Assembly (NCBI RefSeq): GCF_017471675.1
Contig: NZ_JAFUSK010000037.1
Coordinates: 1-64,000 of the forward strand
Length of the DNA stretch: 64,000 bases
Direction of reading: 5' to 3'
Source: Pseudobutyrivibrio sp.
GTDB taxonomy: Bacteria > Bacillota > Clostridia > Lachnospirales > Lachnospiraceae
Made by a program: the position numbers and the translations under genes. Positions 1-64,000 of the stretch are shown here, piece by piece. Positions within the stretch are counted from its first letter, which is position 1; the number at the start of each line of letters is the position of its first letter. Below the pieces are notes generated by a model, which made no database searches, was not told the DNA's origin, and saw only the letters and a list, made by a program, of their open reading frames with translations.

Positions 1-3000
1 TCAAAAATCCAGTAATAACATCTGTCTTTTTCTCAAGAATAAGTTTCTTAAACTGGTCTTCAGGAATATCCACACCTGCTACCTTACCTACATAGAAGCT
101 GCAGCTATCCACATTGTCCCTAATATTATTCTTACAGCGATACCCAAAATGATTCTTAATAATTGGTTCACCGCATTTAGGGCACTTAAGACCTGGCATA
201 ACCTTTTCTTCATCCTCAAAAACAAACTTAATTCCAGATACCTTGCCATTTTCATCCTTGTTAAGTGCTAGCTTGGCATCAAATTTTGTTCCTTTCTTTG
301 ATTTAAAGCCAGATATAGTAGATGTTATACCTTCTTTTAATAATTCTTTAACCTGTGCTTCCTTAATCTTAACACCAGCAATTTGGCCAATGTTAAAGCC
401 ACAGGAATTATCAGGATCATCCTTTTTATAATTGCTACAACCGTAACCAAATGGTGTTACAACTATCTTGCCCCCACAAATAGGACATGAGACACCCTTA
501 ATATCCTTAGCTTCTACATTGTCAAAATCAAAAGAAACTTCGCTTTTTCCTGTTTCTTCATTCTTTTTAAGAAGCAGACAGGCATCAAATTTCTTTCCTG
601 ATTTTCCTTTAAAGCCCCTGATAGTCTTGGTATGGCCTTCTGTTAACAGCTCCTTGGCATCAGCATCTGTAAGCTTTTTGGATGCTATTTCTCCAAGAAC
701 AAAGCCACATTTATTGTCACTATCAAAATACTTTTCACAGGCAAAGCCAAAATTAGTCTTAATAATCTTGCTGCCACAGTCCGGACAAGCTACATCAGCT
801 AAATAGTTTGGCTCTACATCATCAAAATCAAACTGTGCCTCAGTTCTACCAGTTTCTTCGTTTTTCTTAAGAACAAGCCTTGCATCAAATTTCTTTCCTG
901 ACTTTCCTTTGAATCCACGTATAGTTTCTGACTTACCATTAAGTAGCAGCTCAGTGACAACTCCTCCTCCAATATTCTTACCTGCAATAGTCTTTCCTAT
1001 ATAAAATTTGCAGGAATTTTCATCTTTGGCATTAAAGTTAGCACAGCCATATCCGCTAGGACGTATTAATATATCTCCTCCACAATCAGGACATTTGCAG
1101 CCTTCTAGCTTTTCAGCTTCTATTCCATCAAAGTTAAAGCTAAGAACCTTCTTGCCTTCTTCGTTTTCCTTAAGCTGAATCCTTGCGCTAAATTTTTGAT
1201 TGGTTTTAGATTTAAAGCCTGTAAGGACTTCTGTAATACCATTTTCCAAAAGTGATTTCAGTTCATCTTCAGATAGCCTTCTAGAGGCAATTTCTCCAAC
1301 AGAAAAATAACACTGATTTTCTTCCTGGAAACGATGCTCACATGCAAAACCATAGCCTGTTTTCGCAATCCTGCCACCACAAACAGGACAATTCATTCCT
1401 TCTATATATTCTGTAGGTGTTTCAGAGAAGTCAAAGCTTACATTAAACTCTCCGTCTTCATTCTTGCCAAGCTTAAGAACTGATTTAAATGGTTTGTTAG
1501 ATTTGCTCTTAAATCCCTCTATTAAATCTGTCTTACCTTCTAAAATAAGCTTTTTAAATTGTTCCTCTGGAAGTTCAACTCCAGCTATAGTACCAATACT
1601 AAATCTACATTTAATTTCATCGTTAGTGTAGTTACTGCAGCCATAGCCAAATGATGTAGTTGTAAGCTCTCCTCCGCAGGCTGGACACTTTATACCAAGT
1701 GGCTTTCTGGTGGCAAGTCCCTTAGATTCCTTACCTGTAAACTGATTAATATTAAGAGCAATTGTCTGTGTTAAATCCTGCTCTATCATATTCCTGGTTT
1801 CAGTACGGATGTATTCCTCTAGCTCATTACGATAATCACCAAACTCAACTGTTCCATTAATGATTCCCTCTAAGCCCTTTTCCCAGTTTGCAGTCTGCTC
1901 TGGCTTAAGAAGACTTGGGGTTGTAAGAAGAACTACCTCGTAAATCATCTCTCCCAGCTTTTCAGGAGTAATTACCTGAGTCTTGTTGTTCTGATTTAAG
2001 TAACCAATTCTTACAAGCTTTTCTAATATTTCACCTCTGGTTGCAGATGTGCCTATTCCAGTTGTTTTAATCTGTTCTCTAAGCTCTTCATCCTCAATAA
2101 GCTTTCCTGCATTTTCCATTGCAAGAATCAGAGAACCTGAAGTATATCTCTTAGGTGGAGATGTCTTACCCTCCTTTAATTCAAAACCGTTAACATCAAT
2201 AGAATCACCAATGTTACAGCTTTCTACAAACTCTACAAACTTCTCTTTTGAGAAATCATCTTCTTCGTTTTCAGAATCATCTTCTGAATCTGTTCCTTCA
2301 TTATTTTTGTTCTTTGGCAAACCTGCTATTTCTAAATAGCCAGGCTTAACTAACAATTTAGCTCCTGCAAAGAAACTTTCAGATTCTATCTTAACTTCTA
2401 TCTTTACATTTTTATATTCTGCTGGTGGATAGAAAATAGACAGAAACCTGCGTACTATCAAATCATAAACCCTTTGACTAAGACTGGAAAGATTCTCTAT
2501 ACCATTACACTGACCTGTAGGAATAATAGCATAATGGTCAGTTACCTTGCTATCATCTGTATAGCTGGTCTTCTCAATTCCTATATATTTTCTGTCTGCA
2601 AGTATTTCATGTACATATTTAGCTGTTGGGCCGTAAGATTGGAGCTTATTAAGATTCTTATTAATCTCCTTAGCAACAGCTGTAGTAAGTACTCTAGCAT
2701 CTGTACGAGGATATGTAGTGTACTTTTTCTCGTAAAGCTCCTGAATAATATCAAGTGTCTGAGCTGGAGAAATCTTAAATCTCTTTGAACATTCAGACTG
2801 TAGCTCCGCTAAGTTAAATAATAAAGGAGCTCTTTTCTTAGAAATACCTGAATCCTTATCAGTAATTGTAGCATTCTTGTTTGTTAAATCTTCAATTAAT
2901 TTTTCAGCGCTAGCCTTTTCTTTAAAGCCGTTCCCCTTATCTCCATATAATAGAGAGGATTCGAAATACTTAGATGACTCTACAGCCTTCCATTCCGCTG

Positions 3001-3721
3001 GGAAATTTACATCAGAAAACTTTCCAAGCACCTTAAAAAATGGATCCTCATTAAAGCCCCTAATTTCCCGTTCTCTTTCTACAACCATGCCAAGGACGCA
3101 GGTCATAACTCTACCTATTGCTATAGCTGAATAGCTGGTTGTAGCGGCGGCATCATTAATAAGCCTTCCATATTTAACAGATAATGCTCTGGAAAAATTA
3201 ATTCCCAGGCTATAATCCTCTATGGTACGCATAATACCAGACGCACCAAGCCTAGCGTAATCGCTCATTGGCTTAGCTTCTTTAATACCACGCAAAATCT
3301 CATCATCAGTCTGTGAATCAATCCACACACGAAGCTCTGTCATGCCTTCACGAACACCACCGTAATTTCTGATATTCTCCTCGATTGTCTGTCCTTCTTT
3401 TCCCGAATCACCTGCCCAGTAAACAGTGTCAATATCCTTTCTGTGAAGCAGCCCGTTAACTACCTTATACTGATCCTTAGCGGATTCCACAACGCCGTAT
3501 TTGTAATCCTTAGGTAAGAATGGCAAATCTTCAAGATTCCAGGTTTTGTATTTAATATCATATTCTTCAGGATAAACCATCTGCACCAAATGACCGTAGC
3601 ACCAGCTGATGACATATTCATTATTCTCTATAAAGCCATTCTGATTGCCAGAAACCTTTAGTACCCTGGCAAAATCCCTTGCAACAGATGGTTTCTCTGT
3701 GATAATTAAACTCTTTCCCAA
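1..3721 (-). CDS. topB: DNA topoisomerase III (type IA), 3' end beyond window
   Basis: Type IA topoisomerase that relaxes and decatenates DNA through a 5'-phosphotyrosine intermediate. The open frame reads from a TTG at 3721 (AGGGAG 9 nt upstream; start MGKSLIITEKPSVARD) past the left edge, over 1240 codons. The N-terminal TOPRIM reads AGDSGKEGQ, where many relatives have DxD, so the second acidic residue appears to be G. The active-site tyrosine lies in KYTTYPRTDAR. After the catalytic core come at least six copies, about 100 aa each, of a CPxCG...C...C zinc module plus a GFKSK..KF.A segment; the Cys pairs lie near 1685, 1385, 1085, 782, 480 and 182. These resemble the Toprim_Crpt C-terminal repeat. 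There is no ATG in frame upstream. The identification is firm; the number of C-terminal repeats is unusually high and still incomplete. Confidence 0.95.
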   Translation of the reverse strand, partial: MGKSLIITEKPSVARDFARVLKVSGNQNGFIENNEYVISWCYGHLVQMVYPEEYDIKYKTWNLEDLPFLPKDYKYGVVESAKDQYKVVNGLLHRKDIDTVYWAGDSGKEGQTIEENIRNYGGVREGMTELRVWIDSQTDDEILRGIKEAKPMSDYARLGASGIMRTIEDYSLGINFSRALSVKYGRLINDAAATTSYSAIAIGRVMTCVLGMVVEREREIRGFNEDPFFKVLGKFSDVNFPAEWKAVESSKYFESSLLYGDKGNGFKEKASAEKLIEDLTNKNATITDKDSGISKKRAPLLFNLAELQSECSKRFKISPAQTLDIIQELYEKKYTTYPRTDARVLTTAVAKEINKNLNKLQSYGPTAKYVHEILADRKYIGIEKTSYTDDSKVTDHYAIIPTGQCNGIENLSSLSQRVYDLIVRRFLSIFYPPAEYKNVKIEVKIESESFFAGAKLLVKPGYLEIAGLPKNKNNEGTDSEDDSENEEDDFSKEKFVEFVESCNIGDSIDVNGFELKEGKTSPPKRYTSGSLILAMENAGKLIEDEELREQIKTTGIGTSATRGEILEKLVRIGYLNQNNKTQVITPEKLGEMIYEVVLLTTPSLLKPEQTANWEKGLEGIINGTVEFGDYRNELEEYIRTETRNMIEQDLTQTIALNINQFTGKESKGLATRKPLGIKCPACGGELTTTSFGYGCSNYTNDEIKCRFSIGTIAGVELPEEQFKKLILEGKTDLIEGFKSKSNKPFKSVLKLGKNEDGEFNVSFDFSETPTEYIEGMNCPVCGGRIAKTGYGFACEHRFQEENQCYFSVGEIASRRLSEDELKSLLENGITEVLTGFKSKTNQKFSARIQLKENEEGKKVLSFNFDGIEAEKLEGCKCPDCGGDILIRPSGYGCANFNAKDENSCKFYIGKTIAGKNIGGGVVTELLLNGKSETIRGFKGKSGKKFDARLVLKKNEETGRTEAQFDFDDVEPNYLADVACPDCGSKIIKTNFGFACEKYFDSDNKCGFVLGEIASKKLTDADAKELLTEGHTKTIRGFKGKSGKKFDACLLLKKNEETGKSEVSFDFDNVEAKDIKGVSCPICGGKIVVTPFGYGCSNYKKDDPDNSCGFNIGQIAGVKIKEAQVKELLKEGITSTISGFKSKKGTKFDAKLALNKDENGKVSGIKFVFEDEEKVMPGLKCPKCGEPIIKNHFGYRCKNNIRDNVDSCSFYVGKVAGVDIPEDQFKKLILEKKTDVITGFL

Positions 3722-3755
3722 ATCATTAAACTCCCTAAAAATTAATTTTAAAATT

Positions 3756-3795
3756 AACAAAAGTCGAAGCCTTTGCATTGTACTGCAAAGGCTTC
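3756..3795 (-). terminator. Intrinsic terminator after the DUF234 ATPase gene
   Basis: A perfect 12-bp stem (GAAGCCTTTGCA at 3766-3777 with TGCAAAGGCTTC at 3784-3795) with a 6-nt loop, followed on the minus strand by a TTTTG-rich stretch. It lies between the end of the ATPase gene and the topB start. The hairpin ends only about 45 nt before the topB start codon, so topB either uses a promoter overlapping it or depends on read-through. Confidence 0.75.
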
Positions 3796-3824
3796 AATCA
3801 TTATTAACTATTCAATTATATCAA

Positions 3825-5183
3825 TTATAGCTCTGTCATGTCTACCAGAACAATAGATTTATTTTCCTTTGAAAGCTGGGTAAGCTTGCTGTCAAATCTG
3901 GTAGCTGAGAAAAGGAAAATTGTATTTGCTGTGATCCTTGCCTGCTTCATAGATTCTAAAAGCTTCTCATAAGATTCATAGCCCATAGACTTTTCAGTCC
4001 AATTGCAAATACCAACAACATTCTCTCTGTTATCACTTTGACCAATTACATCAATAGTTCCTTCCTTACCAAGCCATGTTCCAATCTTTGTAAGCTTAAT
4101 TGGAAGCTGACCTACCATATTAAGCAGGTGTAGGTATTCTCTACATACATCTACAAAATAATTTTGCAAATACTTATCCAGGTTTGGTGCAATAAATGTA
4201 TCGTAAAATCTTTCAGGAGTGAAAGAAATCAATTCTGAAAGATGTGGATATACAAATGTAAACCAAAAATTAATGTATGGGTCTACAATTCTGTATATAC
4301 CCTTTTTAGTATTGTCCCATCCTCCTGTTTCAAAGGATACCACCTTATCAACCACATCAAAGGCTGCAAGATTCTTAATATAAACAGAAATCTTAGCTCT
4401 TGAATAGCCTGTATCCTCAAACAAATCATTAAGCTTTTCATTACCTGCAGCTATGGAGCCAAGAATAGTATCATAGCAGGATAATTCTCTAAGCTCAGAA
4501 GCAATATAGTCCTCTGCTTCTGTATATAAAAATCCTGTAGGTGAAAGAATATTTTCGCATACATTAGCCTTAATAGACTTCTTAGCGTTCCATCTATCTA
4601 AATAATCAGATACACCTCCTATAATTCCATAGGTACTTACGCACTGAGCCACACTATAGCTAGGGAATGCTCTAACCACATCAAGGAATGAATGATTCTC
4701 CATTTTTATAGCTTCATCAATATAGGATTTAGAAGCGAAAGCAGGATCGTTAAGCCAATTATTAGTCCACACAAGTGAGGAACTAACCACAACTATCATA
4801 ACCTTACCAGGATAAAGCTTCTTATTCTTTAAAGAAATGAGGCTACTAAATAAATCATTAGTCTTCTTAATTGCATATTGAGCTTCATCAATAATAACAA
4901 TAAGCTTTGATCCATCCTTAGATGAAAACTTCTTAAAGGATGCCTCATAACTAGTACTGCCTTCAGCTTTATTATATGTAGATGAAATCTGATCATCCAA
5001 ATATTTTAACTGCTTGGCATCTGAACACTGACGACTTCGATAGTAAAAATAAGATTTACCGGTAGTAAACTCGTCTAACAACGCTTCCTTGCCACAACCA
5101 AGCCTGCCGTAAAGCACTACTAAATTGTTTTCTGCAGATTGGTAAATAGCATCCAACTTCTTCACTTCATTTGTGTGTGTCAT
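3825..5183 (-). CDS. Archaeal-type AAA ATPase with C-terminal DUF234 domain
   Basis: Predicted P-loop ATPase of the ATPase_2/DUF234 group; function unknown. The N-terminal AAA-like half has a P-loop YGRLGCGKEAL, where the usual S/T after GK is E, and a Walker B LIVIIDEAQ. The middle is winged-helix-like. The C-terminal DUF234 half keeps 'YRIVDPYINFWF' and an ID pair (GTIDVIG). The following ExK-type nuclease motif, usually ECKW in relatives, reads ICNW, so a nuclease activity would be lost. ATG 5183 is preferred because GGGAG is 9 nt away; a GTG at 5189 is only 3 nt from it. Single gene with its own terminator downstream. Family assignment is good; the degeneracy is read by eye without an alignment. 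Confidence 0.85.
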   Translation of the reverse strand: MTHTNEVKKLDAIYQSAENNLVVLYGRLGCGKEALLDEFTTGKSYFYYRSRQCSDAKQLKYLDDQISSTYNKAEGSTSYEASFKKFSSKDGSKLIVIIDEAQYAIKKTNDLFSSLISLKNKKLYPGKVMIVVVSSSLVWTNNWLNDPAFASKSYIDEAIKMENHSFLDVVRAFPSYSVAQCVSTYGIIGGVSDYLDRWNAKKSIKANVCENILSPTGFLYTEAEDYIASELRELSCYDTILGSIAAGNEKLNDLFEDTGYSRAKISVYIKNLAAFDVVDKVVSFETGGWDNTKKGIYRIVDPYINFWFTFVYPHLSELISFTPERFYDTFIAPNLDKYLQNYFVDVCREYLHLLNMVGQLPIKLTKIGTWLGKEGTIDVIGQSDNRENVVGICNWTEKSMGYESYEKLLESMKQARITANTIFLFSATRFDSKLTQLSKENKSIVLVDMTEL

Positions 5184-5310
5184 AATCACTATCTCCCTAG
5201 TTTGTGCATTACTTAACTAATTCGTGTAATATAATAACACATTTCACTTTAGCAGACTACACTAAAAAAGAATTTTATTTGAATTTAATTTATCTTATTT
5301 GTAAATTGTC

Positions 5311-5343
5311 AAAAAAATTCCGCATCACAAAGGATGCGGAATT
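5311..5343 (-). terminator. Intrinsic terminator after asd
   Basis: TTCCGCATC/GATGCGGAA hairpin, followed on the minus strand by an uninterrupted T7 run. It lies 14 nt beyond the asd stop codon. Confidence 0.9.
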
Positions 5344-5356
5344 AAAATTTTAATTA

Positions 5357-6442
5357 TTATTTTGCTGTAATATATCCCTGTGCCTTAAGAAGCTCAGCGC
5401 AAAGAACAGCACCACCAGCAGCACCACGAACAGTGTTGTGTGATAATCCAACAAACTTCCAGTCGTAAATGCTATCCTCTCTAATACGTCCTACAGATAC
5501 ACCCATACCATTCTCGTAATCTACATCGAGGGCTACCTGTGGTCTGTTATCCTCTTCCATGTAACGAATAAACTGCTTTGGTGCGCTAGGAAGCTGTAGC
5601 TCCTGTGGCTTGCCAGAGAAGTTATTAATTGCATCAATAAGCTGCTGCTTTGTAGGAGACTTCTTAAACTTAACAAAAACAGCTGCTGTATGTCCGTTAA
5701 GAACTGGAACACGGATACACTGGCTTGTAATCTTTACATCATCTGCAGGTACGATTACGCCGTTTTCAATCTTACCCCAGATTCTAAGTGGCTCTTTCTC
5801 TGATTTTTCTTCCTCACCTGAGATAAATGGGATGATATTGTGCTCCATTTCAGGCCAATCCTTAAATGTCTTACCAGCACCTGAAATAGCCTGATATGTA
5901 GTAACAACAACCTCGTAAGGCTCAAACTCTTTCCATGCTGTAAGTACTGGTGCATAAGACTGGATTGAACAGTTAGGCTTAACTGCAACGAAACCTCTTG
6001 TTGTACCAAGTCTCTTTTTCTGGAAATCAATAACCTGCATGTGCTCTGGGTTAATTTCTGGTACTACCATAGGAACATCAGGAGTCCATCTATGTGCAGA
6101 ATTGTTTGAAACTACTGGAGTCTCTGTCTTAGCGTATGCTTCTTCAATAGCTTTAATCTCGTCCTTAGACATATCAACTGCTGAGAATACAAAATCAACT
6201 TCTTTTGCGACTTCCTCAACCTCGTTAACATTCTTTACAATGATGTCCTTAACTGCATTTGGCATTGGAGTATCCATCTTCCAACGATCACCAACTGCAT
6301 CTTCATAACGCTGTCCTGCTGAACGTGGGCTGGCTGCAATAGTTGTAACCTCAAACCAAGGATGGTTCTCAAGTAGAGAAATAAATCTCTGACCAACCAT
6401 ACCAGTTCCACCAAGAATACCGACTCTTAATTTCTCGCTCAT
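5357..6442 (-). CDS. asd: Aspartate-semialdehyde dehydrogenase
   Basis: Reduces aspartyl phosphate to aspartate semialdehyde, the branch point to lysine/DAP, threonine and methionine. The NADPH-binding loop GGTGMVGQ lies at residues 11-18, the catalytic Cys158 in PNCSIQ, and a substrate-binding His in the NGHTAAV region. At 361 aa with the PNCS motif it belongs to the archaeal/fungal-like branch of ASADH rather than the E. coli type. The start at 6442 is chosen because GAGGAG lies 9 nt upstream; a longer in-frame reading to 6493 would start inside the leader hairpin. It appears to be a monocistronic transcript, with a promoter at 6502-6530 and the terminator at 5311-5343. Confidence 0.97.
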   Translation of the reverse strand: MSEKLRVGILGGTGMVGQRFISLLENHPWFEVTTIAASPRSAGQRYEDAVGDRWKMDTPMPNAVKDIIVKNVNEVEEVAKEVDFVFSAVDMSKDEIKAIEEAYAKTETPVVSNNSAHRWTPDVPMVVPEINPEHMQVIDFQKKRLGTTRGFVAVKPNCSIQSYAPVLTAWKEFEPYEVVVTTYQAISGAGKTFKDWPEMEHNIIPFISGEEEKSEKEPLRIWGKIENGVIVPADDVKITSQCIRVPVLNGHTAAVFVKFKKSPTKQQLIDAINNFSGKPQELQLPSAPKQFIRYMEEDNRPQVALDVDYENGMGVSVGRIREDSIYDWKFVGLSHNTVRGAAGGAVLCAELLKAQGYITAK

Positions 6443-6474
6443 TTCAAACATCTCCTCACTTTTGTTTTTGTCAC

Positions 6475-6490
6475 ACGGACATTTGTCCGT
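6475..6490 (-). promoter_or_regulatory. 16-nt perfect palindrome in asd leader
   Basis: ACGGACATTTGTCCGT is a perfect inverted repeat starting about 12 nt downstream of the asd -10 box, at roughly +5 of the transcript. It could be an operator or a 5' stabilising hairpin. No known regulator is assigned. Confidence 0.5.
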
Positions 6491-6501
6491 CATTTGAAAC
6501 G

Positions 6502-6530
6502 ATTATAAACAAATCGCATAAATAATGCAA
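6502..6530 (-). promoter_or_regulatory. Sigma-A promoter of asd
   Basis: TTGCAT (6530-6525), 17-nt spacer, TATAAT (6507-6502). The spacer holds an inverted repeat GCAT-TATTT-ATGC that overlaps the end of the -35 box. This could be an operator, and it faintly resembles the ARG-box-like words upstream of argC. Confidence 0.75.
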
Positions 6531-6555
6531 GTAGAAATTAAACAAATTTACTAAC

Positions 6556-7953
6556 TTAATTTTCAAACATATCTGGAACAGTACTTAAGAATTCTTTACA
6601 TGCGCTAATTTCCTCTTCCATAGCATTATGTCCCGGTGCTCCTACAGTAAGTCTGGTATTAACACATGTCTCCATAGAAATAGCATCATATATATCCTCT
6701 TCAAACACTGGCGAAATAGCCTTAAGCTCAGAAAGGGACATATCATCTATGGCAATTCCCTTATCTATGCAATAAAGAACTACCTGTCCAATAATTCCGT
6801 GGGCATCTCTAAATGGAACACCGTGATTAACAAGATAATCTGCAGCATCAGTAGCATTTGTAAATCCATTTCTAGCTGATTTAGCCATATTTTCCTTGTT
6901 GAATTTAATGGTTGAAAGCATTCCATCGAAAAGTACAATTGAATCCTGAACAGTTTTCATAGCATCAAAAGAAAGTTCCTTATCCTCCTGCATATCCTTG
7001 TTATATGCAAGTGGAATACCCTTCATTGTAGTAAGAAGGGACATAAGTGCACCATATACTCTACCTGTCTTACCTCGTACGAGCTCTGCTATATCAGGAT
7101 TTTTCTTCTGTGGCATGATAGATGAGCCTGTAGAATATGCATCATCAATCTCAACATATCTGTATTCATTGCTATTCCAGATAATCACTTCCTCTGAAAA
7201 ACGGGAAAGATGCATCTGAATAATAGAAAGAGCAGATAAGAATTCAATAAGATAGTCTCTGTCAGAAACACCATCCATTGAATTTAATGTAGGTCCCTCA
7301 AATTCAAGCAAATCTGCTGTCATATACCTGTCTAAAGGGTATGTAGTACCAGCAAGAGCACCAGACCCAAGGGGACAAGACCACATAGACACCTTTATAT
7401 TTGAAAGACGAACAATATCCCTTTTAAACATTTCAAAATATGCACCCATGTGGTGGGCAACAGTTATAGGCTGCGCTTTCTGCAAATGGGTAAAGCCTGG
7501 CATAATTGTGTCGATATTCTCCTCCATTATGCCTACAATTGTAGTAAGTAAATGTTCAAGTGCCTTAGCTGTAGAAACAACCTGGTCTCTGGTGTAAAGC
7601 TTCATATCAAGAGCCACCTGGTCATTTCTAGAACGACCTGTGTGAAGCTTTTTACCGGCATCACCAATTCTATCTATAAGATTTGCCTCTACAAAACTAT
7701 GAACGTCCTCGTACTCAGAAGTGATTTTAAGAGTGCCGTCATTAACATCTGTCTCGATACTATCAAGCCCCTTAAGGATTTCATCCCTTTCTTCTTCAGT
7801 GATAACACCTACGGCTGCAAGCATTCTAACATGAGCTCTGCTGCCTCTAACATCCTGCTCAAAAAGCTTCTTGTCAAAGTTAATAGAAGCGTTAAAATCA
7901 TAAACCATCTGGTCTGTAGATTTGGTAAATCTACCGCCCCACAATTGTGCCAT
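6556..7953 (-). CDS. argH: Argininosuccinate lyase
   Basis: Final step of arginine synthesis: argininosuccinate to arginine plus fumarate. The 465-aa length is standard. Conserved segments are HTGRSRNDQ (residues 104-112), GFTHLQKAQP (about 153-162, with the catalytic His) and the fumarase/aspartase signature GSSIMPQKKNP (about 276-286). It starts 2 nt after the queH stop, so it is probably the last gene of the transcript 114-aa membrane protein-queH-argH. Unusually, it is far from argG (46 kb away) and linked instead to a queuosine gene. Confidence 0.98.
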   Translation of the reverse strand: MAQLWGGRFTKSTDQMVYDFNASINFDKKLFEQDVRGSRAHVRMLAAVGVITEEERDEILKGLDSIETDVNDGTLKITSEYEDVHSFVEANLIDRIGDAGKKLHTGRSRNDQVALDMKLYTRDQVVSTAKALEHLLTTIVGIMEENIDTIMPGFTHLQKAQPITVAHHMGAYFEMFKRDIVRLSNIKVSMWSCPLGSGALAGTTYPLDRYMTADLLEFEGPTLNSMDGVSDRDYLIEFLSALSIIQMHLSRFSEEVIIWNSNEYRYVEIDDAYSTGSSIMPQKKNPDIAELVRGKTGRVYGALMSLLTTMKGIPLAYNKDMQEDKELSFDAMKTVQDSIVLFDGMLSTIKFNKENMAKSARNGFTNATDAADYLVNHGVPFRDAHGIIGQVVLYCIDKGIAIDDMSLSELKAISPVFEEDIYDAISMETCVNTRLTVGAPGHNAMEEEISACKEFLSTVPDMFEN

Positions 7954-7955
7954 AA

Positions 7956-8603
7956 CTAATCCTCCATCTTTGTTGCCTGTTTTTGTAGTTGCCTTTCATT
8001 ATATGAATACACACAGCCGCAATAGTCCTGCCTGTACATATCATATTCTTTAGATATCTCAGTACTTCTCTTGTAGCCTTCTCTCTTTTTAAAATCGCTA
8101 TAAAGCCAATTAATCCCTAGCTCTTTTCCTATAGAATCGCCTATTTCGTTAAGCACCTGAGAATCTTTCATTGGTGATATTGTAAGTGTTGTAGAAAAAA
8201 AGTCAAACCCTTTTTCTTTAGCAACTTCTGCTGTACGTCTTAATCTAAGATCATAGCATCTATGGCAGCGTTTCCCCTTTTCAGGCTCCTTTTCAAGACC
8301 TTTAGCTATTTCATAGAAGCTGCTTTTATCATAATCTCCTTCTATGAATTTAACTGGATACTTAGTAGGAAATTCCTTAATAAAACGCTGCTGTTCCTTA
8401 ACTCTGTGGTAATATTCTTCATCAGGATAAATATTAGGATTATAGTAAAATACTGTAACATAAAAAAACTGACTTAAATATTCAATACAGTAGCTGGAGC
8501 ATGGAGCACAACAGCTATGTAACAATAAAGAAGGCACTTGGCCTTCTTCAGTAAATTTAATTATTAATTTATCTAATTCCTTTTGATAGTTAATCTTATT
8601 CAT
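7956..8603 (-). CDS. queH: Epoxyqueuosine reductase QueH
   Basis: Reduces epoxyqueuosine to queuosine in tRNA, the last step of the pathway; QueH (DUF208) is the non-cobalamin alternative to QueG. At 215 aa it carries the family metal/disulfide cysteines: HSCCAPC (Cys31, Cys32, Cys35), CHRCYD (Cys113, Cys116) and a C-terminal DYCGC. Its start codon overlaps the stop of the upstream membrane-protein gene by one base (TAATG). It complements the preQ1 genes at 22.7-25.6 kb; no tgt or queA is seen in this window. Confidence 0.93.
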   Translation of the reverse strand: MNKINYQKELDKLIIKFTEEGQVPSLLLHSCCAPCSSYCIEYLSQFFYVTVFYYNPNIYPDEEYYHRVKEQQRFIKEFPTKYPVKFIEGDYDKSSFYEIAKGLEKEPEKGKRCHRCYDLRLRRTAEVAKEKGFDFFSTTLTISPMKDSQVLNEIGDSIGKELGINWLYSDFKKREGYKRSTEISKEYDMYRQDYCGCVYSYNERQLQKQATKMED

Positions 8604-8947
8604 TATCTATTAGCCCAAATATACAAAAATGCTGTTGCAAACACATAAATAAACACCATAAAAATCATAAATGGTACCTGAGATGCCATTATGCCACATA
8701 CAATCTGAGCAATAAAAACAAGCCCATGAATCCAAAGTGGGATTCTGTTAAGTGTAGCTGCAAGTGCTGCCTCAAGAATAACCATCACACAGGCAATAAC
8801 AGGATTAATTGAAAATGCCACTATGGAAATTACGATTGCAACAATTGCAAAAATGCCTACAAATATAAGTGATAATAGAGGAAGATTATCCTTGGAAAAA
8901 AACTTCCCTAAATTAATTGATGCTGTATTTTTCTTCTTTGCTTCCAT
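8603..8947 (-). CDS. Small membrane protein, unknown function
   Basis: 114 aa with a short charged N-terminus (MEAKKKNTASINLGKFFSKD) and three to four hydrophobic segments covering roughly residues 27-50, 50-72, 72-90 and 93-112. No catalytic motif is recognisable. It is first in a tight three-gene unit with queH and argH, behind a clear promoter. Nothing in the sequence connects it functionally to tRNA modification or arginine synthesis. Confidence 0.8.
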   Translation of the reverse strand: MEAKKKNTASINLGKFFSKDNLPLLSLIFVGIFAIVAIVISIVAFSINPVIACVMVILEAALAATLNRIPLWIHGLVFIAQIVCGIMASQVPFMIFMVFIYVFATAFLYIWANR

Positions 8948-8988
8948 TATATATTCTCCTAAAGGTTATCTTTTTTCGTACAAGTGTC

Positions 8989-9017
8989 ATTATAATAAAA
9001 ACCCTGTTTTTTCTCAA
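8989..9017 (-). promoter_or_regulatory. Sigma-A promoter for membrane protein-queH-argH
   Basis: TTGAGA (9017-9012), 17-nt spacer, TATAAT (8994-8989). It diverges from the tRNA-Thr promoter; the two -35 boxes are 8 bp apart. Confidence 0.75.
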
Positions 9018-9025
9018 CAATTTCG

Positions 9026-9054
9026 TTGATTTTTTTCTTTTAATATATTAATAT
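9026..9054 (+). promoter_or_regulatory. Sigma-A promoter for tRNA-Thr and potABCD
   Basis: TTGATT (9026-9031), 17-nt spacer, TAATAT (9049-9054). The expected start near 9061 is only about 5 nt before the mature tRNA 5' end, which is typical for tRNA promoters. Confidence 0.7.
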
Positions 9055-9065
9055 TTCTATGGTTA

Positions 9066-9138
9066 GCTCCGATAGCTCAGTTGGTAGAGCACCTCACTCG
9101 TAATGAGGGGGTCGTCAGTTCGAGTCTGATTCGGAGCT
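9066..9138 (+). tRNA. tRNA-Thr (anticodon CGU)
   Basis: The full cloverleaf folds by eye. Acceptor GCTCCGA/TCGGAGC; D-arm GCTC/GAGC; anticodon stem CCTCA/TGAGG with loop CTCGTAA, giving anticodon CGT (reads ACG, Thr); T-arm GTCAG-TTCGAGT-CTGAT. The discriminator is T and no CCA is encoded. It is followed after only 26 nt by the potA start codon with no terminator between. Confidence 0.96.
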
Positions 9139-9164
9139 CTTTTTATATATAGGAGGAAAATCTT

Positions 9165-10232
9165 TTGGAATTTATTCAATACGACCACGTTTCAAAAAGC
9201 TACGGCAAGCAGCTGGTTCTAGATGAACTAAACCTGTATGTTAAGGAAAATTCATTTGTGACCTTACTTGGTCCATCAGGCTGTGGCAAAACAACTACAC
9301 TTAGATTATTAGGAGGCTTCGAAAAGCCTGATTCAGGTAAAATCTATCTTAACGGAAACGACATCACTGCTCTACCTGCCAATCTTCGTCCAATCAATAC
9401 GGTATTTCAAAAGTACGCTTTATTCCCACACATGACAATTGCAGAAAATATCGCCTTTGGATTAAAGATTCAAAAGAAATCCAAAGAATATATTGATGAC
9501 AAAATAAAATACGCCCTTAAGCTTGTTAACCTTGACGGCTTTGAAAAACGTTCCATCGATTCACTTTCCGGTGGACAGCAACAGCGTATAGCCATTGCAA
9601 GAGCTATTGTTAACGAACCAAAGGTTCTTCTTTTAGATGAGCCTCTAGGTGCTCTTGATTTAAAGCTCCGTCAAAGCATGCAGTACGAGCTTATGAAGAT
9701 TAAGCAGGAGCTTGGCATTACATTTATATATGTAACCCATGACCAGGAAGAAGCTCTTACTATGTCTGATACTATAGTTGTTATGAACCAGGGCTACATC
9801 CAGCAGATTGGAACTCCTGAGGATATATATAACGAGCCTGAAAACGCCTTCGTTGCTGATTTCATTGGTGAGAGCAATATTATAGAAGGAATCATGATTA
9901 AGGATGAGCTTGTTTCATTTCTTGGTGTTCAGGTTCCTTGCGTTGATAAGGGCTTTGGTACTATGAAGCCTGTAGATGTAGTTATCCGTCCAGAGGACGT
10001 TGAGCTTGGCGAACCAGGTAAAGGCTTCATGGATGGAGTTATCACTGATTGTCTATTTAAGGGAGTACACTACGAATTAGATGTTCAATGCGGACAGTAC
10101 GAATGGCTTGTACATACAACCAAGTACTTTGAAGTTGGTCAGCATGTATCCTTGAATGTTATCCCATTCAACATTCAGATTATGAACAAGCCTGAATCTG
10201 AGGACGAGGAGGTAATGAAGGAGAATGATTAA
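9165..10232 (+). CDS. potA: Spermidine/putrescine ABC transporter ATP-binding protein
   Basis: Energises polyamine import with PotBCD. At 355 aa it has Walker [10 protein letters not shown] (36-44), ABC signature LSGGQQQR (about 134-141), Walker B VLLLDEP and an H-loop VTHDQ, then a TOBE domain over the last 90 residues. The start is TTG 9165 with AGGAGG 8 nt upstream; there is no alternative ATG. It is first of potABCD and probably shares its transcript with tRNA-Thr. Confidence 0.95.
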
Positions 10233-11052
10233 TAGGCTTCGCACCAGCTTCCTGGCTATGCCATATGCCATTTGGGTATTAATTTGTACTATCCTTCCAT
10301 TATTTTATATCCTTGGATATGCAATTAATACAGGTGACGGAAGCTTTACACTTTCCAATTTAATTGCAATTACAGACCCAGTCCACCTAAAATCACTTGG
10401 TCTGTCTATTCAGATTGCACTTATTACAACCATTATATGCCTTATTTTAGCCTACCCTGTTGCCTTGATTTTGCACAACCTTAAGATTTCCAACAAGGGT
10501 TTTATTGTATTTTTATTCATCCTTCCAATGTGGATGAATTTTATGCTTCGAATACTTGCCTGGCAGAACATATTATCAAATAACGGAATCCTTAACAGTA
10601 TACTTTCAGCACTTGGTCTTCCTACCATTCATATTCTGTATACAAAGGCTGCTGTTATACTTGGTATGGTTTATGATTTTTTACCTTATATGATTTTGCC
10701 AATCTACAATTCCTTGTCAAAGATTAACGATGAGGTTATAGAAGCAGCCTCTGACTTAGGTTCAAGCTGGCTTAACACCTTTTTTAAGATTACTCTTCCA
10801 CTTTCTAAGGACGGTATTATTTCTGGCATTATTATGGTATTTGTGCCTGCACTTTCATCCTTTGTTGTATCTAACCTGCTTGGAGGAGGTAAGGTACTTC
10901 TTATTGGTAATGTTATTGAGCAGGAATTTACACTTGCCAGAAACTGGAACTTAGGCTCAGGCCTTTCAATTATACTTATGCTATTCGTCCTTGCTTCAAT
11001 GAGCATTATGAATAAGGTGGATGATTCTGAAAATGGAGGTATGCTTATATGA
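10225..11052 (+). CDS. potB: Spermidine/putrescine ABC transporter permease PotB
   Basis: Integral membrane permease of the polyamine importer, 275 aa with about six hydrophobic helices. The EAA coupling motif reads [20 protein letters not shown]. The ATG at 10225 overlaps the end of potA by 8 bp; GAGGAGG lies upstream within potA. Its stop overlaps the potC start (ATGA), consistent with translational coupling. Confidence 0.93.
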
Positions 11053-11834
11053 AAAAATTTAAAAAAGGCGCCTCTTATACTTACCTTGGCTTAATATTTT
11101 TGTTTTTGTATGCTCCAATCCTGGTGCTTATAGTTTTATCCTTTAATAATTCTATGTCACGTACTGTTTGGGGCGGCTTCACACTTCAATGGTACCTGAA
11201 TCTGCCTAGCAACGATACTATTATGGATGCCCTTTTTACAACCCTTCGTATCACTCTTAGTTCAAGTATACTTGCAACTATTCTAGGTACATCTGCTGCC
11301 ATTGGTATTAACCGCATGAAAAAGCATCATGCTGCCATTATGCTTGGTGCCACTAATATACCGCTTTTAAATGCGGATATTGTTACAGGTATTTCTCTAA
11401 TGCTTCTTTTTACCAGATTTACTTCCCTAGGAGAATTTTCTGTAGTTTTGGCTCATATAGCATTTTCAGTGCCTTATGTAATATTTAATGTGCTACCACG
11501 TCTTCAATCTATGTCAGACGCCTGTATAGAGGCAGCCATGGATTTAGGGGCATCACCAGCTTATGCCTTTTACAAGGTTATCCTTCCTGAGATATTCCCT
11601 GGCGTTTTATCAGGATTTTTGATGGCATTTACTATGTCACTTGATGATTTTACCATCACATATTTCACCAAGGGTGCCGGTGTAAACACCCTCTCCACTA
11701 TGCTTTATACAGAGTTGAGAAAGGGAATTCAGCCAGAGCTTTATGCTCTTTCTACTCTTTTGTTTTTGCTTGCATTCATTATGCTTATTGCAACAAACTT
11801 TAAGGGAATGAACAAGAAGGAGGTTGTAAGATAA
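11049..11834 (+). CDS. potC: Spermidine/putrescine ABC transporter permease PotC
   Basis: Second permease of the polyamine importer, 261 aa with six predicted helices. The EAA loop is EAAMDLGASPAYAFYKVILP, followed by a SLDDFTITYF segment typical of PotC. It overlaps potB by 4 bp, and its stop shares one base with the potD start (TAATG). Confidence 0.94.
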   Translation: MKKFKKGASYTYLGLIFLFLYAPILVLIVLSFNNSMSRTVWGGFTLQWYLNLPSNDTIMDALFTTLRITLSSSILATILGTSAAIGINRMKKHHAAIMLGATNIPLLNADIVTGISLMLLFTRFTSLGEFSVVLAHIAFSVPYVIFNVLPRLQSMSDACIEAAMDLGASPAYAFYKVILPEIFPGVLSGFLMAFTMSLDDFTITYFTKGAGVNTLSTMLYTELRKGIQPELYALSTLLFLLAFIMLIATNFKGMNKKEVVR

Positions 11835-12901
11835 TGAAAAAGAAATTATATTCATTAATCAGCATTTTTTGTCTTACTCTTACAAGCTGCTTTTCATTCA
11901 CAGCCTGCGGTAATGATGCAGAAAGTGCCGATACTTTGGTAGTATTGAACTACGGCAAATATATTGAAGCAGATGTACTCAAACGCTTCCAAAAAGAAAC
12001 AGGTATCACCGTTAAATACGAAGAGTATGAATCAGTTGAAGATATGTATGCTAAATACAAAGCTGGCTCAATTAATTACGATGTTATCTGCACCTCAGAT
12101 TACATGATAGAAACCCTTCGAAAAGAAGGTGAGCTAATTCCAATTGATTACAATTCATTACAGAATTATAAAAATGTCGACCCTGCAATTATAGAAGCCT
12201 CTGCCTCTTTTGATCCTAATCACAAGTATACAGTTCCTTACTTCTATGGTACTGTGGGAATTCTCTATAATACTGAAAAGGTGGATGAAGAAACTGTAAG
12301 CTCCTGGAACTGTCTATGGAATCCTGAATACAAAAATCAAATCGTAATGATTAACTCTCAAAGAGATGCATTCATGGTTCCACTTAAAATGTTAGGATAT
12401 GATATCAACACTACAGATACAGCCCAGTTAGACAAAGCGTTCGACATGCTCTGTGATGAAAAGAAGTATGTATACGCATATCTTATGGATGAAACATACG
12501 AATGTATGGTTTCCGAAGACGCAGCTATGGCTGTCTGCTATTCTGGCGAAGCCGCTATGGGCATGGAATATAATGACAAGCTTGCATACGTAGTTCCTAA
12601 GGAAGGTGGCAATCTATGGGTTGATTCATGGTTTGTACCTCGCACCTGTAAACATTATGATGCTGCCATGAAATGGATAGATTTCATGTGTGAGGAAGAG
12701 GCAGCTACCCAAAACTTTGAATATGTTTGGTATGCTACCCCCAACCTAACTGTTGCAGCAGGCATGGATGATGAAACACTTGCCGATGAAACAGTATTTC
12801 CTACCAAGGAAACACTTTCTAGGTGTGACATCTACTCTGCCTACGATGATAAAACATTAGATTACACCACCACACTGTGGAAAAAGCTTAAAGCTTACTA
12901 A
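11834..12901 (+). CDS. potD: Polyamine-binding lipoprotein PotD
   Basis: Extracytoplasmic substrate-binding protein of the polyamine ABC importer. The lipoprotein signal runs MKKKLYSLISIF... to Cys25 in FTACG (Cys19 in LTSC is a second candidate). The mature part is a type 2 periplasmic-binding fold, with 'LNYGKYIEADVLKRF' at the start and WVDSWFVP near residue 258. Last gene of potABCD. Its stop codon overlaps that of the convergent DUF5688 gene by 4 bp, so no terminator can lie between them. Confidence 0.94.
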   Translation: MKKKLYSLISIFCLTLTSCFSFTACGNDAESADTLVVLNYGKYIEADVLKRFQKETGITVKYEEYESVEDMYAKYKAGSINYDVICTSDYMIETLRKEGELIPIDYNSLQNYKNVDPAIIEASASFDPNHKYTVPYFYGTVGILYNTEKVDEETVSSWNCLWNPEYKNQIVMINSQRDAFMVPLKMLGYDINTTDTAQLDKAFDMLCDEKKYVYAYLMDETYECMVSEDAAMAVCYSGEAAMGMEYNDKLAYVVPKEGGNLWVDSWFVPRTCKHYDAAMKWIDFMCEEEAATQNFEYVWYATPNLTVAAGMDDETLADETVFPTKETLSRCDIYSAYDDKTLDYTTTLWKKLKAY

Positions 12902-13542
12902 TTAGCATAGCTTAACACATTAGTTTCTTTAGAATAATAATAAAGGTTGCTAGATAATACCTCATCCTCAGGGATATTTGTTCTGTTAACATGATCAATC
13001 ATTTCTCTAAGGCTTGCAGTATCAATCTCGCAACCTTTTATTGATTTTACAACGATTATCTCATGTATTGAGCATGGAATAATATATATGTCCGACTTAA
13101 GCTTTGCTGCAATAGCCTTCAACAAATCCTTATATAACAATACCGCTGCTCCATAATAGCTTATGCTATTACTTACAACATACAAAGGTATCTCGCTCTC
13201 CTCCTTCTTACTAATCTCAAACAGGCTGAAATCCCCCATATATTCCTTGATTGTAGAAAAAATTCCTCTAATTTTAACACCCATAATTCTTTGAGTATTA
13301 TCACTTGCAGCAAGCATAAGATCCGATGGATTAGTTTCCCATAATTTAGCCTGAGCATTTGTAATAAGCACTGCTTTCTTTTCTTTACTATCCACAGTCT
13401 CAGGAATAATACGGTAGAACACAATAGCAAGATCTAAGTAATTAACATAAGGCACAGTGGATAGAAGCTCCTTATTCCTATCATGATTAATCACCTTGTA
13501 AACTATATAGTCCTTAACATTATTAAATTGTTCATTTGCCAT
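12898..13542 (-). CDS. DUF5688 family protein
   Basis: Conserved Lachnospiraceae protein of unknown function. The recognisable core is the C-terminal half: LYVVSN, then a GAAVLLYKDLLK segment, 'IYIIPCSIHEIIVV' and a closing LSSNLYYYS. The longer reading from 13599 is rejected because that ATG lies inside the recN terminator hairpin; ATG 13542 (MANEQFNNVKDY, 214 aa) is preferred although its ribosome binding site is weak. DUF5688 genes are often phage- or mobile-associated in this family, but nothing mobile is seen here. Confidence 0.8.
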   Translation of the reverse strand: MANEQFNNVKDYIVYKVINHDRNKELLSTVPYVNYLDLAIVFYRIIPETVDSKEKKAVLITNAQAKLWETNPSDLMLAASDNTQRIMGVKIRGIFSTIKEYMGDFSLFEISKKEESEIPLYVVSNSISYYGAAVLLYKDLLKAIAAKLKSDIYIIPCSIHEIIVVKSIKGCEIDTASLREMIDHVNRTNIPEDEVLSSNLYYYSKETNVLSYAN

Positions 13543-13576
13543 AATAATAAATAGGCTTATTGGAAAAATAACGACG

Positions 13577-13605
13577 AAAAAGAATCCGCATGTTTCCATG
13601 CGGAT
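13577..13605 (-). terminator. Intrinsic terminator after recN
   Basis: Perfect 9-bp stem ATCCGCATG/CATGCGGAT closed by a GAAA tetraloop, followed by TTCTTTTT on the minus strand. It ends the long asp23-to-recN transcript. Confidence 0.92.
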
Positions 13606-13633
13606 ATAAATATAACAGGTGTTATAAAAATAG

Positions 13634-15313
13634 TCAAGATTGATTTTTATACTTTTTTGCTAACTCTAACATTTCTTTTGCATTTGTAAGCACTGCCTCT
13701 GTGATTGCACTACCCCCAAGCATTCTTGCAAGCTCGTAGGCAGTTTCATCATCATAAAGCTTCTTAATTCCAGAAATAGTATGACCGTTAGCTACGCTTT
13801 TTTCAATTAAGAAATGTGTATCAGCCATAGCTGCAATTTGAGGTAAGTGTGTAATACATATAACCTGATGACTATCTGCAACAGTAGAGAGCTTTTCAGA
13901 AACAGCCTGAGCCGTTCTTCCAGAAATACCTGCATCTATTTCATCAAAAATAAGTGTATCAATACCACCCTTTGAAGCAAGAACCGTCTTTATAGCAAGC
14001 ATAATACGGCTCATTTCACCACCTGATGCAATGTCCTTAAGAGGTCTAAGTGGCTCACCAGGATTGGTACAAATTACAAATTCACCTTCATCAAAACCAT
14101 CTGCAGTAAAATAGTCTAATCTTTTTAGCTCTACATCAAACTCGCTGTTAAGGAAGTTTAAATCACTCATTGCTTCCTTCATTTTTTCAGAAAGCTCTTT
14201 AGCTTTTTTCTTTCTAATATCAGAAAGCTTACAGCAAAGATTTTCAAGCTCCTTTGTAGCCTTATCTACATTAGCCTTAAGCTCACTTAAATATTCGTCA
14301 AAGGATTCGTATTTTGCTTTCTTTTCCTGACGGTCAGCAAGCTCTTCTAAAATAATCTCAATAGTGGCGCCATATTTGTCCTTTAGACGATTGATTTCGT
14401 TAAGTCTAAGCTCCACTTCATTAAATCTGCCTGCGTCAAAGGAAGCATCAGCCATATAGCTAGACAACTCTCTATTAAAATCAGATATTATGCTATCTGC
14501 ATCATTAAGCATAGATAAAAACTCTGATGCTCTATCATCTATGGACTCAATGTATCGTATATCCGATATAGCAGAGCTTATAGCATCAGAAACCCCACCA
14601 TCTCCTGCCATGGCTTCATGTGCTCTGCCAAAATATTCCATAGTGCGGCTAAAATTAGAAAGACGCTTATATTCATCCTCTAACTCTTCATCCTCCCCTG
14701 GTCTTAAATTAGCAGATTCAATCTCATTTATTTCATGTTCAAGAAGAACAATCTCTCGCTCCTTAGATATATCACTCTTCTTAGCATCCTCAAGCTCCGC
14801 TTTCAGTGCTTTGTACTGCTTATAGCCTGCAGATACCTGATTCTTAAGGTCTCCTATTTCATCCTTAGCATACTCATCCAAAAGCTCCATGTGTCGCTTT
14901 GTATTAAGCAAAGACTGATGTTCCTTCTGACCATATATATCAAGAAGCAGAGCCCCCACTTCTTTCATTTTGGCAGCTGGCACCTGCTCACCATTAATCT
15001 TACCAACACTTCTAGTGTCTGTAATACGACGGCTCATTATTACCTCATCATCGTATGGTTCAACATCCAGCTCTCTTAAAGCTTCCTTTGTAGCCTCATC
15101 ATCAACAAGAAAAACCGCCTCAACAAAAGCTTCTGAATCAGCATCTCTAAGAAAATCCTTAGATGCCTTATCTCCAAGACTTAAATGTAGAGCTCCTAAA
15201 ATAATAGATTTACCTGCTCCGGTTTCACCGGATAAGATATTGAGCCCCTTTGAAAACACTATCTCCTCTTCATCAATAAGGGCCAAGTTTTTGACATGCA
15301 AACTTGCTAGCAT
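13634..15313 (-). CDS. recN: DNA repair protein RecN
   Basis: SMC-like ATPase acting in double-strand-break repair. It has Walker A GETGAGKS (29-36), a long central coiled coil (about 150-390), signature ASGGEMSR and Walker B LIFDEIDAG. Start 15313 (MLASLHVKNLALIDE, 559 aa) is preferred over the longer frame to 15343 because AAGGAG lies 6 nt upstream. It is last in the transcript after argR, as in many Firmicutes (argR-recN linkage). Confidence 0.95.
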   Translation of the reverse strand: MLASLHVKNLALIDEEEIVFSKGLNILSGETGAGKSIILGALHLSLGDKASKDFLRDADSEAFVEAVFLVDDEATKEALRELDVEPYDDEVIMSRRITDTRSVGKINGEQVPAAKMKEVGALLLDIYGQKEHQSLLNTKRHMELLDEYAKDEIGDLKNQVSAGYKQYKALKAELEDAKKSDISKEREIVLLEHEINEIESANLRPGEDEELEDEYKRLSNFSRTMEYFGRAHEAMAGDGGVSDAISSAISDIRYIESIDDRASEFLSMLNDADSIISDFNRELSSYMADASFDAGRFNEVELRLNEINRLKDKYGATIEIILEELADRQEKKAKYESFDEYLSELKANVDKATKELENLCCKLSDIRKKKAKELSEKMKEAMSDLNFLNSEFDVELKRLDYFTADGFDEGEFVICTNPGEPLRPLKDIASGGEMSRIMLAIKTVLASKGGIDTLIFDEIDAGISGRTAQAVSEKLSTVADSHQVICITHLPQIAAMADTHFLIEKSVANGHTISGIKKLYDDETAYELARMLGGSAITEAVLTNAKEMLELAKKYKNQS

Positions 15314-15362
15314 TTTATTCTCCTTTTCCGCCCGACTTACCAAAATAAAAGGATACTTGCAC

Positions 15363-15818
15363 TTACCTTTTCTCTATAACCTTCTTTAATTTCCCCATTA
15401 AAGAAACGGTGTCATCTAAGCTTCTGATGGCACACATTATTGTGTCATCACCTGCAATAGAACCAACTATCTCTGGAAAATCCATGTGGTCTAGTGCTGC
15501 CGCCACAGCCATAGCCATACCAGAAACAGTTTTAACAACCAATATATTACCAGCATTATCCATAGAAATAAAACCATCTAAGAAAATGCGGATATATTTC
15601 TCATTCATATCATCATCCGTAGACCTATATGCAACATAGCGAAGCTTACCTTCACCATCTGCAATCTTTGTAAGCTTCATCTCACGGATATCTCTCGAAA
15701 CAGTAGCCTGGGTTGCATTAAAGCCTGCTTCTTCAAGCCTGGCTGTAAGCTCCTCCTGGGTGCCTATTTCGTTTTTAACTATCAACTCTAAAATTTTAGC
15801 TTGTCTTTCAACCTTCAT
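15363..15818 (-). CDS. argR: Arginine repressor ArgR
   Basis: Arginine-responsive hexameric repressor, 151 aa. The winged helix at residues 1-70 contains ATQATVSRDIREM as recognition helix. The C-terminal oligomerisation/arginine-binding domain contains GSIAGDDTIM (about 122-131). It abuts nadK with no gap and precedes recN by 49 nt. Likely targets in this window are the ARG-box-like sites between argC and argG. Confidence 0.96.
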   Translation of the reverse strand: MKVERQAKILELIVKNEIGTQEELTARLEEAGFNATQATVSRDIREMKLTKIADGEGKLRYVAYRSTDDDMNEKYIRIFLDGFISMDNAGNILVVKTVSGMAMAVAAALDHMDFPEIVGSIAGDDTIMCAIRSLDDTVSLMGKLKKVIEKR

Positions 15819-16664
15819 TTAAATCTCCTGCATTCTTGCTCTAATTCTTTCAAGGAAATTAACATTCTCCAACATAACCATATTGGAGGTTGATTTAGAT
15901 TTATATATTTTTAATACTTTGTCTTTTCCTAGTGTCTGACGATAGGTTCCATCATAAATAATGTTAGCCTTAGGCTCATCCTCTTCGTGACGAGCACTAA
16001 CTGTCACCTCTACCTCATCTGTAGAAGCAAGAATAATACTTCTGGAATTAAGGGTGTGAGGATTGATAGGTGTAAGTATAATGCAATCTGCATGAGGACT
16101 GACAATAGGTCCATTTGCAGATAGATTATAAGCGGTAGAGCCTGTAGGTGTAGCTACGATCAGCCCGTCACAATTGTGAGAATAAAGCTGAATACCATTA
16201 ACCTTAACAGTAAGATTAAGCACATATAATCCTGCCGCATCAGAAGCTACCACTATATCATTAAGTGCTCTGTAGTGATTTTCATGATCTGTATTTAAAT
16301 CACCCTCAAGCATCATTCGCTCATCTAATTTATAATTGTCGCTAAGAAGCTGATCTAGACAGTGCTCTACATTATCAACTGTCATATCACACAAATATCC
16401 TAAGTGCCCACAATTAAGACCAACTATAGGAACCTTACGATTTGTAACATTTTGGGCAACCCTAACAACAGTGCCATCACCACCAACAGTAATAATACAT
16501 TCGATATCATCAGCCACAGTAACCTGAGTTTCAGAGCTATCGGGGCAGGTATCTAAATCAAGTATGCACATACCACCATGGGCTGTAATGTAGTCTCTGA
16601 TGATATTAATATATTTTTCATGTAAATCACTAAAAGATCTTGCAACAATTAAAAAGTTTTTCAT
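15819..16664 (-). CDS. nadK: NAD kinase
   Basis: Phosphorylates NAD to NADP. The GGDGT motif lies at residues 61-65, followed by GLNCGHLGYL. The usual NE motif reads LND (about 131) here, a conservative change. The C-terminal beta domain has TPTGSTAYNLSANGPIV. At 281 aa it is typical. It shares its first base region with the end of tlyA (1-bp overlap), giving the common order tlyA-nadK-argR-recN. Confidence 0.95.
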   Translation of the reverse strand: MKNFLIVARSFSDLHEKYINIIRDYITAHGGMCILDLDTCPDSSETQVTVADDIECIITVGGDGTVVRVAQNVTNRKVPIVGLNCGHLGYLCDMTVDNVEHCLDQLLSDNYKLDERMMLEGDLNTDHENHYRALNDIVVASDAAGLYVLNLTVKVNGIQLYSHNCDGLIVATPTGSTAYNLSANGPIVSPHADCIILTPINPHTLNSRSIILASTDEVEVTVSARHEEDEPKANIIYDGTYRQTLGKDKVLKIYKSKSTSNMVMLENVNFLERIRARMQEI

Positions 16665-17461
16665 TATTTGTCTAAGCTGTTATGTGCCATCTTAACTGTA
16701 GCAGACACATCAATTGCTTCCCCCTGTTTTTCCTTAGTAGCAATGTGTATAAGATATTCGATATTACCTTCTGGTCCCTTGATTGGTGAAAACTCAAGGT
16801 GTAAAACATAAAAACCTATTTCTCTAACAAAATCAATTACTGTATTAATTACTTCCTCATGGACAGCAGGGTCTCTAACAACACCCTTCTTGCCCACCTT
16901 TTCTCTGCCTGCTTCAAATTGAGGCTTAATAAGGCAAACCATTTCAGCATCATCCTTTAAAAGTGCCTTGGCAGGGCCTAAAACCTTTGTAAGGCTGATA
17001 AACGAAACATCTACAGATGCAAAATCAAGCTGCTCTCCTATATCATCAACAGTGACATAACGTATGTTAGTCTTTTCCATGCAGACAACCCTAGGGTCCT
17101 GACGAAGCTTCCAGGCAAACTGTCCATAACCTACATCTACGGAAAATACCTTAGTTGCTCCGTTTTGAAGCATACAATCGGTAAAGCCTCCGGTTGATGC
17201 TCCAATATCCATGCACACTTTATTCTCAAGGCTTATGTTAAAATGTGTCATAGCTTTTTCTAATTTAAGTCCTCCACGGCTAACATATTTAAGCTGTTGA
17301 CCATGAATCTCTATTGGGGCATCCACATCGATTTTGGTGCCAGCTTTGTCCTCACGGTTTCCCTTAACGAAGACATTGCCTTCCATAATCATTGTTTTTG
17401 CCTTTTCTCTAGAAGGCGCAAGCCCTCTATCTACTAAAACTACATCAAGTCTTTCTTTCAT
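16664..17461 (-). CDS. tlyA: TlyA family rRNA 2'-O-methyltransferase
   Basis: S4 RNA-binding domain (about 1-65) fused to an FtsJ-like methyltransferase with the SAM motif DIGASTGGFTD (about 82-92). The family methylates 16S/23S rRNA ribose; the old 'hemolysin' label is historical. 265 aa. It follows dxs by one nucleotide. Confidence 0.93.
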   Translation of the reverse strand: MKERLDVVLVDRGLAPSREKAKTMIMEGNVFVKGNREDKAGTKIDVDAPIEIHGQQLKYVSRGGLKLEKAMTHFNISLENKVCMDIGASTGGFTDCMLQNGATKVFSVDVGYGQFAWKLRQDPRVVCMEKTNIRYVTVDDIGEQLDFASVDVSFISLTKVLGPAKALLKDDAEMVCLIKPQFEAGREKVGKKGVVRDPAVHEEVINTVIDFVREIGFYVLHLEFSPIKGPEGNIEYLIHIATKEKQGEAIDVSATVKMAHNSLDK

Positions 17462-17462
17462 A

Positions 17463-19325
17463 CTAATTTCCTAATACTTTTAAAATTCTCTCTGTTATGG
17501 ATTCTGAATCCATGTGAAGCTCTTTAAATAAAAGTGTTACACTACCATGGCGAACAAATTCATTTGGTACTGCAATCTTTAATACCTTGCATTTGTAATC
17601 ATTATCATACAAAAATGCCTGTACCTGCTCACCAAAGCCACCTGTAAGAACATTTTCTTCCATTGTGACAATTAAATCATACTGCTTCTTAATATTCTTT
17701 AAGTAGCTTTCATCAAGAGGCTTTGCAAATCTGGCATTGCAGATACCTGCATCTATGCCATGTGCCTTAAGCTGCTCACATACCTCTTCGGCTTTTTTGA
17801 CCATGGAACCAAGTGCAAAGAGCATTACCTTAGAGCCAGGCTTAATCTCCTCTGCCTTACCATACTCTATAGGTGCTCTATGTTCCTTAAGCCCACAGTA
17901 TGCTTCACCTCTAGGATATCTAATGGCTATTGGGCCATTATGCTCTGACACAGCATATTTCATCATGTCAGAAAGCTCCCATTTATTCTTAGGTGCCATA
18001 ACAGTCATGTTAGGCATAGATGTTAAAAATGACACATCAAAAACGCCCTGATGTGTGCTGCCATCTGCCCCAACAAGACCAGCTCTGTCTATAGCAAATA
18101 CCACATGAAGATTTTGTAAGCAGACATCCTCTAGTATCTGGTCATAGGCACGCTGCAAAAATGAAGAATAAACAGCAAATACCGGAACCCTGCCACCTAA
18201 TGCCAGGCCTGCAGCAAAAGTAACTGCATGCTCTTCGGCAATACCTACATCAAAAAATCTATCAGGGAACATATTTCTAAATCGCTTTAGGCCTGCCCCC
18301 TCTGCCATGGCAGCTGTAATTGCAACCACCTCTGGATTTCTATCTCCCATCTTGCGCATAACAGTTGAGAAAACATCTGTATATCCTGGATTAGGATTGC
18401 GCTTAGGAAGTCCTGTTTCTATTTCAAAAATATCTGTGCCATGGAATCTGGAAGGATGGCGCTCTGCCGGAAGATAGCCATTCCCCTTCTTAGTTATTAC
18501 ATGCACAAGCACTGGTCCTTTAATCTTAACAGCCATACGAAAAGTCTCAAGCATAGCCTTGATATTATGACCATCAACAGGACCTAAATACATGATGCCA
18601 AGGTCTTCAAAAACCATATTAGGCACCATTAAGGATTTAATTCCATTTTTGGTACTGCGAATTTTTCTTATAAGCTTCTCACCGTTTGGCCAAGATTCAA
18701 GTGAATTAAGCACATCATTTTTAAAGCCAACATATTTAGAACTGGTACGAAGTCTTTCAAGATTTGTGGACATACCACCTACATTCTTTGAAATAGACAT
18801 TTCGTTATCATTAAGAATGATTAAAAAATTAGACTTATTAAGTCTGGATGCATTATTGAGAGCCTCATAAGCAAGACCACCAGTAAGCGCACCATCTCCA
18901 ATAACAGCAGCCACCTTATAGTCCTCACCTGCCAAATCCCTAGCCATGCAATAGCCTAAGCCAGCTGAAAGGGAGGTGGAGCTATTGCATGTATCAAAAC
19001 TATCACAGTCACTTTCCCCTCTCTTAGGGAAACCGCTGATTCCACCATATTGACGCAAATGGTCAAACTCATCAGCTCTTCCTGTAAGGATTTTGTGGGT
19101 ATAAGCCTGATGACCTACATCCCAAATCAGCTTATCATTTGGAAAATCCATAAGTAGATGAAGAGCTATTGTAAGCTCTACTGTTCCAAGATTAGAAGCC
19201 AAGTGTCCACCAGTCTTAGATAGATGGTCAATTAAAAATTCACGTATTTCAGCAGGAAGAGCCTTAATCTCCTCCTCAGATAAGTTCTTTATATCATTAG
19301 GTTGCTTTATCTTATCAAGGACCAT
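17463..19325 (-). CDS. dxs: 1-deoxy-D-xylulose-5-phosphate synthase
   Basis: Thiamine-diphosphate enzyme condensing pyruvate and glyceraldehyde-3-phosphate, first step of the MEP isoprenoid pathway. 620 aa. Substrate/TPP-site motifs are HLASNLGTVELT, DVGHQAYTHKILTGR and GDGALTGG; 'DVGIAEEHAVTFAAGLA' marks the pyrimidine domain. It lies 5 nt after ispA, so two isoprenoid genes are transcribed together. Confidence 0.97.
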   Translation of the reverse strand: MVLDKIKQPNDIKNLSEEEIKALPAEIREFLIDHLSKTGGHLASNLGTVELTIALHLLMDFPNDKLIWDVGHQAYTHKILTGRADEFDHLRQYGGISGFPKRGESDCDSFDTCNSSTSLSAGLGYCMARDLAGEDYKVAAVIGDGALTGGLAYEALNNASRLNKSNFLIILNDNEMSISKNVGGMSTNLERLRTSSKYVGFKNDVLNSLESWPNGEKLIRKIRSTKNGIKSLMVPNMVFEDLGIMYLGPVDGHNIKAMLETFRMAVKIKGPVLVHVITKKGNGYLPAERHPSRFHGTDIFEIETGLPKRNPNPGYTDVFSTVMRKMGDRNPEVVAITAAMAEGAGLKRFRNMFPDRFFDVGIAEEHAVTFAAGLALGGRVPVFAVYSSFLQRAYDQILEDVCLQNLHVVFAIDRAGLVGADGSTHQGVFDVSFLTSMPNMTVMAPKNKWELSDMMKYAVSEHNGPIAIRYPRGEAYCGLKEHRAPIEYGKAEEIKPGSKVMLFALGSMVKKAEEVCEQLKAHGIDAGICNARFAKPLDESYLKNIKKQYDLIVTMEENVLTGGFGEQVQAFLYDNDYKCKVLKIAVPNEFVRHGSVTLLFKELHMDSESITERILKVLGN

Positions 19326-19330
19326 AATAC

Positions 19331-20233
19331 TTAGTTGTCTCGGTAGACAAGGTACTGAAGTAAATCCATAAGGAAATCATTTTCGTATGGAAGCTTCTTA
19401 AGATTATCTATTGCCTCATCTGTAAGACGTTTCACCTCTTCTTTAGATTTTTCTATACCTTTGAATGTAACATAAGTTGATTTTTCATTGCGTTCATCTG
19501 AGCCAATTGGCTTTCCAAGAACTGCCTCGTCTCCCTCGATATCAAGAATATCGTCCTGAATCTGAAATGCCATTCCAATCTTAGATGCAACAGATTCAAT
19601 AAGCTTTATTTCATCCTCCGATGCCCCAGCAAGTACTGCGCCTATCTCCATTGATGCTTCAATGAGTGCCCCTGTCTTAAGCTCGTAGATAAAATCAATT
19701 TTTTCTTCAGTCATGGTTTCATGCTTCTTTTCAGATTCCACATCTACAACCTGACCGCCAATCATACCAAACACTCCAGCCTTTTTTGATAAAATCTGTA
19801 GTGCTTTTATATTTCTATCAATAGATGCACCTTCTACATTAAAGGATTTAAGTGCTGTCTCAAAAGCATAATTTAAAAGTGCATCTCCAGCAAGTACCCC
19901 CATTCCTTCACCATATACAGCATGTGTGGTAGGCTTGCCTCGCCTTAGCATATCATTATCCATGGATGGTAAATCATCATGGACAAGGGAATATGTGTGA
20001 ATCATTTCGATAGCAGCCATGAAACAATCAATTGCCTCACCCTTGCCACCAAACAGCTTGAAGGTTTCACTCATAAGTACAGGGCGCAGCCTTTTACCAC
20101 CGGCCTTAATACTGTATTCCATGGCTTCAAAAATAGTGCGCTGCATACCTGATACTTCAGGAAGATACTTAACTACTATTTTTTCAGCTTCTGCTGCTCT
20201 GTCAGTTAGTCTCGTTTTAACATCAGTTGCCAT
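19331..20233 (-). CDS. ispA: Farnesyl diphosphate synthase
   Basis: Trans-prenyltransferase making geranyl/farnesyl diphosphate. First aspartate-rich motif DDLPSMDND (86-94) and second DDILD (about 229-233); KRLRP near residue 48 contacts diphosphate. At 300 aa it fits the bacterial FPP synthases. It abuts xseB directly. Confidence 0.95.
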   Translation of the reverse strand: MATDVKTRLTDRAAEAEKIVVKYLPEVSGMQRTIFEAMEYSIKAGGKRLRPVLMSETFKLFGGKGEAIDCFMAAIEMIHTYSLVHDDLPSMDNDMLRRGKPTTHAVYGEGMGVLAGDALLNYAFETALKSFNVEGASIDRNIKALQILSKKAGVFGMIGGQVVDVESEKKHETMTEEKIDFIYELKTGALIEASMEIGAVLAGASEDEIKLIESVASKIGMAFQIQDDILDIEGDEAVLGKPIGSDERNEKSTYVTFKGIEKSKEEVKRLTDEAIDNLKKLPYENDFLMDLLQYLVYRDN

Positions 20234-20458
20234 TTATTCTTCCTCTTCAAAAACTTCAAGACCGCCATCCTTGCTTATAGCCATGACAGCTTTCTTGGTT
20301 TGTTCTATTTTATCATTTGCCTGCTTTAGCTCTTCCATACCATTTTTGTATAAAGCAAAGGATTCATCCAATGAAATATCTGAGGATTCAAGCTTAGTAA
20401 TTATTTCTTCAAGTGCCTCAAAGCTTTCTTCGATAGTCTTTGTATTGTTTTCTTCCAT
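20234..20458 (-). CDS. xseB: Exodeoxyribonuclease VII small subunit
   Basis: 74-aa helical subunit with the family pattern 'SFEALEEIITKLES' followed by LDESFALYKNGMEEL. It associates with XseA. Placed between xseA (8 nt upstream) and ispA, as usual in Clostridia. Confidence 0.95.
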   Translation of the reverse strand: MEENNTKTIEESFEALEEIITKLESSDISLDESFALYKNGMEELKQANDKIEQTKKAVMAISKDGGLEVFEEEE

Positions 20459-20466
20459 TTGTTCTC

Positions 20467-21675
20467 CTACTTGGTAAACTCTATTTCAGTAACCTGACTC
20501 TTTATTGTGCCGTCTTTAATTCTAACAATCATGCTTTCGCCAATTGCTAAATCAGCTGCGCTATCTATTCTCTTTCCTACTTCATTTGTAACATAACCAA
20601 AGCCTGTAGCAAGCTTCTTAGCAGGCGATAATCCATCCAACCTACCTGAAACAGAAATTAACCTGTTCTCATATCTGGATAGCTTGTTCTCCATAAGGGA
20701 TTGTAGCTGTTTAAAGTAAAGCTTAAGTTGAGTTTCATTTGCTTTAAGCTTGTTCTCAGGCCTAAGTGCATTAAGACGAAGCTTATAGTTTTCAACTAAC
20801 TGAGCTGCATTTAAAAGCTTATAATCCAAAGCACGATTAAGCTTATCTGAATATCTATCTATTCGACCTGCGAAATCATCATAAACAAAGTTAGCAAGCT
20901 CCGCTGCCTGTGATGGTGTAGCTGCCCTTTTATCTGCCACAAAATCTGCAATGGTAAAATCTGTCTCATGACCAACGGCAGATATAATAGGCGTATTAGC
21001 GTGAAATATTGCTTTTGCAACTATCTCCTCATTAAAAGCCCAAAGATCTTCAATGGAGCCACCGCCTCTACCAACAATAATTACATCCAAGCCCATGGAA
21101 TCAAGGCAATTGATACCTGCCACGATAGTGGCTGCTGCCCCCTCACCCTGTACCTGTGCTGGATAAAGTATTAGCTGTACATAAGGATTCCTGGTCTTGG
21201 ATACACGTATGATATCGTGAACCGCAGCACCTGTAGATGCTGTAACAATACCTATCTTCATGGCGTGTGTAGGAATTGGCTTTTTGTACATAGCATCAAA
21301 CATTCCGCTTTCTTCAAGCTCCTGCTTCAACGCCTCAAACCTTTGGTACAAATCTCCAACACCAGCAAGCTCAATAGTGCTTGCATAAACCTGATATCTA
21401 CCAGTAGCAGCATATATGCCTACATAGCCCGTGACAACTACCTGGTCGCCATCTTTCATAGGAAACTTGAGCCCCTTAGCCCGCTTTCCAGCAAACATAA
21501 CACAGCTAATGGCACTCTTTTCATCCTTAAGGGTAAAATAAATGTGACCTGTATGATTGTATTTGCAATTAGAAACCTCTCCGCTAAGTGAAAGGTTTCC
21601 AAGCATAAAATCATCGGCAAACATACGCTCAATATATGTATTTACCTGTGATACACTATATATATTTTTATTCAT
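20467..21675 (-). CDS. xseA: Exodeoxyribonuclease VII large subunit
   Basis: Single-strand-specific exonuclease. OB-fold at residues 1-105, catalytic core with IIVGRGGGSIEDLWAFNEE (about 178-196) and SAVGHETD, then a C-terminal coiled coil. 402 aa, somewhat shorter than the E. coli enzyme. Start overlaps the nusB stop by one base. Confidence 0.96.
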   Translation of the reverse strand: MNKNIYSVSQVNTYIERMFADDFMLGNLSLSGEVSNCKYNHTGHIYFTLKDEKSAISCVMFAGKRAKGLKFPMKDGDQVVVTGYVGIYAATGRYQVYASTIELAGVGDLYQRFEALKQELEESGMFDAMYKKPIPTHAMKIGIVTASTGAAVHDIIRVSKTRNPYVQLILYPAQVQGEGAAATIVAGINCLDSMGLDVIIVGRGGGSIEDLWAFNEEIVAKAIFHANTPIISAVGHETDFTIADFVADKRAATPSQAAELANFVYDDFAGRIDRYSDKLNRALDYKLLNAAQLVENYKLRLNALRPENKLKANETQLKLYFKQLQSLMENKLSRYENRLISVSGRLDGLSPAKKLATGFGYVTNEVGKRIDSAADLAIGESMIVRIKDGTIKSQVTEIEFTK

Positions 21676-22097
21676 TATACTAATTTAGCTAAAGCTCCAT
21701 TTACAAAGCCTGCTGAAGAATCTGTTCCAAATTCGTCAGCAAGAGAAACTGCCTCATTAATAGCAACACCTACAGGAAGATTCTCAAACTTAATCTCATA
21801 CAAAGCAAGTCTGATAAGTGTTAAATCTACCTTAGCCATACGTGTAGTCTTCCAGCCATCAACAGACTTATTAATCATCTCGTCGATTTCTGTAAGCTTA
21901 GAAATAATATCCTCCGCCTTGGTCTTGATGTAAGCCTCGTCCTCTTCTGTTTTGTTGTTCTTAAGAAGATCCTCCTCCTCGGCGTTATCTCTTCCATCAA
22001 GGAATGTGTTTATAACCTGATTCATCTCTTCTGAATCATAAAACTCATTCATAAATACAGCCTTGAATACTTCTTTTCTGATTTCGTGTCTATTCAT
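21675..22097 (-). CDS. nusB: Transcription antitermination factor NusB
   Basis: 140-aa helical protein that binds boxA RNA with NusE in rRNA transcription. Family marks are RHEIRKEVFKAVF at the N-terminus and LPVGVAINEAVSLADEFG near residues 111-128. It follows the asp23-like gene after 106 nt that contain a hairpin. Confidence 0.94.
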   Translation of the reverse strand: MNRHEIRKEVFKAVFMNEFYDSEEMNQVINTFLDGRDNAEEEDLLKNNKTEEDEAYIKTKAEDIISKLTEIDEMINKSVDGWKTTRMAKVDLTLIRLALYEIKFENLPVGVAINEAVSLADEFGTDSSAGFVNGALAKLV

Positions 22098-22137
22098 AAA
22101 TAATACTCCTGAACTTCTATAACTTTAGACTAATATA

Positions 22138-22160
22138 GGGTGCTATCTAAAATAGCACCC
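22138..22160 (-). terminator. Hairpin between asp23-like gene and nusB
   Basis: Perfect 9-bp stem GGGTGCTAT/ATAGCACCC with a 5-nt loop and no clear T-run on the minus strand (TATATTAG follows). It may be a weak terminator, an attenuator or an mRNA processing/stability element that lowers expression of nusB and downstream genes relative to the first gene. Confidence 0.5.
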
Positions 22161-22203
22161 CATAATTATACATTAATATGCATAAAAAATAAATAACTGT
22201 ATA

Positions 22204-22581
22204 CTAGTTTGTACCAGCAACACTAACTGTTGCGATGCGGATATCAACAGCTGTAACCTCAAGACCTGTCATAGTCTCAACAGCAGACTTAACCTTTTCC
22301 TGAACCATACCAGATACCTTAGGAATCTCGTAGCCGTATTTCATGTTGATAGCCATGTGTACTGAAATCTTACCTGGCTCATTATCAACTACCTTAATAG
22401 CCTTAGCAAGCTTGCCTGCGCCAGCCTTAGAAATGCTGTCAGATGTAAGATTACCAGCAAGTGATTCAACACCCTCAACCTCTACAGCGCCAAGGCCTGC
22501 AATAATACCAACAACTTCCTCAGAGATGTTAACACCACCATCTCCATTTACATTTATTACAAAATTCTTATTCTCTGCCAT
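22204..22581 (-). CDS. Asp23/Gls24 family envelope stress protein
   Basis: 125 aa with the conserved 'ISEEVVGIIAGLGAVEVEGVE' opening, split here as ISEEVVGIIAG and AVEVEGVESLAG, and the central VHMAINMKYGYEIP segment. YloU-type members sit before nusB in many Clostridia and are thought to be membrane-associated or envelope-stress proteins; the exact role is unknown. First gene of the long housekeeping transcript behind a good promoter. Confidence 0.9.
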   Translation of the reverse strand: MAENKNFVINVNGDGGVNISEEVVGIIAGLGAVEVEGVESLAGNLTSDSISKAGAGKLAKAIKVVDNEPGKISVHMAINMKYGYEIPKVSGMVQEKVKSAVETMTGLEVTAVDIRIATVSVAGTN

Positions 22582-22615
22582 AACTGCCTCCTAAAATCAT
22601 AGAAAAACTAATATG

Positions 22616-22644
22616 ATTATAGCAAAGTATCACATTTTGGTAAA
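22616..22644 (-). promoter_or_regulatory. Sigma-A promoter upstream of asp23-like gene
   Basis: TTTACC (22644-22639), 17-nt spacer, TATAAT (22621-22616), about 35 nt before the start codon. It probably drives asp23-nusB-xseAB-ispA-dxs-tlyA-nadK-argR-recN. Confidence 0.75.
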
Positions 22645-22669
22645 CCTGTTTTTAATTCTTTATATTAAT

Positions 22670-23161
22670 CTATCTATTATCCACCTTTTCCGGATACATA
22701 TCGTGATTGATAAGCCTGTGAGTTGCTACCTCCTCCCATTTTGTGCCTGGCTTGCCATAGTTGCAATATGGGTCGATGGAGATTCCTCCTCTTGGAGTGA
22801 ACTTGCCCCAAACCTCAATATACTTAGGGTCCATAAGCTTAATTAAATCCTTCATAATGATATTTACACAGTCCTCATGAAAATCCCCGTGGTTTCTAAA
22901 GCTGAATAAATACAGCTTTAAGGATTTGCTTTCAACCATCTTTTCCCCTGGCACATAGGATATGATTATGTTTGCAAAATCAGGCTGACCTGTAATAGGG
23001 CAAAGTGATGTAAATTCAGGGCAGTTAAATTTTACAAAATAATCATTTTCAGGATGTTTATTCAAAAATGTCTGAAGCATTTCTGGTGCGTAGTTATCTG
23101 GGTATTTATTATTCTTGTTTCCAAGTAATGTAAGTGTTCCTTCGTCTTTTCTGTTGCTCAT
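22670..23161 (-). CDS. queF: preQ0 reductase QueF (NADPH-dependent nitrile reductase)
   Basis: Reduces the nitrile of 7-cyano-7-deazaguanine to preQ1. At 163 aa it is the short unimodular type. Catalytic Cys54 and Asp61 lie in the signature [12 protein letters not shown]; substrate-binding glutamate and histidine lie in [13 protein letters not shown]. Last gene of the que operon, 15 nt after queC. Confidence 0.96.
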
Positions 23162-23176
23162 TTCATATCCTCCAAA

Positions 23177-23863
23177 TTATTCTTCGTATTCTATAGGGTC
23201 AACTGTTTTATTTAATTCAAAAGCCTTTTTTCTATCGATGCAGGTACCGCATCTGCCACAAGCCTTATCATGGCCCTCGTAGCAGCTCCAGGTAAGCTCG
23301 TAAGGTACATTTACCTCAAGTCCCATCTTCACAACACCTGCTTTGTTAAGCCCAATGAATGGTGCCTCTATTTGTAGCTGCTTGCCACTGCCTTCATAAA
23401 TTGCAGTGTTCATGGCGTTGTTAAAATCACTGGAGCAATCCGGGTACGCATTTCCTGCAGCATCATCTGCATGAGCGCCATAATATATCTTAGAGCAGCC
23501 CTTTGAAAGAGCTATGGCAGCTGCGCTTGAAAGAAACAATCCATTTCTAAATGGCACATAAGTACTGACTGGCTTTCCATCTGTCTCCTTTAACTGTTCA
23601 TCATAAGCCCCCTCTGGAATCTCTCCCTCTGAATGCTTAAGAAGTGTGCAATCACTAAACTGAAACATTGTAGATAAATCAAGGGTAATATGCTCCACCT
23701 TGTAATAATCGCAAACTGCATCTGCAGCCTTTATTTCTTTATCATGTCTTTGTCCATAAAAAATAGAAAGACCTACCACATTTTCATTTCCATATTCTTT
23801 TACTGCAAGAGCCAGACATGTGGTGCTGTCCAATCCTCCGCTTATAAGTACTAGTGCCTTCAT
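23177..23863 (-). CDS. queC: 7-cyano-7-deazaguanine synthase QueC
   Basis: ATP-dependent conversion of CDG to preQ0. PP-loop SGGLDSTT at residues 8-15; C-terminal zinc site in SCYEGHDKACGRCGTC. 228 aa. It follows folE by one nucleotide. Confidence 0.97.
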   Translation of the reverse strand: MKALVLISGGLDSTTCLALAVKEYGNENVVGLSIFYGQRHDKEIKAADAVCDYYKVEHITLDLSTMFQFSDCTLLKHSEGEIPEGAYDEQLKETDGKPVSTYVPFRNGLFLSSAAAIALSKGCSKIYYGAHADDAAGNAYPDCSSDFNNAMNTAIYEGSGKQLQIEAPFIGLNKAGVVKMGLEVNVPYELTWSCYEGHDKACGRCGTCIDRKKAFELNKTVDPIEYEE

Positions 23864-23864
23864 A

Positions 23865-24437
23865 TTACATAATCCTTTCCATTAAATCTCTATCGGTTTT
23901 AAATCTGCCCCTGAGAGTCTGAGTCTGTGTCCTTGCCCCTGCGTTCTTAATTCCTCTAGCTGTCATACAACTGTGACTTGCTTCTATAAATACAGCCACA
24001 TCCTCTGAGCCTGTCACCAGCTGAATAATCTCTGCTATATCATTGCCGATGCGTTCCTGAAGCTGCAGCCTCTTGGCTGCCATATCAGCAATACGTGCAA
24101 TCTTTGAAAGACCAATCACCTTGCCCTTTGGAATGTAAGCAACACTTACCTTCATGTCATACATAAGAGCCAGGTGATGCTCACAATAAGAGAACACCTC
24201 TATATCCTTTACTACAACCAAATCCTGATTATTTTCATCATAGTAATCCTCATCAAAGGTCTTATTGAACATATCTGCAATCTGTTGATTGGTATAATTC
24301 ATTCCTTCAAAAACTTCCTCGTACATTCTTGCGACTCTATCAGGAGTATCTTTAAGGCCTGCTCTATCTGGATCATCCCCAAGGGCGATTAATATATTTC
24401 TAACACTTTCTTTAATTAATTCCTTATCAATAGCCAT
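23865..24437 (-). CDS. folE: GTP cyclohydrolase I
   Basis: Converts GTP to dihydroneopterin triphosphate, the shared entry to folate and 7-deazaguanine synthesis. Zinc ligands lie in [10 protein letters not shown] and in the C-terminal [10 protein letters not shown]. 190 aa. Two ATGs are adjacent: 24437 has AAAGGA at 6-7 nt and is preferred, while 24440 is only 3 nt from it. Its place inside the que operon shows it supplies QueD here. Confidence 0.95.
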
Positions 24438-24452
24438 CATCTATCCTTTCTA

Positions 24453-25121
24453 CTACACTCCTCTTTTATTTGGATCCCAAATAAATTTGTGAAGCTGAAG
24501 CTGTAATCTTATGTCATTTCTTTTGTGCGTAATCAGGTAATCTACCATATCAGCTGGTTCAATTCTGCCGAATACAGGGCTGATTAGTGCTGTGCATTTA
24601 TCGGATATACGATACTTATCAACTATTTCACATACCCTATCAAGCTCACTAACATCAGAACACACAAACTTGACTGTATCCTTTGATGAAAGATATTTAA
24701 AATTGTCTGTAAGCATCCTATTTTCCACGCCAGAGCCTTTAAGCTTGTAATCAAGTGTAAACGCTGGTGGATTATCAATCTCTGTAAATGGATGTATATC
24801 TACACTTCCATTAGTCTCTATCTCCACAAAAATATCCTTATGTGCTGCTAATGCCTCTAACAAATCAATCGCATTATCCGCAAGAAGAGGTTCGCCACCA
24901 GTAAGTGTTACTCGTTTCACACCTGTAGAAATTACATAAGATACAATCTCAGTCTCCGTCATCTCCTCTGCCTTTGCATCTTCAGTACAGGCCCACCTGG
25001 TATCACAATAGCTGCACTTAAGATTGCAGCCCCTAAGCCTTATAAAAACCGCCAGCTCTCCTGCATGTTGCCCTTCACCATTTATGCTTACAAATTTTTC
25101 TACTACATTAAATACTGACAT
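24453..25121 (-). CDS. queE: 7-carboxy-7-deazaguanine synthase QueE (radical SAM)
   Basis: Radical-SAM ring contraction of carboxytetrahydropterin to CDG. The 4Fe-4S motif is CNLKCSYC (Cys32, Cys36, Cys39), followed by RVTLTGGEPLL. 222 aa, the short insert-bearing form typical of Firmicutes. 9 nt after queD. Confidence 0.95.
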   Translation of the reverse strand: MSVFNVVEKFVSINGEGQHAGELAVFIRLRGCNLKCSYCDTRWACTEDAKAEEMTETEIVSYVISTGVKRVTLTGGEPLLADNAIDLLEALAAHKDIFVEIETNGSVDIHPFTEIDNPPAFTLDYKLKGSGVENRMLTDNFKYLSSKDTVKFVCSDVSELDRVCEIVDKYRISDKCTALISPVFGRIEPADMVDYLITHKRNDIRLQLQLHKFIWDPNKRGV

Positions 25122-25130
25122 TACATCCTC

Positions 25131-25553
25131 CTAACTGCTGTAGCTTGCCATGTTATTAGGAGTCTCGTAGACAGTAACCTCTGCCACATCAAATCCATAT
25201 TTTTCAGTGAATCTATCATAAAAATACTTTGACAAGTTTTCTGCTGTAGGTCTAAAATCCACTATTCTCATAAGAAACCCCTCGTCATTAAGGGCTGCTA
25301 CAGTAGCAGGCTTTAGGGTATCCTTTTCGTAAATAAAAGTATGGTCAAAGAAATCTGTCTCTTCCTTAAGAGCGGCTTTCACATCTCCAAAATCTACAAC
25401 CATGCCTCTTTGTTGGCCATCAGGCTTCAATTCATATGATTTAATTTTTAAAATCACCCTCCATCTATGACCATGAAGATTGGAGCATTTGCCCTCGTAG
25501 CCTGATAAAAAATGAGCTCCATCAAAGGATGCTTCTGCAGTTAAGTAATACAT
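25131..25553 (-). CDS. queD: 6-carboxy-5,6,7,8-tetrahydropterin synthase QueD
   Basis: Converts dihydroneopterin triphosphate to carboxytetrahydropterin. The zinc site is His14, His27 and His29 (SNLHGHRWRV) and the catalytic Cys23 lies in GKCSN. 140 aa. First gene of queD-queE-folE-queC-queF; AGGAGG lies 6 nt before the ATG. The leader carries a candidate preQ1 aptamer and an intrinsic terminator. Confidence 0.95.
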   Translation of the reverse strand: MYYLTAEASFDGAHFLSGYEGKCSNLHGHRWRVILKIKSYELKPDGQQRGMVVDFGDVKAALKEETDFFDHTFIYEKDTLKPATVAALNDEGFLMRIVDFRPTAENLSKYFYDRFTEKYGFDVAEVTVYETPNNMASYSS

Positions 25554-25586
25554 TGAATTCCTCCTGAACAGGACGTGAATTTCCCC

Positions 25587-25618
25587 AAAGAAAAAGGCTG
25601 TAGAACATACCTACAGCC
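25587..25618 (-). terminator. Leader terminator before queD
   Basis: Perfect 8-bp stem GGCTGTAG/CTACAGCC with a 7-nt loop, followed on the minus strand by TTTTTCTTT. It lies between a promoter and the queD start, about 35 nt before the ATG, and so serves as a conditional terminator of the que operon (and of any surE read-through). Confidence 0.85.
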
Positions 25619-25642
25619 TAAATTAATCATAAAGAAAAAATA

Positions 25643-25687
25643 GTCCTGGTTTTGTTTAGGGACAGGATGGTACAAACGAACTGTCCT
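25643..25687 (-). promoter_or_regulatory. Candidate preQ1-I riboswitch aptamer
   Basis: On the minus strand: P1 GGACAG (25686-25681)/CTGTCC (25665-25660), a 15-nt loop beginning TTC and containing GTTT and ACC, then an A-rich tail CTAAACAAAACCAGG. The tail closely matches the remembered preQ1-I tail of Thermoanaerobacter tengcongensis (AACAAAACAAGG). GTTT in the loop can pair with AAAC in the tail as the pseudoknot. CCTAAA in the tail is complementary to TTTAGG overlapping the terminator 5' arm, giving a plausible antiterminator. Context (preQ1 operon) supports the call; no covariance search was run. Confidence 0.65.
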
Positions 25688-25704
25688 ATTTAATTTGCTT
25701 TTGT

Positions 25705-25733
25705 ATGATAAACCCTTTTTACGAATAATGCAA
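25705..25733 (-). promoter_or_regulatory. Sigma-A promoter of the que operon
   Basis: TTGCAT (25733-25728), 17-nt spacer, TATCAT (25710-25705). The -35 box starts just after the surE stop codon; transcription would begin near 25698, just before the aptamer. Confidence 0.7.
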
Positions 25734-25736
25734 CAG

Positions 25737-26456
25737 CTAATAGCCAATATTATTCACTATTCCAACTGATACATAATTATCGGTGATTGCTCTAAAATCT
25801 GTGCCAGGCTCATTCTCTTCATTATAATGACCATTTACCATGTAGCGTATGCCACCGTTATCAAGCTTTTCCACCTCATCATAGGTGTCCTTATAAAACA
25901 TTCCTCTTGATATCTTTCTATCATAAAGAATGCCCTTGCAATCAGCCAGTGCACAGCTAGGAAAGTTCACATTGTGAACAATTCCAGGAGCTAGAGGTGT
26001 ATCTATTAATTCCTTTAAAATCTGTTTTACATATTTGTCAGTTACCTCATGACAATCACAGGCGCCCTCAGATAATGCTATGGCATGATACCCCTGAAAG
26101 GCTGCCTCAAAAGCCGCTCCGCATGTGGCGGAATACTGAATATCAGATGCCACATTATATCCATAGTTAATCCCTGAAAGTACTAAGTCAGGCTTTGCAG
26201 GCATTACATTAAGTCCACCTACTCTTACACAATCCCCTGGAGTACCACTGCAATAATAGGCATGCACACCATCTATCGGAAAATCCTCGCAAGGATAAAT
26301 ATCTATAGTGTTATGCAATGTGATGCTATGGCTCGCAGCACTTCTTTGGCTCTCTGGTGCTACTACCCACACTTCCCCAAATTCTTTAGCTGCCCTTGCA
26401 AGGCGCACTATGCCATCAGAACTAATTCCATCATCATTTGTAATTAGTATTCTCAT
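25737..26456 (-). CDS. surE: 5'/3'-nucleotidase SurE
   Basis: Survival-protein family phosphatase acting on nucleoside monophosphates. N-terminal metal site ITNDDG (Asn7, Asp8, Asp9), SGINYGYNVASDIQYSAT in the core. 239 aa. It follows the short-chain dehydrogenase gene by 13 nt and probably shares its transcript. Confidence 0.93.
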   Translation of the reverse strand: MRILITNDDGISSDGIVRLARAAKEFGEVWVVAPESQRSAASHSITLHNTIDIYPCEDFPIDGVHAYYCSGTPGDCVRVGGLNVMPAKPDLVLSGINYGYNVASDIQYSATCGAAFEAAFQGYHAIALSEGACDCHEVTDKYVKQILKELIDTPLAPGIVHNVNFPSCALADCKGILYDRKISRGMFYKDTYDEVEKLDNGGIRYMVNGHYNEENEPGTDFRAITDNYVSVGIVNNIGY

Positions 26457-26469
26457 TCTATTCTCCCGT

Positions 26470-27228
26470 TTAACCTAATTTCTTTTTCTGCTGACGACCA
26501 GTAATCTTAACTAAAATTGGATATGGCACCAGATGTAAAAAGATTGCCGCAAGCTTCATTGTAAATGAAGGAACAATTATTAGCTTTCCAGCGTCTAATC
26601 CTCTGATAGCCTCATCTACACACTGATTAGCACTTATTCCCTTTAATGCAAATACAACATCCGCTCTTTCATTAAATTCAGTATCAACTGGTCCTGGGCA
26701 TAGAGCACTTACCTTTACCGAGCTTCCCATTTCCTTAAGCTCCATTGCAACAGCCCTTGTTAAGCTTGTAACATATGCCTTGCTTGCATAATATGTAGCC
26801 ATATATGGCCCAGCTGGAAGAAGTCCAGCTGAGGATGCTACATTCAAAATATGTCCGTGACCATTCTCATGCATCTTCTGAAGAATCCCTTTGAACAAAA
26901 TATGCATGGCCATATCATTAACCTTTATCATATTAACTTCTTTTTCTATATCGGTTTCAAGAAATGCCCCTGCAAGACCAAAGCCTGCATTATTTATAAA
27001 TATATCAATATCTTCATCCTTGATAGCCTCTAACAATTCAAAGCATTGCTTCTTCTTACCTAAATCATAAGAGTAAATCTCTACAGGAACCTCCAACTCT
27101 TCCTTAAGCTGCTCCATTCTATCAGTTCTACGTCCTGTAATGATTAGCCTATATCCTTTTGCTGCGTATCTTCTGGCAAACTCCATTCCAATACCTGATG
27201 TTGCCCCTGTAATAAGTGCTGTTTTCAT
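26470..27228 (-). CDS. Short-chain dehydrogenase/reductase (SDR)
   Basis: Rossmann-fold oxidoreductase of the classical SDR type; substrate unknown. NAD(P) motif TGATSGIGMEFA near residue 6, NNAG (INNAGFGLAG), and catalytic Tyr/Lys in YYASKAYV. The C-terminal 'LHLVPYPILVKITGRQQKKKLG' is hydrophobic then basic, as in YqjQ/DltE-like members, suggesting peripheral membrane contact. ATG 27228 (252 aa) is preferred over the longer frame to 27267 because AGGAG lies 8 nt upstream. Confidence 0.9.
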   Translation of the reverse strand: MKTALITGATSGIGMEFARRYAAKGYRLIITGRRTDRMEQLKEELEVPVEIYSYDLGKKKQCFELLEAIKDEDIDIFINNAGFGLAGAFLETDIEKEVNMIKVNDMAMHILFKGILQKMHENGHGHILNVASSAGLLPAGPYMATYYASKAYVTSLTRAVAMELKEMGSSVKVSALCPGPVDTEFNERADVVFALKGISANQCVDEAIRGLDAGKLIIVPSFTMKLAAIFLHLVPYPILVKITGRQQKKKLG

Positions 27229-27301
27229 AACTGCCTCTCCTTTTCTTGCCTGTTTAACTAGTTTCATAATAACTATTTTAAAGAATATGCACTTATAAAT
27301 C

Positions 27302-27323
27302 TATAGATTCTTGAAAAACATCA
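27302..27323. repeat. 22-nt dispersed repeat, copy 1
   Basis: A perfect 22-nt match, in inverse orientation, to 39169-39190. It begins TATAGATTCTT and ends AAACATCA. This copy lies 98 bp left of the TTAAGTG array; the other lies 22 bp left of the AGATAGTA array. The match ends abruptly on both sides. Confidence 0.85.
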
Positions 27324-27361
27324 CTTTTACAGAGACCGACAGTCCTCCATTTATCACCATT

Positions 27362-27386
27362 TGCATTATTCTGAGGTGCATTATTC
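27362..27386. repeat. Short direct repeat TGCATTATTC
   Basis: Two copies of TGCATTATTC (27362-27371 and 27377-27386) separated by 5 bp, in the gene-free stretch before the TTAAGTG array. The 15-bp period does not match the array spacing. The role is unknown. Confidence 0.6.
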
Positions 27387-27420
27387 AGGAATTAAGTTTA
27401 TTTATTATAAATTCTTTTTT

Positions 27421-27745
27421 CACTTAACAATTTTTTTCTTCTCTTTAAGTGAAAATTCATTTTTCTGAGATTCACTTAAAATCCTCTTTCCCTATTAAGT
27501 TTTTCTCCCATGAAATTTTTTTCCACTTAACTTTTTCACCACGATTTTCACCTCAGTTAAGTGAATATCTCGTTTCCCTAATTTCACTTAATAGGTACTT
27601 AAGTGAAATTCTCATATATCCACATACACTTAACTTTGATTAAAATTATTTACCTTTACTTAAGTGAATTTATTTTTTTATTATTCACACTTAACTCACT
27701 TTCCAGTTTTTAAGTGAAATCTTCCATCTTTATTAATTCACTTAA
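27421..27745. repeat. Array of inverted TTAAGTG/CACTTAA units with helical phasing
   Basis: Thirteen alternating words: CACTTAA at 27421, 27473, 27524, 27585, 27627, 27688, 27739 and TTAAGTG at 27445, 27495 (TTAAGT only), 27557, 27599, 27660, 27710. Each TTAAGTG-to-CACTTAA unit is 35 or 36 nt. The gaps between units are 17, 15, 26, 7, 26 and 15 nt, so unit periods are 52, 51, 61, 42, 61 and 51 bp, stepping by about one helical turn. Unit cores on the plus strand are pyrimidine-rich. It occupies the gene-free interval between the SDR gene and the next coding region. Confidence 0.85.
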
Positions 27746-27775
27746 AAATGTAACAAGATAATCTCTTATTAATAC

Positions 27776-27814
27776 GGCAGGTCATCAATCAGTTCTTGAA
27801 ATTGACAACCTGCC
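27776..27814 (-). terminator. Long hairpin after the 416-aa unknown protein gene
   Basis: GGCAGGT/ACCTGCC extended inward by GTCAAT pairing with ATTGAT, giving about 14 bp with an 11-nt loop. On the minus strand no T-run follows (GTATTAAT), so it may be an unusual terminator, a processing site or the edge of the repeat locus. Confidence 0.45.
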
Positions 27815-27822
27815 CTTAATAG

Positions 27823-29073
27823 TCATATCTCCTTTGCTAAAAGCTTTTCCCATTCTTCATCAGAAATCTTACGCCAGTCTTCCACGTCGCTGTGGTCTAT
27901 TTTTTGATAAGTCTCCATTAACATCTTTATAACGTCTTCCGCTGTTAATGCCTCCCCAGTTGTTTGATTCACAAACTTATAGTCCGATTCTGATACATTC
28001 TTTGTCCAATCAAGTTTTTTACTAACAGCTTCATCAATTGATTTACACTCCATCCCGCCTAGAGGATCCATCATGCTTTTCAAAGCACTCCAACTGCCAA
28101 AATGAGTATTAGCAACACCTGCCCCTATTGAATCTGCATACTGACAATATGCAAACATCTCTATTGCTGTTGCATTTCTAGGGTCAACTTCATTTAGATT
28201 TACATCATATTCCTTGCCGCCTGATAATTTGACTCTTACAATCAAATCCTCTGAGTCAGGATTTATTATCTGCCTTGCAGTCATTCCAACTCCTGAGCCT
28301 GGTGTTAGCAAAAAGCCCATACCAAGGTCTATTGTTCGTTCATCATCTACCGATTCCGCTTCATCTACCTTTTCTGTAACCCCTGATTTATTGTATTCAA
28401 AATCCAAAGTTGAAACAGAACCAACGCTTCCAGACATACCAGAATTCATCAACACTTCCATAAGTCTGTTGATATGAGGCATTAAGCTTTCGGCTGTAAG
28501 ATTGCTAAATCCCATCATTTCATATTTGCTAATATTTGCAGAGAATGCAGAAAGATAATCCATCTGCTTGAAAATATCAGTATCAGCTATTTCACTAACA
28601 AAATTCATGGCCTTATCCGCAATATTTTCTGTCTCACATATATAGCTGCAAAGTGCAGCAAACTCTGTGAAATCTGCATCCGTTGGGTCTACATTATATG
28701 GATCTATCTCCTTTGAAAATGGGTTTCCATCCTTATCAGTTCCCACTGCTGTATATGTTCTATCTTCCCCATTAACGTCTATACGTATTTCAAATTTTTG
28801 CATCAAACCCTGATATGAATATGCTACTCTTCCATCAGCTCCTGTCTGAGCCATCATTTGGCTGCTCATTACGGTAGCAGATACTATACGCGTATAAGCG
28901 TCAGCATTGTTTGTAGATGCACCAGCCAATTCATTCATATTTAGTTTTTCATCTGTAGAAGCCTTCATTACACTGTCAAAATCACTGCCACCAGTTAAAT
29001 TTGAAAAATAAAAGCTACTACTTGCAAAGCTGCTTGATAGCAGCATGCTATTTTCTGTTAAAAAATCTGCCAT
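27823..29073 (-). CDS. Hypothetical protein, 416 aa
   Basis: Not recognised as a named family. Acidic, soluble-looking, without signal peptide or membrane segment. The N-terminus is Ser/Phe-rich (ENSMLLSSSFASSSFYF). Two similar segments, 'FEIRIDVNGEDRTYTAVG' and 'LIVRVKLSGGKEYDVNLNEVDPRNATAIEMFAY', are each followed by a helix, suggesting an internal duplication (about residues 100-165 and 280-330). ATG 29073 is used because GAAAGG lies 6 nt upstream; a TTG at 29106 would add 11 residues. The neighbouring FliD-like gene suggests a surface or export-related function, but this is weak. Confidence 0.7.
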   Translation of the reverse strand: MADFLTENSMLLSSSFASSSFYFSNLTGGSDFDSVMKASTDEKLNMNELAGASTNNADAYTRIVSATVMSSQMMAQTGADGRVAYSYQGLMQKFEIRIDVNGEDRTYTAVGTDKDGNPFSKEIDPYNVDPTDADFTEFAALCSYICETENIADKAMNFVSEIADTDIFKQMDYLSAFSANISKYEMMGFSNLTAESLMPHINRLMEVLMNSGMSGSVGSVSTLDFEYNKSGVTEKVDEAESVDDERTIDLGMGFLLTPGSGVGMTARQIINPDSEDLIVRVKLSGGKEYDVNLNEVDPRNATAIEMFAYCQYADSIGAGVANTHFGSWSALKSMMDPLGGMECKSIDEAVSKKLDWTKNVSESDYKFVNQTTGEALTAEDVIKMLMETYQKIDHSDVEDWRKISDEEWEKLLAKEI

Positions 29074-29139
29074 AAAAAACCTTTCCGCAGTTTCTCTGTC
29101 AATCAAAACTGCCTCACTTCCCCAAAGGGTCCAAGCGGG

Positions 29140-29293
29140 TTAAACAATACCATCTACCTGCTTCTCTCTAATTTTTGCAAGGGCAGCACCTCCTTCTTTT
29201 TTGTAATCTATTAAAAGCTGCAAATAGTTATGAGTGCTTTCACTTTCTCTTAAAAGCAGACGCATATCCGCAGCTTTTTTTACCAAATAGCAT
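29140..29293 (-). pseudogene. Small ORF split by an A7 tract (frameshift)
   Basis: On the minus strand, AAAGGAG lies 10 nt before ATG 29293, which opens MLFGKK and then runs into a stop after 17 codons. Removing one A from the A7 tract (29275-29281) joins this start to an open frame continuing AADMRLLLRESEST... to a TAA at 29140, about 50 aa in total. This could be a sequencing error, a homopolymer switch, transcriptional slippage, or a true pseudogene. The good ribosome binding site and the clean downstream frame suggest the gene is or was real. Confidence 0.5.
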
Positions 29294-29335
29294 AGCTCTC
29301 AGACTCCTTTTTTAATGTTATTCTTATTTATAGTA

Positions 29336-29950
29336 TCACGACATAATATTAAAACTTGGCATTGCATCTATCACTTCCTGCAATGGAGTCCATGACATAA
29401 CATCAAAATCGTCGTCTTCATCATTTCCATTACCTAAAATACCTTTGTCATCCTCATCCTTTGCCCTCTTTTTTGTCTTTATTTTATCCTCAGTCGCATC
29501 CTCCTTTTTATCAGGAAGATTTTTATAGCCATCTGACTTTTTGAATTCCTTTATTACCTCATCCATTGCCGCAACTATGGCTGCCTTAAATGGGTCTTTA
29601 TCCGAAACACCATTAATAGACTTAAAGATAATATCATTCACTTCTTCTTTGGAATTGGCATTCTTCAATTGTTGTTCTAATGCCTCTGCCATCTTTCTAA
29701 TCCGTACATATTGCTGATAAAGTTCAGGATTATGTTCCTTAAGATATGTTTCTTCCTTAGATGTTAGCCGCTTTCCACTTTTGATCTTTGCCTGGATTTT
29801 CTCCATCATTTTAGAATCATCCTGTTTTTCAGATTTTGATGCCTGTTCCCTTAGACCTCTAACTACATCAGAAAGCTGATTAGATACAGATTGTCCAGTA
29901 GCATGACCATCATTAAATGATATTGTTCCCAGGTTAAAAGATATCTGCAT
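29336..29950 (-). CDS. Hypothetical protein, 204 aa, lysine-rich
   Basis: Starts MQISFNLGTISFND. The central part, 'MEKIQAKIKSGKRLTSKEE' followed by YLKEHNPELYQQ, is a helical pattern I recognise from unannotated Lachnospiraceae proteins. A highly charged Lys/Glu/Asp stretch (about 140-185) precedes the C-terminus. No signal peptide and no catalytic motif. Good ribosome binding site (AGGAGAACGCT). It sits between the small frameshifted ORF and the FliD-like gene. Confidence 0.75.
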   Translation of the reverse strand: MQISFNLGTISFNDGHATGQSVSNQLSDVVRGLREQASKSEKQDDSKMMEKIQAKIKSGKRLTSKEETYLKEHNPELYQQYVRIRKMAEALEQQLKNANSKEEVNDIIFKSINGVSDKDPFKAAIVAAMDEVIKEFKKSDGYKNLPDKKEDATEDKIKTKKRAKDEDDKGILGNGNDEDDDFDVMSWTPLQEVIDAMPSFNIMS

Positions 29951-29966
29951 AGCGTTCTCCTACTTA

Positions 29967-30002
29967 CACAAAAAGGTTCATGGCATATCATCCATGAACC
30001 TT
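29967..30002 (-). terminator. Intrinsic terminator after the FliD-like gene
   Basis: Perfect 11-bp stem AAGGTTCATGG/CCATGAACCTT with an 8-nt loop, followed on the minus strand by TTTTTG. It lies 24 nt past the FliD-like stop and before the 204-aa gene. Confidence 0.9.
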
Positions 30003-30026
30003 AAACTATCCTTACATATTAAAATT

Positions 30027-30662
30027 TTAAATCATCAACCCCTTGGCATTGTAATTACCAGAGCCCATTGCAAGAGCCTTGTTAATGATTGTGTCTATTG
30101 AGCTGACAGCGCTTGCTATATTTTTATAATAGCTAGATGAGCTTCCAAGCAGCGCCTTTATATCTTCAGGCTTCGCGGCAGAAAGCTTATCTTGATCTAT
30201 CACCAGTTTATTATCAGAACTCATAGTAATTCCAATATTTGCGAACTCATCCTTTTTAGCTTTAAAAGCTTCTTCAAACTCAGTCTTAAAGCTGTTATTT
30301 AAAGCCCCACCGCATTTAGTTAAGTTTGTTATGGCACTGTTGTAGGCAGTTACGAAGTTGCTAACGCCTTTCAAAAGTCCAGTGTTATCATATTCTTTCC
30401 CTGCTTCAGCTTCATACAAGGATTTATCATCAAGCTTTTCTAAAGCATCTAAAAGATTATTTGCAGCCTTATCTACATTTTTGTATTTGCTGTTGGAACC
30501 ATCAGCTGAAAGCCCCATAGATTCCATCTTTCGCTGGAATTTCAAATCATTGTTAGAAATGATTTGGTCAATAAGGGCATTACCACTCTTTTTACTGTTT
30601 AGCATCGAAAGCAAGCCTTGATTACTCTGATAATATTCCATTGAATTATGTATCGTACTCAT
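30027..30662 (-). CDS. Small protein resembling the C-terminal part of FliD (hook-associated protein 2)
   Basis: 211 aa, no signal peptide. The segment FANIGITMSSDNKLVIDQDKL followed by KALLG matches the conserved end of FliD ('G.s.......L.iD..kL.......v..lfg', family knowledge). The N-terminal part is helical, with 'LLSMLNSKKSGNALIDQI'. FliD is normally above 400 aa, so this is a short relative or an unrelated convergent helix. No flagellar genes are present in the window. Start ATG 30662 has GGAGG about 6 nt upstream; a TTG lies 3 nt earlier. Confidence 0.65.
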   Translation of the reverse strand: MSTIHNSMEYYQSNQGLLSMLNSKKSGNALIDQIISNNDLKFQRKMESMGLSADGSNSKYKNVDKAANNLLDALEKLDDKSLYEAEAGKEYDNTGLLKGVSNFVTAYNSAITNLTKCGGALNNSFKTEFEEAFKAKKDEFANIGITMSSDNKLVIDQDKLSAAKPEDIKALLGSSSSYYKNIASAVSSIDTIINKALAMGSGNYNAKGLMI

Positions 30663-30739
30663 CAAAACCCTCCTTACATCATTTGCTAAATCATATATCG
30701 GAGAAGTAATGCCACAAATTAATAGTAAAGTTCACAAAA

Positions 30740-33289
30740 TTATTCTGCCTTAGTAACCTCATCAAATTCCACTATAGCTTTAAACAAATCTCCATCAATC
30801 TCAAGCCTCATAGCTCCTCCCATAGATTCTGTAAGGCTCTTTGCTATAGAAAGGCCAAGGCCATTGCCATCTGTGTATCTGGATTTATCTCCTCTGACAA
30901 ATCTTTCCATAAGCTCATCTGCAGATATGTTAAGCTCGTTTTTAGATGTATTTCTAAATACAAATCTAACCTTGCCATCTTCTCTTTTCAAGTCAATATA
31001 GGCTCTAGTGTTGCTTTGCGCATATTTTACTATATTGGACATAAGATTATCGAAGACTCTCCAAAGGTAACGATTGTCTGCCATCAAATAAATTTCCTCT
31101 GATGGAAAATCTGTTACAACAGTAACATTGCCAGCTTCAAGTCTTTCAGAAAACTCACCTATAGACTGATTTAATAGTACCCCTGCATTAATGCGCTCAA
31201 TTGTAAATTTGATATTTCCAGTAGATGCCTTAGATGCCTCAATCAAATCCTCTATAAGCTTTTTAAGGCGGGCTGACTGGCGGCTTAGCACCTCAAGATA
31301 TTCCATAGCCTTTTTATTATCAAGCTTCTCTTTGCTAAGCAAATCCACATAATTGATTATAGATGTAAGAGGTGTTTTTATATCGTGTGAAACATTTGTA
31401 ATAAGCTCTGTCTTCATTCTCTCACTTTTGGTTCGCTCCTCTAATGCTACATTGATTCCTTCCTGAATCTGATTCATTGCCATGGCATGCTCCGCCATAA
31501 ATAGTGGCATTCCATTAAGCTCTACCTTGGCAGATAAGTCCCCTGCCGCAAGTGATGTGGCTGTTTCTTTGATTCTTGCATAGCTAACCAAAAGCTTGTG
31601 CAATACTACTGCAAATGCAATCTTTTCAATTGCCCAGAAAGGAGCTATACCAGTAGTATCTATTGAAGTCATGACAACAAAATACTCAATTATCGTAATT
31701 ACGATAAAGATAGCCCATATTCTTCTGCTCCATTTGATATTCTTTCTTACCTTTATTGATTCCTGATGAATGATTACAAGCTTACTTTTAAGCCATTTTA
31801 TAATACGAGCTGCAAATGAATGCTTGAAGAATCGATGTAGCTTCACATTTACCGCTAAGTTTGCAGACCACATAAGCCCTATAGTCATCATAACAGCCGC
31901 AAATATTCCAAGCACAGCAATTGTCATTCCTATAGAAAGATTGCAATCTCTCATATAAGAAGAACAGCTATATATAATTGCAAATATGATATATTCAAAG
32001 ATTAAAAACAGCCAAAATGCTGCATCAGTACACATCCATCCTATCCAGCCTGCCTTAATTTCAGAAGAATTTTTCTGATGTCCTGCGGCACACATAAACA
32101 GTACGTAGCAAACAATTGAAAGCACAAATGCTAAAAATGCCACTATCGGAAATACGAATTTCATATCCTCAGCAAAGCCTATAAACCATTTGGCCTGACC
32201 ATAAAAATCAACATTACCATTGTATGGTGTCTTAGGGAAGCATACAAAAGTATACGCCACAGTATCAGAGCTAGATTCATATACTCCAAATTCCGATACA
32301 CTATCAAATGAAGCGTTTGCATCTACAATCTCAGATAGGGAGTCATGCATAGGTGAGAAATCTGCCACATATTTGCCAGATATCATAGCGCTCTCGCCCT
32401 CATCTGTATATATCTCAAAAACATACTTAGAATTAACATCCTCTAAAGTACCAAATGCCATATCATCTATATATAGATAATCCTGACCGCTCCTACTTGT
32501 ATCTTGAGTTAACTGTTCAGAAGGAAGGTAATCAACTGTAGTTTCTTCAGCATCATTATTCTCATCCGAAGCCTGTTCATCCTCTATCACATAGGTTGTC
32601 TCATCTTCTTTATTTGAAGAATCAGTAACTGCCTCAGGCACATTATTTTCCCATATTTTCTTATAAACAATATTAGCTGCTGAATTTAAATCATCATTAC
32701 CTGATTCCTCATCTAACCCATCTACTCCACAATAGTAATATTCATCATTTACCCCATAGAATTTACCATTGCTATAAACATACGCCTTCTGACCAATAGA
32801 ATCATAGCCAATGCCATCAATCTGATATGTATTATAGACTTCATTATAGCTATCAACTATCTGATTGCCTGACCATAAATCAAAGAATTTATCACTTAAT
32901 ACAAACTCTGTGTCCTCACTAATATGAAAAGTTCTTACATAAGCATTATCCGGTACTACGTTCTTACCAAAATTCTTATATTCATAAATGGACTCATCAT
33001 CTAAATTCGTATTTTCGTTATAAACTCCCTTTATGATTCCATAATAGCAGTTCATATCCTTTAGCTTATCTTTGTTAAAGTCATCTTTGTAATCAGATAA
33101 TGCTAAAGCAGCATATCCATTTCCTGCCATTTGGTTTACGCTATCATAAAATTCATCCTTCCTGTTTGAATACAAGCCCAAGCTTTGAAAGAATGCACAA
33201 ACCAGTAGTGATATCACACTGATAAATGCAAATATAGAACATCCTATACCAAGTAAAATCTTACTGAGATTATTATAAAATATTTTCAT
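30740..33289 (-). CDS. Large membrane sensor histidine kinase
   Basis: 849 aa. One N-terminal membrane segment (about 10-34), then about 335 extracytoplasmic, very acidic residues without a recognised sensor fold. Three membrane segments follow near 378-400, 420-442 and 453-473, a further one or two near 524-567, and a HAMP-like stretch (SLAAGDLSAKVE). The phosphoacceptor His is near residue 635 in NVSHDIKTPLTS, then an HATPase domain with NIVKYAQ and GNGLGLSIAKSL. The start at 33289 follows AGGAGG closely; the frame extends to 33310 in the regulator stop region. Pairs with the regulator upstream; signal unknown. Confidence 0.9.
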   Translation of the reverse strand: MKIFYNNLSKILLGIGCSIFAFISVISLLVCAFFQSLGLYSNRKDEFYDSVNQMAGNGYAALALSDYKDDFNKDKLKDMNCYYGIIKGVYNENTNLDDESIYEYKNFGKNVVPDNAYVRTFHISEDTEFVLSDKFFDLWSGNQIVDSYNEVYNTYQIDGIGYDSIGQKAYVYSNGKFYGVNDEYYYCGVDGLDEESGNDDLNSAANIVYKKIWENNVPEAVTDSSNKEDETTYVIEDEQASDENNDAEETTVDYLPSEQLTQDTSRSGQDYLYIDDMAFGTLEDVNSKYVFEIYTDEGESAMISGKYVADFSPMHDSLSEIVDANASFDSVSEFGVYESSSDTVAYTFVCFPKTPYNGNVDFYGQAKWFIGFAEDMKFVFPIVAFLAFVLSIVCYVLFMCAAGHQKNSSEIKAGWIGWMCTDAAFWLFLIFEYIIFAIIYSCSSYMRDCNLSIGMTIAVLGIFAAVMMTIGLMWSANLAVNVKLHRFFKHSFAARIIKWLKSKLVIIHQESIKVRKNIKWSRRIWAIFIVITIIEYFVVMTSIDTTGIAPFWAIEKIAFAVVLHKLLVSYARIKETATSLAAGDLSAKVELNGMPLFMAEHAMAMNQIQEGINVALEERTKSERMKTELITNVSHDIKTPLTSIINYVDLLSKEKLDNKKAMEYLEVLSRQSARLKKLIEDLIEASKASTGNIKFTIERINAGVLLNQSIGEFSERLEAGNVTVVTDFPSEEIYLMADNRYLWRVFDNLMSNIVKYAQSNTRAYIDLKREDGKVRFVFRNTSKNELNISADELMERFVRGDKSRYTDGNGLGLSIAKSLTESMGGAMRLEIDGDLFKAIVEFDEVTKAE

Positions 33290-33306
33290 ATCATCCTCCT
33301 GATGAA

Positions 33307-34008
33307 TCAATCATCAATCTTGTACCCGTGCCCCCAGACTGCCTTTAGGTATCTTGGATTGGCACTGTCGTATTCTAATTTTTCTCTGAGATGTCTGATG
33401 TGAACAGCCACTGTGCTTTCTGCACCAATCACTGTATCATTCCAGACCTTCTCGTAAATGTCACGTGGTGAGAGAACTTCACCCTTATGTGTCATAAGAA
33501 GCTTTAAAATATCAAACTCAAGTGGTGTAAGATTAACAAGCTCTCCGTCAAGAGTTACTTCCTTGGACTTATCATTAAGCTCGATGCCACCGATAGCAAG
33601 CACACTGCCATCTTCTTCCACCTTACCTGTAGATGCTCCAAGAAGTGTGTATCTTCTAATCTGAGATTTAACCCGTGCCATTAGCTCCACTGGATTAAAA
33701 GGCTTTGTTACATAATCATCAGCACCTATAGTAAGCCCCATCACCTTATCTGCATCCTCACTTTTTGCAGTAAGCATGATGATTGGCACATTGGAAAATG
33801 TCCTGATTTCTGCCATTGCAGCTATACCATCCATTACCGGCATCATTACATCCATAAGGATAAGCTTGATATCAGCCTGTTCTTTCATGGCATCTATAGC
33901 CTCTTTTCCATTTCCTGCGCTAACAACCTGAAACCCTTCACTTTCCAAATAGATTTTTAGAGCTGATACAATATCTGGCTCATCATCACATATAAGAATT
34001 CTGTTCAT
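33307..34008 (-). CDS. OmpR/PhoB-family response regulator
   Basis: 233 aa. Receiver domain with acidic pair DDEPD (8-9) and phospho-Asp in ILMDVMMPVMDG (about 53), Lys in DDYVTKPF, then a winged-helix DNA-binding domain ending HIRHLREKLEYD and 'RYLKAVWGHGYKI'. Transcribed before the histidine kinase with 17 nt between. A consensus promoter lies at 34067-34095. Confidence 0.95.
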   Translation of the reverse strand: MNRILICDDEPDIVSALKIYLESEGFQVVSAGNGKEAIDAMKEQADIKLILMDVMMPVMDGIAAMAEIRTFSNVPIIMLTAKSEDADKVMGLTIGADDYVTKPFNPVELMARVKSQIRRYTLLGASTGKVEEDGSVLAIGGIELNDKSKEVTLDGELVNLTPLEFDILKLLMTHKGEVLSPRDIYEKVWNDTVIGAESTVAVHIRHLREKLEYDSANPRYLKAVWGHGYKIDD

Positions 34009-34066
34009 AGTCTCTCCCTGTATATATATTGGCTTTTAAATAAGCCTTATGATTAATCACAAACTT

Positions 34067-34095
34067 ATTCTATTGTATATTATTTTAAGTTCCAA
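34067..34095 (-). promoter_or_regulatory. Sigma-A promoter of the regulator/kinase pair
   Basis: TTGGAA (34095-34090), 17-nt spacer, TAGAAT (34072-34067). The leader then contains a short hairpin GGCTT/AAGCC (about 34031-34046) before the ribosome binding site. Confidence 0.65.
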
Positions 34096-34121
34096 TAGGG
34101 TAAATTATTAAGATTTGTTTA

Positions 34122-34150
34122 AGAAAAAAGGGATTGCAAATTGCAATCCC
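34122..34150 (-). terminator. Intrinsic terminator after hflC
   Basis: GGGATTGCA/TGCAATCCC perfect stem (34130-34138, 34142-34150), followed by TTTTTTCTT on the minus strand, 15 nt past the hflC stop. Confidence 0.92.
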
Positions 34151-34164
34151 AATCTAAGCATTAT

Positions 34165-35028
34165 TTAGAATAAAGAGCCATTAAGAATTCTTCCAAGCTC
34201 TGAGTTTTGGTCGAGGATAATCACATTGTCATCCCCTACCAATGAATTCAAAGAATCAAGACTTCTAACGAAATTGTAAAAGCTTGCCTTGGCAGGGTCG
34301 TTGTAGGCTTCTGATAGAATACGCATGTATTCAGATTCGCCCTCACCCTCTAGCACATCTGCCTGCTTCTTAGCTTCAGCAACAGTTACAGTCACCTGCT
34401 TATCAGTCTCGTTCTTAATCTTCTGAGCATCTGCATCACCCTGGGCTTTGTAACCTGCGGCGATATTATTTCTTTCCGAAATCATACGCTCGTAAACAGC
34501 GTTCTTATTGTCCTCAGGCAAATCTAGGGCTTTAATCTCAGCCTTTCCTATTGTAATACCATACTGGGAAATATCTGAGTTAGATTCCTCTGTAATCTTC
34601 TTAGTAAGAGCACTTCCTCTTGATGCAATAATTTCATCCTGAGTCATTGATGATATAGTCTTTTTAGTAGCATTATATACAGCCGCCTCTATACGCTCAT
34701 CAGCCCTGCCCTGAACAGCATTAAGTGTTTGGTAATACTTAACCGGGTCTGACACATACCATGTAACATAGTTATCTGCAATCATAGATTTCTTATCGGA
34801 AGTAATAACATCCGATGTAGGTATATCGTAAAGGATGTTTGCAGTATAAATGGATTTGGTAGCCTGTATAAAAGGTACCTTAAAATGAAGTCCTGGCTTA
34901 TCCTCCACATACTGAACTTTTCCAAACTGGGAAATTAGAATAGCTTCATCCTCGCTAACGCTATAGGTTGATGAGCCAAGTATTATAAGTGCTGCAATAA
35001 CAAGCACTACAGGTATAATCTTTTTCAT
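34165..35028 (-). CDS. hflC: HflC, SPFH/band-7 membrane protease modulator
   Basis: 287 aa. Single N-terminal membrane anchor (IIPVVLVIAALIILG), then the SPFH domain with DEAILISQFGKV near residue 27. The family forms an HflK-HflC cage around FtsH. It abuts hflK with no gap, so the two are co-translated. The C-terminus lacks the proline-rich tail of enteric HflC. Confidence 0.9.
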   Translation of the reverse strand: MKKIIPVVLVIAALIILGSSTYSVSEDEAILISQFGKVQYVEDKPGLHFKVPFIQATKSIYTANILYDIPTSDVITSDKKSMIADNYVTWYVSDPVKYYQTLNAVQGRADERIEAAVYNATKKTISSMTQDEIIASRGSALTKKITEESNSDISQYGITIGKAEIKALDLPEDNKNAVYERMISERNNIAAGYKAQGDADAQKIKNETDKQVTVTVAEAKKQADVLEGEGESEYMRILSEAYNDPAKASFYNFVRSLDSLNSLVGDDNVIILDQNSELGRILNGSLF

Positions 35029-35997
35029 TTATTCGCCCTCCGTCTCATCAGAAATAGCTGCATTCTTAGCAGATGTTCCGTCGTTAAGAATAATCTTTGA
35101 CTGACCATCTGTAATTATTACACGAGTGTTAGGTAAAATTTCTTCTACCTTTTCAAAGAACATTCGCTTCTTAGTAATCTCAGGATACATTGAATACTGC
35201 TCGTACATCTTGTTAAACTTTGAAGCCTCACCTGTTGCTTCTGCGATTCTTGCATCCTTAGATGCTGTTGCATTTTGAACAATCTTATCAGCCTTAGCCT
35301 CTGCCTTTGGAATCTGCTCGTTCTTGTACTGCAATGCATTATTCTTAGCTGTATCAGCACCCTGCTTAGCAGTTTCTACTGCCTTAAATGCAGCAATAAT
35401 ATCTTCAGTAGGAGGTTCAGAATCCTGGATAGTAATATTCTGAACAGAAAGTCCTATCTTAGTATCTTCTAGAGACTTAAGCATGGCTTCCTTAACTTCC
35501 TGCTCGATAAGCCCCTTGGCTGTAGTCATAGCCTCATCAACAGTGTAATTAGATACTACTGTTCTGATGTTAGCAAGAGCTATATTTTCTAAGATTTCTT
35601 CAGGAGTCTGAGAATTATATAGATAGGCCACTGGATCAGATACCTTATACTCCATATAAAAATCAATATTAAGCAGGTTGAAATCAGATGTAATCATAAT
35701 GCCATCTTCTTCTGATGCAATATTCTGTCCATCCTTAACATAATATCCAATTCCTGTGCCATGTGTTGTTATATCCACAGTTTGAAGTGATTGCCATGGA
35801 GCCTTAAAATGCATTCCTGCCGTATCTACCCTAACAACCTTTCCAAACTGGGTAACTACACCATTCTTTTGCTCGGAAATAAAATAGATTGAACGAAATG
35901 CTATAATAGCAACAGCAATGACAAGCACAATTATTTTCCAATAGCCCGACATATCCTTAATGCCATCACTCACATTATCTTTAAATTTGTTTTTCAT
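35029..35997 (-). CDS. hflK: HflK, SPFH/band-7 membrane protease modulator
   Basis: 322 aa. N-terminal anchor (WKIIVLVIAVAIIAF), SPFH domain with QKNGVVTQFGKVVRV, then an Ala/Lys-rich helix (about 200-265) with repeated A-E-A-K patterns typical of the family. Transcribed first, followed directly by hflC. Confidence 0.9.
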   Translation of the reverse strand: MKNKFKDNVSDGIKDMSGYWKIIVLVIAVAIIAFRSIYFISEQKNGVVTQFGKVVRVDTAGMHFKAPWQSLQTVDITTHGTGIGYYVKDGQNIASEEDGIMITSDFNLLNIDFYMEYKVSDPVAYLYNSQTPEEILENIALANIRTVVSNYTVDEAMTTAKGLIEQEVKEAMLKSLEDTKIGLSVQNITIQDSEPPTEDIIAAFKAVETAKQGADTAKNNALQYKNEQIPKAEAKADKIVQNATASKDARIAEATGEASKFNKMYEQYSMYPEITKKRMFFEKVEEILPNTRVIITDGQSKIILNDGTSAKNAAISDETEGE

Positions 35998-36071
35998 ACA
36001 TACATCCTTTCCCTTAAAATAATAAAACTATTATAGCAAAACAGAATGCATAGTTCTACTAAATAAAACAC

Positions 36072-36108
36072 AAAGCTGCCTATGTGTTACAAAACACTTA
36101 GGCAGCTT
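36072..36108 (-). terminator. Intrinsic terminator after the EF-hand protein gene
   Basis: AAGCTGCCTA paired with TAGGCAGCTT and, inside, GTGTT with AACAC; one mismatch between. TTTGTGTTTTATTT follows on the minus strand. Confidence 0.85.
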
Positions 36109-36143
36109 ATAATTGATTTAATTGGCACTTTGATTATTTGTTA

Positions 36144-37334
36144 CTATAATGCTAAATCCACATGGGCCACAGTCCCTGCAGCTCCTGTGCTTTCCTTCAG
36201 ATAGATTCCTGTCTTTCTAAGGACAGCATCAGTATTTCCCATACCATCCTTAAAGCTAAATTCCGTATCTAGGTTTCCAAGATATATGGCTCCCACATCT
36301 GCTTCCTTAAGGCTTAGTAGCTTATCGTTACCCTCCTCATCCTTGGTCCATACCTTCAGCTTATTAAAGATTTCATCATTTTCATCTATCCAACCGTTTT
36401 TATCTTTGTCATATCCAGCTAAATCCTTGAAGCCATCGCCGGATTTCGTTCCAAATAATTCAGAGCCATCATTTATCTTGCCATCCTCATTTTTATCCAG
36501 CGCCAAAAATCCACTTCCTTTTCCTGTGAAAGAGATTTCGTCCTCATCTCCATCAGAATCAATATCAAATTTAAATTTCTGGTCTGATATAGAGGTGGCA
36601 TTAGTATCCATATTAATTACAAGAGGGTCTGTTAGAATCCTTGTGTAGGTTTCATCCTTTAAGGTATCAATCTTTTGAACAAGGCTTCGCCCTAGTGTAA
36701 GCTCTACATTAAATGATAAGCTTCTTCCATCAGATGTCTGCACCTCACCTGTACTTTTAAAGCTGGTGTTCTCAAACTCTGTGTGAGTTCCTGATGTGGC
36801 TGTAATCCTTTGCCACACCTGGGTACGTGACACCGATTCCATTGAAGAAAGATTTAGCGTCTTTTGCGGTGTTCCATTTAAGCTTAACTTCACTTCATCC
36901 GCACCACAGCCTCCAAAGATTTTCTTTTGCCAATCATTAAAGGATTGTAGCTGCTCTCTTAACCTTTTGTCAGCAGGACTGGTTCTTCCATTTAACAAAT
37001 CAAGAATCTTTTTCACAAGACTGATTTGCAAATCTTCCATATCCCACTGGCTCATACCAGCATTTGCTTCTCTAACCTGCTTGTCATGCTCTGCCATCCG
37101 GCTTAACATATTCTGCAGATTCTTTTGCTGCCGTTCCTTGGCAGCCTCTTTTTCATTTTTTTGTAGTTGTTCCAGTGATTCCTTGTAAGATTTTTCCCCT
37201 TCATCAGACAGCTTCAGTATTGCACCAAGCGTATCCACATTCGCTCTCCGTTCAATTGTAAGCTGTTCAACCTGGGTATTTGAATAAGAATTGTGACTAG
37301 ATGCCATGTTTACATGGCTGTTTTCAATCTTCAT
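36144..37334 (-). CDS. EF-hand-like calcium-binding protein, unknown function
   Basis: 396 aa with no signal peptide. N-terminal half is helical and Gln/Lys-rich (coiled coil about 40-105). The C-terminal third has three DxDxDG-like loops: DIDSDGDED, LDKNEDGKINDGSELFG and YDKDKNGWIDENDEIF. Then comes a conserved 'LKVWTKDEEGNDKLLSL' followed by GAIYL. This pattern is shared with many Gram-positive and proteobacterial RTX/hemolysin-like proteins of unknown role. Start 37334 is chosen by AAAGGAG 6 nt upstream; the frame would otherwise extend to 37376 into the preceding hairpin. Confidence 0.8.
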   Translation of the reverse strand: MKIENSHVNMASSHNSYSNTQVEQLTIERRANVDTLGAILKLSDEGEKSYKESLEQLQKNEKEAAKERQQKNLQNMLSRMAEHDKQVREANAGMSQWDMEDLQISLVKKILDLLNGRTSPADKRLREQLQSFNDWQKKIFGGCGADEVKLSLNGTPQKTLNLSSMESVSRTQVWQRITATSGTHTEFENTSFKSTGEVQTSDGRSLSFNVELTLGRSLVQKIDTLKDETYTRILTDPLVINMDTNATSISDQKFKFDIDSDGDEDEISFTGKGSGFLALDKNEDGKINDGSELFGTKSGDGFKDLAGYDKDKNGWIDENDEIFNKLKVWTKDEEGNDKLLSLKEADVGAIYLGNLDTEFSFKDGMGNTDAVLRKTGIYLKESTGAAGTVAHVDLAL

Positions 37335-37363
37335 AGCGGACTCCTTTCCACAAATAAAGAATA

Positions 37364-37433
37364 CAAAAAGTGCCAAACGCTTGAAGACCTTTGCACATCC
37401 CTATGCCTGGTCTTCTATAAGTGTATCGGCACT
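37364..37433 (-). terminator. Long imperfect terminator after the 96-aa gene
   Basis: AGTGCC/GGCACT outer stem and GAAGACC/GGTCTTC inner stem with a 19-nt loop, followed on the minus strand by TTTTTG. It lies between the 96-aa gene and the EF-hand protein gene. Confidence 0.75.
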
Positions 37434-37471
37434 CCTTTAATAAGTTTTTATAGTAAAAATCCACTATGATG

Positions 37472-37762
37472 TTATTTTATATTTATAGAACTTGCCACCC
37501 TTTTGAGCCAATCAAGCTCCCATTTAATTCGCACACTCAAAGCCTCTATCTGCTGATTTATAAGATTATCTATTGTCTCTTCCTTTGAAGTAAGTGCCTT
37601 CATAGTTTCTAATGATTTGTACATATCATCATACTGATTAACCTTATTGTTGTACTCGTTCATTAGCATGGAAGATATCTTATGACTATCTATAATCTCA
37701 ACCGATTTCTCATGAACCTGAGTCATCTTTTTATATAGTTCTTCTAGTTTAGTTGTATCCAT
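37472..37762 (-). CDS. Small coiled-coil protein, unknown function
   Basis: 96 aa, almost entirely helical with heptad-like spacing (YKKMTQVHEKSVEIID; YDDMYKSLETMKAL). No signal peptide or known domain. Its ATG is about 37 nt after the LprI-like gene stop. Its place between an envelope protein gene and an EF-hand protein gene fits a chaperone-like or adaptor role, which is speculation. Confidence 0.65.
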   Translation of the reverse strand: MDTTKLEELYKKMTQVHEKSVEIIDSHKISSMLMNEYNNKVNQYDDMYKSLETMKALTSKEETIDNLINQQIEALSVRIKWELDWLKRVASSINIK

Positions 37763-37799
37763 TTAGTTTATCCTTTAGTGTCTGCGTTTCTATGATTGT

Positions 37800-38873
37800 C
37801 TAATTAAAATACTTAAGCAGCTCCTTGCAGCGTTCCATTGTCATTGTTGCATAGATATCATTGTAGTCAACAGCTGCCTGACTACCACCTAAATGCTCTG
37901 AGGTAGCTCTTTCAGCACTAGCATCTCTATCCTTAAGCCACTGTCTTTGCTCCTCAAGAGCTTTGTTAAATGTATCTTCATCTGTATTGTACTTTATTAT
38001 TCTCCAGATATAGTTAAGACACTCATCCGAAACTCTAATCTGATTTGATGTAGCCTCTACCATATCTACAGTAGTAGCTGCCTCTGAAAGTAGGCCCGCA
38101 TAATAATCATAGCTCTCTTTATATGTATTATAAGTACTCTCAGCATCTTCCTTAGGAGTCATTCTAGTAGAGCTTGTAATACCCTGATTTTCATTAACAT
38201 TTACAAGTGCCATATTTTCCAGTGTATCCTGCTGATCCTGGTAAGAAATAAACAGCCAAGTTCTAACTTCCTCATCAATTTCTGAAACAGGTTTACCTGG
38301 CATATAAATTTCTACCATATCAGCATTATTAAGTGCATAAGGTGTTAATGGAATATACCTTACACCATCTTCAATACTTTCCTTGTCATCATTTAAGATT
38401 GTGATATCCTTCATATGCATTTTATATGTGAATTCATCCACCTTTTGAATGTTTTCAAAATGACCTTCATATTCGCAGTAATAAATTGTTCCATCAGGAT
38501 AATCATCACCAGTATCACCCATATCAGAATCATGATAACTGCCTTGGAAGCTGCCATCCTTTTCTATATCAAAATCATCTTCCCATCCACCTGCACCACT
38601 GGTAAATGAATAGCTATATTTTGCTAAATCCTCAAATGTAATTGTAGTATCATTGGCCTTGGTTGTTTCTGTAACATCATTCTCTGCCTTATTTGTGTCT
38701 GTTGTATCACCTACATCCTTTGTATTATTTGTACTTTCCTCATCCACTGTAGTATCAGCTCCGCTTCTATTTACCAAGAAATAAACACCACAGCCAGCCA
38801 CAAGCACTAATGCAACCGCAATCAAAACAATACTTATTCTTCTTTGAGTCCTTTTCTTATGTCTTTTGTTCAT
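37800..38873 (-). CDS. Membrane-anchored protein with LprI-like (DUF1311) C-terminal domain
   Basis: 357 aa. Basic N-terminus, one membrane anchor (ISIVLIAVALVLVAGCGVYFLV), a Thr/Asp-rich linker, then an unknown extracellular middle domain (GGWEDDFDIEKDGSFQGSY). The last 100 residues have the LprI/lysozyme-inhibitor pattern: LNYIWR, EEQRQWLKDRDA, then GGSQA and MERCKELL. Start 38873 has AAGGAG 7 nt upstream; an ATG 6 nt earlier is less well placed. LprI proteins often inhibit lysozyme; that role is inferred only from this domain. Confidence 0.8.
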   Translation of the reverse strand: MNKRHKKRTQRRISIVLIAVALVLVAGCGVYFLVNRSGADTTVDEESTNNTKDVGDTTDTNKAENDVTETTKANDTTITFEDLAKYSYSFTSGAGGWEDDFDIEKDGSFQGSYHDSDMGDTGDDYPDGTIYYCEYEGHFENIQKVDEFTYKMHMKDITILNDDKESIEDGVRYIPLTPYALNNADMVEIYMPGKPVSEIDEEVRTWLFISYQDQQDTLENMALVNVNENQGITSSTRMTPKEDAESTYNTYKESYDYYAGLLSEAATTVDMVEATSNQIRVSDECLNYIWRIIKYNTDEDTFNKALEEQRQWLKDRDASAERATSEHLGGSQAAVDYNDIYATMTMERCKELLKYFN

Positions 38874-38940
38874 CGTCATTCTCCTTCTAGTGTCATCAAC
38901 ACTAATAATTTCATTTTAATACAATAGTAATCCTTTTACC

Positions 38941-39190
38941 ATGACTTCTTGTGGGCTGCTTAAGAAAGAGCCAACAACAACTTGAAGTTGCCAAATAATA
39001 TTTTTCTTCAGAAAATATTGGTATAGCTCCAGTTCCTGTTTTCTGATAAAAAACCAAAACCTATGACTTCTTGCTGACAAAACAAGGAAATTGTCAGCAA
39101 GAATCCTGCTTTGCAGGACATGAAAATAGATAAATCTATTTTCATGGTATTTACGATTCCTGAAAAACTGATGTTTTTCAAGAATCTATA
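38941..39190. other. Cluster of adjacent stem-loops (candidate structured RNA or DNA)
   Basis: Gene-free stretch with successive inverted repeats: CAACTTGAAGTTG (38978-38990); AATATTTTTC-ttca-GAAAATATT (38997-39019); a 13-bp perfect stem TTCTTGCTGACAA (39068-39103); TCCTGC-ttt-GCAGGA (39104-39118); CATGAAAATAGAT against its complement (39119-39146); GATTC.TGAAAAAC-tgat-GTTTTTCA.GAATC (39155-39186). The last four are placed end to end with almost no bases between. No T-run identifies them as terminators. The 3' arm of the last hairpin contains the 22-nt dispersed repeat. Confidence 0.6.
39169..39190. repeat. 22-nt dispersed repeat, copy 2
   Basis: Exact reverse complement of 27302-27323. It overlaps the right arm of the last hairpin and ends 22 bp before the first TACTATCT-type word of the left 52-bp array. 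Confidence 0.85.
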
Positions 39191-39212
39191 CAAACCCATT
39201 TTCCATGAATCT

Positions 39213-39559
39213 ACTACCTACACATATTAATTGCTCATAGATAGTAAGGCTTTCCACAAAAGCTACTATCTAAACAAGATTTTCTTTCTAAGATAGTAGC
39301 TATTTTTGCTACCCTTACTATCTACACATATTTTTTCCTCATAGATAGTAGCCATCTACAGAATAACTACTATCTATGCCATATTTTTCTTTTCAGATAG
39401 TAGTCCAACCTTTAATTACTACTATCTGCTGATAGATTTTTCTCGCAGATAGTAATACCTCTGAAAAGCTCTACTATCTATATCCATTTTTCTCTGTAAG
39501 GTAGTAGTAAAAGAGAAATTTATTACTATCTGCCAAGCTTTATTCCTATAAGATAGTAG
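39213..39559. repeat. Left 52-bp array: seven TACTATCT-N19-AGATAGTA units
   Basis: TACTATCT words start at 39213 (TACTACCT), 39265, 39317, 39369, 39421, 39473, 39525. AGATAGTA words start at 39240, 39292, 39344, 39396, 39448, 39500 (AGGTAGTA), 39552. The period is exactly 52 bp throughout and each unit is 35 nt. The 19-nt core is loosely conserved (ATTTTTC-like, pyrimidine-rich on the plus strand); the 17 bp between units is not conserved. It ends 40 bp before the stop of the nuclease-like gene. Confidence 0.92.
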
Positions 39560-39599
39560 CATCTACTTAATCTAGATATAGCGCATTAGCTATTCTGCA

Positions 39600-40391
39600 T
39601 TAAATCAGATATCTTTTAATTTTGTCCTCTACGAGTTTTACATCAATCCCTATTCCAGTAGCCTCAGCGGTAACAATTAAATTATCCCCTACTACAATTT
39701 TGGATTTTTCATACTTCGCAAGCTTTGCTAGATTCTTTTCTGAATATCCTACATCAGACCCTAGTCCAAAATGTTCCCAAAAGAATGTCTTTCTTTCTCT
39801 TAGATTTAAAAGGGCAAAATCCGGATAGCTCTTTCGTCCATCAAATAATGTGATTTCTGGTTCATATTTATAGATTACTCCGTGCTTATCAAATAAATCT
39901 GCCAAAATCTTTTCTGATTTTGAGCGAACCTCCTCTCCTTTATTGGTAGTGTAAGATGTAGTTAAATCAAATGTGTTTTGCTCACCCGTAAATTTGTTAT
40001 TCCATTCTTCAATAAATTCTTTATCCGTTTTTATTATGGGCTGCACCAATCTCTTTTTTCCTTCTGCTAAAACTTCATATGATTCACTAGTATGTGCTAC
40101 ATTATATTTTTTTACAAACCTTTCTATGGTCTTTTCCTGGGTGTAAAGATTGATGAGTAGTTTTTCATAATATTCTTTTTGAGCCAATCTTTTCGCTATG
40201 TCTCTTTCTGAAGAAGCTATGTATTTCAAATCTCTATTTTCTTCTCTATAATAGTACTGATAACAGCCATTGCTTTTCTTTTGCACTAAAGTGTAATTCA
40301 TAACATCCTTATATTTTTCTAGTTCTTTTAAAACATGCTCCTTCTGCCTTTTTATAAGCTCCAATTCTTCATTTAATAATTTTATATTCAT
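39600..40391 (-). CDS. PD-(D/E)XK nuclease-like protein with helical N-terminus
   Basis: 263 aa. N-terminal coiled coil (about 1-30), a Tyr-rich 'CYQYYYREENRDLKYI' segment, and a second helix. The C-terminal half has a nuclease-like order: SEKILADLFDK with an early Glu, YKYEPEI, then KSYPDFALL with Asp and FFWEHFG giving ExH in place of ExK, then KYEKSKIVVGDNLIVT. I recognise this as a common unannotated family in gut Clostridia, without known function. RBS GAAAGGATG upstream. It is the only gene between the two seven-unit arrays. Restriction, homing or array-binding functions are all conjecture. Confidence 0.8.
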   Translation of the reverse strand: MNIKLLNEELELIKRQKEHVLKELEKYKDVMNYTLVQKKSNGCYQYYYREENRDLKYIASSERDIAKRLAQKEYYEKLLINLYTQEKTIERFVKKYNVAHTSESYEVLAEGKKRLVQPIIKTDKEFIEEWNNKFTGEQNTFDLTTSYTTNKGEEVRSKSEKILADLFDKHGVIYKYEPEITLFDGRKSYPDFALLNLRERKTFFWEHFGLGSDVGYSEKNLAKLAKYEKSKIVVGDNLIVTAEATGIGIDVKLVEDKIKRYLI

Positions 40392-40418
40392 ATACTTTTA
40401 CATCCTTTCAACAGACTT

Positions 40419-40763
40419 TACTATCTATACAAATTTTTTAACAGCAGATAGTAGCTATTTTTTTAGACCTACTATCTACATATAATTTTCTCGCACAGAT
40501 AGTAGCCCTATCACCTACAACTACTATCTATGCCTATTTTTTCTTCACAGATGGTAGTCATTCAACTGTCCATTACTATCTGCAAAGTTTTTCTCTCTGT
40601 AGATAGTAGTCATTCCTATTTTTACTACTATCTAAACTTCTATTTTCTTCACAGATAGTAATACTCTATAATTTCACTACTATCTGTAAAGCAATTTTTA
40701 CCCAAGGTAGTAACAACTCCAAAAAACTTACTATCTAAAACCATTTCCACAATACAGATAGTA
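40419..40763. repeat. Right 52-bp array: seven TACTATCT-N19-AGATAGTA units
   Basis: TACTATCT words start at 40419, 40470, 40522, 40574, 40626, 40678, 40729. AGATAGTA words start at 40446, 40497, 40549 (AGATGGTA), 40601, 40653, 40705 (AGGTAGTA), 40756. The two words are always 27 bp apart; periods are 51 or 52 bp. It has the same orientation as the left array (pyrimidine-rich cores on the plus strand), so the two are direct, not inverted, flanks. It ends 7 bp before the comEC stop codon. Confidence 0.92.
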
Positions 40764-40770
40764 AAATATC

Positions 40771-43104
40771 TCACTTCGCCCCTATATATTCATCCACACC
40801 ACCTACCCTCACTCTCACGCGGCCAGAATTCATGGTGTAATATACTTTGCCTGCCGCGGATGAAAGGCGTTCTACGGCCTCGGCGGATGGGTGTCCGTAG
40901 CGATTTACTTTAGCACAACTTATTACAGCCACATCAGGTGACAGCACTGATAAAAACTGCTCGTTTGAACTATATTTGCTGCCGTGATGACTGACCTTTA
41001 GCAAATCAACATGCCCAACCTGACCGCTAGCTGCTATTGCCTTTTCCTGTTCTGCACCTATATCTCCTCCGAAGAAGCCTGAGTAGTCACATTCTCCGTC
41101 GCAGTCTTTATCATATTCCATCAAAAGAGACAATGATAAAGCGTTAATATCATCAGAGGTAATTCCGTCAAATGGATATACGCATTTAAAGGATAAATGC
41201 TTGGTCCCACAGATGTCGCCCTGACTCATGTAAACAATATTTGTACCATTAGCCTGAGCCAAAGCAATAAGCTGGTTCAAGGTATCTCCACTAGGAATCT
41301 CAGAAGAAAGTACGATATTATCAATTCTGTAGCCTGTGCTAAGAAGCTCCAGCACACCAGAAACATGATCTAAATCCATGTGGGATAAAAACCAATAATC
41401 AATATGCCCTGCTCCCTTGTATTTCAAAAATGGCAACAGAGTGTACTTTCCAACAGCATCCGAGCTGGTGCTACCACCATCTATAAAAAATCTAGCTCCA
41501 TCACCAGAGCTTATATAGATTCCATCCCCCTGTCCTACATCTATAATATCCACCTCAAAGCCTTGCTTTTCTGGTATGAGCCAAACAACGACACAAATCA
41601 AAGAAAGAACAATGGTCTTAACAAGCATAGCTTTATATCCCTTTAGTATTTCCCTTGGATTATCCTGTGGCTTTTTGCCAAGCAATGTGTATTTTACAAA
41701 TTTAACTACCTTGGAAAAATTCACTACTACCAAAAGCACCAAATAATAAACAACAATCTGTAATAATCCATGCCTTCCTATGATTACTTTTGAAAAAGGA
41801 ATATCTAAAGTATGTGCAGCTATTACTTCATATAGGTAGATTATATAATGAGGCAAGTATAATATGATTTGTGCTGCCTCTATACTAATAAGCCCTGTGA
41901 AACCACCAAATAAACCAAATGCCAAAAGAAATGGCATAAGCGGTAATACCAGTCCATTTAAAACAACAGAATATAAAGGTGTTTCGTAATAAAAATAAGT
42001 CACAATAGGCAGCATAGCCGCTGTGATACCAAATGAAAATATTATGCTAGAGACAATCCACTCTCTAACCCTATCGAAGATAGGTGGCTTTTCATCATAG
42101 TTAAATCCATTATCGGAAATACGAAGTCTTTGCTTCCATTTACATATATTTTTATAGTTTTCACTTATAGGCAGTGCAATAAAAAGAATCCCTATTATTG
42201 CCCCAAAGGAAAATATAAAGCTTGTATTTTTAATATAAAGAGGATTTTCAAATAACAGTAAATCCGCCATAACAGCAAGGGCTGTTCTTGAATCATAGGC
42301 TTCACCTAAAATATCAGCCAGAATGTATATCAAAAACATGCCTATTGCCCTAACAGAAGAAACACTTCCCCCAGTAAGCATGCCATACAAAATCGCTACC
42401 ACGCCTGCTAAGCAACCACTGCCAAAAAAGCCTAACCCACGATTTCTAACAAATCTATAAAGCGCCATACACACCACAGATACGTGCAATCCTGAGACAG
42501 CCAAAATGTGAGCAATACCAACCATCTGAAACAATTCTCTCAGTTGTATATCAAGCTCACTTTTATTACCAATGCATACGCTGCCTAAAAATCCAGCCTC
42601 TTCGCCACTAAGACATTGATTGTATACACCTTGGATGTTCTTACTTAACCTATAGAGAATATCAAATCCAGTAATTACACCAGTATCAACTGCCTTTACA
42701 GCTACATTATCAAGCCTGAAATAATAGCCTAAAGAATTATAGTAGTCTCTTTCATCAACCCCACCTTCATTGGTAGCTCTTTTAAATAGACTAATATTTC
42801 CTTCAATATTTAATTTACTTTTGTTTGGAATTTTATCGGAATCTAATTTGAATATAAAAGAAGTATTTGTTAATGTGCCATTTTCACAGTTCACAGTAGC
42901 ATCATTAACATAATAAATAGTTGAATCTTTTTTGATTTCCTTACGAACTATATTGCCTGTTGCCGTAACACTAGCGCCTTCAGAAAAATGCTCAGAAAAT
43001 GCGTCAGCCTTAGTGTATGCCCCTATTAAATCCAAGGGGCCATACACACTAAAAGCAACAATAAAAATATATACCAAGGAAATCATGCATAGCTTTCGCC
43101 GCAA
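40771..43104 (-). CDS. comEC: ComEC/Rec2 DNA uptake channel
   Basis: 777 aa. N-terminal DUF4131-like region, a multi-helix competence domain (about 200-500), and a C-terminal metallo-beta-lactamase-like domain with SHMDLDHVSG and VSHHGSKYSS. Transports single-stranded DNA across the membrane in transformable bacteria. Start is TTG 43104 with GGAGG 7 nt upstream. Last gene of comEA-regulator-kinase-GerMN-comEC, with 25 nt after the GerMN gene. Full length, so probably functional. Confidence 0.93.
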   Translation of the reverse strand: MRRKLCMISLVYIFIVAFSVYGPLDLIGAYTKADAFSEHFSEGASVTATGNIVRKEIKKDSTIYYVNDATVNCENGTLTNTSFIFKLDSDKIPNKSKLNIEGNISLFKRATNEGGVDERDYYNSLGYYFRLDNVAVKAVDTGVITGFDILYRLSKNIQGVYNQCLSGEEAGFLGSVCIGNKSELDIQLRELFQMVGIAHILAVSGLHVSVVCMALYRFVRNRGLGFFGSGCLAGVVAILYGMLTGGSVSSVRAIGMFLIYILADILGEAYDSRTALAVMADLLLFENPLYIKNTSFIFSFGAIIGILFIALPISENYKNICKWKQRLRISDNGFNYDEKPPIFDRVREWIVSSIIFSFGITAAMLPIVTYFYYETPLYSVVLNGLVLPLMPFLLAFGLFGGFTGLISIEAAQIILYLPHYIIYLYEVIAAHTLDIPFSKVIIGRHGLLQIVVYYLVLLVVVNFSKVVKFVKYTLLGKKPQDNPREILKGYKAMLVKTIVLSLICVVVWLIPEKQGFEVDIIDVGQGDGIYISSGDGARFFIDGGSTSSDAVGKYTLLPFLKYKGAGHIDYWFLSHMDLDHVSGVLELLSTGYRIDNIVLSSEIPSGDTLNQLIALAQANGTNIVYMSQGDICGTKHLSFKCVYPFDGITSDDINALSLSLLMEYDKDCDGECDYSGFFGGDIGAEQEKAIAASGQVGHVDLLKVSHHGSKYSSNEQFLSVLSPDVAVISCAKVNRYGHPSAEAVERLSSAAGKVYYTMNSGRVRVRVGGVDEYIGAK

Positions 43105-43129
43105 GTTATTTCCTCCATTTCTAGCCTAA

Positions 43130-44137
43130 CTATTCAGCTGGCACCTTTTCATCTTCTGTGTAGCCCTCTGAATAATCTTCATCTAAATATTCCTGCTCAT
43201 CTTCAAAATTAAGATTTTGTTCATTAATAATATCTTCGTTTCTGGATATTGCCTTAGACATATCTATATCCACGTTTGATATATGTGGAGTCTCACCATT
43301 AACAAGTATCTGAACCTGCTTAACATTGTCTAGCTCTGTAAGAGAATTGACAATGGAATAAACAGTAACATTCTCTGTTACACCAGAAACAACAGTTTCA
43401 ATGGCTCCATCAAAATTGACGATACACACACCATTTTCTGAAACTGTAATAGAATTAAGCTTAGTTCCAGTAGGTATAGCAGAAAGCAAGCCATCTGTAT
43501 CTGGTCCCTTTAGAAGCTGGTCTATAACAAGCTTTTCTAAGGATACGTTTCTGCTATAGTATACTTCCCTTGTTTCAGGCACTGTAGATACACCATCAGC
43601 GCTTGCAAAATACAATTTCAAATCTGTATGCAAAAGTGAATCTGTTTCCTGTCCAAAATCCTCTATAAAGGTATCAGCACTCATTGCACCAATTGCCTCC
43701 CCTGTAGAATCTGTAAGTGGAGAATCATTCACAAAAATAGAAACAGAATTAACCCCTTTAATTTGAACCAAGGTCTTAACAATAGCAGCCCTAACTAATA
43801 TTTCAGTGTAGGTATCTAATGATTCATAATCTCCCACTAAATAAAGGTCAAGACTTTTATTATTAAGCTCCCAATTCTTTACATCAACGCCAGAAGGTAT
43901 TGTATTGATAGCATCTATATCATCAACATCAGAAGCAAGCTGTTTAAGGGCCTCCGAAATAGCACCGTCAGTATCTGTACTCTCAAAGTTGTACTTAAAT
44001 GGTATAATACCAGCCTTGTCAGCCCTGACATAATATATCTTTCCGTTAGATATAGCGGTAGTCTTTTCACAAGCCATGGTACACAAAGACATTACAACTA
44101 TCATCAAAATAGAAAGCACACGTTTTAGATTTTTCAT
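43130..44137 (-). CDS. GerMN-domain lipoprotein
   Basis: 335 aa. Lipoprotein signal with Cys in LCTMACEK (Cys23). Two GerMN-like domains (about 50-150 and 185-290): 'LYLVGDYESLDTYTEILVRAAIVKTL' style strands and a second with LEKLVIDQLLKGP and GTKLNSITV. GerMN proteins act in spore germination or at the envelope. It abuts the kinase gene with no gap and precedes comEC. The acidic tail (EDEQEYLDEDYSEGY) is low complexity. Confidence 0.88.
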   Translation of the reverse strand: MKNLKRVLSILMIVVMSLCTMACEKTTAISNGKIYYVRADKAGIIPFKYNFESTDTDGAISEALKQLASDVDDIDAINTIPSGVDVKNWELNNKSLDLYLVGDYESLDTYTEILVRAAIVKTLVQIKGVNSVSIFVNDSPLTDSTGEAIGAMSADTFIEDFGQETDSLLHTDLKLYFASADGVSTVPETREVYYSRNVSLEKLVIDQLLKGPDTDGLLSAIPTGTKLNSITVSENGVCIVNFDGAIETVVSGVTENVTVYSIVNSLTELDNVKQVQILVNGETPHISNVDIDMSKAISRNEDIINEQNLNFEDEQEYLDEDYSEGYTEDEKVPAE

Positions 44138-45574
44138 TTAGTGCACCTCCTTTTTAATATAGTTAAGTGGAACTCTTACATCAAATGTTGAGCCCTCACC
44201 AAGGGTTGAACGAACCTTAATCTCACCATTATGCATAGCAATAGAGCTCTTGGTAATAGCAAGTCCAAGACCTGTTCCACCTATTTCCCTGGAATGAGAT
44301 TTATCAGCACGATAGAATCTCTCAAAAATATGGTCAACTGAATCCTCAGGTATACCAAGACCATTATCCTCTACCTTGATGTAGAAGAATTGATGATCTG
44401 AATTAAGAGAAATATGTACCCAGCCGCCTTCATTATTATATTTAATGGCATTTTCTACAAGGTTTGTAATAACAAGTGTAAACTTAACCTCATCAACCTC
44501 TGCAACAACAGGCCTAAAGGATTCATATACAACCTCCACGTCTGCCTTTTCCGCAATAGGCTTAAGGCGCTTAAGTATATGGTCTATAAGCTCATTGATA
44601 TTTACAGGAGTAACATTAAGCATCGCTCCACTTTTATCCATTCTAACAAGGCTAAGTAAATCGTTGATGATTTTAGTTTCACGGTCAATCTCATCCCCGA
44701 TATCCACCATGAATTCCTTGTACATCTCTATAGGAACATCCTCTGAACCATTAAGAGAATCAGCAAGTACCTTCATAGATGTAAGAGGTGTTTTAAGCTC
44801 ATGAGACACGTTAGAAACAAACTCCTGTCTAGACTCATCTATAGAGTGGAGCTTACCAATAACCTCGTTGAATTTATCCGTAATATTCTCGACTTCAGTA
44901 AATGATTTTTCCTCCGGAAGAAGGGTATCAGATTCTCTGATAATTGAATCCAGGGAATTAGACATTTTCTTAAATGGTCTGGAAAAATATATATGTGCAA
45001 AAATCGCAAGTATAATGGTCAATGCAAGTATTACAACTGCACCTATTAATATATAAGAATAAAATGTATCCTCGTTTTGAACCATATAGTCCATGGACTT
45101 GTTCATAACAAGTGCCCCAACAATATCGCCATCAGAATTAACAAGTGGCACTGAAACGATAAGATAATTAGTCTCCTTATCATAATGGTACAAGGATTCT
45201 CCCTGCATTGAATAAATAATATTTTCCCAAATTACAGTTTTTCCAATATCTGCCATAAATGAATCCCTAACGATTTTTAAAGCAGAATTGATAATGAGAA
45301 TACGACCATTATAGCTGTCAGCGACAGACTTAAGCTTTGTATCTAGTACCTCGTTATCCTCTCCTTGAGCATAACCGCTTGTAACTATTTGATTATTGTA
45401 GGAAATTGCTTCCGCCATAAGATTGGTGGCATCTGTGTGAATAGAAACTGATTCGTATGCACGCAAAGAAATAGGCACACATACCATAAAAGGTAAGATG
45501 CCTATGACGATTATAATAAATGCTACTTTAAAACCAATACTGCGAAAATAATCCAAGCTAAATTTATTTTTCAT
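44138..45574 (-). CDS. Sensor histidine kinase
   Basis: 478 aa. Two membrane helices (about 15-37 and 173-196) bound a 135-residue extracytoplasmic sensor. A HAMP-like linker is followed by His258 in NVSHELKTPLTS, then HATPase motifs NLVENAIKYN, DNGLGIPE and GGTGLGLAI. Kinase of the PhoR/WalK type. Directly after its regulator and in the same transcript as comEA, GerMN and comEC. Confidence 0.93.
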   Translation of the reverse strand: MKNKFSLDYFRSIGFKVAFIIIVIGILPFMVCVPISLRAYESVSIHTDATNLMAEAISYNNQIVTSGYAQGEDNEVLDTKLKSVADSYNGRILIINSALKIVRDSFMADIGKTVIWENIIYSMQGESLYHYDKETNYLIVSVPLVNSDGDIVGALVMNKSMDYMVQNEDTFYSYILIGAVVILALTIILAIFAHIYFSRPFKKMSNSLDSIIRESDTLLPEEKSFTEVENITDKFNEVIGKLHSIDESRQEFVSNVSHELKTPLTSMKVLADSLNGSEDVPIEMYKEFMVDIGDEIDRETKIINDLLSLVRMDKSGAMLNVTPVNINELIDHILKRLKPIAEKADVEVVYESFRPVVAEVDEVKFTLVITNLVENAIKYNNEGGWVHISLNSDHQFFYIKVEDNGLGIPEDSVDHIFERFYRADKSHSREIGGTGLGLAITKSSIAMHNGEIKVRSTLGEGSTFDVRVPLNYIKKEVH

Positions 45575-45585
45575 TTTAACTCACT

Positions 45586-46281
45586 TTACATATAATAATA
45601 GCCTACACCCCATTTTGTACGAACGTACTTAGGCTCCTTTGGGTTAGGCTCGATTTTTTCTCTGAGACGTCTAACATGTACATCTACTGTTCTTTCATCT
45701 CCTGGATAATCCTCACCCCAAATCTTATGCAACAAATCCTCTCTAGAGAAAACCTTCTTTGGATTTGTAACAAGCAATACAAGCATATCAAACTCTTTAG
45801 ATGTAAGATTGTATTCTTCTCCTAATATGGTAAGTCTACGATTGCTCTTATCAAGAACTAAATCACCATCCTCGATAACATTCTCTTCCCTGTGCTCAGT
45901 TCTAACTGACTGTCCAAGAGATGCTCTTCGCATGATTGCTTTTATTCTAGCCTTAACTTCAAGGATATTAAATGGCTTAGTAATGTAATCGTCTGCGCCA
46001 TATTCCAATCCAAGGATTTTATCCATATCATCACCCTTTGCTGTAAGCATAACGATAGGCACAGTGGAAAACTCTCTGATATTCTGACAAACCTCAAAAC
46101 CATCAAGCTTTGGAAGCATTACATCAAGAAGAATCATATCGTAATGATTTGATGTAGCAAGGTCAAGAGCCTCCTGTCCATCATAAGCACAGTCTACCTC
46201 CATGCCATCCTGTTCCAAGGAAAATCTAATTCCCTTAACTATGAGTTTTTCGTCGTCTACAACTAATACTTTTTTTGCCAT
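45586..46281 (-). CDS. OmpR/PhoB-family response regulator
   Basis: 231 aa. Receiver with VDDEK (8-12), phospho-Asp near 52 in ILLDVMLPKLDG and Lys in DDYITKPF; C-terminal winged helix with TVDVHVRRLREKI and 'YVRTKWGVGYYY'. Pairs with the kinase 11 nt downstream; starts about 20 nt after the comEA stop. Strong resemblance to WalR/PhoP-type regulators, but specific identity not shown. Confidence 0.93.
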   Translation of the reverse strand: MAKKVLVVDDEKLIVKGIRFSLEQDGMEVDCAYDGQEALDLATSNHYDMILLDVMLPKLDGFEVCQNIREFSTVPIVMLTAKGDDMDKILGLEYGADDYITKPFNILEVKARIKAIMRRASLGQSVRTEHREENVIEDGDLVLDKSNRRLTILGEEYNLTSKEFDMLVLLVTNPKKVFSREDLLHKIWGEDYPGDERTVDVHVRRLREKIEPNPKEPKYVRTKWGVGYYYM

Positions 46282-46301
46282 TTCTTCCCTCTAAACCATT
46301 C

Positions 46302-46874
46302 TTAAATTTTGATAAGTGAATTTATTTGATTGAAAATGCCATCGCCTATTCCAGACACCTTTTTGATATCATCAATTGAAGAAAAGCTTCCATTGGCTTC
46401 GCGATATGCCACAATCTGATTTGCCTTTGATTGCCCAATACCCGGTAAGCTCATAAGCTCTGTAGCGGTGGCTTTATTTATGTTGATAAGTCCATCATCG
46501 GCTTCCTTAGCTTCTTCCTTGGCTTCAAGCTCTTTAATTTCATCTGTTGTAAAGATATATAGCTTTTGACCATCCTCTAAGACTGCCGCCTGATTTATAT
46601 CATTATCGTCTGCTGATTCAAGTAGACCACCTGCAGCTTCTATTGCTGCATAGACTCTAGAGCCTTCCGGAAGTTCGTAAACATCAGGCTTTTTAACAGC
46701 CCCTGCCACCTGAACATAGATTGTAGTTGGCAGAACATCATCCACCACCTGTTCCTTAGCAGCGCTTTCGTTATCTACTTCTTCCACTAGCTCTGTTGAT
46801 TGAAAGTATGATGCTTTACTGCAGCCTGAAAATAAAAAGAGGCTACAAAAAGCAAGATAAAATAATTTTTTCAT
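46302..46874 (-). CDS. comEA: ComEA-like lipoprotein with SLBB and helix-hairpin-helix domains
   Basis: 190 aa. Lipobox FLFSGCSK (Cys18). SLBB domain at about 50-105 (VQVAGAVKKPDVY) and tandem HhH at about 125-190 (ININKATATELMSLPGIG; KVSGIGDGIF). ComEA binds incoming DNA at the cell surface for ComEC. The ribosome binding site is buried in a stem-loop. Confidence 0.92.
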   Translation of the reverse strand: MKKLFYLAFCSLFLFSGCSKASYFQSTELVEEVDNESAAKEQVVDDVLPTTIYVQVAGAVKKPDVYELPEGSRVYAAIEAAGGLLESADDNDINQAAVLEDGQKLYIFTTDEIKELEAKEEAKEADDGLININKATATELMSLPGIGQSKANQIVAYREANGSFSSIDDIKKVSGIGDGIFNQINSLIKI

Positions 46875-46876
46875 TA

Positions 46877-46902
46877 AATCTCCTTTTCACATTAAGGAGA
46901 TT
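46877..46902 (-). promoter_or_regulatory. Stem-loop masking the comEA ribosome binding site
   Basis: On the minus strand AATCTCCTT (46902-46894) pairs perfectly with AAGGAGATT (46885-46877) around an 8-nt loop. The AAGGAG Shine-Dalgarno sequence is entirely in the stem, 5 nt before the ATG. Likely translational control of comEA. Confidence 0.65.
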
Positions 46903-46953
46903 ACAATATCGTCTTGCTTATTGTAGCGAATTTTTTTATATATTACAAGAGTT

Positions 46954-48153
46954 TTACAGAAATATGTCAAGGGTTTTTTCGATTTTTTCTTTAAACTCAT
47001 CAATATCCTGTTCTGTAATAACAAGTGGTGGTAAAAGTCTAAGAACATCTGAACCTGCCGACAACACAACAAGGTGTTCATCTAAAAGTGCCCTGGTTAC
47101 AACCTCCTTTACAGGAATAGTAAGAACAAGGCCTTGCATAAGCCCCATTCCTCTTCTTCCGGTAACAAAATCGTATTTTGCCACCAATGTGTCAAGCACC
47201 TGCTCAAAATAAGCTGTAATCTCATTAACATGATCAAGGAGCTTATAATCCTCAAACATATCTAATACCTGTGAAACTGCAGCTGTACAAAGTGGATTAC
47301 CACCATAAGTAGTTCCATGGTCTCCTGGTACTAAGGAATTATCTGCCACATCCTCTGTCACCGCAAATGCTCCTATTGGAACGCCATTTCCCAAGGCCTT
47401 AGCAGTTGTTAGAATATCAGGCTTAATTCCATACTGTTGATATGCATACATACTTCCAGTACGACCCATTCCACATTGAACCTCATCAAGAATAAGAAGT
47501 ATTCCTTCCTCATCACACAGATTTCTAACCTTTGTAATGAATTCCTTATCAGCAGGATACAAGCCTCCCTCACCTTGAACAGTCTCCATAATAATAGCGC
47601 AAGTCTTATCAGTAAGATTAGCAAGAACGCTGCCAAAATCATTGAAGGTAGCAAATTTAACGCCTGACATAAGTGGATAGAAAGGCTCTCTATAATGGTC
47701 AGTGCCTGTAACAGAAAGGGAGCCTACTGTTCTACCATGGAAAGAGTTTTCCATAGCTATTATTTCATATTCATCTGAACCCTTTTTATTGTATGCATAT
47801 TTCTTAGCGGTCTTAAGTGCTCCCTCGATAGCCTCCGCACCAGAATTTGTAAAGAAAACCTTATCCATACCTGATGCTTTACAAAGCTTTTCGGCAGCCT
47901 CAATCATAGGCTGATGATAATATAGATTTGATGTATGAGTGATTCGCTTTACCTGGGCAATAAGAGCATTTTCGTAATCTTCATTTCCATATCCAAATGC
48001 CATTACACCTATTCCAGAAGCAAAATCAAGATATTTTTCATCTACTTCATCATATAGATGCACCCCTTTACCATAATCAAATACTACAGGAAATCTATTG
48101 TACACATGAAAAAGATTTTCCTCAGCCTTTTCAATCATCTGTTTTTTATTCAT
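46954..48153 (-). CDS. argD: Acetylornithine aminotransferase
   Basis: PLP-dependent transamination of N-acetylglutamate semialdehyde to N-acetylornithine. Aspartate contact to PLP in [14 protein letters not shown]; Schiff-base Lys in [13 protein letters not shown]. 399 aa, class III. It overlaps the end of argB by 8 bp. Last arginine gene of the cluster argC-GNAT-argJ-argB-argD. Confidence 0.97.
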
Positions 48154-49054
48154 TGTAATACCTCGTATCCTTATCTCCTATAATTGCTGTTCCAATTCCT
48201 TTGTTTGTAAAGATTTCAAGAAGTAAACAATGTGCAATTCTGCCATCCAAAATATGCACTCTAGAAACCCCTTCCTCAATCGCTTCGATACAATTATTAA
48301 GCTTTGGAAGCATGCCTCCACCAATAAATCCGTCTCCAATAAGCTTCTTTGCCTCTTCTACAGATAGCTCAGAAATAAGTGTGTCTGGGTCATCCTTATC
48401 CTTGTAAACACCTTCTATATCAGTTAAAAACGCAAGCTTTTCAGCACTAACAGCCTTTGCAATGGCACATGCAGCATCATCAGCGTTGATATTATAGGTT
48501 ACAAAGTTTTCATCCATTCCTATAGGACAAACGATTGGTAAGAAGTCTTTTTCCAATAAATCCGTAAGAATCTTTGGATTAACCTCTGTGATTTCTCCAA
48601 CAAAACCAATGTCCTTGCCGTCAGAAAGCTTTTTTTCCACCTTTAATAGGCCGCCATCCTTGCCGGAAATTCCTATGGCATTAACTCCAAGAGATTGAAC
48701 ATTCTGTACTAAGGATTTGTTCACCTTATTAAGAACCATCTCAGCTATTTCCATTGTAGGCTCATCTGTTTTTCTAAGTCCATTAACAAACTCAGGGGTC
48801 ATACCTGTTTTTTCAACCCACTTGGAAATTTCCTTACCGCCTCCATGAACAATGATTGGCTTAAATCCAACAAGTTTAAGAAGTGTCACATCCTGTATAA
48901 CCTGCTTTTTAAGCTCCTCGTCAATCATGGCACTTCCGCCGTATTTAACTACAATAATCTTACGATTGAAGCGTTGGATATATGGCAATGCCTCGATTAA
49001 TACTTCTGCCTTATCCATTGCTTTGTCCATTACCTTCTGCATACTTACGTCCAT
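48146..49054 (-). CDS. argB: Acetylglutamate kinase
   Basis: Phosphorylates N-acetylglutamate; usually the arginine-feedback step in this pathway type. Motifs: [20 protein letters not shown], '[19 protein letters not shown]'. The start is placed at 49054 ([12 protein letters not shown]), where GGAGG lies 5-6 nt upstream; ATGs at 49066 and 49087 are less suitable. The N-terminal helix ([23 protein letters not shown]) matches the arginine-sensitive hexameric class. Confidence 0.96.
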
Positions 49055-49067
49055 AACATCCTCCATA

Positions 49068-50291
49068 TTAGCTGCGATAATCTGCATTAATCTTCACATA
49101 ATCATAGGTCAGGTCACATCCCCATGCTGTGGCACAAGCTGTGCCCTCATGCATATCAACATATACAGTGACTGCATCAGCCTTCATTATCTTAAGTGCC
49201 TCATCCTCATCAAATACAATAGGTGTTCCTTTATCAAAAACCTTAAGTGTGCCATTTTCACTTTTAAAATAAAGCTCCACATCATTTTGATCAAAATCAG
49301 CTCCTGAATAACCCATAGCACATAGGAATCTGCCGAAATTAGCATCGCATCCAAATATTGCAGCCTTTGATAGATTAGAGCTTACAATGGCACGGGACAA
49401 TGTCTTGGCATCTGCTTTTGATTTAGCGTTAACTACTGTAGCTTCAAAAAGCTTGCTGGCTCCTTCACCATCTGCTGCCATCTTCTTTGCAAGAGCTTCA
49501 CATACGTAAGCTAATGCTTCCTTAAATGTATTATAATCTTCACCCTTTTCAGTAATCTTAGGATTTTCAGCAAGGCCATTTGCCATACATATAAGAGTAT
49601 CATTTGTAGATGTATCGCCATCTACGGTAATCATATTGAAGGTGTCTGCAACCACATCACTGACCGCCTCCTGAAGAAGGGATTTTTCGATTGCCAAATC
49701 TGTTCCAAGAAAAGCAAGCATTGTGCACATATTAGGATGAATCATGCCTGAACCCTTGCTCATGCCGCCAAGAGTAACAGTTTTTTCACCAATCTGAAAC
49801 TCTACTGCAAGCTCTTTATTTACAGTATCAGTTGTCATTATGGCCTTTGATGCTTCTGTTCCAGCTGCTATGCTTTCATCTAATTTAGCTGACATCATAT
49901 CTACGCCAGCTACTAACTTGTCCACTGGAAGCTGCATACCTATAACACCTGTAGATGCAACAGCAACTCCCTTATATGGAACATCAAGCTTTGCCTCTAC
50001 AGCCTTAGCTGTGGCTTCACAGGCATCAAAGCCTTCCTTACCTGTGCAGGCATTTGCAATACCTGAATTAATAACAACTGCCTGCAGGGGCTCTTTGGAT
50101 TTTACAATCTCCATATCCCACTGAACGCAAGCCGCCTTTACCACATTAGATGTAAATGTTCCTGCACTAACACATGGTGCCGTAGAATATACAAGAGCCA
50201 TATCGGTTCTACCTTGATATTTTATCCCAGCTGCAGCACTAGCTGCCATAAACCCCTTTGCTGCAGTAATTCCTCCATTAATCTCCTTCAT
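49068..50291 (-). CDS. argJ: Bifunctional ornithine acetyltransferase/N-acetylglutamate synthase
   Basis: Recycles the acetyl group from N-acetylornithine to glutamate. Self-cleavage site in KAIMTTDT (Thr of TDT starts the beta chain); oxyanion Thr-Gly region [22 protein letters not shown]. 407 aa. Starts 9 nt after the GNAT gene stop. Confidence 0.97.
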
Positions 50292-50300
50292 AATCCGCTC

Positions 50301-50753
50301 CTATTTATTGAATGCTATTATATTTTCATCATTTAATACAAAATCATACACATTTAAATCAGTACGTGCTTTCCACTGCTCTGACTTCCAGAAGCTGTTT
50401 CCAAGCTCGTTTTCTGTAAAGGCTACAAGCTGTATCTTGGTAATCCCCTCAGCCTTAAGCCTAACCATAGCTTCCAGGGCCATGGCTCTTCCGATACCCT
50501 TTTTGCGATAGTCCTCATGAACACATACATGATAGAAGCAAGCGTGTCTGCCATCATGTCCTACCAGAATAGTTCCCACTATTTTATTATCAGCTACCGC
50601 TACTACAGAAAGATGTGGGTTTCTATCAAGCATTCGCTCAACCCCTTCTTTGGAATCATCGATGCTTCGCATAGCAAAGCCGTGGATTGTAGTCCAAAGC
50701 TTATAGACTTCATCATAATCTTCCTTTTCCATAGTTCTGATTGTGTAGTCCAT
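50301..50753 (-). CDS. GNAT family N-acetyltransferase
   Basis: 150 aa from ATG 50753 (AGGAG 5 nt upstream; the frame extends to 50801). Acetyl-CoA site YRKKGIGRAMALEAM (motif A), with VAVADNKIVGTILVGHDGRHACF before. Placed between argC and argJ on the same transcript. It may be a second N-acetylglutamate synthase, a protein/small-molecule acetylase, or a passenger. No substrate is evident from sequence. Confidence 0.85.
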   Translation of the reverse strand: MDYTIRTMEKEDYDEVYKLWTTIHGFAMRSIDDSKEGVERMLDRNPHLSVVAVADNKIVGTILVGHDGRHACFYHVCVHEDYRKKGIGRAMALEAMVRLKAEGITKIQLVAFTENELGNSFWKSEQWKARTDLNVYDFVLNDENIIAFNK

Positions 50754-50821
50754 ATTAACTCCTAAATTAAGTGAAATCTGAAAGGTATCTTTTGTAATCA
50801 TAGGTCCCTCCTTATTGCAAA

Positions 50822-51874
50822 TTAGGGATACATTGGTGCAAAATCAAGTCCCGTTTTTTCATCAAGTCCAAATAATATGTTCATATTCTGAACAGCCTGT
50901 CCTGCAGCTCCTTTTACTAGATTATCAAGGGCGCCCATCATAACAATTCTTCCAGTACGCTCATCAATCTTGCAGCTCACATCCACAAAATTGCTGCCCT
51001 CAACCCATTTTGTTTCAGGGCACTCACCATATTCCAAAACTCTAACGAAAAACTCATCATCATACATATCATGATATGCCTTCATTACCTCTTCCTTAGT
51101 TGGAAGCTTCCCATCCTTCTTATTAAGGGTGGCATACTCTGTAACAAGAATACCTCTATTCATAGGAACCAAGTGAGGTGTGAAGTTAATCATAATCTCT
51201 TTACCACAGGCGTATCCTAACTGCTCCTCAATCTCTGGTGTATGTCTGTGGCTGGTAACTCCGTATGCCTTTATGCTTTCGTTAACCTCGCAATAAAGAT
51301 TAGGGAGCTTAGCCCCCCTGCCTGCACCACTTGTACCAGACTTAGCATCAATAATAAGAGTAGAAGGGTCAATAAGACCAGCCTTAACAAGTGGATAAGC
51401 TGTAAGAATTGAACATGTGGTGTAGCAGCCAGGATTAGCAATAAGTCGCACTCCTGCTTCCTTATCCCTATTGATTTCACAAAGTCCATATACAGCCTCT
51501 TCTATAAACTGAGGACTTGCATGCTTAATGCCATACCATTTTTCATATACAGATACATCCTTGATACGATAATCAGCAGACAGATCGATAACCTTACAAT
51601 TATTTAGAATCTCTTCTGTAAGAACCCCAGCCAAAAAGCCCTGTGGTGTAGCAGTAAAAATAACATCTACCTGCTTCGAAAGCTCTAGGATATTATCATC
51701 CAAGCACTTATCCTCCACCAAAGTGAACATGTTCTTATATATAGAAGCAAATCGTTCATCCACATAAGATTTTGAACCATACCATACAATCTTAACTTCT
51801 GGATGTCCGTATAAAATTCTTACAATCTCTGCTCCTGCATAACCAGTAGCTCCAATAATTCCTACTTTTATCAT
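50822..51874 (-). CDS. argC: N-acetyl-gamma-glutamyl-phosphate reductase
   Basis: NADPH-dependent reduction of acetylglutamyl phosphate. Motif GATGYAGAE near residue 8; catalytic Cys150 in ANPGCYTT; HRHTPEIEEQ with catalytic His. 350 aa from ATG 51874 (AGGAGG 10 nt upstream), preferred over the longer frame to 51919. First gene of the argCJBD cluster, divergent from argG. Confidence 0.96.
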   Translation of the reverse strand: MIKVGIIGATGYAGAEIVRILYGHPEVKIVWYGSKSYVDERFASIYKNMFTLVEDKCLDDNILELSKQVDVIFTATPQGFLAGVLTEEILNNCKVIDLSADYRIKDVSVYEKWYGIKHASPQFIEEAVYGLCEINRDKEAGVRLIANPGCYTTCSILTAYPLVKAGLIDPSTLIIDAKSGTSGAGRGAKLPNLYCEVNESIKAYGVTSHRHTPEIEEQLGYACGKEIMINFTPHLVPMNRGILVTEYATLNKKDGKLPTKEEVMKAYHDMYDDEFFVRVLEYGECPETKWVEGSNFVDVSCKIDERTGRIVMMGALDNLVKGAAGQAVQNMNILFGLDEKTGLDFAPMYP

Positions 51875-51907
51875 ACCCTCAAGTCCTCCTAATAAACGTC
51901 TGAGTAA

Positions 51908-51936
51908 ATTGTAGTACAATACTTTTATGAAGTAAA
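51908..51936 (-). promoter_or_regulatory. Sigma-A promoter of argC
   Basis: TTTACT (51936-51931), 17-nt spacer, TACAAT (51913-51908). An ARG-box-like site lies 30 bp further upstream at 51967-51980. Confidence 0.65.
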
Positions 51937-51966
51937 GTGTTACAGTAAATTTTTATCGATTAATTA

Positions 51967-51980
51967 TGCATAAATATACA
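51967..51980. promoter_or_regulatory. ARG-box-like site 1
   Basis: TGCATAAATATACA, 12 of 14 positions matching the ArgR consensus TGAATAAATATTCA (recalled from family knowledge). It lies between the divergent argC and argG genes, upstream of the argC promoter. Confidence 0.55.
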
Positions 51981-52039
51981 CCGTAATTCCTACATTTTCA
52001 ACATCATTTTTCACAAATCTCATTTTTATACGTTATTTA

Positions 52040-52053
52040 TGCATATATTTACA
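52040..52053. promoter_or_regulatory. ARG-box-like site 2
   Basis: TGCATATATTTACA, 10 of 14 matches to the same consensus; the surrounding TTTATGCATA is itself palindromic. It is about 73 bp (seven turns) from site 1 and 100 bp before the argG start, plausibly allowing cooperative ArgR binding or looping. Confidence 0.45.
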
Positions 52054-52152
52054 CTTGTATTTTTGACTTTAATGTAGTAAAGTATGAATCAACAAAGCCA
52101 AATGGCTTACAGGGAGATTTTTAATACACTATAGATTAAGGAGAATTTAAAC

Positions 52153-53367
52153 ATGGCACAAGAAAAAGTAATACTCGCTTATTCAGGCGGACTTGACACA
52201 ACAGCTATCATTCCATGGCTAAAGGAAAACTACAATTATGAAGTAATCTGTTGCTGTATTGATTGTGGACAGGGGGATGAATTAGACGGACTTGAGGAAA
52301 GAGCTAAGCTCTCTGGTGCATCTAAGCTTTATATTGAAGATATCGTTGATGATTTCTGCGATAACTACATTGTTCCTTGCGTACAGGCAGGTGCCGTATA
52401 CGAGAACAAATATCTTCTTGGTACTGCTATGGCTCGTCCAGGTATTGCAGCCAAGCTTGTAGAAATAGCTAGAAAAGAAGGTGCTACAGCAATCTGCCAC
52501 GGTGCTACAGGTAAGGGTAACGATCAGATTCGTTTCGAGCTTGGTATCAAGGCTCTTGCACCAGACATCAAAATCATTGCTGCATGGCGTAGCGACAAGT
52601 GGAACCTTCAGTCTCGTCAGGAAGAAATAGACTACTGCAAGGCTCATGGCATCGACTTACCATTCTCAGCAGACCAGTCATACAGCCGTGATAGAAACCT
52701 TTGGCATATTAGCCATGAAGGTCTTGAGCTTGAAGATCCTGCTACAGAGCCGAACTACGATCACCTTCTTGTACTTACTACTCCACCAGAGAAGGCTCCT
52801 GAGACACCTGAATATGTAACACTTACATTTGAAAAGGGTGTTCCAACATCTGTAAACGGAAAGAAAATGAAGGTAAGCGATATTATCAAAGAGCTTAATG
52901 TGATCGGTGGCCGCAACGGAATCGGCATTATCGATATTGTAGAAAACCGTGTTGTTGGTATGAAGTCACGTGGCGTATATGAGACACCAGGTGGAACAAT
53001 TCTTATGGAAGCACACGAACAGCTTGAAGAGCTTATCCTCGACCGCGCGACATTAGAGGTAAAGAAAGAAATGGGTTCAAAGCTTGCACAGGTTTGCTAC
53101 GAAGGCAAATGGTTCACACCACTTTGTGACGCTATCCAGGCCTTTGTAAAATCAACTCAGGAATATGTTACTGGTGAAGTTAAGATTAAGCTTTACAAGG
53201 GCAACATCATCAAAGCAGGCACTACTTCACCATACTCACTCTACTCAGAGTCACTTGCATCATTCACAACTGGTGACCTTTACGACCACCACGACGCCGA
53301 AGGCTTCATCACACTCTGGGGCCTCCCACTAAAGGTACGTGCACTTAAGCTTCAAGAAAATAAGTAA
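52153..53367 (+). CDS. argG: Argininosuccinate synthase
   Basis: Joins citrulline and aspartate with ATP. PP-loop AYSGGLDT (9-16); GATGKGNDQIRFE near residue 118. 404 aa. Monocistronic, divergent from argC, with AAGGAG before the ATG and a strong terminator after. A possible promoter lies in TTGTAT-N17-TAAAGT or at TTGACT near 52068; neither is close enough to consensus to call. Confidence 0.98.
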   Translation: MAQEKVILAYSGGLDTTAIIPWLKENYNYEVICCCIDCGQGDELDGLEERAKLSGASKLYIEDIVDDFCDNYIVPCVQAGAVYENKYLLGTAMARPGIAAKLVEIARKEGATAICHGATGKGNDQIRFELGIKALAPDIKIIAAWRSDKWNLQSRQEEIDYCKAHGIDLPFSADQSYSRDRNLWHISHEGLELEDPATEPNYDHLLVLTTPPEKAPETPEYVTLTFEKGVPTSVNGKKMKVSDIIKELNVIGGRNGIGIIDIVENRVVGMKSRGVYETPGGTILMEAHEQLEELILDRATLEVKKEMGSKLAQVCYEGKWFTPLCDAIQAFVKSTQEYVTGEVKIKLYKGNIIKAGTTSPYSLYSESLASFTTGDLYDHHDAEGFITLWGLPLKVRALKLQENK

Positions 53368-53371
53368 AATA

Positions 53372-53408
53372 AAAACACTATGTAGCATAAAACCTACATA
53401 GTGTTTTT
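53372..53408. terminator. Bidirectional terminator between argG and thiN
   Basis: AAACACTATGTAG paired with CTACATAGTGTTT, 13 bp, 7-nt loop, T7 after it on the plus strand and a matching A-rich region on the other side (T-run on the minus strand). It serves argG (plus) and thiN (minus). Confidence 0.92.
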
Positions 53409-54071
53409 TTAATCTCTAGACTCACAGACGATTAGGTAGCCCTCGTCCACGTGGATGGTGGCGAAGTCATCTACGATTTCGTTGCTGACTGTGAGGGTGT
53501 TGAAGCCCCCTAAGGTGGCCCGATGAAGTGGATATTTGAACCCCTTCATGGTGACGCCATCTGCGAAGCCTGCGTATGGAAATACGGAAATGTATTTGCC
53601 GAATTGGTTGCCCTTTTCTAGTTCTAAAGTCCAACCTGGGGCAAGCATTAGGATGTAGTTGCGCTCGTCCACAAGGATAACATCACGGTCGTGCTTTAGG
53701 CCAAGGCCAAGTAAGTTGATGTTTCCTAGAGTGTGGTCAATGCGGGCGCCTGTGCCACCTAATATGTAGATTTCATCTATATCTTTTGTACGTTTAAAAG
53801 CTATGAGCAACGCTGCTTCTGTATCAGTATCATCCTTTATAGGATTAAGCTTTACTATTTCTGCACCTGACTTCTCAATACTAGAAAAACCTTCGTCAGA
53901 AACAGAATCAAAATCTCCAACAACAATATCAGGGCTGACACCAATCAACTGACATGATTCAAAACCACTGTCGCAAGCAATAAATAAAGTCTTATCAAAT
54001 GAGTGGTCCGCTATAAATCCTTTGGCAAATTCAGGATTAAGCTTACCTCCTGCTATTATAAAAACTATCAT
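53409..54071 (-). CDS. thiN: Thiamine diphosphokinase
   Basis: Pyrophosphorylates thiamine to TPP. 220 aa. Motifs: ACDSGFESC, VGDFDSV, 'NPIKDDTDTEAALLIAF' and GGTGARIDHTLGNI. Its ATG overlaps the rpe stop (ATGAGATG). Last gene of the fmt operon, as often in Firmicutes. Confidence 0.94.
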   Translation of the reverse strand: MIVFIIAGGKLNPEFAKGFIADHSFDKTLFIACDSGFESCQLIGVSPDIVVGDFDSVSDEGFSSIEKSGAEIVKLNPIKDDTDTEAALLIAFKRTKDIDEIYILGGTGARIDHTLGNINLLGLGLKHDRDVILVDERNYILMLAPGWTLELEKGNQFGKYISVFPYAGFADGVTMKGFKYPLHRATLGGFNTLTVSNEIVDDFATIHVDEGYLIVCESRD

Positions 54072-54721
54072 CTCATTTTCTCCAATAGTGCTTCGGCGTT
54101 AGCTTTTACATCGCCCTTGAATACAGCCGAGCCTGCTACAATGATATTGGCACCTGCATCAAGTGCATCATCAATGGTGTCTATGTTAATACCACCATCA
54201 ACCTCAATATCAATTTTCACACCAAGCTTATTGCACAAATCACAAAGCTCGCGAACCTTATCAATAGTGTAAGGGATTAGCTTCTGCCCACCAAATCCCG
54301 GGTTAACTGTCATAATAAGAACCATATCTACCTTATCAAGTACATGCTTGATAGTAGAAACTGGTGTAGCCGGATTAATAGCAACGCCAGCCATGGCTCC
54401 ACATGATTTAATCAAATCAATAGTAGCATCTAAATGCTTGCAGGCCTCTGCATGAACAGTGATAATATCTGCTCCTGCCTCAGCAAAATCCTTAATGTAT
54501 CTTTCAGGATCAACAATCATAAGATGTACATCAAATAACCTGTCGGTGTACTTGCGAATACTTTTAAGTACTGGCATTCCATAACTGATACTAGGCACAA
54601 AAACCCCGTCCATTACATCAAAATGAACATACTGTGCGCCAGCATCATCGATAAGCTCAAGCTGTTCCTTTAATACCCCAAAATCAGCTGATAAAATTGA
54701 TGGTGCTAAGCATTTTTCCAT
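54068..54721 (-). CDS. rpe: Ribulose-phosphate 3-epimerase
   Basis: Pentose phosphate pathway epimerase, TIM barrel. APSILSADF at the N-terminus; metal/active-site residues in YVHFDVMDGVFVP, 'VLIMTVNPGFGGQK' and IEVDGGIN. ATG 54721 (MEKCLAPSIL) is preferred, with AGGTGA upstream; a GTG at 54730 is an alternative. 217 aa. Confidence 0.96.
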   Translation of the reverse strand: MEKCLAPSILSADFGVLKEQLELIDDAGAQYVHFDVMDGVFVPSISYGMPVLKSIRKYTDRLFDVHLMIVDPERYIKDFAEAGADIITVHAEACKHLDATIDLIKSCGAMAGVAINPATPVSTIKHVLDKVDMVLIMTVNPGFGGQKLIPYTIDKVRELCDLCNKLGVKIDIEVDGGINIDTIDDALDAGANIIVAGSAVFKGDVKANAEALLEKMR

Positions 54722-54726
54722 TTTAA

Positions 54727-55614
54727 TCACCTATACTTGTTATTCCTTTCGTTTACCATTTCCCCATAGATTTGCAGATAATTTTCATATCTGCTCTTTG
54801 CTATTTCTCCATTTTCCACTGCAAGCTTTACCCCACACTTAGGCTCCTTATCATGAGCACAGCCTGTGAACTTACAGTTAGCCGCCGGTCCAATAAACTC
54901 CGGAAACAGCGTATATAAATCAACTGGTTCCAGCTTCGGAACAAACAGCGATGAAAACCCTGGCGTATCCATAATGAATGTATCTTCCCCAAGATACAAA
55001 AGCTCAGAATGTCTAGTGGTATGCTTTCCTCTTCCAATCTTTTCGGAAACCTCTCCCGTTTCCATAGATTGGCCCTCAGTTAGCATATTTACTATAGAGC
55101 TTTTCCCTACACCAGATGGTCCTGCTACAGTTGATGTTTTACCTTGCAATATCTGTTTTATTTCATTAATACCTTTATCTTCCTTAGTAGAAGAAAAAAT
55201 AACCTTATAGCCTGCCCTTTCATAGGTATCTCGCATTTTTTGCTCGAACCCTTCATCTGCAATATCCTCTTTATTAAAGCAAATTACAATAGGCAACTCC
55301 TGCTCTTCCATCATACACAAAAATCTATCAAGAAGATTAAGATTAGGTTCAGGATTCTTAGTAGCAAAAATGAGCAATGCCTGATCTACATTTGCTACTG
55401 CAGGTCTGATTAATTCAGTCCTGCGTGGCAAAAGCTTAACTACATTGCCCGTTTTTTCCTCTTCAGAGATGACATCAATAATGACGTCATCTCCTACAAG
55501 AGGTTTTATCTTATCTTTTCTGAAGGCACCCTTTGCCTTACATTCGTAGATGCCTGAATCTATTACATGTACATAATAGAAACCTGCAATTCCTTTGATA
55601 ATCTTTCCTGTCAT
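54727..55614 (-). CDS. rsgA: Ribosome small subunit-dependent GTPase RsgA
   Basis: Late 30S assembly GTPase with circularly permuted G motifs. OB-fold at about 1-70; G4 FNKED; P-loop GPSGVGKSSIVN; G3 DTPGF; C-terminal zinc knuckle with Cys, CAH and Cys in ANCKFTGCAHDKEPKCGV. 295 aa. Starts 3 nt after prkC stop. Confidence 0.95.
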   Translation of the reverse strand: MTGKIIKGIAGFYYVHVIDSGIYECKAKGAFRKDKIKPLVGDDVIIDVISEEEKTGNVVKLLPRRTELIRPAVANVDQALLIFATKNPEPNLNLLDRFLCMMEEQELPIVICFNKEDIADEGFEQKMRDTYERAGYKVIFSSTKEDKGINEIKQILQGKTSTVAGPSGVGKSSIVNMLTEGQSMETGEVSEKIGRGKHTTRHSELLYLGEDTFIMDTPGFSSLFVPKLEPVDLYTLFPEFIGPAANCKFTGCAHDKEPKCGVKLAVENGEIAKSRYENYLQIYGEMVNERNNKYR

Positions 55615-55617
55615 AGA

Positions 55618-57606
55618 TTAATTGGCTGTTCCTTGTACAGTCTGTGTCTGTGCTGTTCCCTCAACACCTTCTACAGGTGTAAGTGTGACTGTAAGCTGTG
55701 ACTTTGTAACATCTGATATATTGATTGCACCACTCTTTGGAATAGTACCTGACTTGTTAAGCTCAGCAATTGAATATGTGCAATCACCTTCAAATGGATT
55801 AGCAATTGTGTAATTGTATGTAGTGGCCTTTGCACCCTTGCTGATTACAAGTGTAATTGTTGTATTAGCTGCAACCATCTCACCTGGAGCAATTGACTGG
55901 CTGATAACCTGTCCCTGTGGAACACTATCAGAAAACTCTGATGAAGTGCTTGTAACAACAATATTCTTTGCATCAAGTACTGTTGTAGCCTCTGCCTGAG
56001 TAAGACCAACAACACTAGGAACTGCTACCTTCTTAGAGCTGTCTGCATCTGTAGAAGTGTTAGCGTTTGAATCAGTTGCTGGTGTCTGTGTAGTAGCATT
56101 GTTTGTATTACTATTTGCATTATTGCTTGTGCTGTTATTTGAGCTATTTGAGCTGTTAGAGCTTGTGCTATTACTGCTTGAACTACTGTTATCCTTTGAA
56201 TCCTGGTTTGAAGAATCACCTGAAGCAGAACCATTATCTGCTGATTCATCACCTGCAACAGTAAGTCTAAGTGTATCATTTAAAGAGAATTCATCACCCT
56301 CTTTAGTAGACTGATTCATTACAACACCGTCTTCATAGTCATCAGTATCCTCATAAGAAACTAAAATATTGTCCTCATCCAAGCCAATACCAGCAAGCTG
56401 TGATTCAGCCTCCTCTAACTGGGTACCAACAACATTAATCATTTCTACCTTTTTAGCGCCAAACTTAAATATATCAAAATGTGTACCTAAAATAGCAACA
56501 AGAATAACTACGATTGCTATACCAGCTACGATTCCAGAAATAGTGATAATCTTATCCATTCTAGAATCATCTTCCTCATCCTCATCGTCGTAATACTCAT
56601 CGTCATATTCGTCGTCATAGTACTCATCATCGTAGTACTCTTCTTCATCATCATCGTATTCGTCATCGAAGATAAGAGCCTGGGCAGCCTTTTTAGTAAT
56701 AGATTCCTCCTGCTCAGGAGTAATACGGCTCATAACCTGTGTCTTACCAAGATCTGAGGCTTCCATAATCTGAACAAAATCCTCATTAGGACTAACAAGA
56801 GCCTTCTTTAAATCCATAAGCATGTCAGAGATAGTTGGATATCTTCTGTCTGGCGACTTCATTGTAGCCTTAAGGATAATCTTCTCTAATGAAATAGGTA
56901 GGTCTGGTGCATAAGCACTAGGTGCTACCATCTCTTCCTGCAAATGCTGAATGGCAATGGCAACTGTGTTATCTCCATCAAAAGGTACACGTCCTGTAAC
57001 CATTTCGTACATAACAATACCAAGAGAATAAATATCACTCTTACCATCAACAAAACCATTTCTAGCCTGCTCAGGTGATGAATAATGAACAGAACCCATC
57101 ACATCAGCATGTATTGTGTTAGAGCTTGCTGCTCTGGCAATACCAAAATCAGTAACCTTAACCTTACCCTCTGTAGAAATGATAATATTCTGAGGCTTAA
57201 TATCTCTATGAATAATGCCCTTCTGGTGAGCAGCCTCAATACCACGTCCTACCTGAATAGCAATTGAGATAGCTTCTTTGAAATTAAGCTGTCCTTTCTT
57301 TTCGATATAGGTCTTAAGGGTAATACCCTCTACATATTCCATAACGATGAAATACATGCCATTCTCAGAACCTACATCATAGATGTTAACAATATTAGGG
57401 TGCTCTAAGCCTGCTGCTGACTGAGCCTCAGTTCTAAACTTAGCAACAAATGTTGCATCCTCAGAGAACTCCTGCTTTAAAATCTTGATAGCAACTTCTC
57501 TTCCTAAAATATGATCCTTAGCACGGTAAACATCTGACATTCCGCCAGCGCCTACCTTATCAATTACTTCATATCTGTCTGCTATAAATACGCCTTGTGT
57601 AATCAT
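55618..57606 (-). CDS. prkC: PASTA-domain serine/threonine protein kinase (PrkC/Stk1 type)
   Basis: 662 aa. Kinase domain at about 10-270 with GAGGMSDVYRA, Lys41, HRDIKPQN (133-140) and DFG (153-155). A strongly acidic Asp/Glu/Tyr tract follows (about 318-347), then a membrane helix (about 350-372). Outside are two PASTA-type domains joined by a long Ser/Asn/Thr-rich linker, and an additional C-terminal domain without PASTA marks. Senses muropeptides/lipid II in relatives. 15 nt after the phosphatase gene stp. Confidence 0.94.
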   Translation of the reverse strand: MITQGVFIADRYEVIDKVGAGGMSDVYRAKDHILGREVAIKILKQEFSEDATFVAKFRTEAQSAAGLEHPNIVNIYDVGSENGMYFIVMEYVEGITLKTYIEKKGQLNFKEAISIAIQVGRGIEAAHQKGIIHRDIKPQNIIISTEGKVKVTDFGIARAASSNTIHADVMGSVHYSSPEQARNGFVDGKSDIYSLGIVMYEMVTGRVPFDGDNTVAIAIQHLQEEMVAPSAYAPDLPISLEKIILKATMKSPDRRYPTISDMLMDLKKALVSPNEDFVQIMEASDLGKTQVMSRITPEQEESITKKAAQALIFDDEYDDDEEEYYDDEYYDDEYDDEYYDDEDEEDDSRMDKIITISGIVAGIAIVVILVAILGTHFDIFKFGAKKVEMINVVGTQLEEAESQLAGIGLDEDNILVSYEDTDDYEDGVVMNQSTKEGDEFSLNDTLRLTVAGDESADNGSASGDSSNQDSKDNSSSSSNSTSSNSSNSSNNSTSNNANSNTNNATTQTPATDSNANTSTDADSSKKVAVPSVVGLTQAEATTVLDAKNIVVTSTSSEFSDSVPQGQVISQSIAPGEMVAANTTITLVISKGAKATTYNYTIANPFEGDCTYSIAELNKSGTIPKSGAINISDVTKSQLTVTLTPVEGVEGTAQTQTVQGTAN

Positions 57607-57621
57607 TTATTCTCCTTTTTA

Positions 57622-58341
57622 CTACTCAATAATTATGACTGAAACATTGTCCTTGCCACCATGTGCATTGGCAAGTTCTATTAACCTGTTACCACGATTT
57701 GCAATGGTATTATCAGATGTAATCACTGAAAAGATTTCATCATCATCAACCATATTGGTTAAGCCATCTGAGCAAATAAGAATGTGTTCACCGCCGTTAA
57801 TGGCTACATCAAAATAATCTGGAACAATAGTGCTTTCGGCACCGATTGCTCTTGTAATCATATTCTTGCGTTTATCATACTTGGCATTTGCCTCATCCAG
57901 CTCACCAGTACGAACCAGCTCTGCAACCACTGAGTGATCCTTGGTAATCTGCTTAAGTTTGTCTTTGCCAGCAACATACAACCTGCTGTCACCTACATTA
58001 GCTACGTAAAGATGTCCATCAAAAACAGTAGCCAGTACCAGTGTAGTTCCCATTCCAGCCTTAGTTGGGTCTGTCTTGGATTCAGAATATATTCTGTTAT
58101 TTGCAAGCTGTATCGCCCTTTCAAAAATCCTGACAGTTTCAAGCTCTGTAGAATTCTTGATTTCATCTACTATAATCTCTACGCATTTAGCGGAAGCATA
58201 ATCTCCAGCCAGCTCTCCGCCCATGCCATCTGCGACTATATATAGATTTGGCAATTTACCAACTCTTTCATCGGAAGAAAAAATGCAGTCCTGATTGACA
58301 TGCCTTTTAATTCCAACATCTGTCTTTTCATAGCTTATCAT
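57622..58341 (-). CDS. stp: PP2C-family serine/threonine phosphatase
   Basis: 239 aa. Metal-binding motifs VADGMGGELAGDYAS and VGDSRLYV, then ICSDGLTN and GGKDNVSV. Reverses PrkC phosphorylation. It overlaps the rlmN stop by one base and precedes prkC, the usual Firmicutes pair. Confidence 0.95.
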   Translation of the reverse strand: MISYEKTDVGIKRHVNQDCIFSSDERVGKLPNLYIVADGMGGELAGDYASAKCVEIIVDEIKNSTELETVRIFERAIQLANNRIYSESKTDPTKAGMGTTLVLATVFDGHLYVANVGDSRLYVAGKDKLKQITKDHSVVAELVRTGELDEANAKYDKRKNMITRAIGAESTIVPDYFDVAINGGEHILICSDGLTNMVDDDEIFSVITSDNTIANRGNRLIELANAHGGKDNVSVIIIE

Positions 58342-59411
58342 TAAATAGTCCCTTTCGAAGCGTTCATGTCTGCATGTCGCTTTCTCAGTTGTCCACAGGC
58401 CCCGTCAATATCGCGACCCATTTCCCTTCTAATAGTAGCATTATTCACATATTTTTCAATCTTTTTTTGGAATGAATAAGCCCTGTCCATAGAAGGTGAC
58501 TCAAAATCCCTTTCCTTTATTGGATTAACCGGAATAAGGTTAACATGACAGTTCAAATGACCTATCAGCTGTCCCAATTCCTCTGCATCCACATCTCTAT
58601 CATTAACACCTGAAACAAGCGAATACTCAAAGGTAATTCTTCTACCTGTTTTGTTGAAGTAATATTCGCAGGCTTCTATCAGCTCATGTATCTCGTATTT
58701 GTTTGCAACTGGCATCAGCTCCTTTCTCTTCTCCTGATTAGGAGCGTGAAGAGAAATAGCAAGAGTGATTGTTAAATCCTCATCTGCAAGCTGCTTAATC
58801 TTTGGTACGATTCCACATGTACTAACCGTAATGTTACGCTGAGAAATGTTTAGTCCATTCTCATCAGATAATAGTCTAACAAATTTTACGATATTATCAT
58901 AGTTATCCATTGGCTCCCCAGTGCCCATAACTACAACATTAGATACGCGCTCGCCTGTATCTCTTTGGATGGCATAAATCTGTCCAAGCATTTCTGCTGG
59001 AGTAAGATTTCTAACCCAGCCATCAAGTGTTGATGCGCAGAATCTGCATCCCATTTTGCAGCCAACCTGTGAGCTGATGCAAACAGAATTACCATGCTTA
59101 TAGCTCATCCAAACGCTTTCTACCATCTGTCCATCAAACAGCTCAAAAAGATATTTTCTGGTACCGTCGATTTTGGAAACCTGCAAATCGATTTGCTTAA
59201 GTGGTCTGTAATTACAATTAGCCTTAAGCTTGTCCTTGAGAGAATTAGGAATGTTTTTCATCTCATCATAGTTGAGGGCCAAATGCTTATGCATCCACTC
59301 ATAAAGCTGCTTTGATCTGAATTTAGGCTCACCTAAATCCTTTGTAATATAATCTGTTAGTTCTATTAAATTAAGCGACCTAATGTCTACTAGTTCTTTT
59401 TCATTACACAT
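58341..59411 (-). CDS. rlmN: 23S rRNA/tRNA (adenine-C2)-methyltransferase RlmN
   Basis: Radical SAM dual-substrate methylase for A2503 and tRNA A37. CxxxCxxC in GCKMGCRFCAS; GTGEPMDNYDN; catalytic Cys near the C-terminus in DGACGQL. 356 aa. Start ATG 59411 lies inside the rsmB 3' end (22-bp overlap). Confidence 0.96.
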   Translation of the reverse strand: MCNEKELVDIRSLNLIELTDYITKDLGEPKFRSKQLYEWMHKHLALNYDEMKNIPNSLKDKLKANCNYRPLKQIDLQVSKIDGTRKYLFELFDGQMVESVWMSYKHGNSVCISSQVGCKMGCRFCASTLDGWVRNLTPAEMLGQIYAIQRDTGERVSNVVVMGTGEPMDNYDNIVKFVRLLSDENGLNISQRNITVSTCGIVPKIKQLADEDLTITLAISLHAPNQEKRKELMPVANKYEIHELIEACEYYFNKTGRRITFEYSLVSGVNDRDVDAEELGQLIGHLNCHVNLIPVNPIKERDFESPSMDRAYSFQKKIEKYVNNATIRREMGRDIDGACGQLRKRHADMNASKGTI

Positions 59412-60661
59412 ATAAAAAATCCATCATGTTCTTTATCAGGTAACAACTGTTCCATAGTCTCAATTGTAAACTCCTTATGTGAACTTAAGAAGTTTTCTAC
59501 CTGATTTTCGTTTTCATCCTTGTTTATTGTGCAGGTACTGTAGCAAAGTGTTCCACCTGCCTTAACATACCTTGCAGCGTTTTTTAGTATCTTAGCCTGA
59601 AGCATAACCAGTTCATCTAAAGATTCTTTTGTCTGGTTGTATTTAATATCAGGCTTTTTTCTGATTATGCCAAGACCTGAACATGGCAAATCTGCAATTA
59701 CTACATCGTACTTGTTTTCAGATGATTCGTCAAATACTGTGGCATCAAACTTCTGAGCCGTAACATTTGTAGCACCGGTTCTTTGAATATTTTCATTGAT
59801 TAGCGCAACCTTAATATCAGTAAGGTCTCTTGCAAGTACTGTGCCTTTTGAAGCAAGCTCAGCTGCATGCAGCGCCTTTCCTCCTGGTGCAGCGCATAAA
59901 TCAATAACTTTATCATCTTCCTTGATACCAGCTTTGTATGGAACCAACTGGGATGAATAATCCTGAATGTAAAATAAGCCTTCATTAAATTCTGGAATTG
60001 ATGTAATCACATTAAAGCCTGCTATATAAAGTGCACTAGGAATACTATCGCATATACGAACTGATATATCTTGTGCTTCAAGCTTATTCATAAGCTCTTC
60101 TCTTGTAATCTTGCTTAGATTAACTCTAATGCAAAGCTCCTCAGGCTCGAAAAATCCCTTCAGAATCTCTTTAGTCTTATCTATACCATAATCAGTATTC
60201 CACTTATCTACAATCCACTGAGGCATTGAATACTTAACACTTAAATCTGTAATATTAAGATTACCCTTATCCCTTGCAATGCTTCGTAAAACTCCATTAA
60301 CAAACCCAGATAATCCAGCAAAGCCGCGCTTCTTAGCAAGCTTTACATATTCATTACAGGTTGCAGAATCTGGTACTGCATCCATATAATATATTTCAAA
60401 AGCACCCATTCGCATGATTGTACGAATAAGTGGTTTCATCTTTTTCACCTTTGTTTTGGAGTAGCTGTTAATAATGTAATCAAGCTCAATCATTCGTTCC
60501 ACTGTGCCATTAACAAGACGAGTGATAAAAGCTCTTTCACTTTTTTCCAGATATCCATATTTATCTAAAACTGCCTTAAGATAAATATGGGAAAACTGGC
60601 CATGCTCCAAAATCTCAATCAAGGTATCAGCTGATATTTCTCTGATATTAATCCCTGCCAT
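59390..60661 (-). CDS. rsmB: 16S rRNA (cytosine-C5)-methyltransferase RsmB
   Basis: 423 aa. NusB-like RNA-binding domain (about 1-140), then Rossmann methyltransferase with DLCAAPGGKALHAAEL, DLPCSGLGIIRKKPD and the catalytic Cys in YSTCTIN. Methylates C967. 21 nt after fmt. Confidence 0.95.
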   Translation of the reverse strand: MAGINIREISADTLIEILEHGQFSHIYLKAVLDKYGYLEKSERAFITRLVNGTVERMIELDYIINSYSKTKVKKMKPLIRTIMRMGAFEIYYMDAVPDSATCNEYVKLAKKRGFAGLSGFVNGVLRSIARDKGNLNITDLSVKYSMPQWIVDKWNTDYGIDKTKEILKGFFEPEELCIRVNLSKITREELMNKLEAQDISVRICDSIPSALYIAGFNVITSIPEFNEGLFYIQDYSSQLVPYKAGIKEDDKVIDLCAAPGGKALHAAELASKGTVLARDLTDIKVALINENIQRTGATNVTAQKFDATVFDESSENKYDVVIADLPCSGLGIIRKKPDIKYNQTKESLDELVMLQAKILKNAARYVKAGGTLCYSTCTINKDENENQVENFLSSHKEFTIETMEQLLPDKEHDGFFICVMKKN

Positions 60662-60682
60662 TTACTACCTCACAATTATTTT

Positions 60683-61615
60683 CTATCTGTTAGATGAAAA
60701 AACAGTACCTGCTTCAAGCTGATATCCTCTTAGGAAATCACCTGTAGCCATACGCTTCTTGCCTTCTAACTGAAGCTCATTTATCTCAAGTGCTTTATCA
60801 CCACATGCTATCGTAAATACGTTTTTATTAACATCGATGACTGTTCCTGCTTCACCTGTCTTATCTACTACTGTAGCCTTCCAAAGCTTAAGCTGTTTGC
60901 CATTTACAAATGTAAATGCAGATGGCCATGGATTAAGTCCTCTAATAAGACGCTCTATTTCCTCAGCTGGCTTTGTCCAATCGATATTTCCCATGTCCTT
61001 ACTAATCATGCCTACATGAGTAGCCTCTGCTTCATTCTGAGGGATTGGAGTAATCTCACCTTTTTCAAGAGCTTCGATAGTCTTAACTGCAAGCTTACCA
61101 CCATCAAGTGCCAGCTTATCAAAAAGGCTTCCACCAGTCTCATCAGCTGCAAGCTCTATCTCAGATTTAAGAAGCATATCTCCATCATCAAGGCCTGGGC
61201 CCATCAGCATTGTTGTATTTCCTGAAACCTTTTCTCCGTTGATAACAGCCCACTGAATTGGGGCAGCTCCACGATACTTAGGAAGAAGTGATCCGTGAAC
61301 ATTAACACAGCCAAGGCGTGGCATATCAAGAATCACCTTTGGAAGAATCTGTCCAAATGCTGCAACTACAAAAACATCTGCCTTATACTGGCTAAGATAT
61401 TCCACTGACTCCTCAGCCCTGATTTTAACTGGTTGATAAACTGGAATGTCGTGCTCTACTGCAAACTCCTTAACAGGGGTAGGCTGAAGCTTTCCGCTAC
61501 GACCCTTTGGCTTATCTGGCTGGCTCACCACAAGGATTACCTCATGGCCGGCCTCATATATTGCCTTAAGTGTCTCCACCGCAAAATCAGGTGTGCCCAT
61601 AAAAACTACTTTCAT
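60683..61615 (-). CDS. fmt: Methionyl-tRNA formyltransferase
   Basis: Formylates initiator tRNA. 310 aa. MKVVFMGTPDFAV at the N-terminus and HGSLLPKYRGAAPIQWA (about 110-126), with catalytic Asn/His/Asp nearby. It is the first gene of the operon here; def and priA, which often precede it, are absent from the adjoining sequence. Confidence 0.97.
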   Translation of the reverse strand: MKVVFMGTPDFAVETLKAIYEAGHEVILVVSQPDKPKGRSGKLQPTPVKEFAVEHDIPVYQPVKIRAEESVEYLSQYKADVFVVAAFGQILPKVILDMPRLGCVNVHGSLLPKYRGAAPIQWAVINGEKVSGNTTMLMGPGLDDGDMLLKSEIELAADETGGSLFDKLALDGGKLAVKTIEALEKGEITPIPQNEAEATHVGMISKDMGNIDWTKPAEEIERLIRGLNPWPSAFTFVNGKQLKLWKATVVDKTGEAGTVIDVNKNVFTIACGDKALEINELQLEGKKRMATGDFLRGYQLEAGTVFSSNR

Positions 61616-61642
61616 CTATATCAATCCTTTCTCACTAACGCA

Positions 61643-61693
61643 AAATAAAACGCCTAAAAAGGCTACACTTTAGTGTAACATTTTAAGGCGTTT
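61643..61693 (-). terminator. Terminator between 334-aa lipoprotein gene and fmt
   Basis: AAACGCCT/AGGCGTTT with a further AAAA/TTTT pairing and an inner TACACT-tt-AGTGTA hairpin. GCGTTTTATTTTG follows on the minus strand. It sits 32 nt beyond the lipoprotein stop. Confidence 0.8.
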
Positions 61694-61700
61694 CGTACAA
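61672..61700 (-). promoter_or_regulatory. Possible fmt promoter overlapping the terminator
   Basis: TTGTAC (61700-61695), 17-nt spacer, TACACT (61677-61672), within the terminator hairpin sequence. Spacing is ideal but the -10 box is poor; it is the only candidate seen in the short fmt leader. Confidence 0.35.
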
Positions 61701-61724
61701 CTTTTACAGGATCACATCCATTTT

Positions 61725-62729
61725 TTATTTATCTATAATCGTAACATTTTTCGCTATTTCTTCCGCCTGCTCAAATGAGAATTCTTTTTTAGCTAATGCC
61801 AAATAATAATACTTTTCATTTCCTTCTTTTAAATAATAGAATTCCCAGTATTCAGAAAAGGTATCAGCTTCTTTTAGCTCAACCCCAGCATCTTTTAATT
61901 CTTCTTCTAAAGCAAATGTGTAAAATTCATTTAAAGATGTAGCTTCCATAATATACCAACCATCGTTTTTCTCTGATGGGATTACATCTTGAATTCTCTT
62001 TTCGAAATGATTACCTGTAGGTAAACCATATGGTTGTGGAACGCCATCTAAAAATTCAATATTTACATCATTATTAGTAGCCAAAATCCTTCCTATAAAT
62101 CCTGCACATCTCCATTCATCATAATGAGTTGTAGCATCTAACTCAGAGCCTGCTATATCTTCTTTAATCACATCGTATATTTCCTGTGACATAGGATAAA
62201 CTTCCGGCAGAATAACTGCTCCGCCACTAATCCCTTGGTTAAAATTCAATTCTCCAATTGTATATTTTTCTGGAAGTTTCACAGTGAGCCACTTATCCAG
62301 CGATTCTCTTCTTGACACAAATTCATCCAAATCATTTTTGTATACATAATTATCATAAAGTATGACTACATCACCATTAATATCATTTTTAATGTATACT
62401 GCATCCAACTGATTATTTTCGGTATAACTAGCTTGTATCCAATAATAAATATCATCATAGCTAAAATAAATATTATAGCTATACCACAAATCTCCATCAG
62501 CTTCTCGAGTATCCAGATTGTTGGTAGAATCAGCGAATTTTGTAAAATCAATTTTATCAAAAGTATGATTGTAATATGCGTCTCTGAAAGCATTGTATTC
62601 AAACTCAACTAACTCTTTATTTGATTCTTGCGTTTCAGCTTTTGTGTCTTGAGTGCTAATAGTTTGCCCACAGCCTGTAAAAAGCAATACTCCCGCACAT
62701 AATATATAAGCCATATTTTTTCTATACAT
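61725..62729 (-). CDS. Lipoprotein of unknown function
   Basis: 334 aa. Signal peptide with lipobox LLFTGC (Cys20). Tyr- and Asp-rich mature part with no recognised domain; segments 'WYSYNIYFSYDDIYYWIQ' and 'WEFYYLKEGNEKYYYLALAKKEF' suggest beta-strand-rich extracellular protein. It stands alone: terminator downstream at 61643-61693 and about 43 nt after the DUF1653 gene. Possible cotranscription with the DUF1653 gene. Confidence 0.75.
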   Translation of the reverse strand: MYRKNMAYILCAGVLLFTGCGQTISTQDTKAETQESNKELVEFEYNAFRDAYYNHTFDKIDFTKFADSTNNLDTREADGDLWYSYNIYFSYDDIYYWIQASYTENNQLDAVYIKNDINGDVVILYDNYVYKNDLDEFVSRRESLDKWLTVKLPEKYTIGELNFNQGISGGAVILPEVYPMSQEIYDVIKEDIAGSELDATTHYDEWRCAGFIGRILATNNDVNIEFLDGVPQPYGLPTGNHFEKRIQDVIPSEKNDGWYIMEATSLNEFYTFALEEELKDAGVELKEADTFSEYWEFYYLKEGNEKYYYLALAKKEFSFEQAEEIAKNVTIIDK

Positions 62730-62772
62730 TAGTCTATATTTTCCCTTCTTGTAGCTGCATAGACATAGTTTC

Positions 62773-63018
62773 TCAATGCTTTTTACTTAAAATTTCCTGT
62801 AGTTCAAATCTATACTTTTGCTTCACATCTGGATACTTTTCATGGTCTACTTCCGATAAAAACATTTCTTTTGGTCTCACCCAAAGTGAACCATCACCAT
62901 ATAATTTACGATATACAACCATCTCTTCTTGAGTTTCAGAATCTCTTGCGATATCTTCCACCAGGTAATAATCCCCCTTAAAGTGCTTATAAACTCTATG
63001 TAAAACTAATTCTTGCAT
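62773..63018 (-). CDS. DUF1653 family protein
   Basis: 81 aa, soluble. Family pattern [16 protein letters not shown] followed by [20 protein letters not shown] and a final FLSEV segment. DUF1653 is a small beta-barrel-like domain of unknown function found in many Firmicutes and proteobacteria. Its start lies 43 nt after the EamA gene. Confidence 0.9.
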
Positions 63019-63061
63019 CTTCGCCTCCGTATATTTAATTTTTGCTCGATTATCATATATC

Positions 63062-63475
63062 TTACAGAACCATAAACAATGTGCCTGCTCCTATCAGGAT
63101 GCAACCAATAGCTGACTTTACAGTAAAATCCTCGTGCAGGAAAACAAATGCCAGCACCAATGTAATAATTATGGACAGCTTATCAATCGGAACAACCTTG
63201 GAAGCATCTCCTATCTGCAGTGCTTTGTAATAGCAAAGCCATGATGCACCCGTTGCAAGACCGGACAATATAAGGAAAATCCAACTCTTTGGGCTAATTG
63301 TTCTTATGCCATCCTGCTGATTAGTAATAAATACCATCCCCCATGCCATTATTACAACAACCATGGTGCGGATAGCTGTGGCAAGATTTGAGCCAACGCC
63401 TTCAATTCCTACTTTTGCCAGTATTGATGTTAATGCAGCAAACACTGCCGAACCAAGAGCTAACCAAAACCACAT
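63062..63475 (-). CDS. EamA-type (DMT superfamily) small transporter
   Basis: 137 aa with a single EamA unit (about five hydrophobic helices). Motifs: [41 protein letters not shown] near the centre and the closing [20 protein letters not shown]. Such half-size members act as dimers. AGGAGG 7 nt before ATG. Substrate unknown. Confidence 0.9.
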
Positions 63476-63548
63476 AACTATACCTCCTCATCTAATTGAT
63501 AAAACATTCACGATTCTCGCATCAGCTTTTAACCTGGAAGCCTCGTCT

Positions 63549-64000
63549 TTATATTCCACTATTTGCTATTACAAGTGCTATTCCTGATGCGATTAAAAGT
63601 ATGATTACTATCTTCTTTACTATCTTGTCATTTATTCTGTCAGCACTACTCATTCCTGCAATCAATCCCACTAACATAAATGGAGATAGCAACACAGCTT
63701 TCTTTAGCATATCTAAATTTAATATTCCATAAACGATATACAATGCAATTCTAAATGTATTCTCAATAATAAATACTGTACAAATATTAGCTTTAAAGGA
63801 TTTTGAATCTTCAGTTGTTCTACCAATATAGGCACCAAGCAGTGCACCAACGCCATAAAGTCCGCAGAGAAAACCTGATAAAACCCCAATTATCACAAGC
63901 AAAATCTGTGAGTTCTTAGATTTCTTTTCAGATAGTTCTCTCAGCCACATCTCTATACCAACAATCACCACCAGAATACCAAAGATGATTTTTACTATAG
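63549..64000 (-). CDS. TauE/SafE-family permease, 5' end beyond window
   Basis: C-terminal 150 residues of a membrane protein; the frame stays open to the right edge. Features: 'GVLSGFLCGLYGVGALLGAYI' and about five hydrophobic segments in the second half of a TauE/SafE (sulfite/organosulfonate exporter-like) fold. The GxxxG pattern of SGFLCGLYGVG fits the second repeat. The full gene is expected to be about 250 aa. Substrate not determined. Confidence 0.85.
   Translation of the reverse strand, partial: IVKIIFGILVVIVGIEMWLRELSEKKSKNSQILLVIIGVLSGFLCGLYGVGALLGAYIGRTTEDSKSFKANICTVFIIENTFRIALYIVYGILNLDMLKKAVLLSPFMLVGLIAGMSSADRINDKIVKKIVIILLIASGIALVIANSGI

Follow-up and report, generated by a model that had tools for sequence, protein, structure and literature searches.

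Nuclease-like genes of Clostridia linked to arrays of helically spaced, clade-specific words

A nuclease-like gene between two arrays

The question raised by this locus is whether a gene for a nuclease-like protein and the two repeat arrays that bracket it form one system and, if so, whether the arrays act as DNA or as RNA. The window, which is the whole stretch of DNA that was analysed, consists of 64,000 nucleotides of contig NZ_JAFUSK010000037.1 from Pseudobutyrivibrio sp. (assembly GCF_017471675.1, positions 1 to 64,000). ORF calling and family comparison place at 39600..40391, on the minus strand, a gene encoding a nuclease-like protein and putative word reader of 263 residues. It is flanked by a 3' (downstream) array at 39212..39558 and a 5' (upstream) array at 40419..40763, neither of them assigned to a strand. 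Each array comprises seven units of the form TACTATCT-N19-AGATAGTA, i.e. 14 words in which TACTATCT alternates with its own reverse complement and recurs in the same orientation every 51-52 bp; 10 of the 14 units are exact. In the left array, 12 of 14 words are exact and two carry one mismatch, and word offsets of 27/25 give a 52-bp period throughout. The right array, which lies 27 bp from the start codon, also has 12 of 14 exact words; its offsets are 27/25 except for two of 24, and its periods are, in order, 51, 52, 52, 52, 52 and 51 bp. Exact occurrences of TACTATCT-N15..23-AGATAGTA number ten in the window, all at the two arrays, and none was found in 100 dinucleotide shuffles. The arrangement given in the preliminary description, two seven-unit arrays with a 52-bp period on the left and periods of 51 or 52 bp on the right, is therefore real.

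The two arrays share one orientation and are homologous copies (74% over 211 bp), and the corresponding array pair of P. ruminis AD2017 (G004) shows 87% over 329 bp. The gene lies between comEC on one side and a gene for a 359-residue protein on the other. This order is kept in locus L021 and in genomes G004, G002 and G003, and also, by DNA alignment, in G023.

Other repeats occur in the window. A dispersed repeat of about 125 bp (38941-39066) is found at 81-84% identity at eight other places in the genome, on contigs C15, C44, C79, C11, C24, C4, C26 and C19; it adjoins arrays without a partner gene on C79, C11 and C19 and looks like a separate small repeat element. Next to this element lies a second repeat (39062-39190), with copies on C81 and C4 at 95-96% identity. 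Some one-mismatch words clustered within a coding region (35397-35558) were taken as chance.

Private words and their spacing

The genome containing the window (3.10 Mb, 92 contigs) has eight members of this gene family including the window gene, and the other seven encode proteins 23-39% identical to the window protein. Six of these seven have their own array, with a word that differs from TACTATCT. The upstream words of five members are ATGCATCC, TTACCACTGG, ACTTAA and, for two related members, CTGTCACA; one paralogue has a downstream array with the word GCGCCCAA (E 1e-4), and no array was detected in the flanks of the paralogue on contig C74. Within the genus, 28 of 29 genomes have homologues, in 1-11 copies each; homologues also occur in 26 of 291 sampled genomes of the class, including families other than that of the window genome, some of the matches in these 26 covering the nuclease part only. 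A species-level genome set yielded at least 567 stretches encoding relatives, some of them possibly partial, of which the best 80 were kept. Among the matches listed, the closest named relatives of the window protein belong to Pseudobutyrivibrio. No Pfam or NCBIfam family covers the whole protein in searches of these two collections.

Across the family, we collected 138 near-full-length, de-duplicated homologues from 170 gene calls in loci chosen by similarity, and searched de novo for 8-mers enriched over a Markov background within 800 bp upstream. An upstream array was found for 108 of the 131 homologues with usable flank at E<1e-3 and for 81 of 131 at E<1e-5, versus 2/60 and 7/77 distal control stretches of the same loci at the first threshold and 0/60 and 5/77 at the second. 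We rely on the stricter figure because AT-rich words of low complexity account for some of the calls near E 1e-3. No upstream array was detected at E<1e-3 in 23 of the 131. When homologues were grouped at 55% identity, 66 clusters had flank data; at least one member had an upstream array in 50 of them at E<1e-3 and in 41 at E<1e-5. The last word lies a median of 74 bp from the start codon (81 upstream arrays). Downstream arrays are rarer (21 of 133 homologues at E<1e-3, 9 of 133 at E<1e-5): the two-sided arrangement of the window locus is exceptional in the family, in which an upstream array is usual.

The words follow the proteins. Taking two words as shared when at least 7 of 9 letters match, we found among the 81 strong arrays that the word is common to 29 of 32 protein pairs at 70-99.5% identity, 16 of 35 at 55-70%, 28 of 141 at 45-55% and 4 of 874 at 35-40%. 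On average, words match in 7.6 of 9 letters at 70-99.5% identity but in only about 3.6 when identity is below 35%, and the correlation between words and proteins (Mantel r 0.387) was reached in none of 2,000 permutations. Word and protein clade covary, a check suggested in the preliminary description, and this supports gene and array being one system. TAC/GTA is present in 21 of 41 cluster words, the maximum in 1,000 shuffles being 17.

The spacing of the words is also constrained. A clear same-orientation period was obtained for 75 of the 81 strong arrays, belonging to 38 of 41 clusters. The mean periods of these 38 clusters lie at 50-54 bp (22 clusters), 62-64 bp (nine), 74 bp (three) and 83 bp (two), plus one outlier each at 39 and 42 bp, which whole turns fit poorly or marginally. 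Projected on a repeat of 10.5 bp, the periods gave a Rayleigh R of 0.86 (p ~6e-13; 0 of 5,000 uniform draws were as high), R being about equally high for trial repeats of 10.25-11.25, so that the exact helical repeat is not pinned. A second measure, the summed alternating spacings of 36 clusters, gave an R of 0.84, with edge values of 42, 55 and 61. The alternating spacings between words of opposite orientation show no such quantisation (R 0.19, p 0.09). The turn class, in bins that we set ourselves, must have changed at least 15 times on a quick tree of 75 proteins, and the period is therefore not one inherited value. Quantised periods of this kind look like those of sites on a B-form double helix, and we see no reason for them in RNA.

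Conservation was compared between orthologous or copied arrays, solo and gene-linked, in 15 pairs that are not all independent. Substitutions affected 0-6% of word sites but 3-37% of those in cores plus spacers, the words being lower in all 15 pairs; identifying words in one member of each pair, with one mismatch tolerated, biases slightly in their favour, and the pair L136/L150 showed little difference (1 of 56 word sites versus 4 of 128). This supports the selection on words that the preliminary description had read from the drifting cores and spacers of the window arrays, and the quantised periods support a constraint on spacing. The two arms of a unit do not change together in excess. The same change in both arms was observed 63 times versus 122 expected for <> pairs, and 70 times versus 76 expected for >< pairs. 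In 243 TACTATCT units, 17 changed columns were the same in both arms and 138 were not, and the changes are concentrated at position 6 (mostly T->C) and position 8, a pattern resembling that of a protein-binding motif. A search of Rfam returned a single sub-threshold match (21.1 bits versus a threshold of 70). Since words are more conserved than cores and the arms lack excess compensation, a duplex-DNA target is favoured over an RNA hairpin.

Solo arrays, cargo and turnover

Arrays also occur away from the gene. The exact TACTATCT unit (N17-21) is present 30 times in the genome, 10 times at the window locus and 20 times on seven other contigs. There it forms seven solo arrays of 11-19 words (one mismatch allowed) with mostly the same offsets, none of them on a contig carrying a homologue; they lie between unrelated convergent, divergent or tandem ORFs, and one is at a contig end. 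The genome was also searched for the words of two other family members: solo arrays of TTACCACTG are found on three further contigs (C31, C45 and C73) with a period of 52 bp, and those of TTCTGTCACA on four (C19, C26, C28 and C71), with one more elsewhere on C24, at a period of about 74 bp, so that both keep the period of their own family. The numbers of arrays are probably underestimated in drafts assembled from short reads, since C28, C31, C71 and C73 end in or near arrays. The proposal that gene and array form one unit holds for their linkage but not for any confinement of the arrays to the gene. In one intergenic region of C45 (L010:7265-7871, genome G000), TTACCACTG and TACTATCT arrays stand side by side.

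The TACTATCT pattern was detected in 10 of the 29 genus genomes, a backward control giving 0 in all. It is present in all six genomes that encode an ortholog at 60% identity or more versus 4 of 23 others (hypergeometric P 4.4e-4, with the 60% cut-off chosen after seeing the list); the four genomes with the pattern but without such an ortholog are G006, G013, G024 and G028.

Comparison of related genomes revealed several states of the same sites. The arrays at L009 and L011 are 85% identical over 310 bp and homologous over the array only; some arrays were thus moved or copied as units of about 300 bp. One site has a single array in G000 and G013, two arrays around 3.7 kb in G006 (L148) and two arrays around about 14 kb of genes in G023 (L294:2750-17270, contig C35); by eye, this 14-kb cargo looks polymorphic-toxin-like and small-immunity-like. 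At the comEC site, G006 lacks the gene and has exactly one unit left, and G024 has one array and no gene. The G024 array matches the 3' array of G004 at 94-100% throughout; we also considered it as a hybrid of the two G004 arrays and rejected this, since it follows the 3' array along its whole length. At the hemZ site, G000 has a 14-word array and G006, G013, G023 and G007 have none; the absence from these relatives indicates that the G000 array was probably gained after the split from G006. No target-site duplication was found at this gain site, and the junction is not clean. The slot upstream of hemZ in relatives without the array (L315, L316, L318 and L320) holds a different palindrome-like sequence. 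When the alignments of 14 comparable orthologous solo-array sites were read, six had an insert or a changed neighbour and eight did not (a raw count).

Arrays cut to one unit make up 3 of 15 in the gene-lacking genomes G006, G013 and G024 (G028 was left out) versus 0 of 37 in gene-bearing genomes (Fisher p 0.02, with few genomes and arrays that are not independent). We treat the link between collapse and gene absence as a weak lead. Decay of the words without the gene was not seen: in solo arrays, exact words amount to 80/126 (0.63) without it versus 214/318 (0.67) with it. Because word integrity is nearly equal, maintenance of solo arrays by the gene is not supported. Single perfect units stand at L311:856-890, L298:4364-4397 and L149:3844-3878, only in genomes without the cognate gene.

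The protein and its putative mode of action

A PD-(D/E)XK-type core, in agreement with the earlier assignment of the protein, occupies the C-terminal part (residues 147-263; 39603..39953, minus strand), with the motifs VRSKSE160, YE177, PD191F and WE206H207.G. None of 69 aligned homologues departs from E160, D191, E206 and H207, and the E, D and E active-site acids of this fold are thereby all present. The catalytic lysine of the E-x-K motif, which we take to belong two residues past the last acid as K67 of T7 endonuclease I, is replaced: position 208 is F in 34, L in 31, C in 2, Y in 1 and N in 1 of the 69. As the lysine is never present, catalysis may be altered or lost.

The RS..E, YE and PDF motifs of T7 endonuclease I, whose family comprises Holliday junction resolvases, align with the window family. 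The latter differs in having an extra N-terminal part, a replaced lysine and an invariant histidine beside it, and the profile match is weak (E 0.006, or 0.09 with a larger alignment). A PHROG family named Holliday junction resolvase matches the window protein (E 1.9e-5) and was not listed for three others scanned. The core also matches the C-terminus of the PADLOC defence candidate PDC-S68, with a best E of 4.5e-31 and in eight of eight members; PDC-S68 and S69 share this core but are large multidomain proteins. The same core appears in three plasmid records, under AAA family ATPases.

The N-terminal part (about residues 1-115; 40047..40391, minus strand) has conserved Q71 (66/69) and Y74 (67/69). 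Compared with Pfam and PDB profiles it gave no convincing match, only weak, coiled-coil-like or scattered ones; a resemblance to integrase-arm or AP2-like folds found no support in these searches. Covariation and position designate it as the putative word reader.

We searched viral records for the same combination. Ten matches in viral contigs all cover the nuclease part and none the whole protein; 94 viral stretches contain an exact unit, none more than one, and three contain irregular clusters of one-mismatch words. A single homologue turned up in 50,697 phage records: it has 29% identity, aligns with 94% of the query and lies in an unverified 4.2-kb record that does not contain TACTATCT. 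Gene and array together are not a usual feature of these phage genomes, and an origin from phages or plasmids finds little support in the viral, phage and plasmid records.

The reading with the best support takes the arrays as binding sites, in duplex DNA, for the protein of the adjacent gene. Judging from sequence comparisons, we find it fairly probable that this protein binds double-stranded DNA sequence-specifically, carries a resolvase-like nuclease domain and uses the arrays as its own sites for assembly, autoregulation and array recombination. The N-terminal part would read the 8-9 bp word of its clade. Copies of the protein would sit on same-orientation words, on one face of the helix and mostly 5, 6, 7 or 8 turns apart, and the bound copies would build a regular nucleoprotein assembly. 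With the array lying upstream of the start codon, binding probably also limits expression of the protein's own gene. In trans, the protein may bind solo arrays in intergenic DNA. The nuclease domain would most likely cut or resolve DNA at arrays and so promote recombination between them. Through such recombination arrays would spread, be duplicated or collapse, and cargo genes would come to lie between them; that the protein itself drives array turnover in this way is our preferred but unproven view.

A nuclease-derived transcription regulator, with the upstream array as operator and the solo arrays as operators of a regulon and with no cutting of DNA, would account for the position of the array at a median of 74 bp from the start codon, for the missing canonical lysine and for solo arrays kept at orthologous intergenic sites. 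We nevertheless hold it to be unlikely. The ORFs around solo arrays may be convergent, divergent or tandem, so that these arrays are not restricted to upstream positions, and arrays disperse and flank cargo; the arrays of 5-19 words in gene-bearing genomes exceed usual operators, which are shorter; and a dead domain would not be expected to keep three acids and a histidine unchanged in all 69 sequences. A role in chromosome organisation like that of MatP-matS or ParB-parS, in which the protein would bridge distant arrays, fits the helical phasing, the dispersal and the several independent array families per genome. Up to 11 gene copies in one genome would seem redundant for such a role, and single arrays, or the gene, are missing from some genomes whose relatives have them. 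To our knowledge there is no nucleoid protein with this nuclease core, and we consider the role improbable. The match to PDC-S68, the high and variable copy number and the cargo that looks toxin- and immunity-like would suit a defence or conflict system whose arrays hold or license a nuclease attacking invading DNA, but the similarity is limited to about the last 130 residues of a 1,200-residue protein, several species retain the gene locus next to comEC, and viral contigs have neither array nor whole-protein match, all of which makes such a system quite improbable. The hairpin-RNA array also proposed in the preliminary description, with transcribed 8-bp stems and 19-nt loops, can practically be discarded: the arms are inverted, read-through from comEC is conceivable and transitions are frequent among the arm differences (116 and 79 in separate counts), some of them tolerable as G-U wobbles, but compensation is not in excess, the periods are quantised by the DNA helix, the arrays take any orientation relative to genes and no Rfam match comes near its threshold.

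The DNA-binding reading we favour invites comparison with known partnerships of a gene and its repeats. By analogy, the system would work like a REPIN/RAYT pair built from unrelated parts. REPs also flank the TnpA-REP gene. As described in PMC8049555, REPIN/RAYT systems combine a vertically inherited gene with dispersed partner repeats that are commoner in gene-bearing genomes, and PMC8266576 reports that groups of RAYT proteins co-evolved with their own repeats. Ecologically, the system resembles REPIN/RAYT as described in PMC8049555, PMC3733652 and PMC8266576. Dispersed repeats and a co-evolving gene-linked copy are found here as well. The parts differ in two features that define REPIN/RAYT, the HUH enzyme and the single-strand stem-loop. 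TnpA-REP is, according to PMC8266576, an HuH enzyme processing single-stranded REP. In place of an HUH tyrosine transposase there is here a PD-(D/E)XK-type protein: no Y1 transposase family was listed in Pfam, NCBIfam or PHROGs (the last for four proteins), where the matches are PD-(D/E)XK cores. In place of a compact stem-loop there are many alternating words near whole helical turns, and arms of 8 bp placed 19 bp apart, without excess compensation and phased on the duplex, speak indirectly against a repeat read as a single-stranded stem-loop.

Tn7-type ends carry several transposase sites, and TnsA is a nuclease. The system described here resembles them in its repeated, putative binding sites and its PD-(D/E)XK protein. 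It differs in that the array-adjacent ORFs we read include no transposase gene and the window arrays share one orientation. At the one gain site examined (hemZ in G000), the junction is not clean and a target duplication was not detected. In open-access full text we recognised no description of such a gene-array system, which looks like a new kind of protein-repeat partnership.

It is conceivable, at a little under even chances, that Clostridia possess a second gene-repeat partnership, independent of REP/RAYT, with private words, helix-phased arrays, seeding of solo arrays, and gain, swap and loss of cargo driven by recombination. The family would be a large one without a Pfam or NCBIfam family name. 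If this is true, the reader domain and its often TAC-containing word would constitute a naturally diversified code for recognition of 8-9 bp, and since dozens of protein-word pairs covary, alignments could be mined for such a code and the result put to the test. Periods differing by single turns of the helix are a striking in-genome sign of assembly on duplex DNA. Set against REPIN/RAYT, the partnership would help in asking what makes bacteria retain such gene-repeat pairs, and it could give gut and rumen Clostridia a repeat-based means of shuffling accessory genes.
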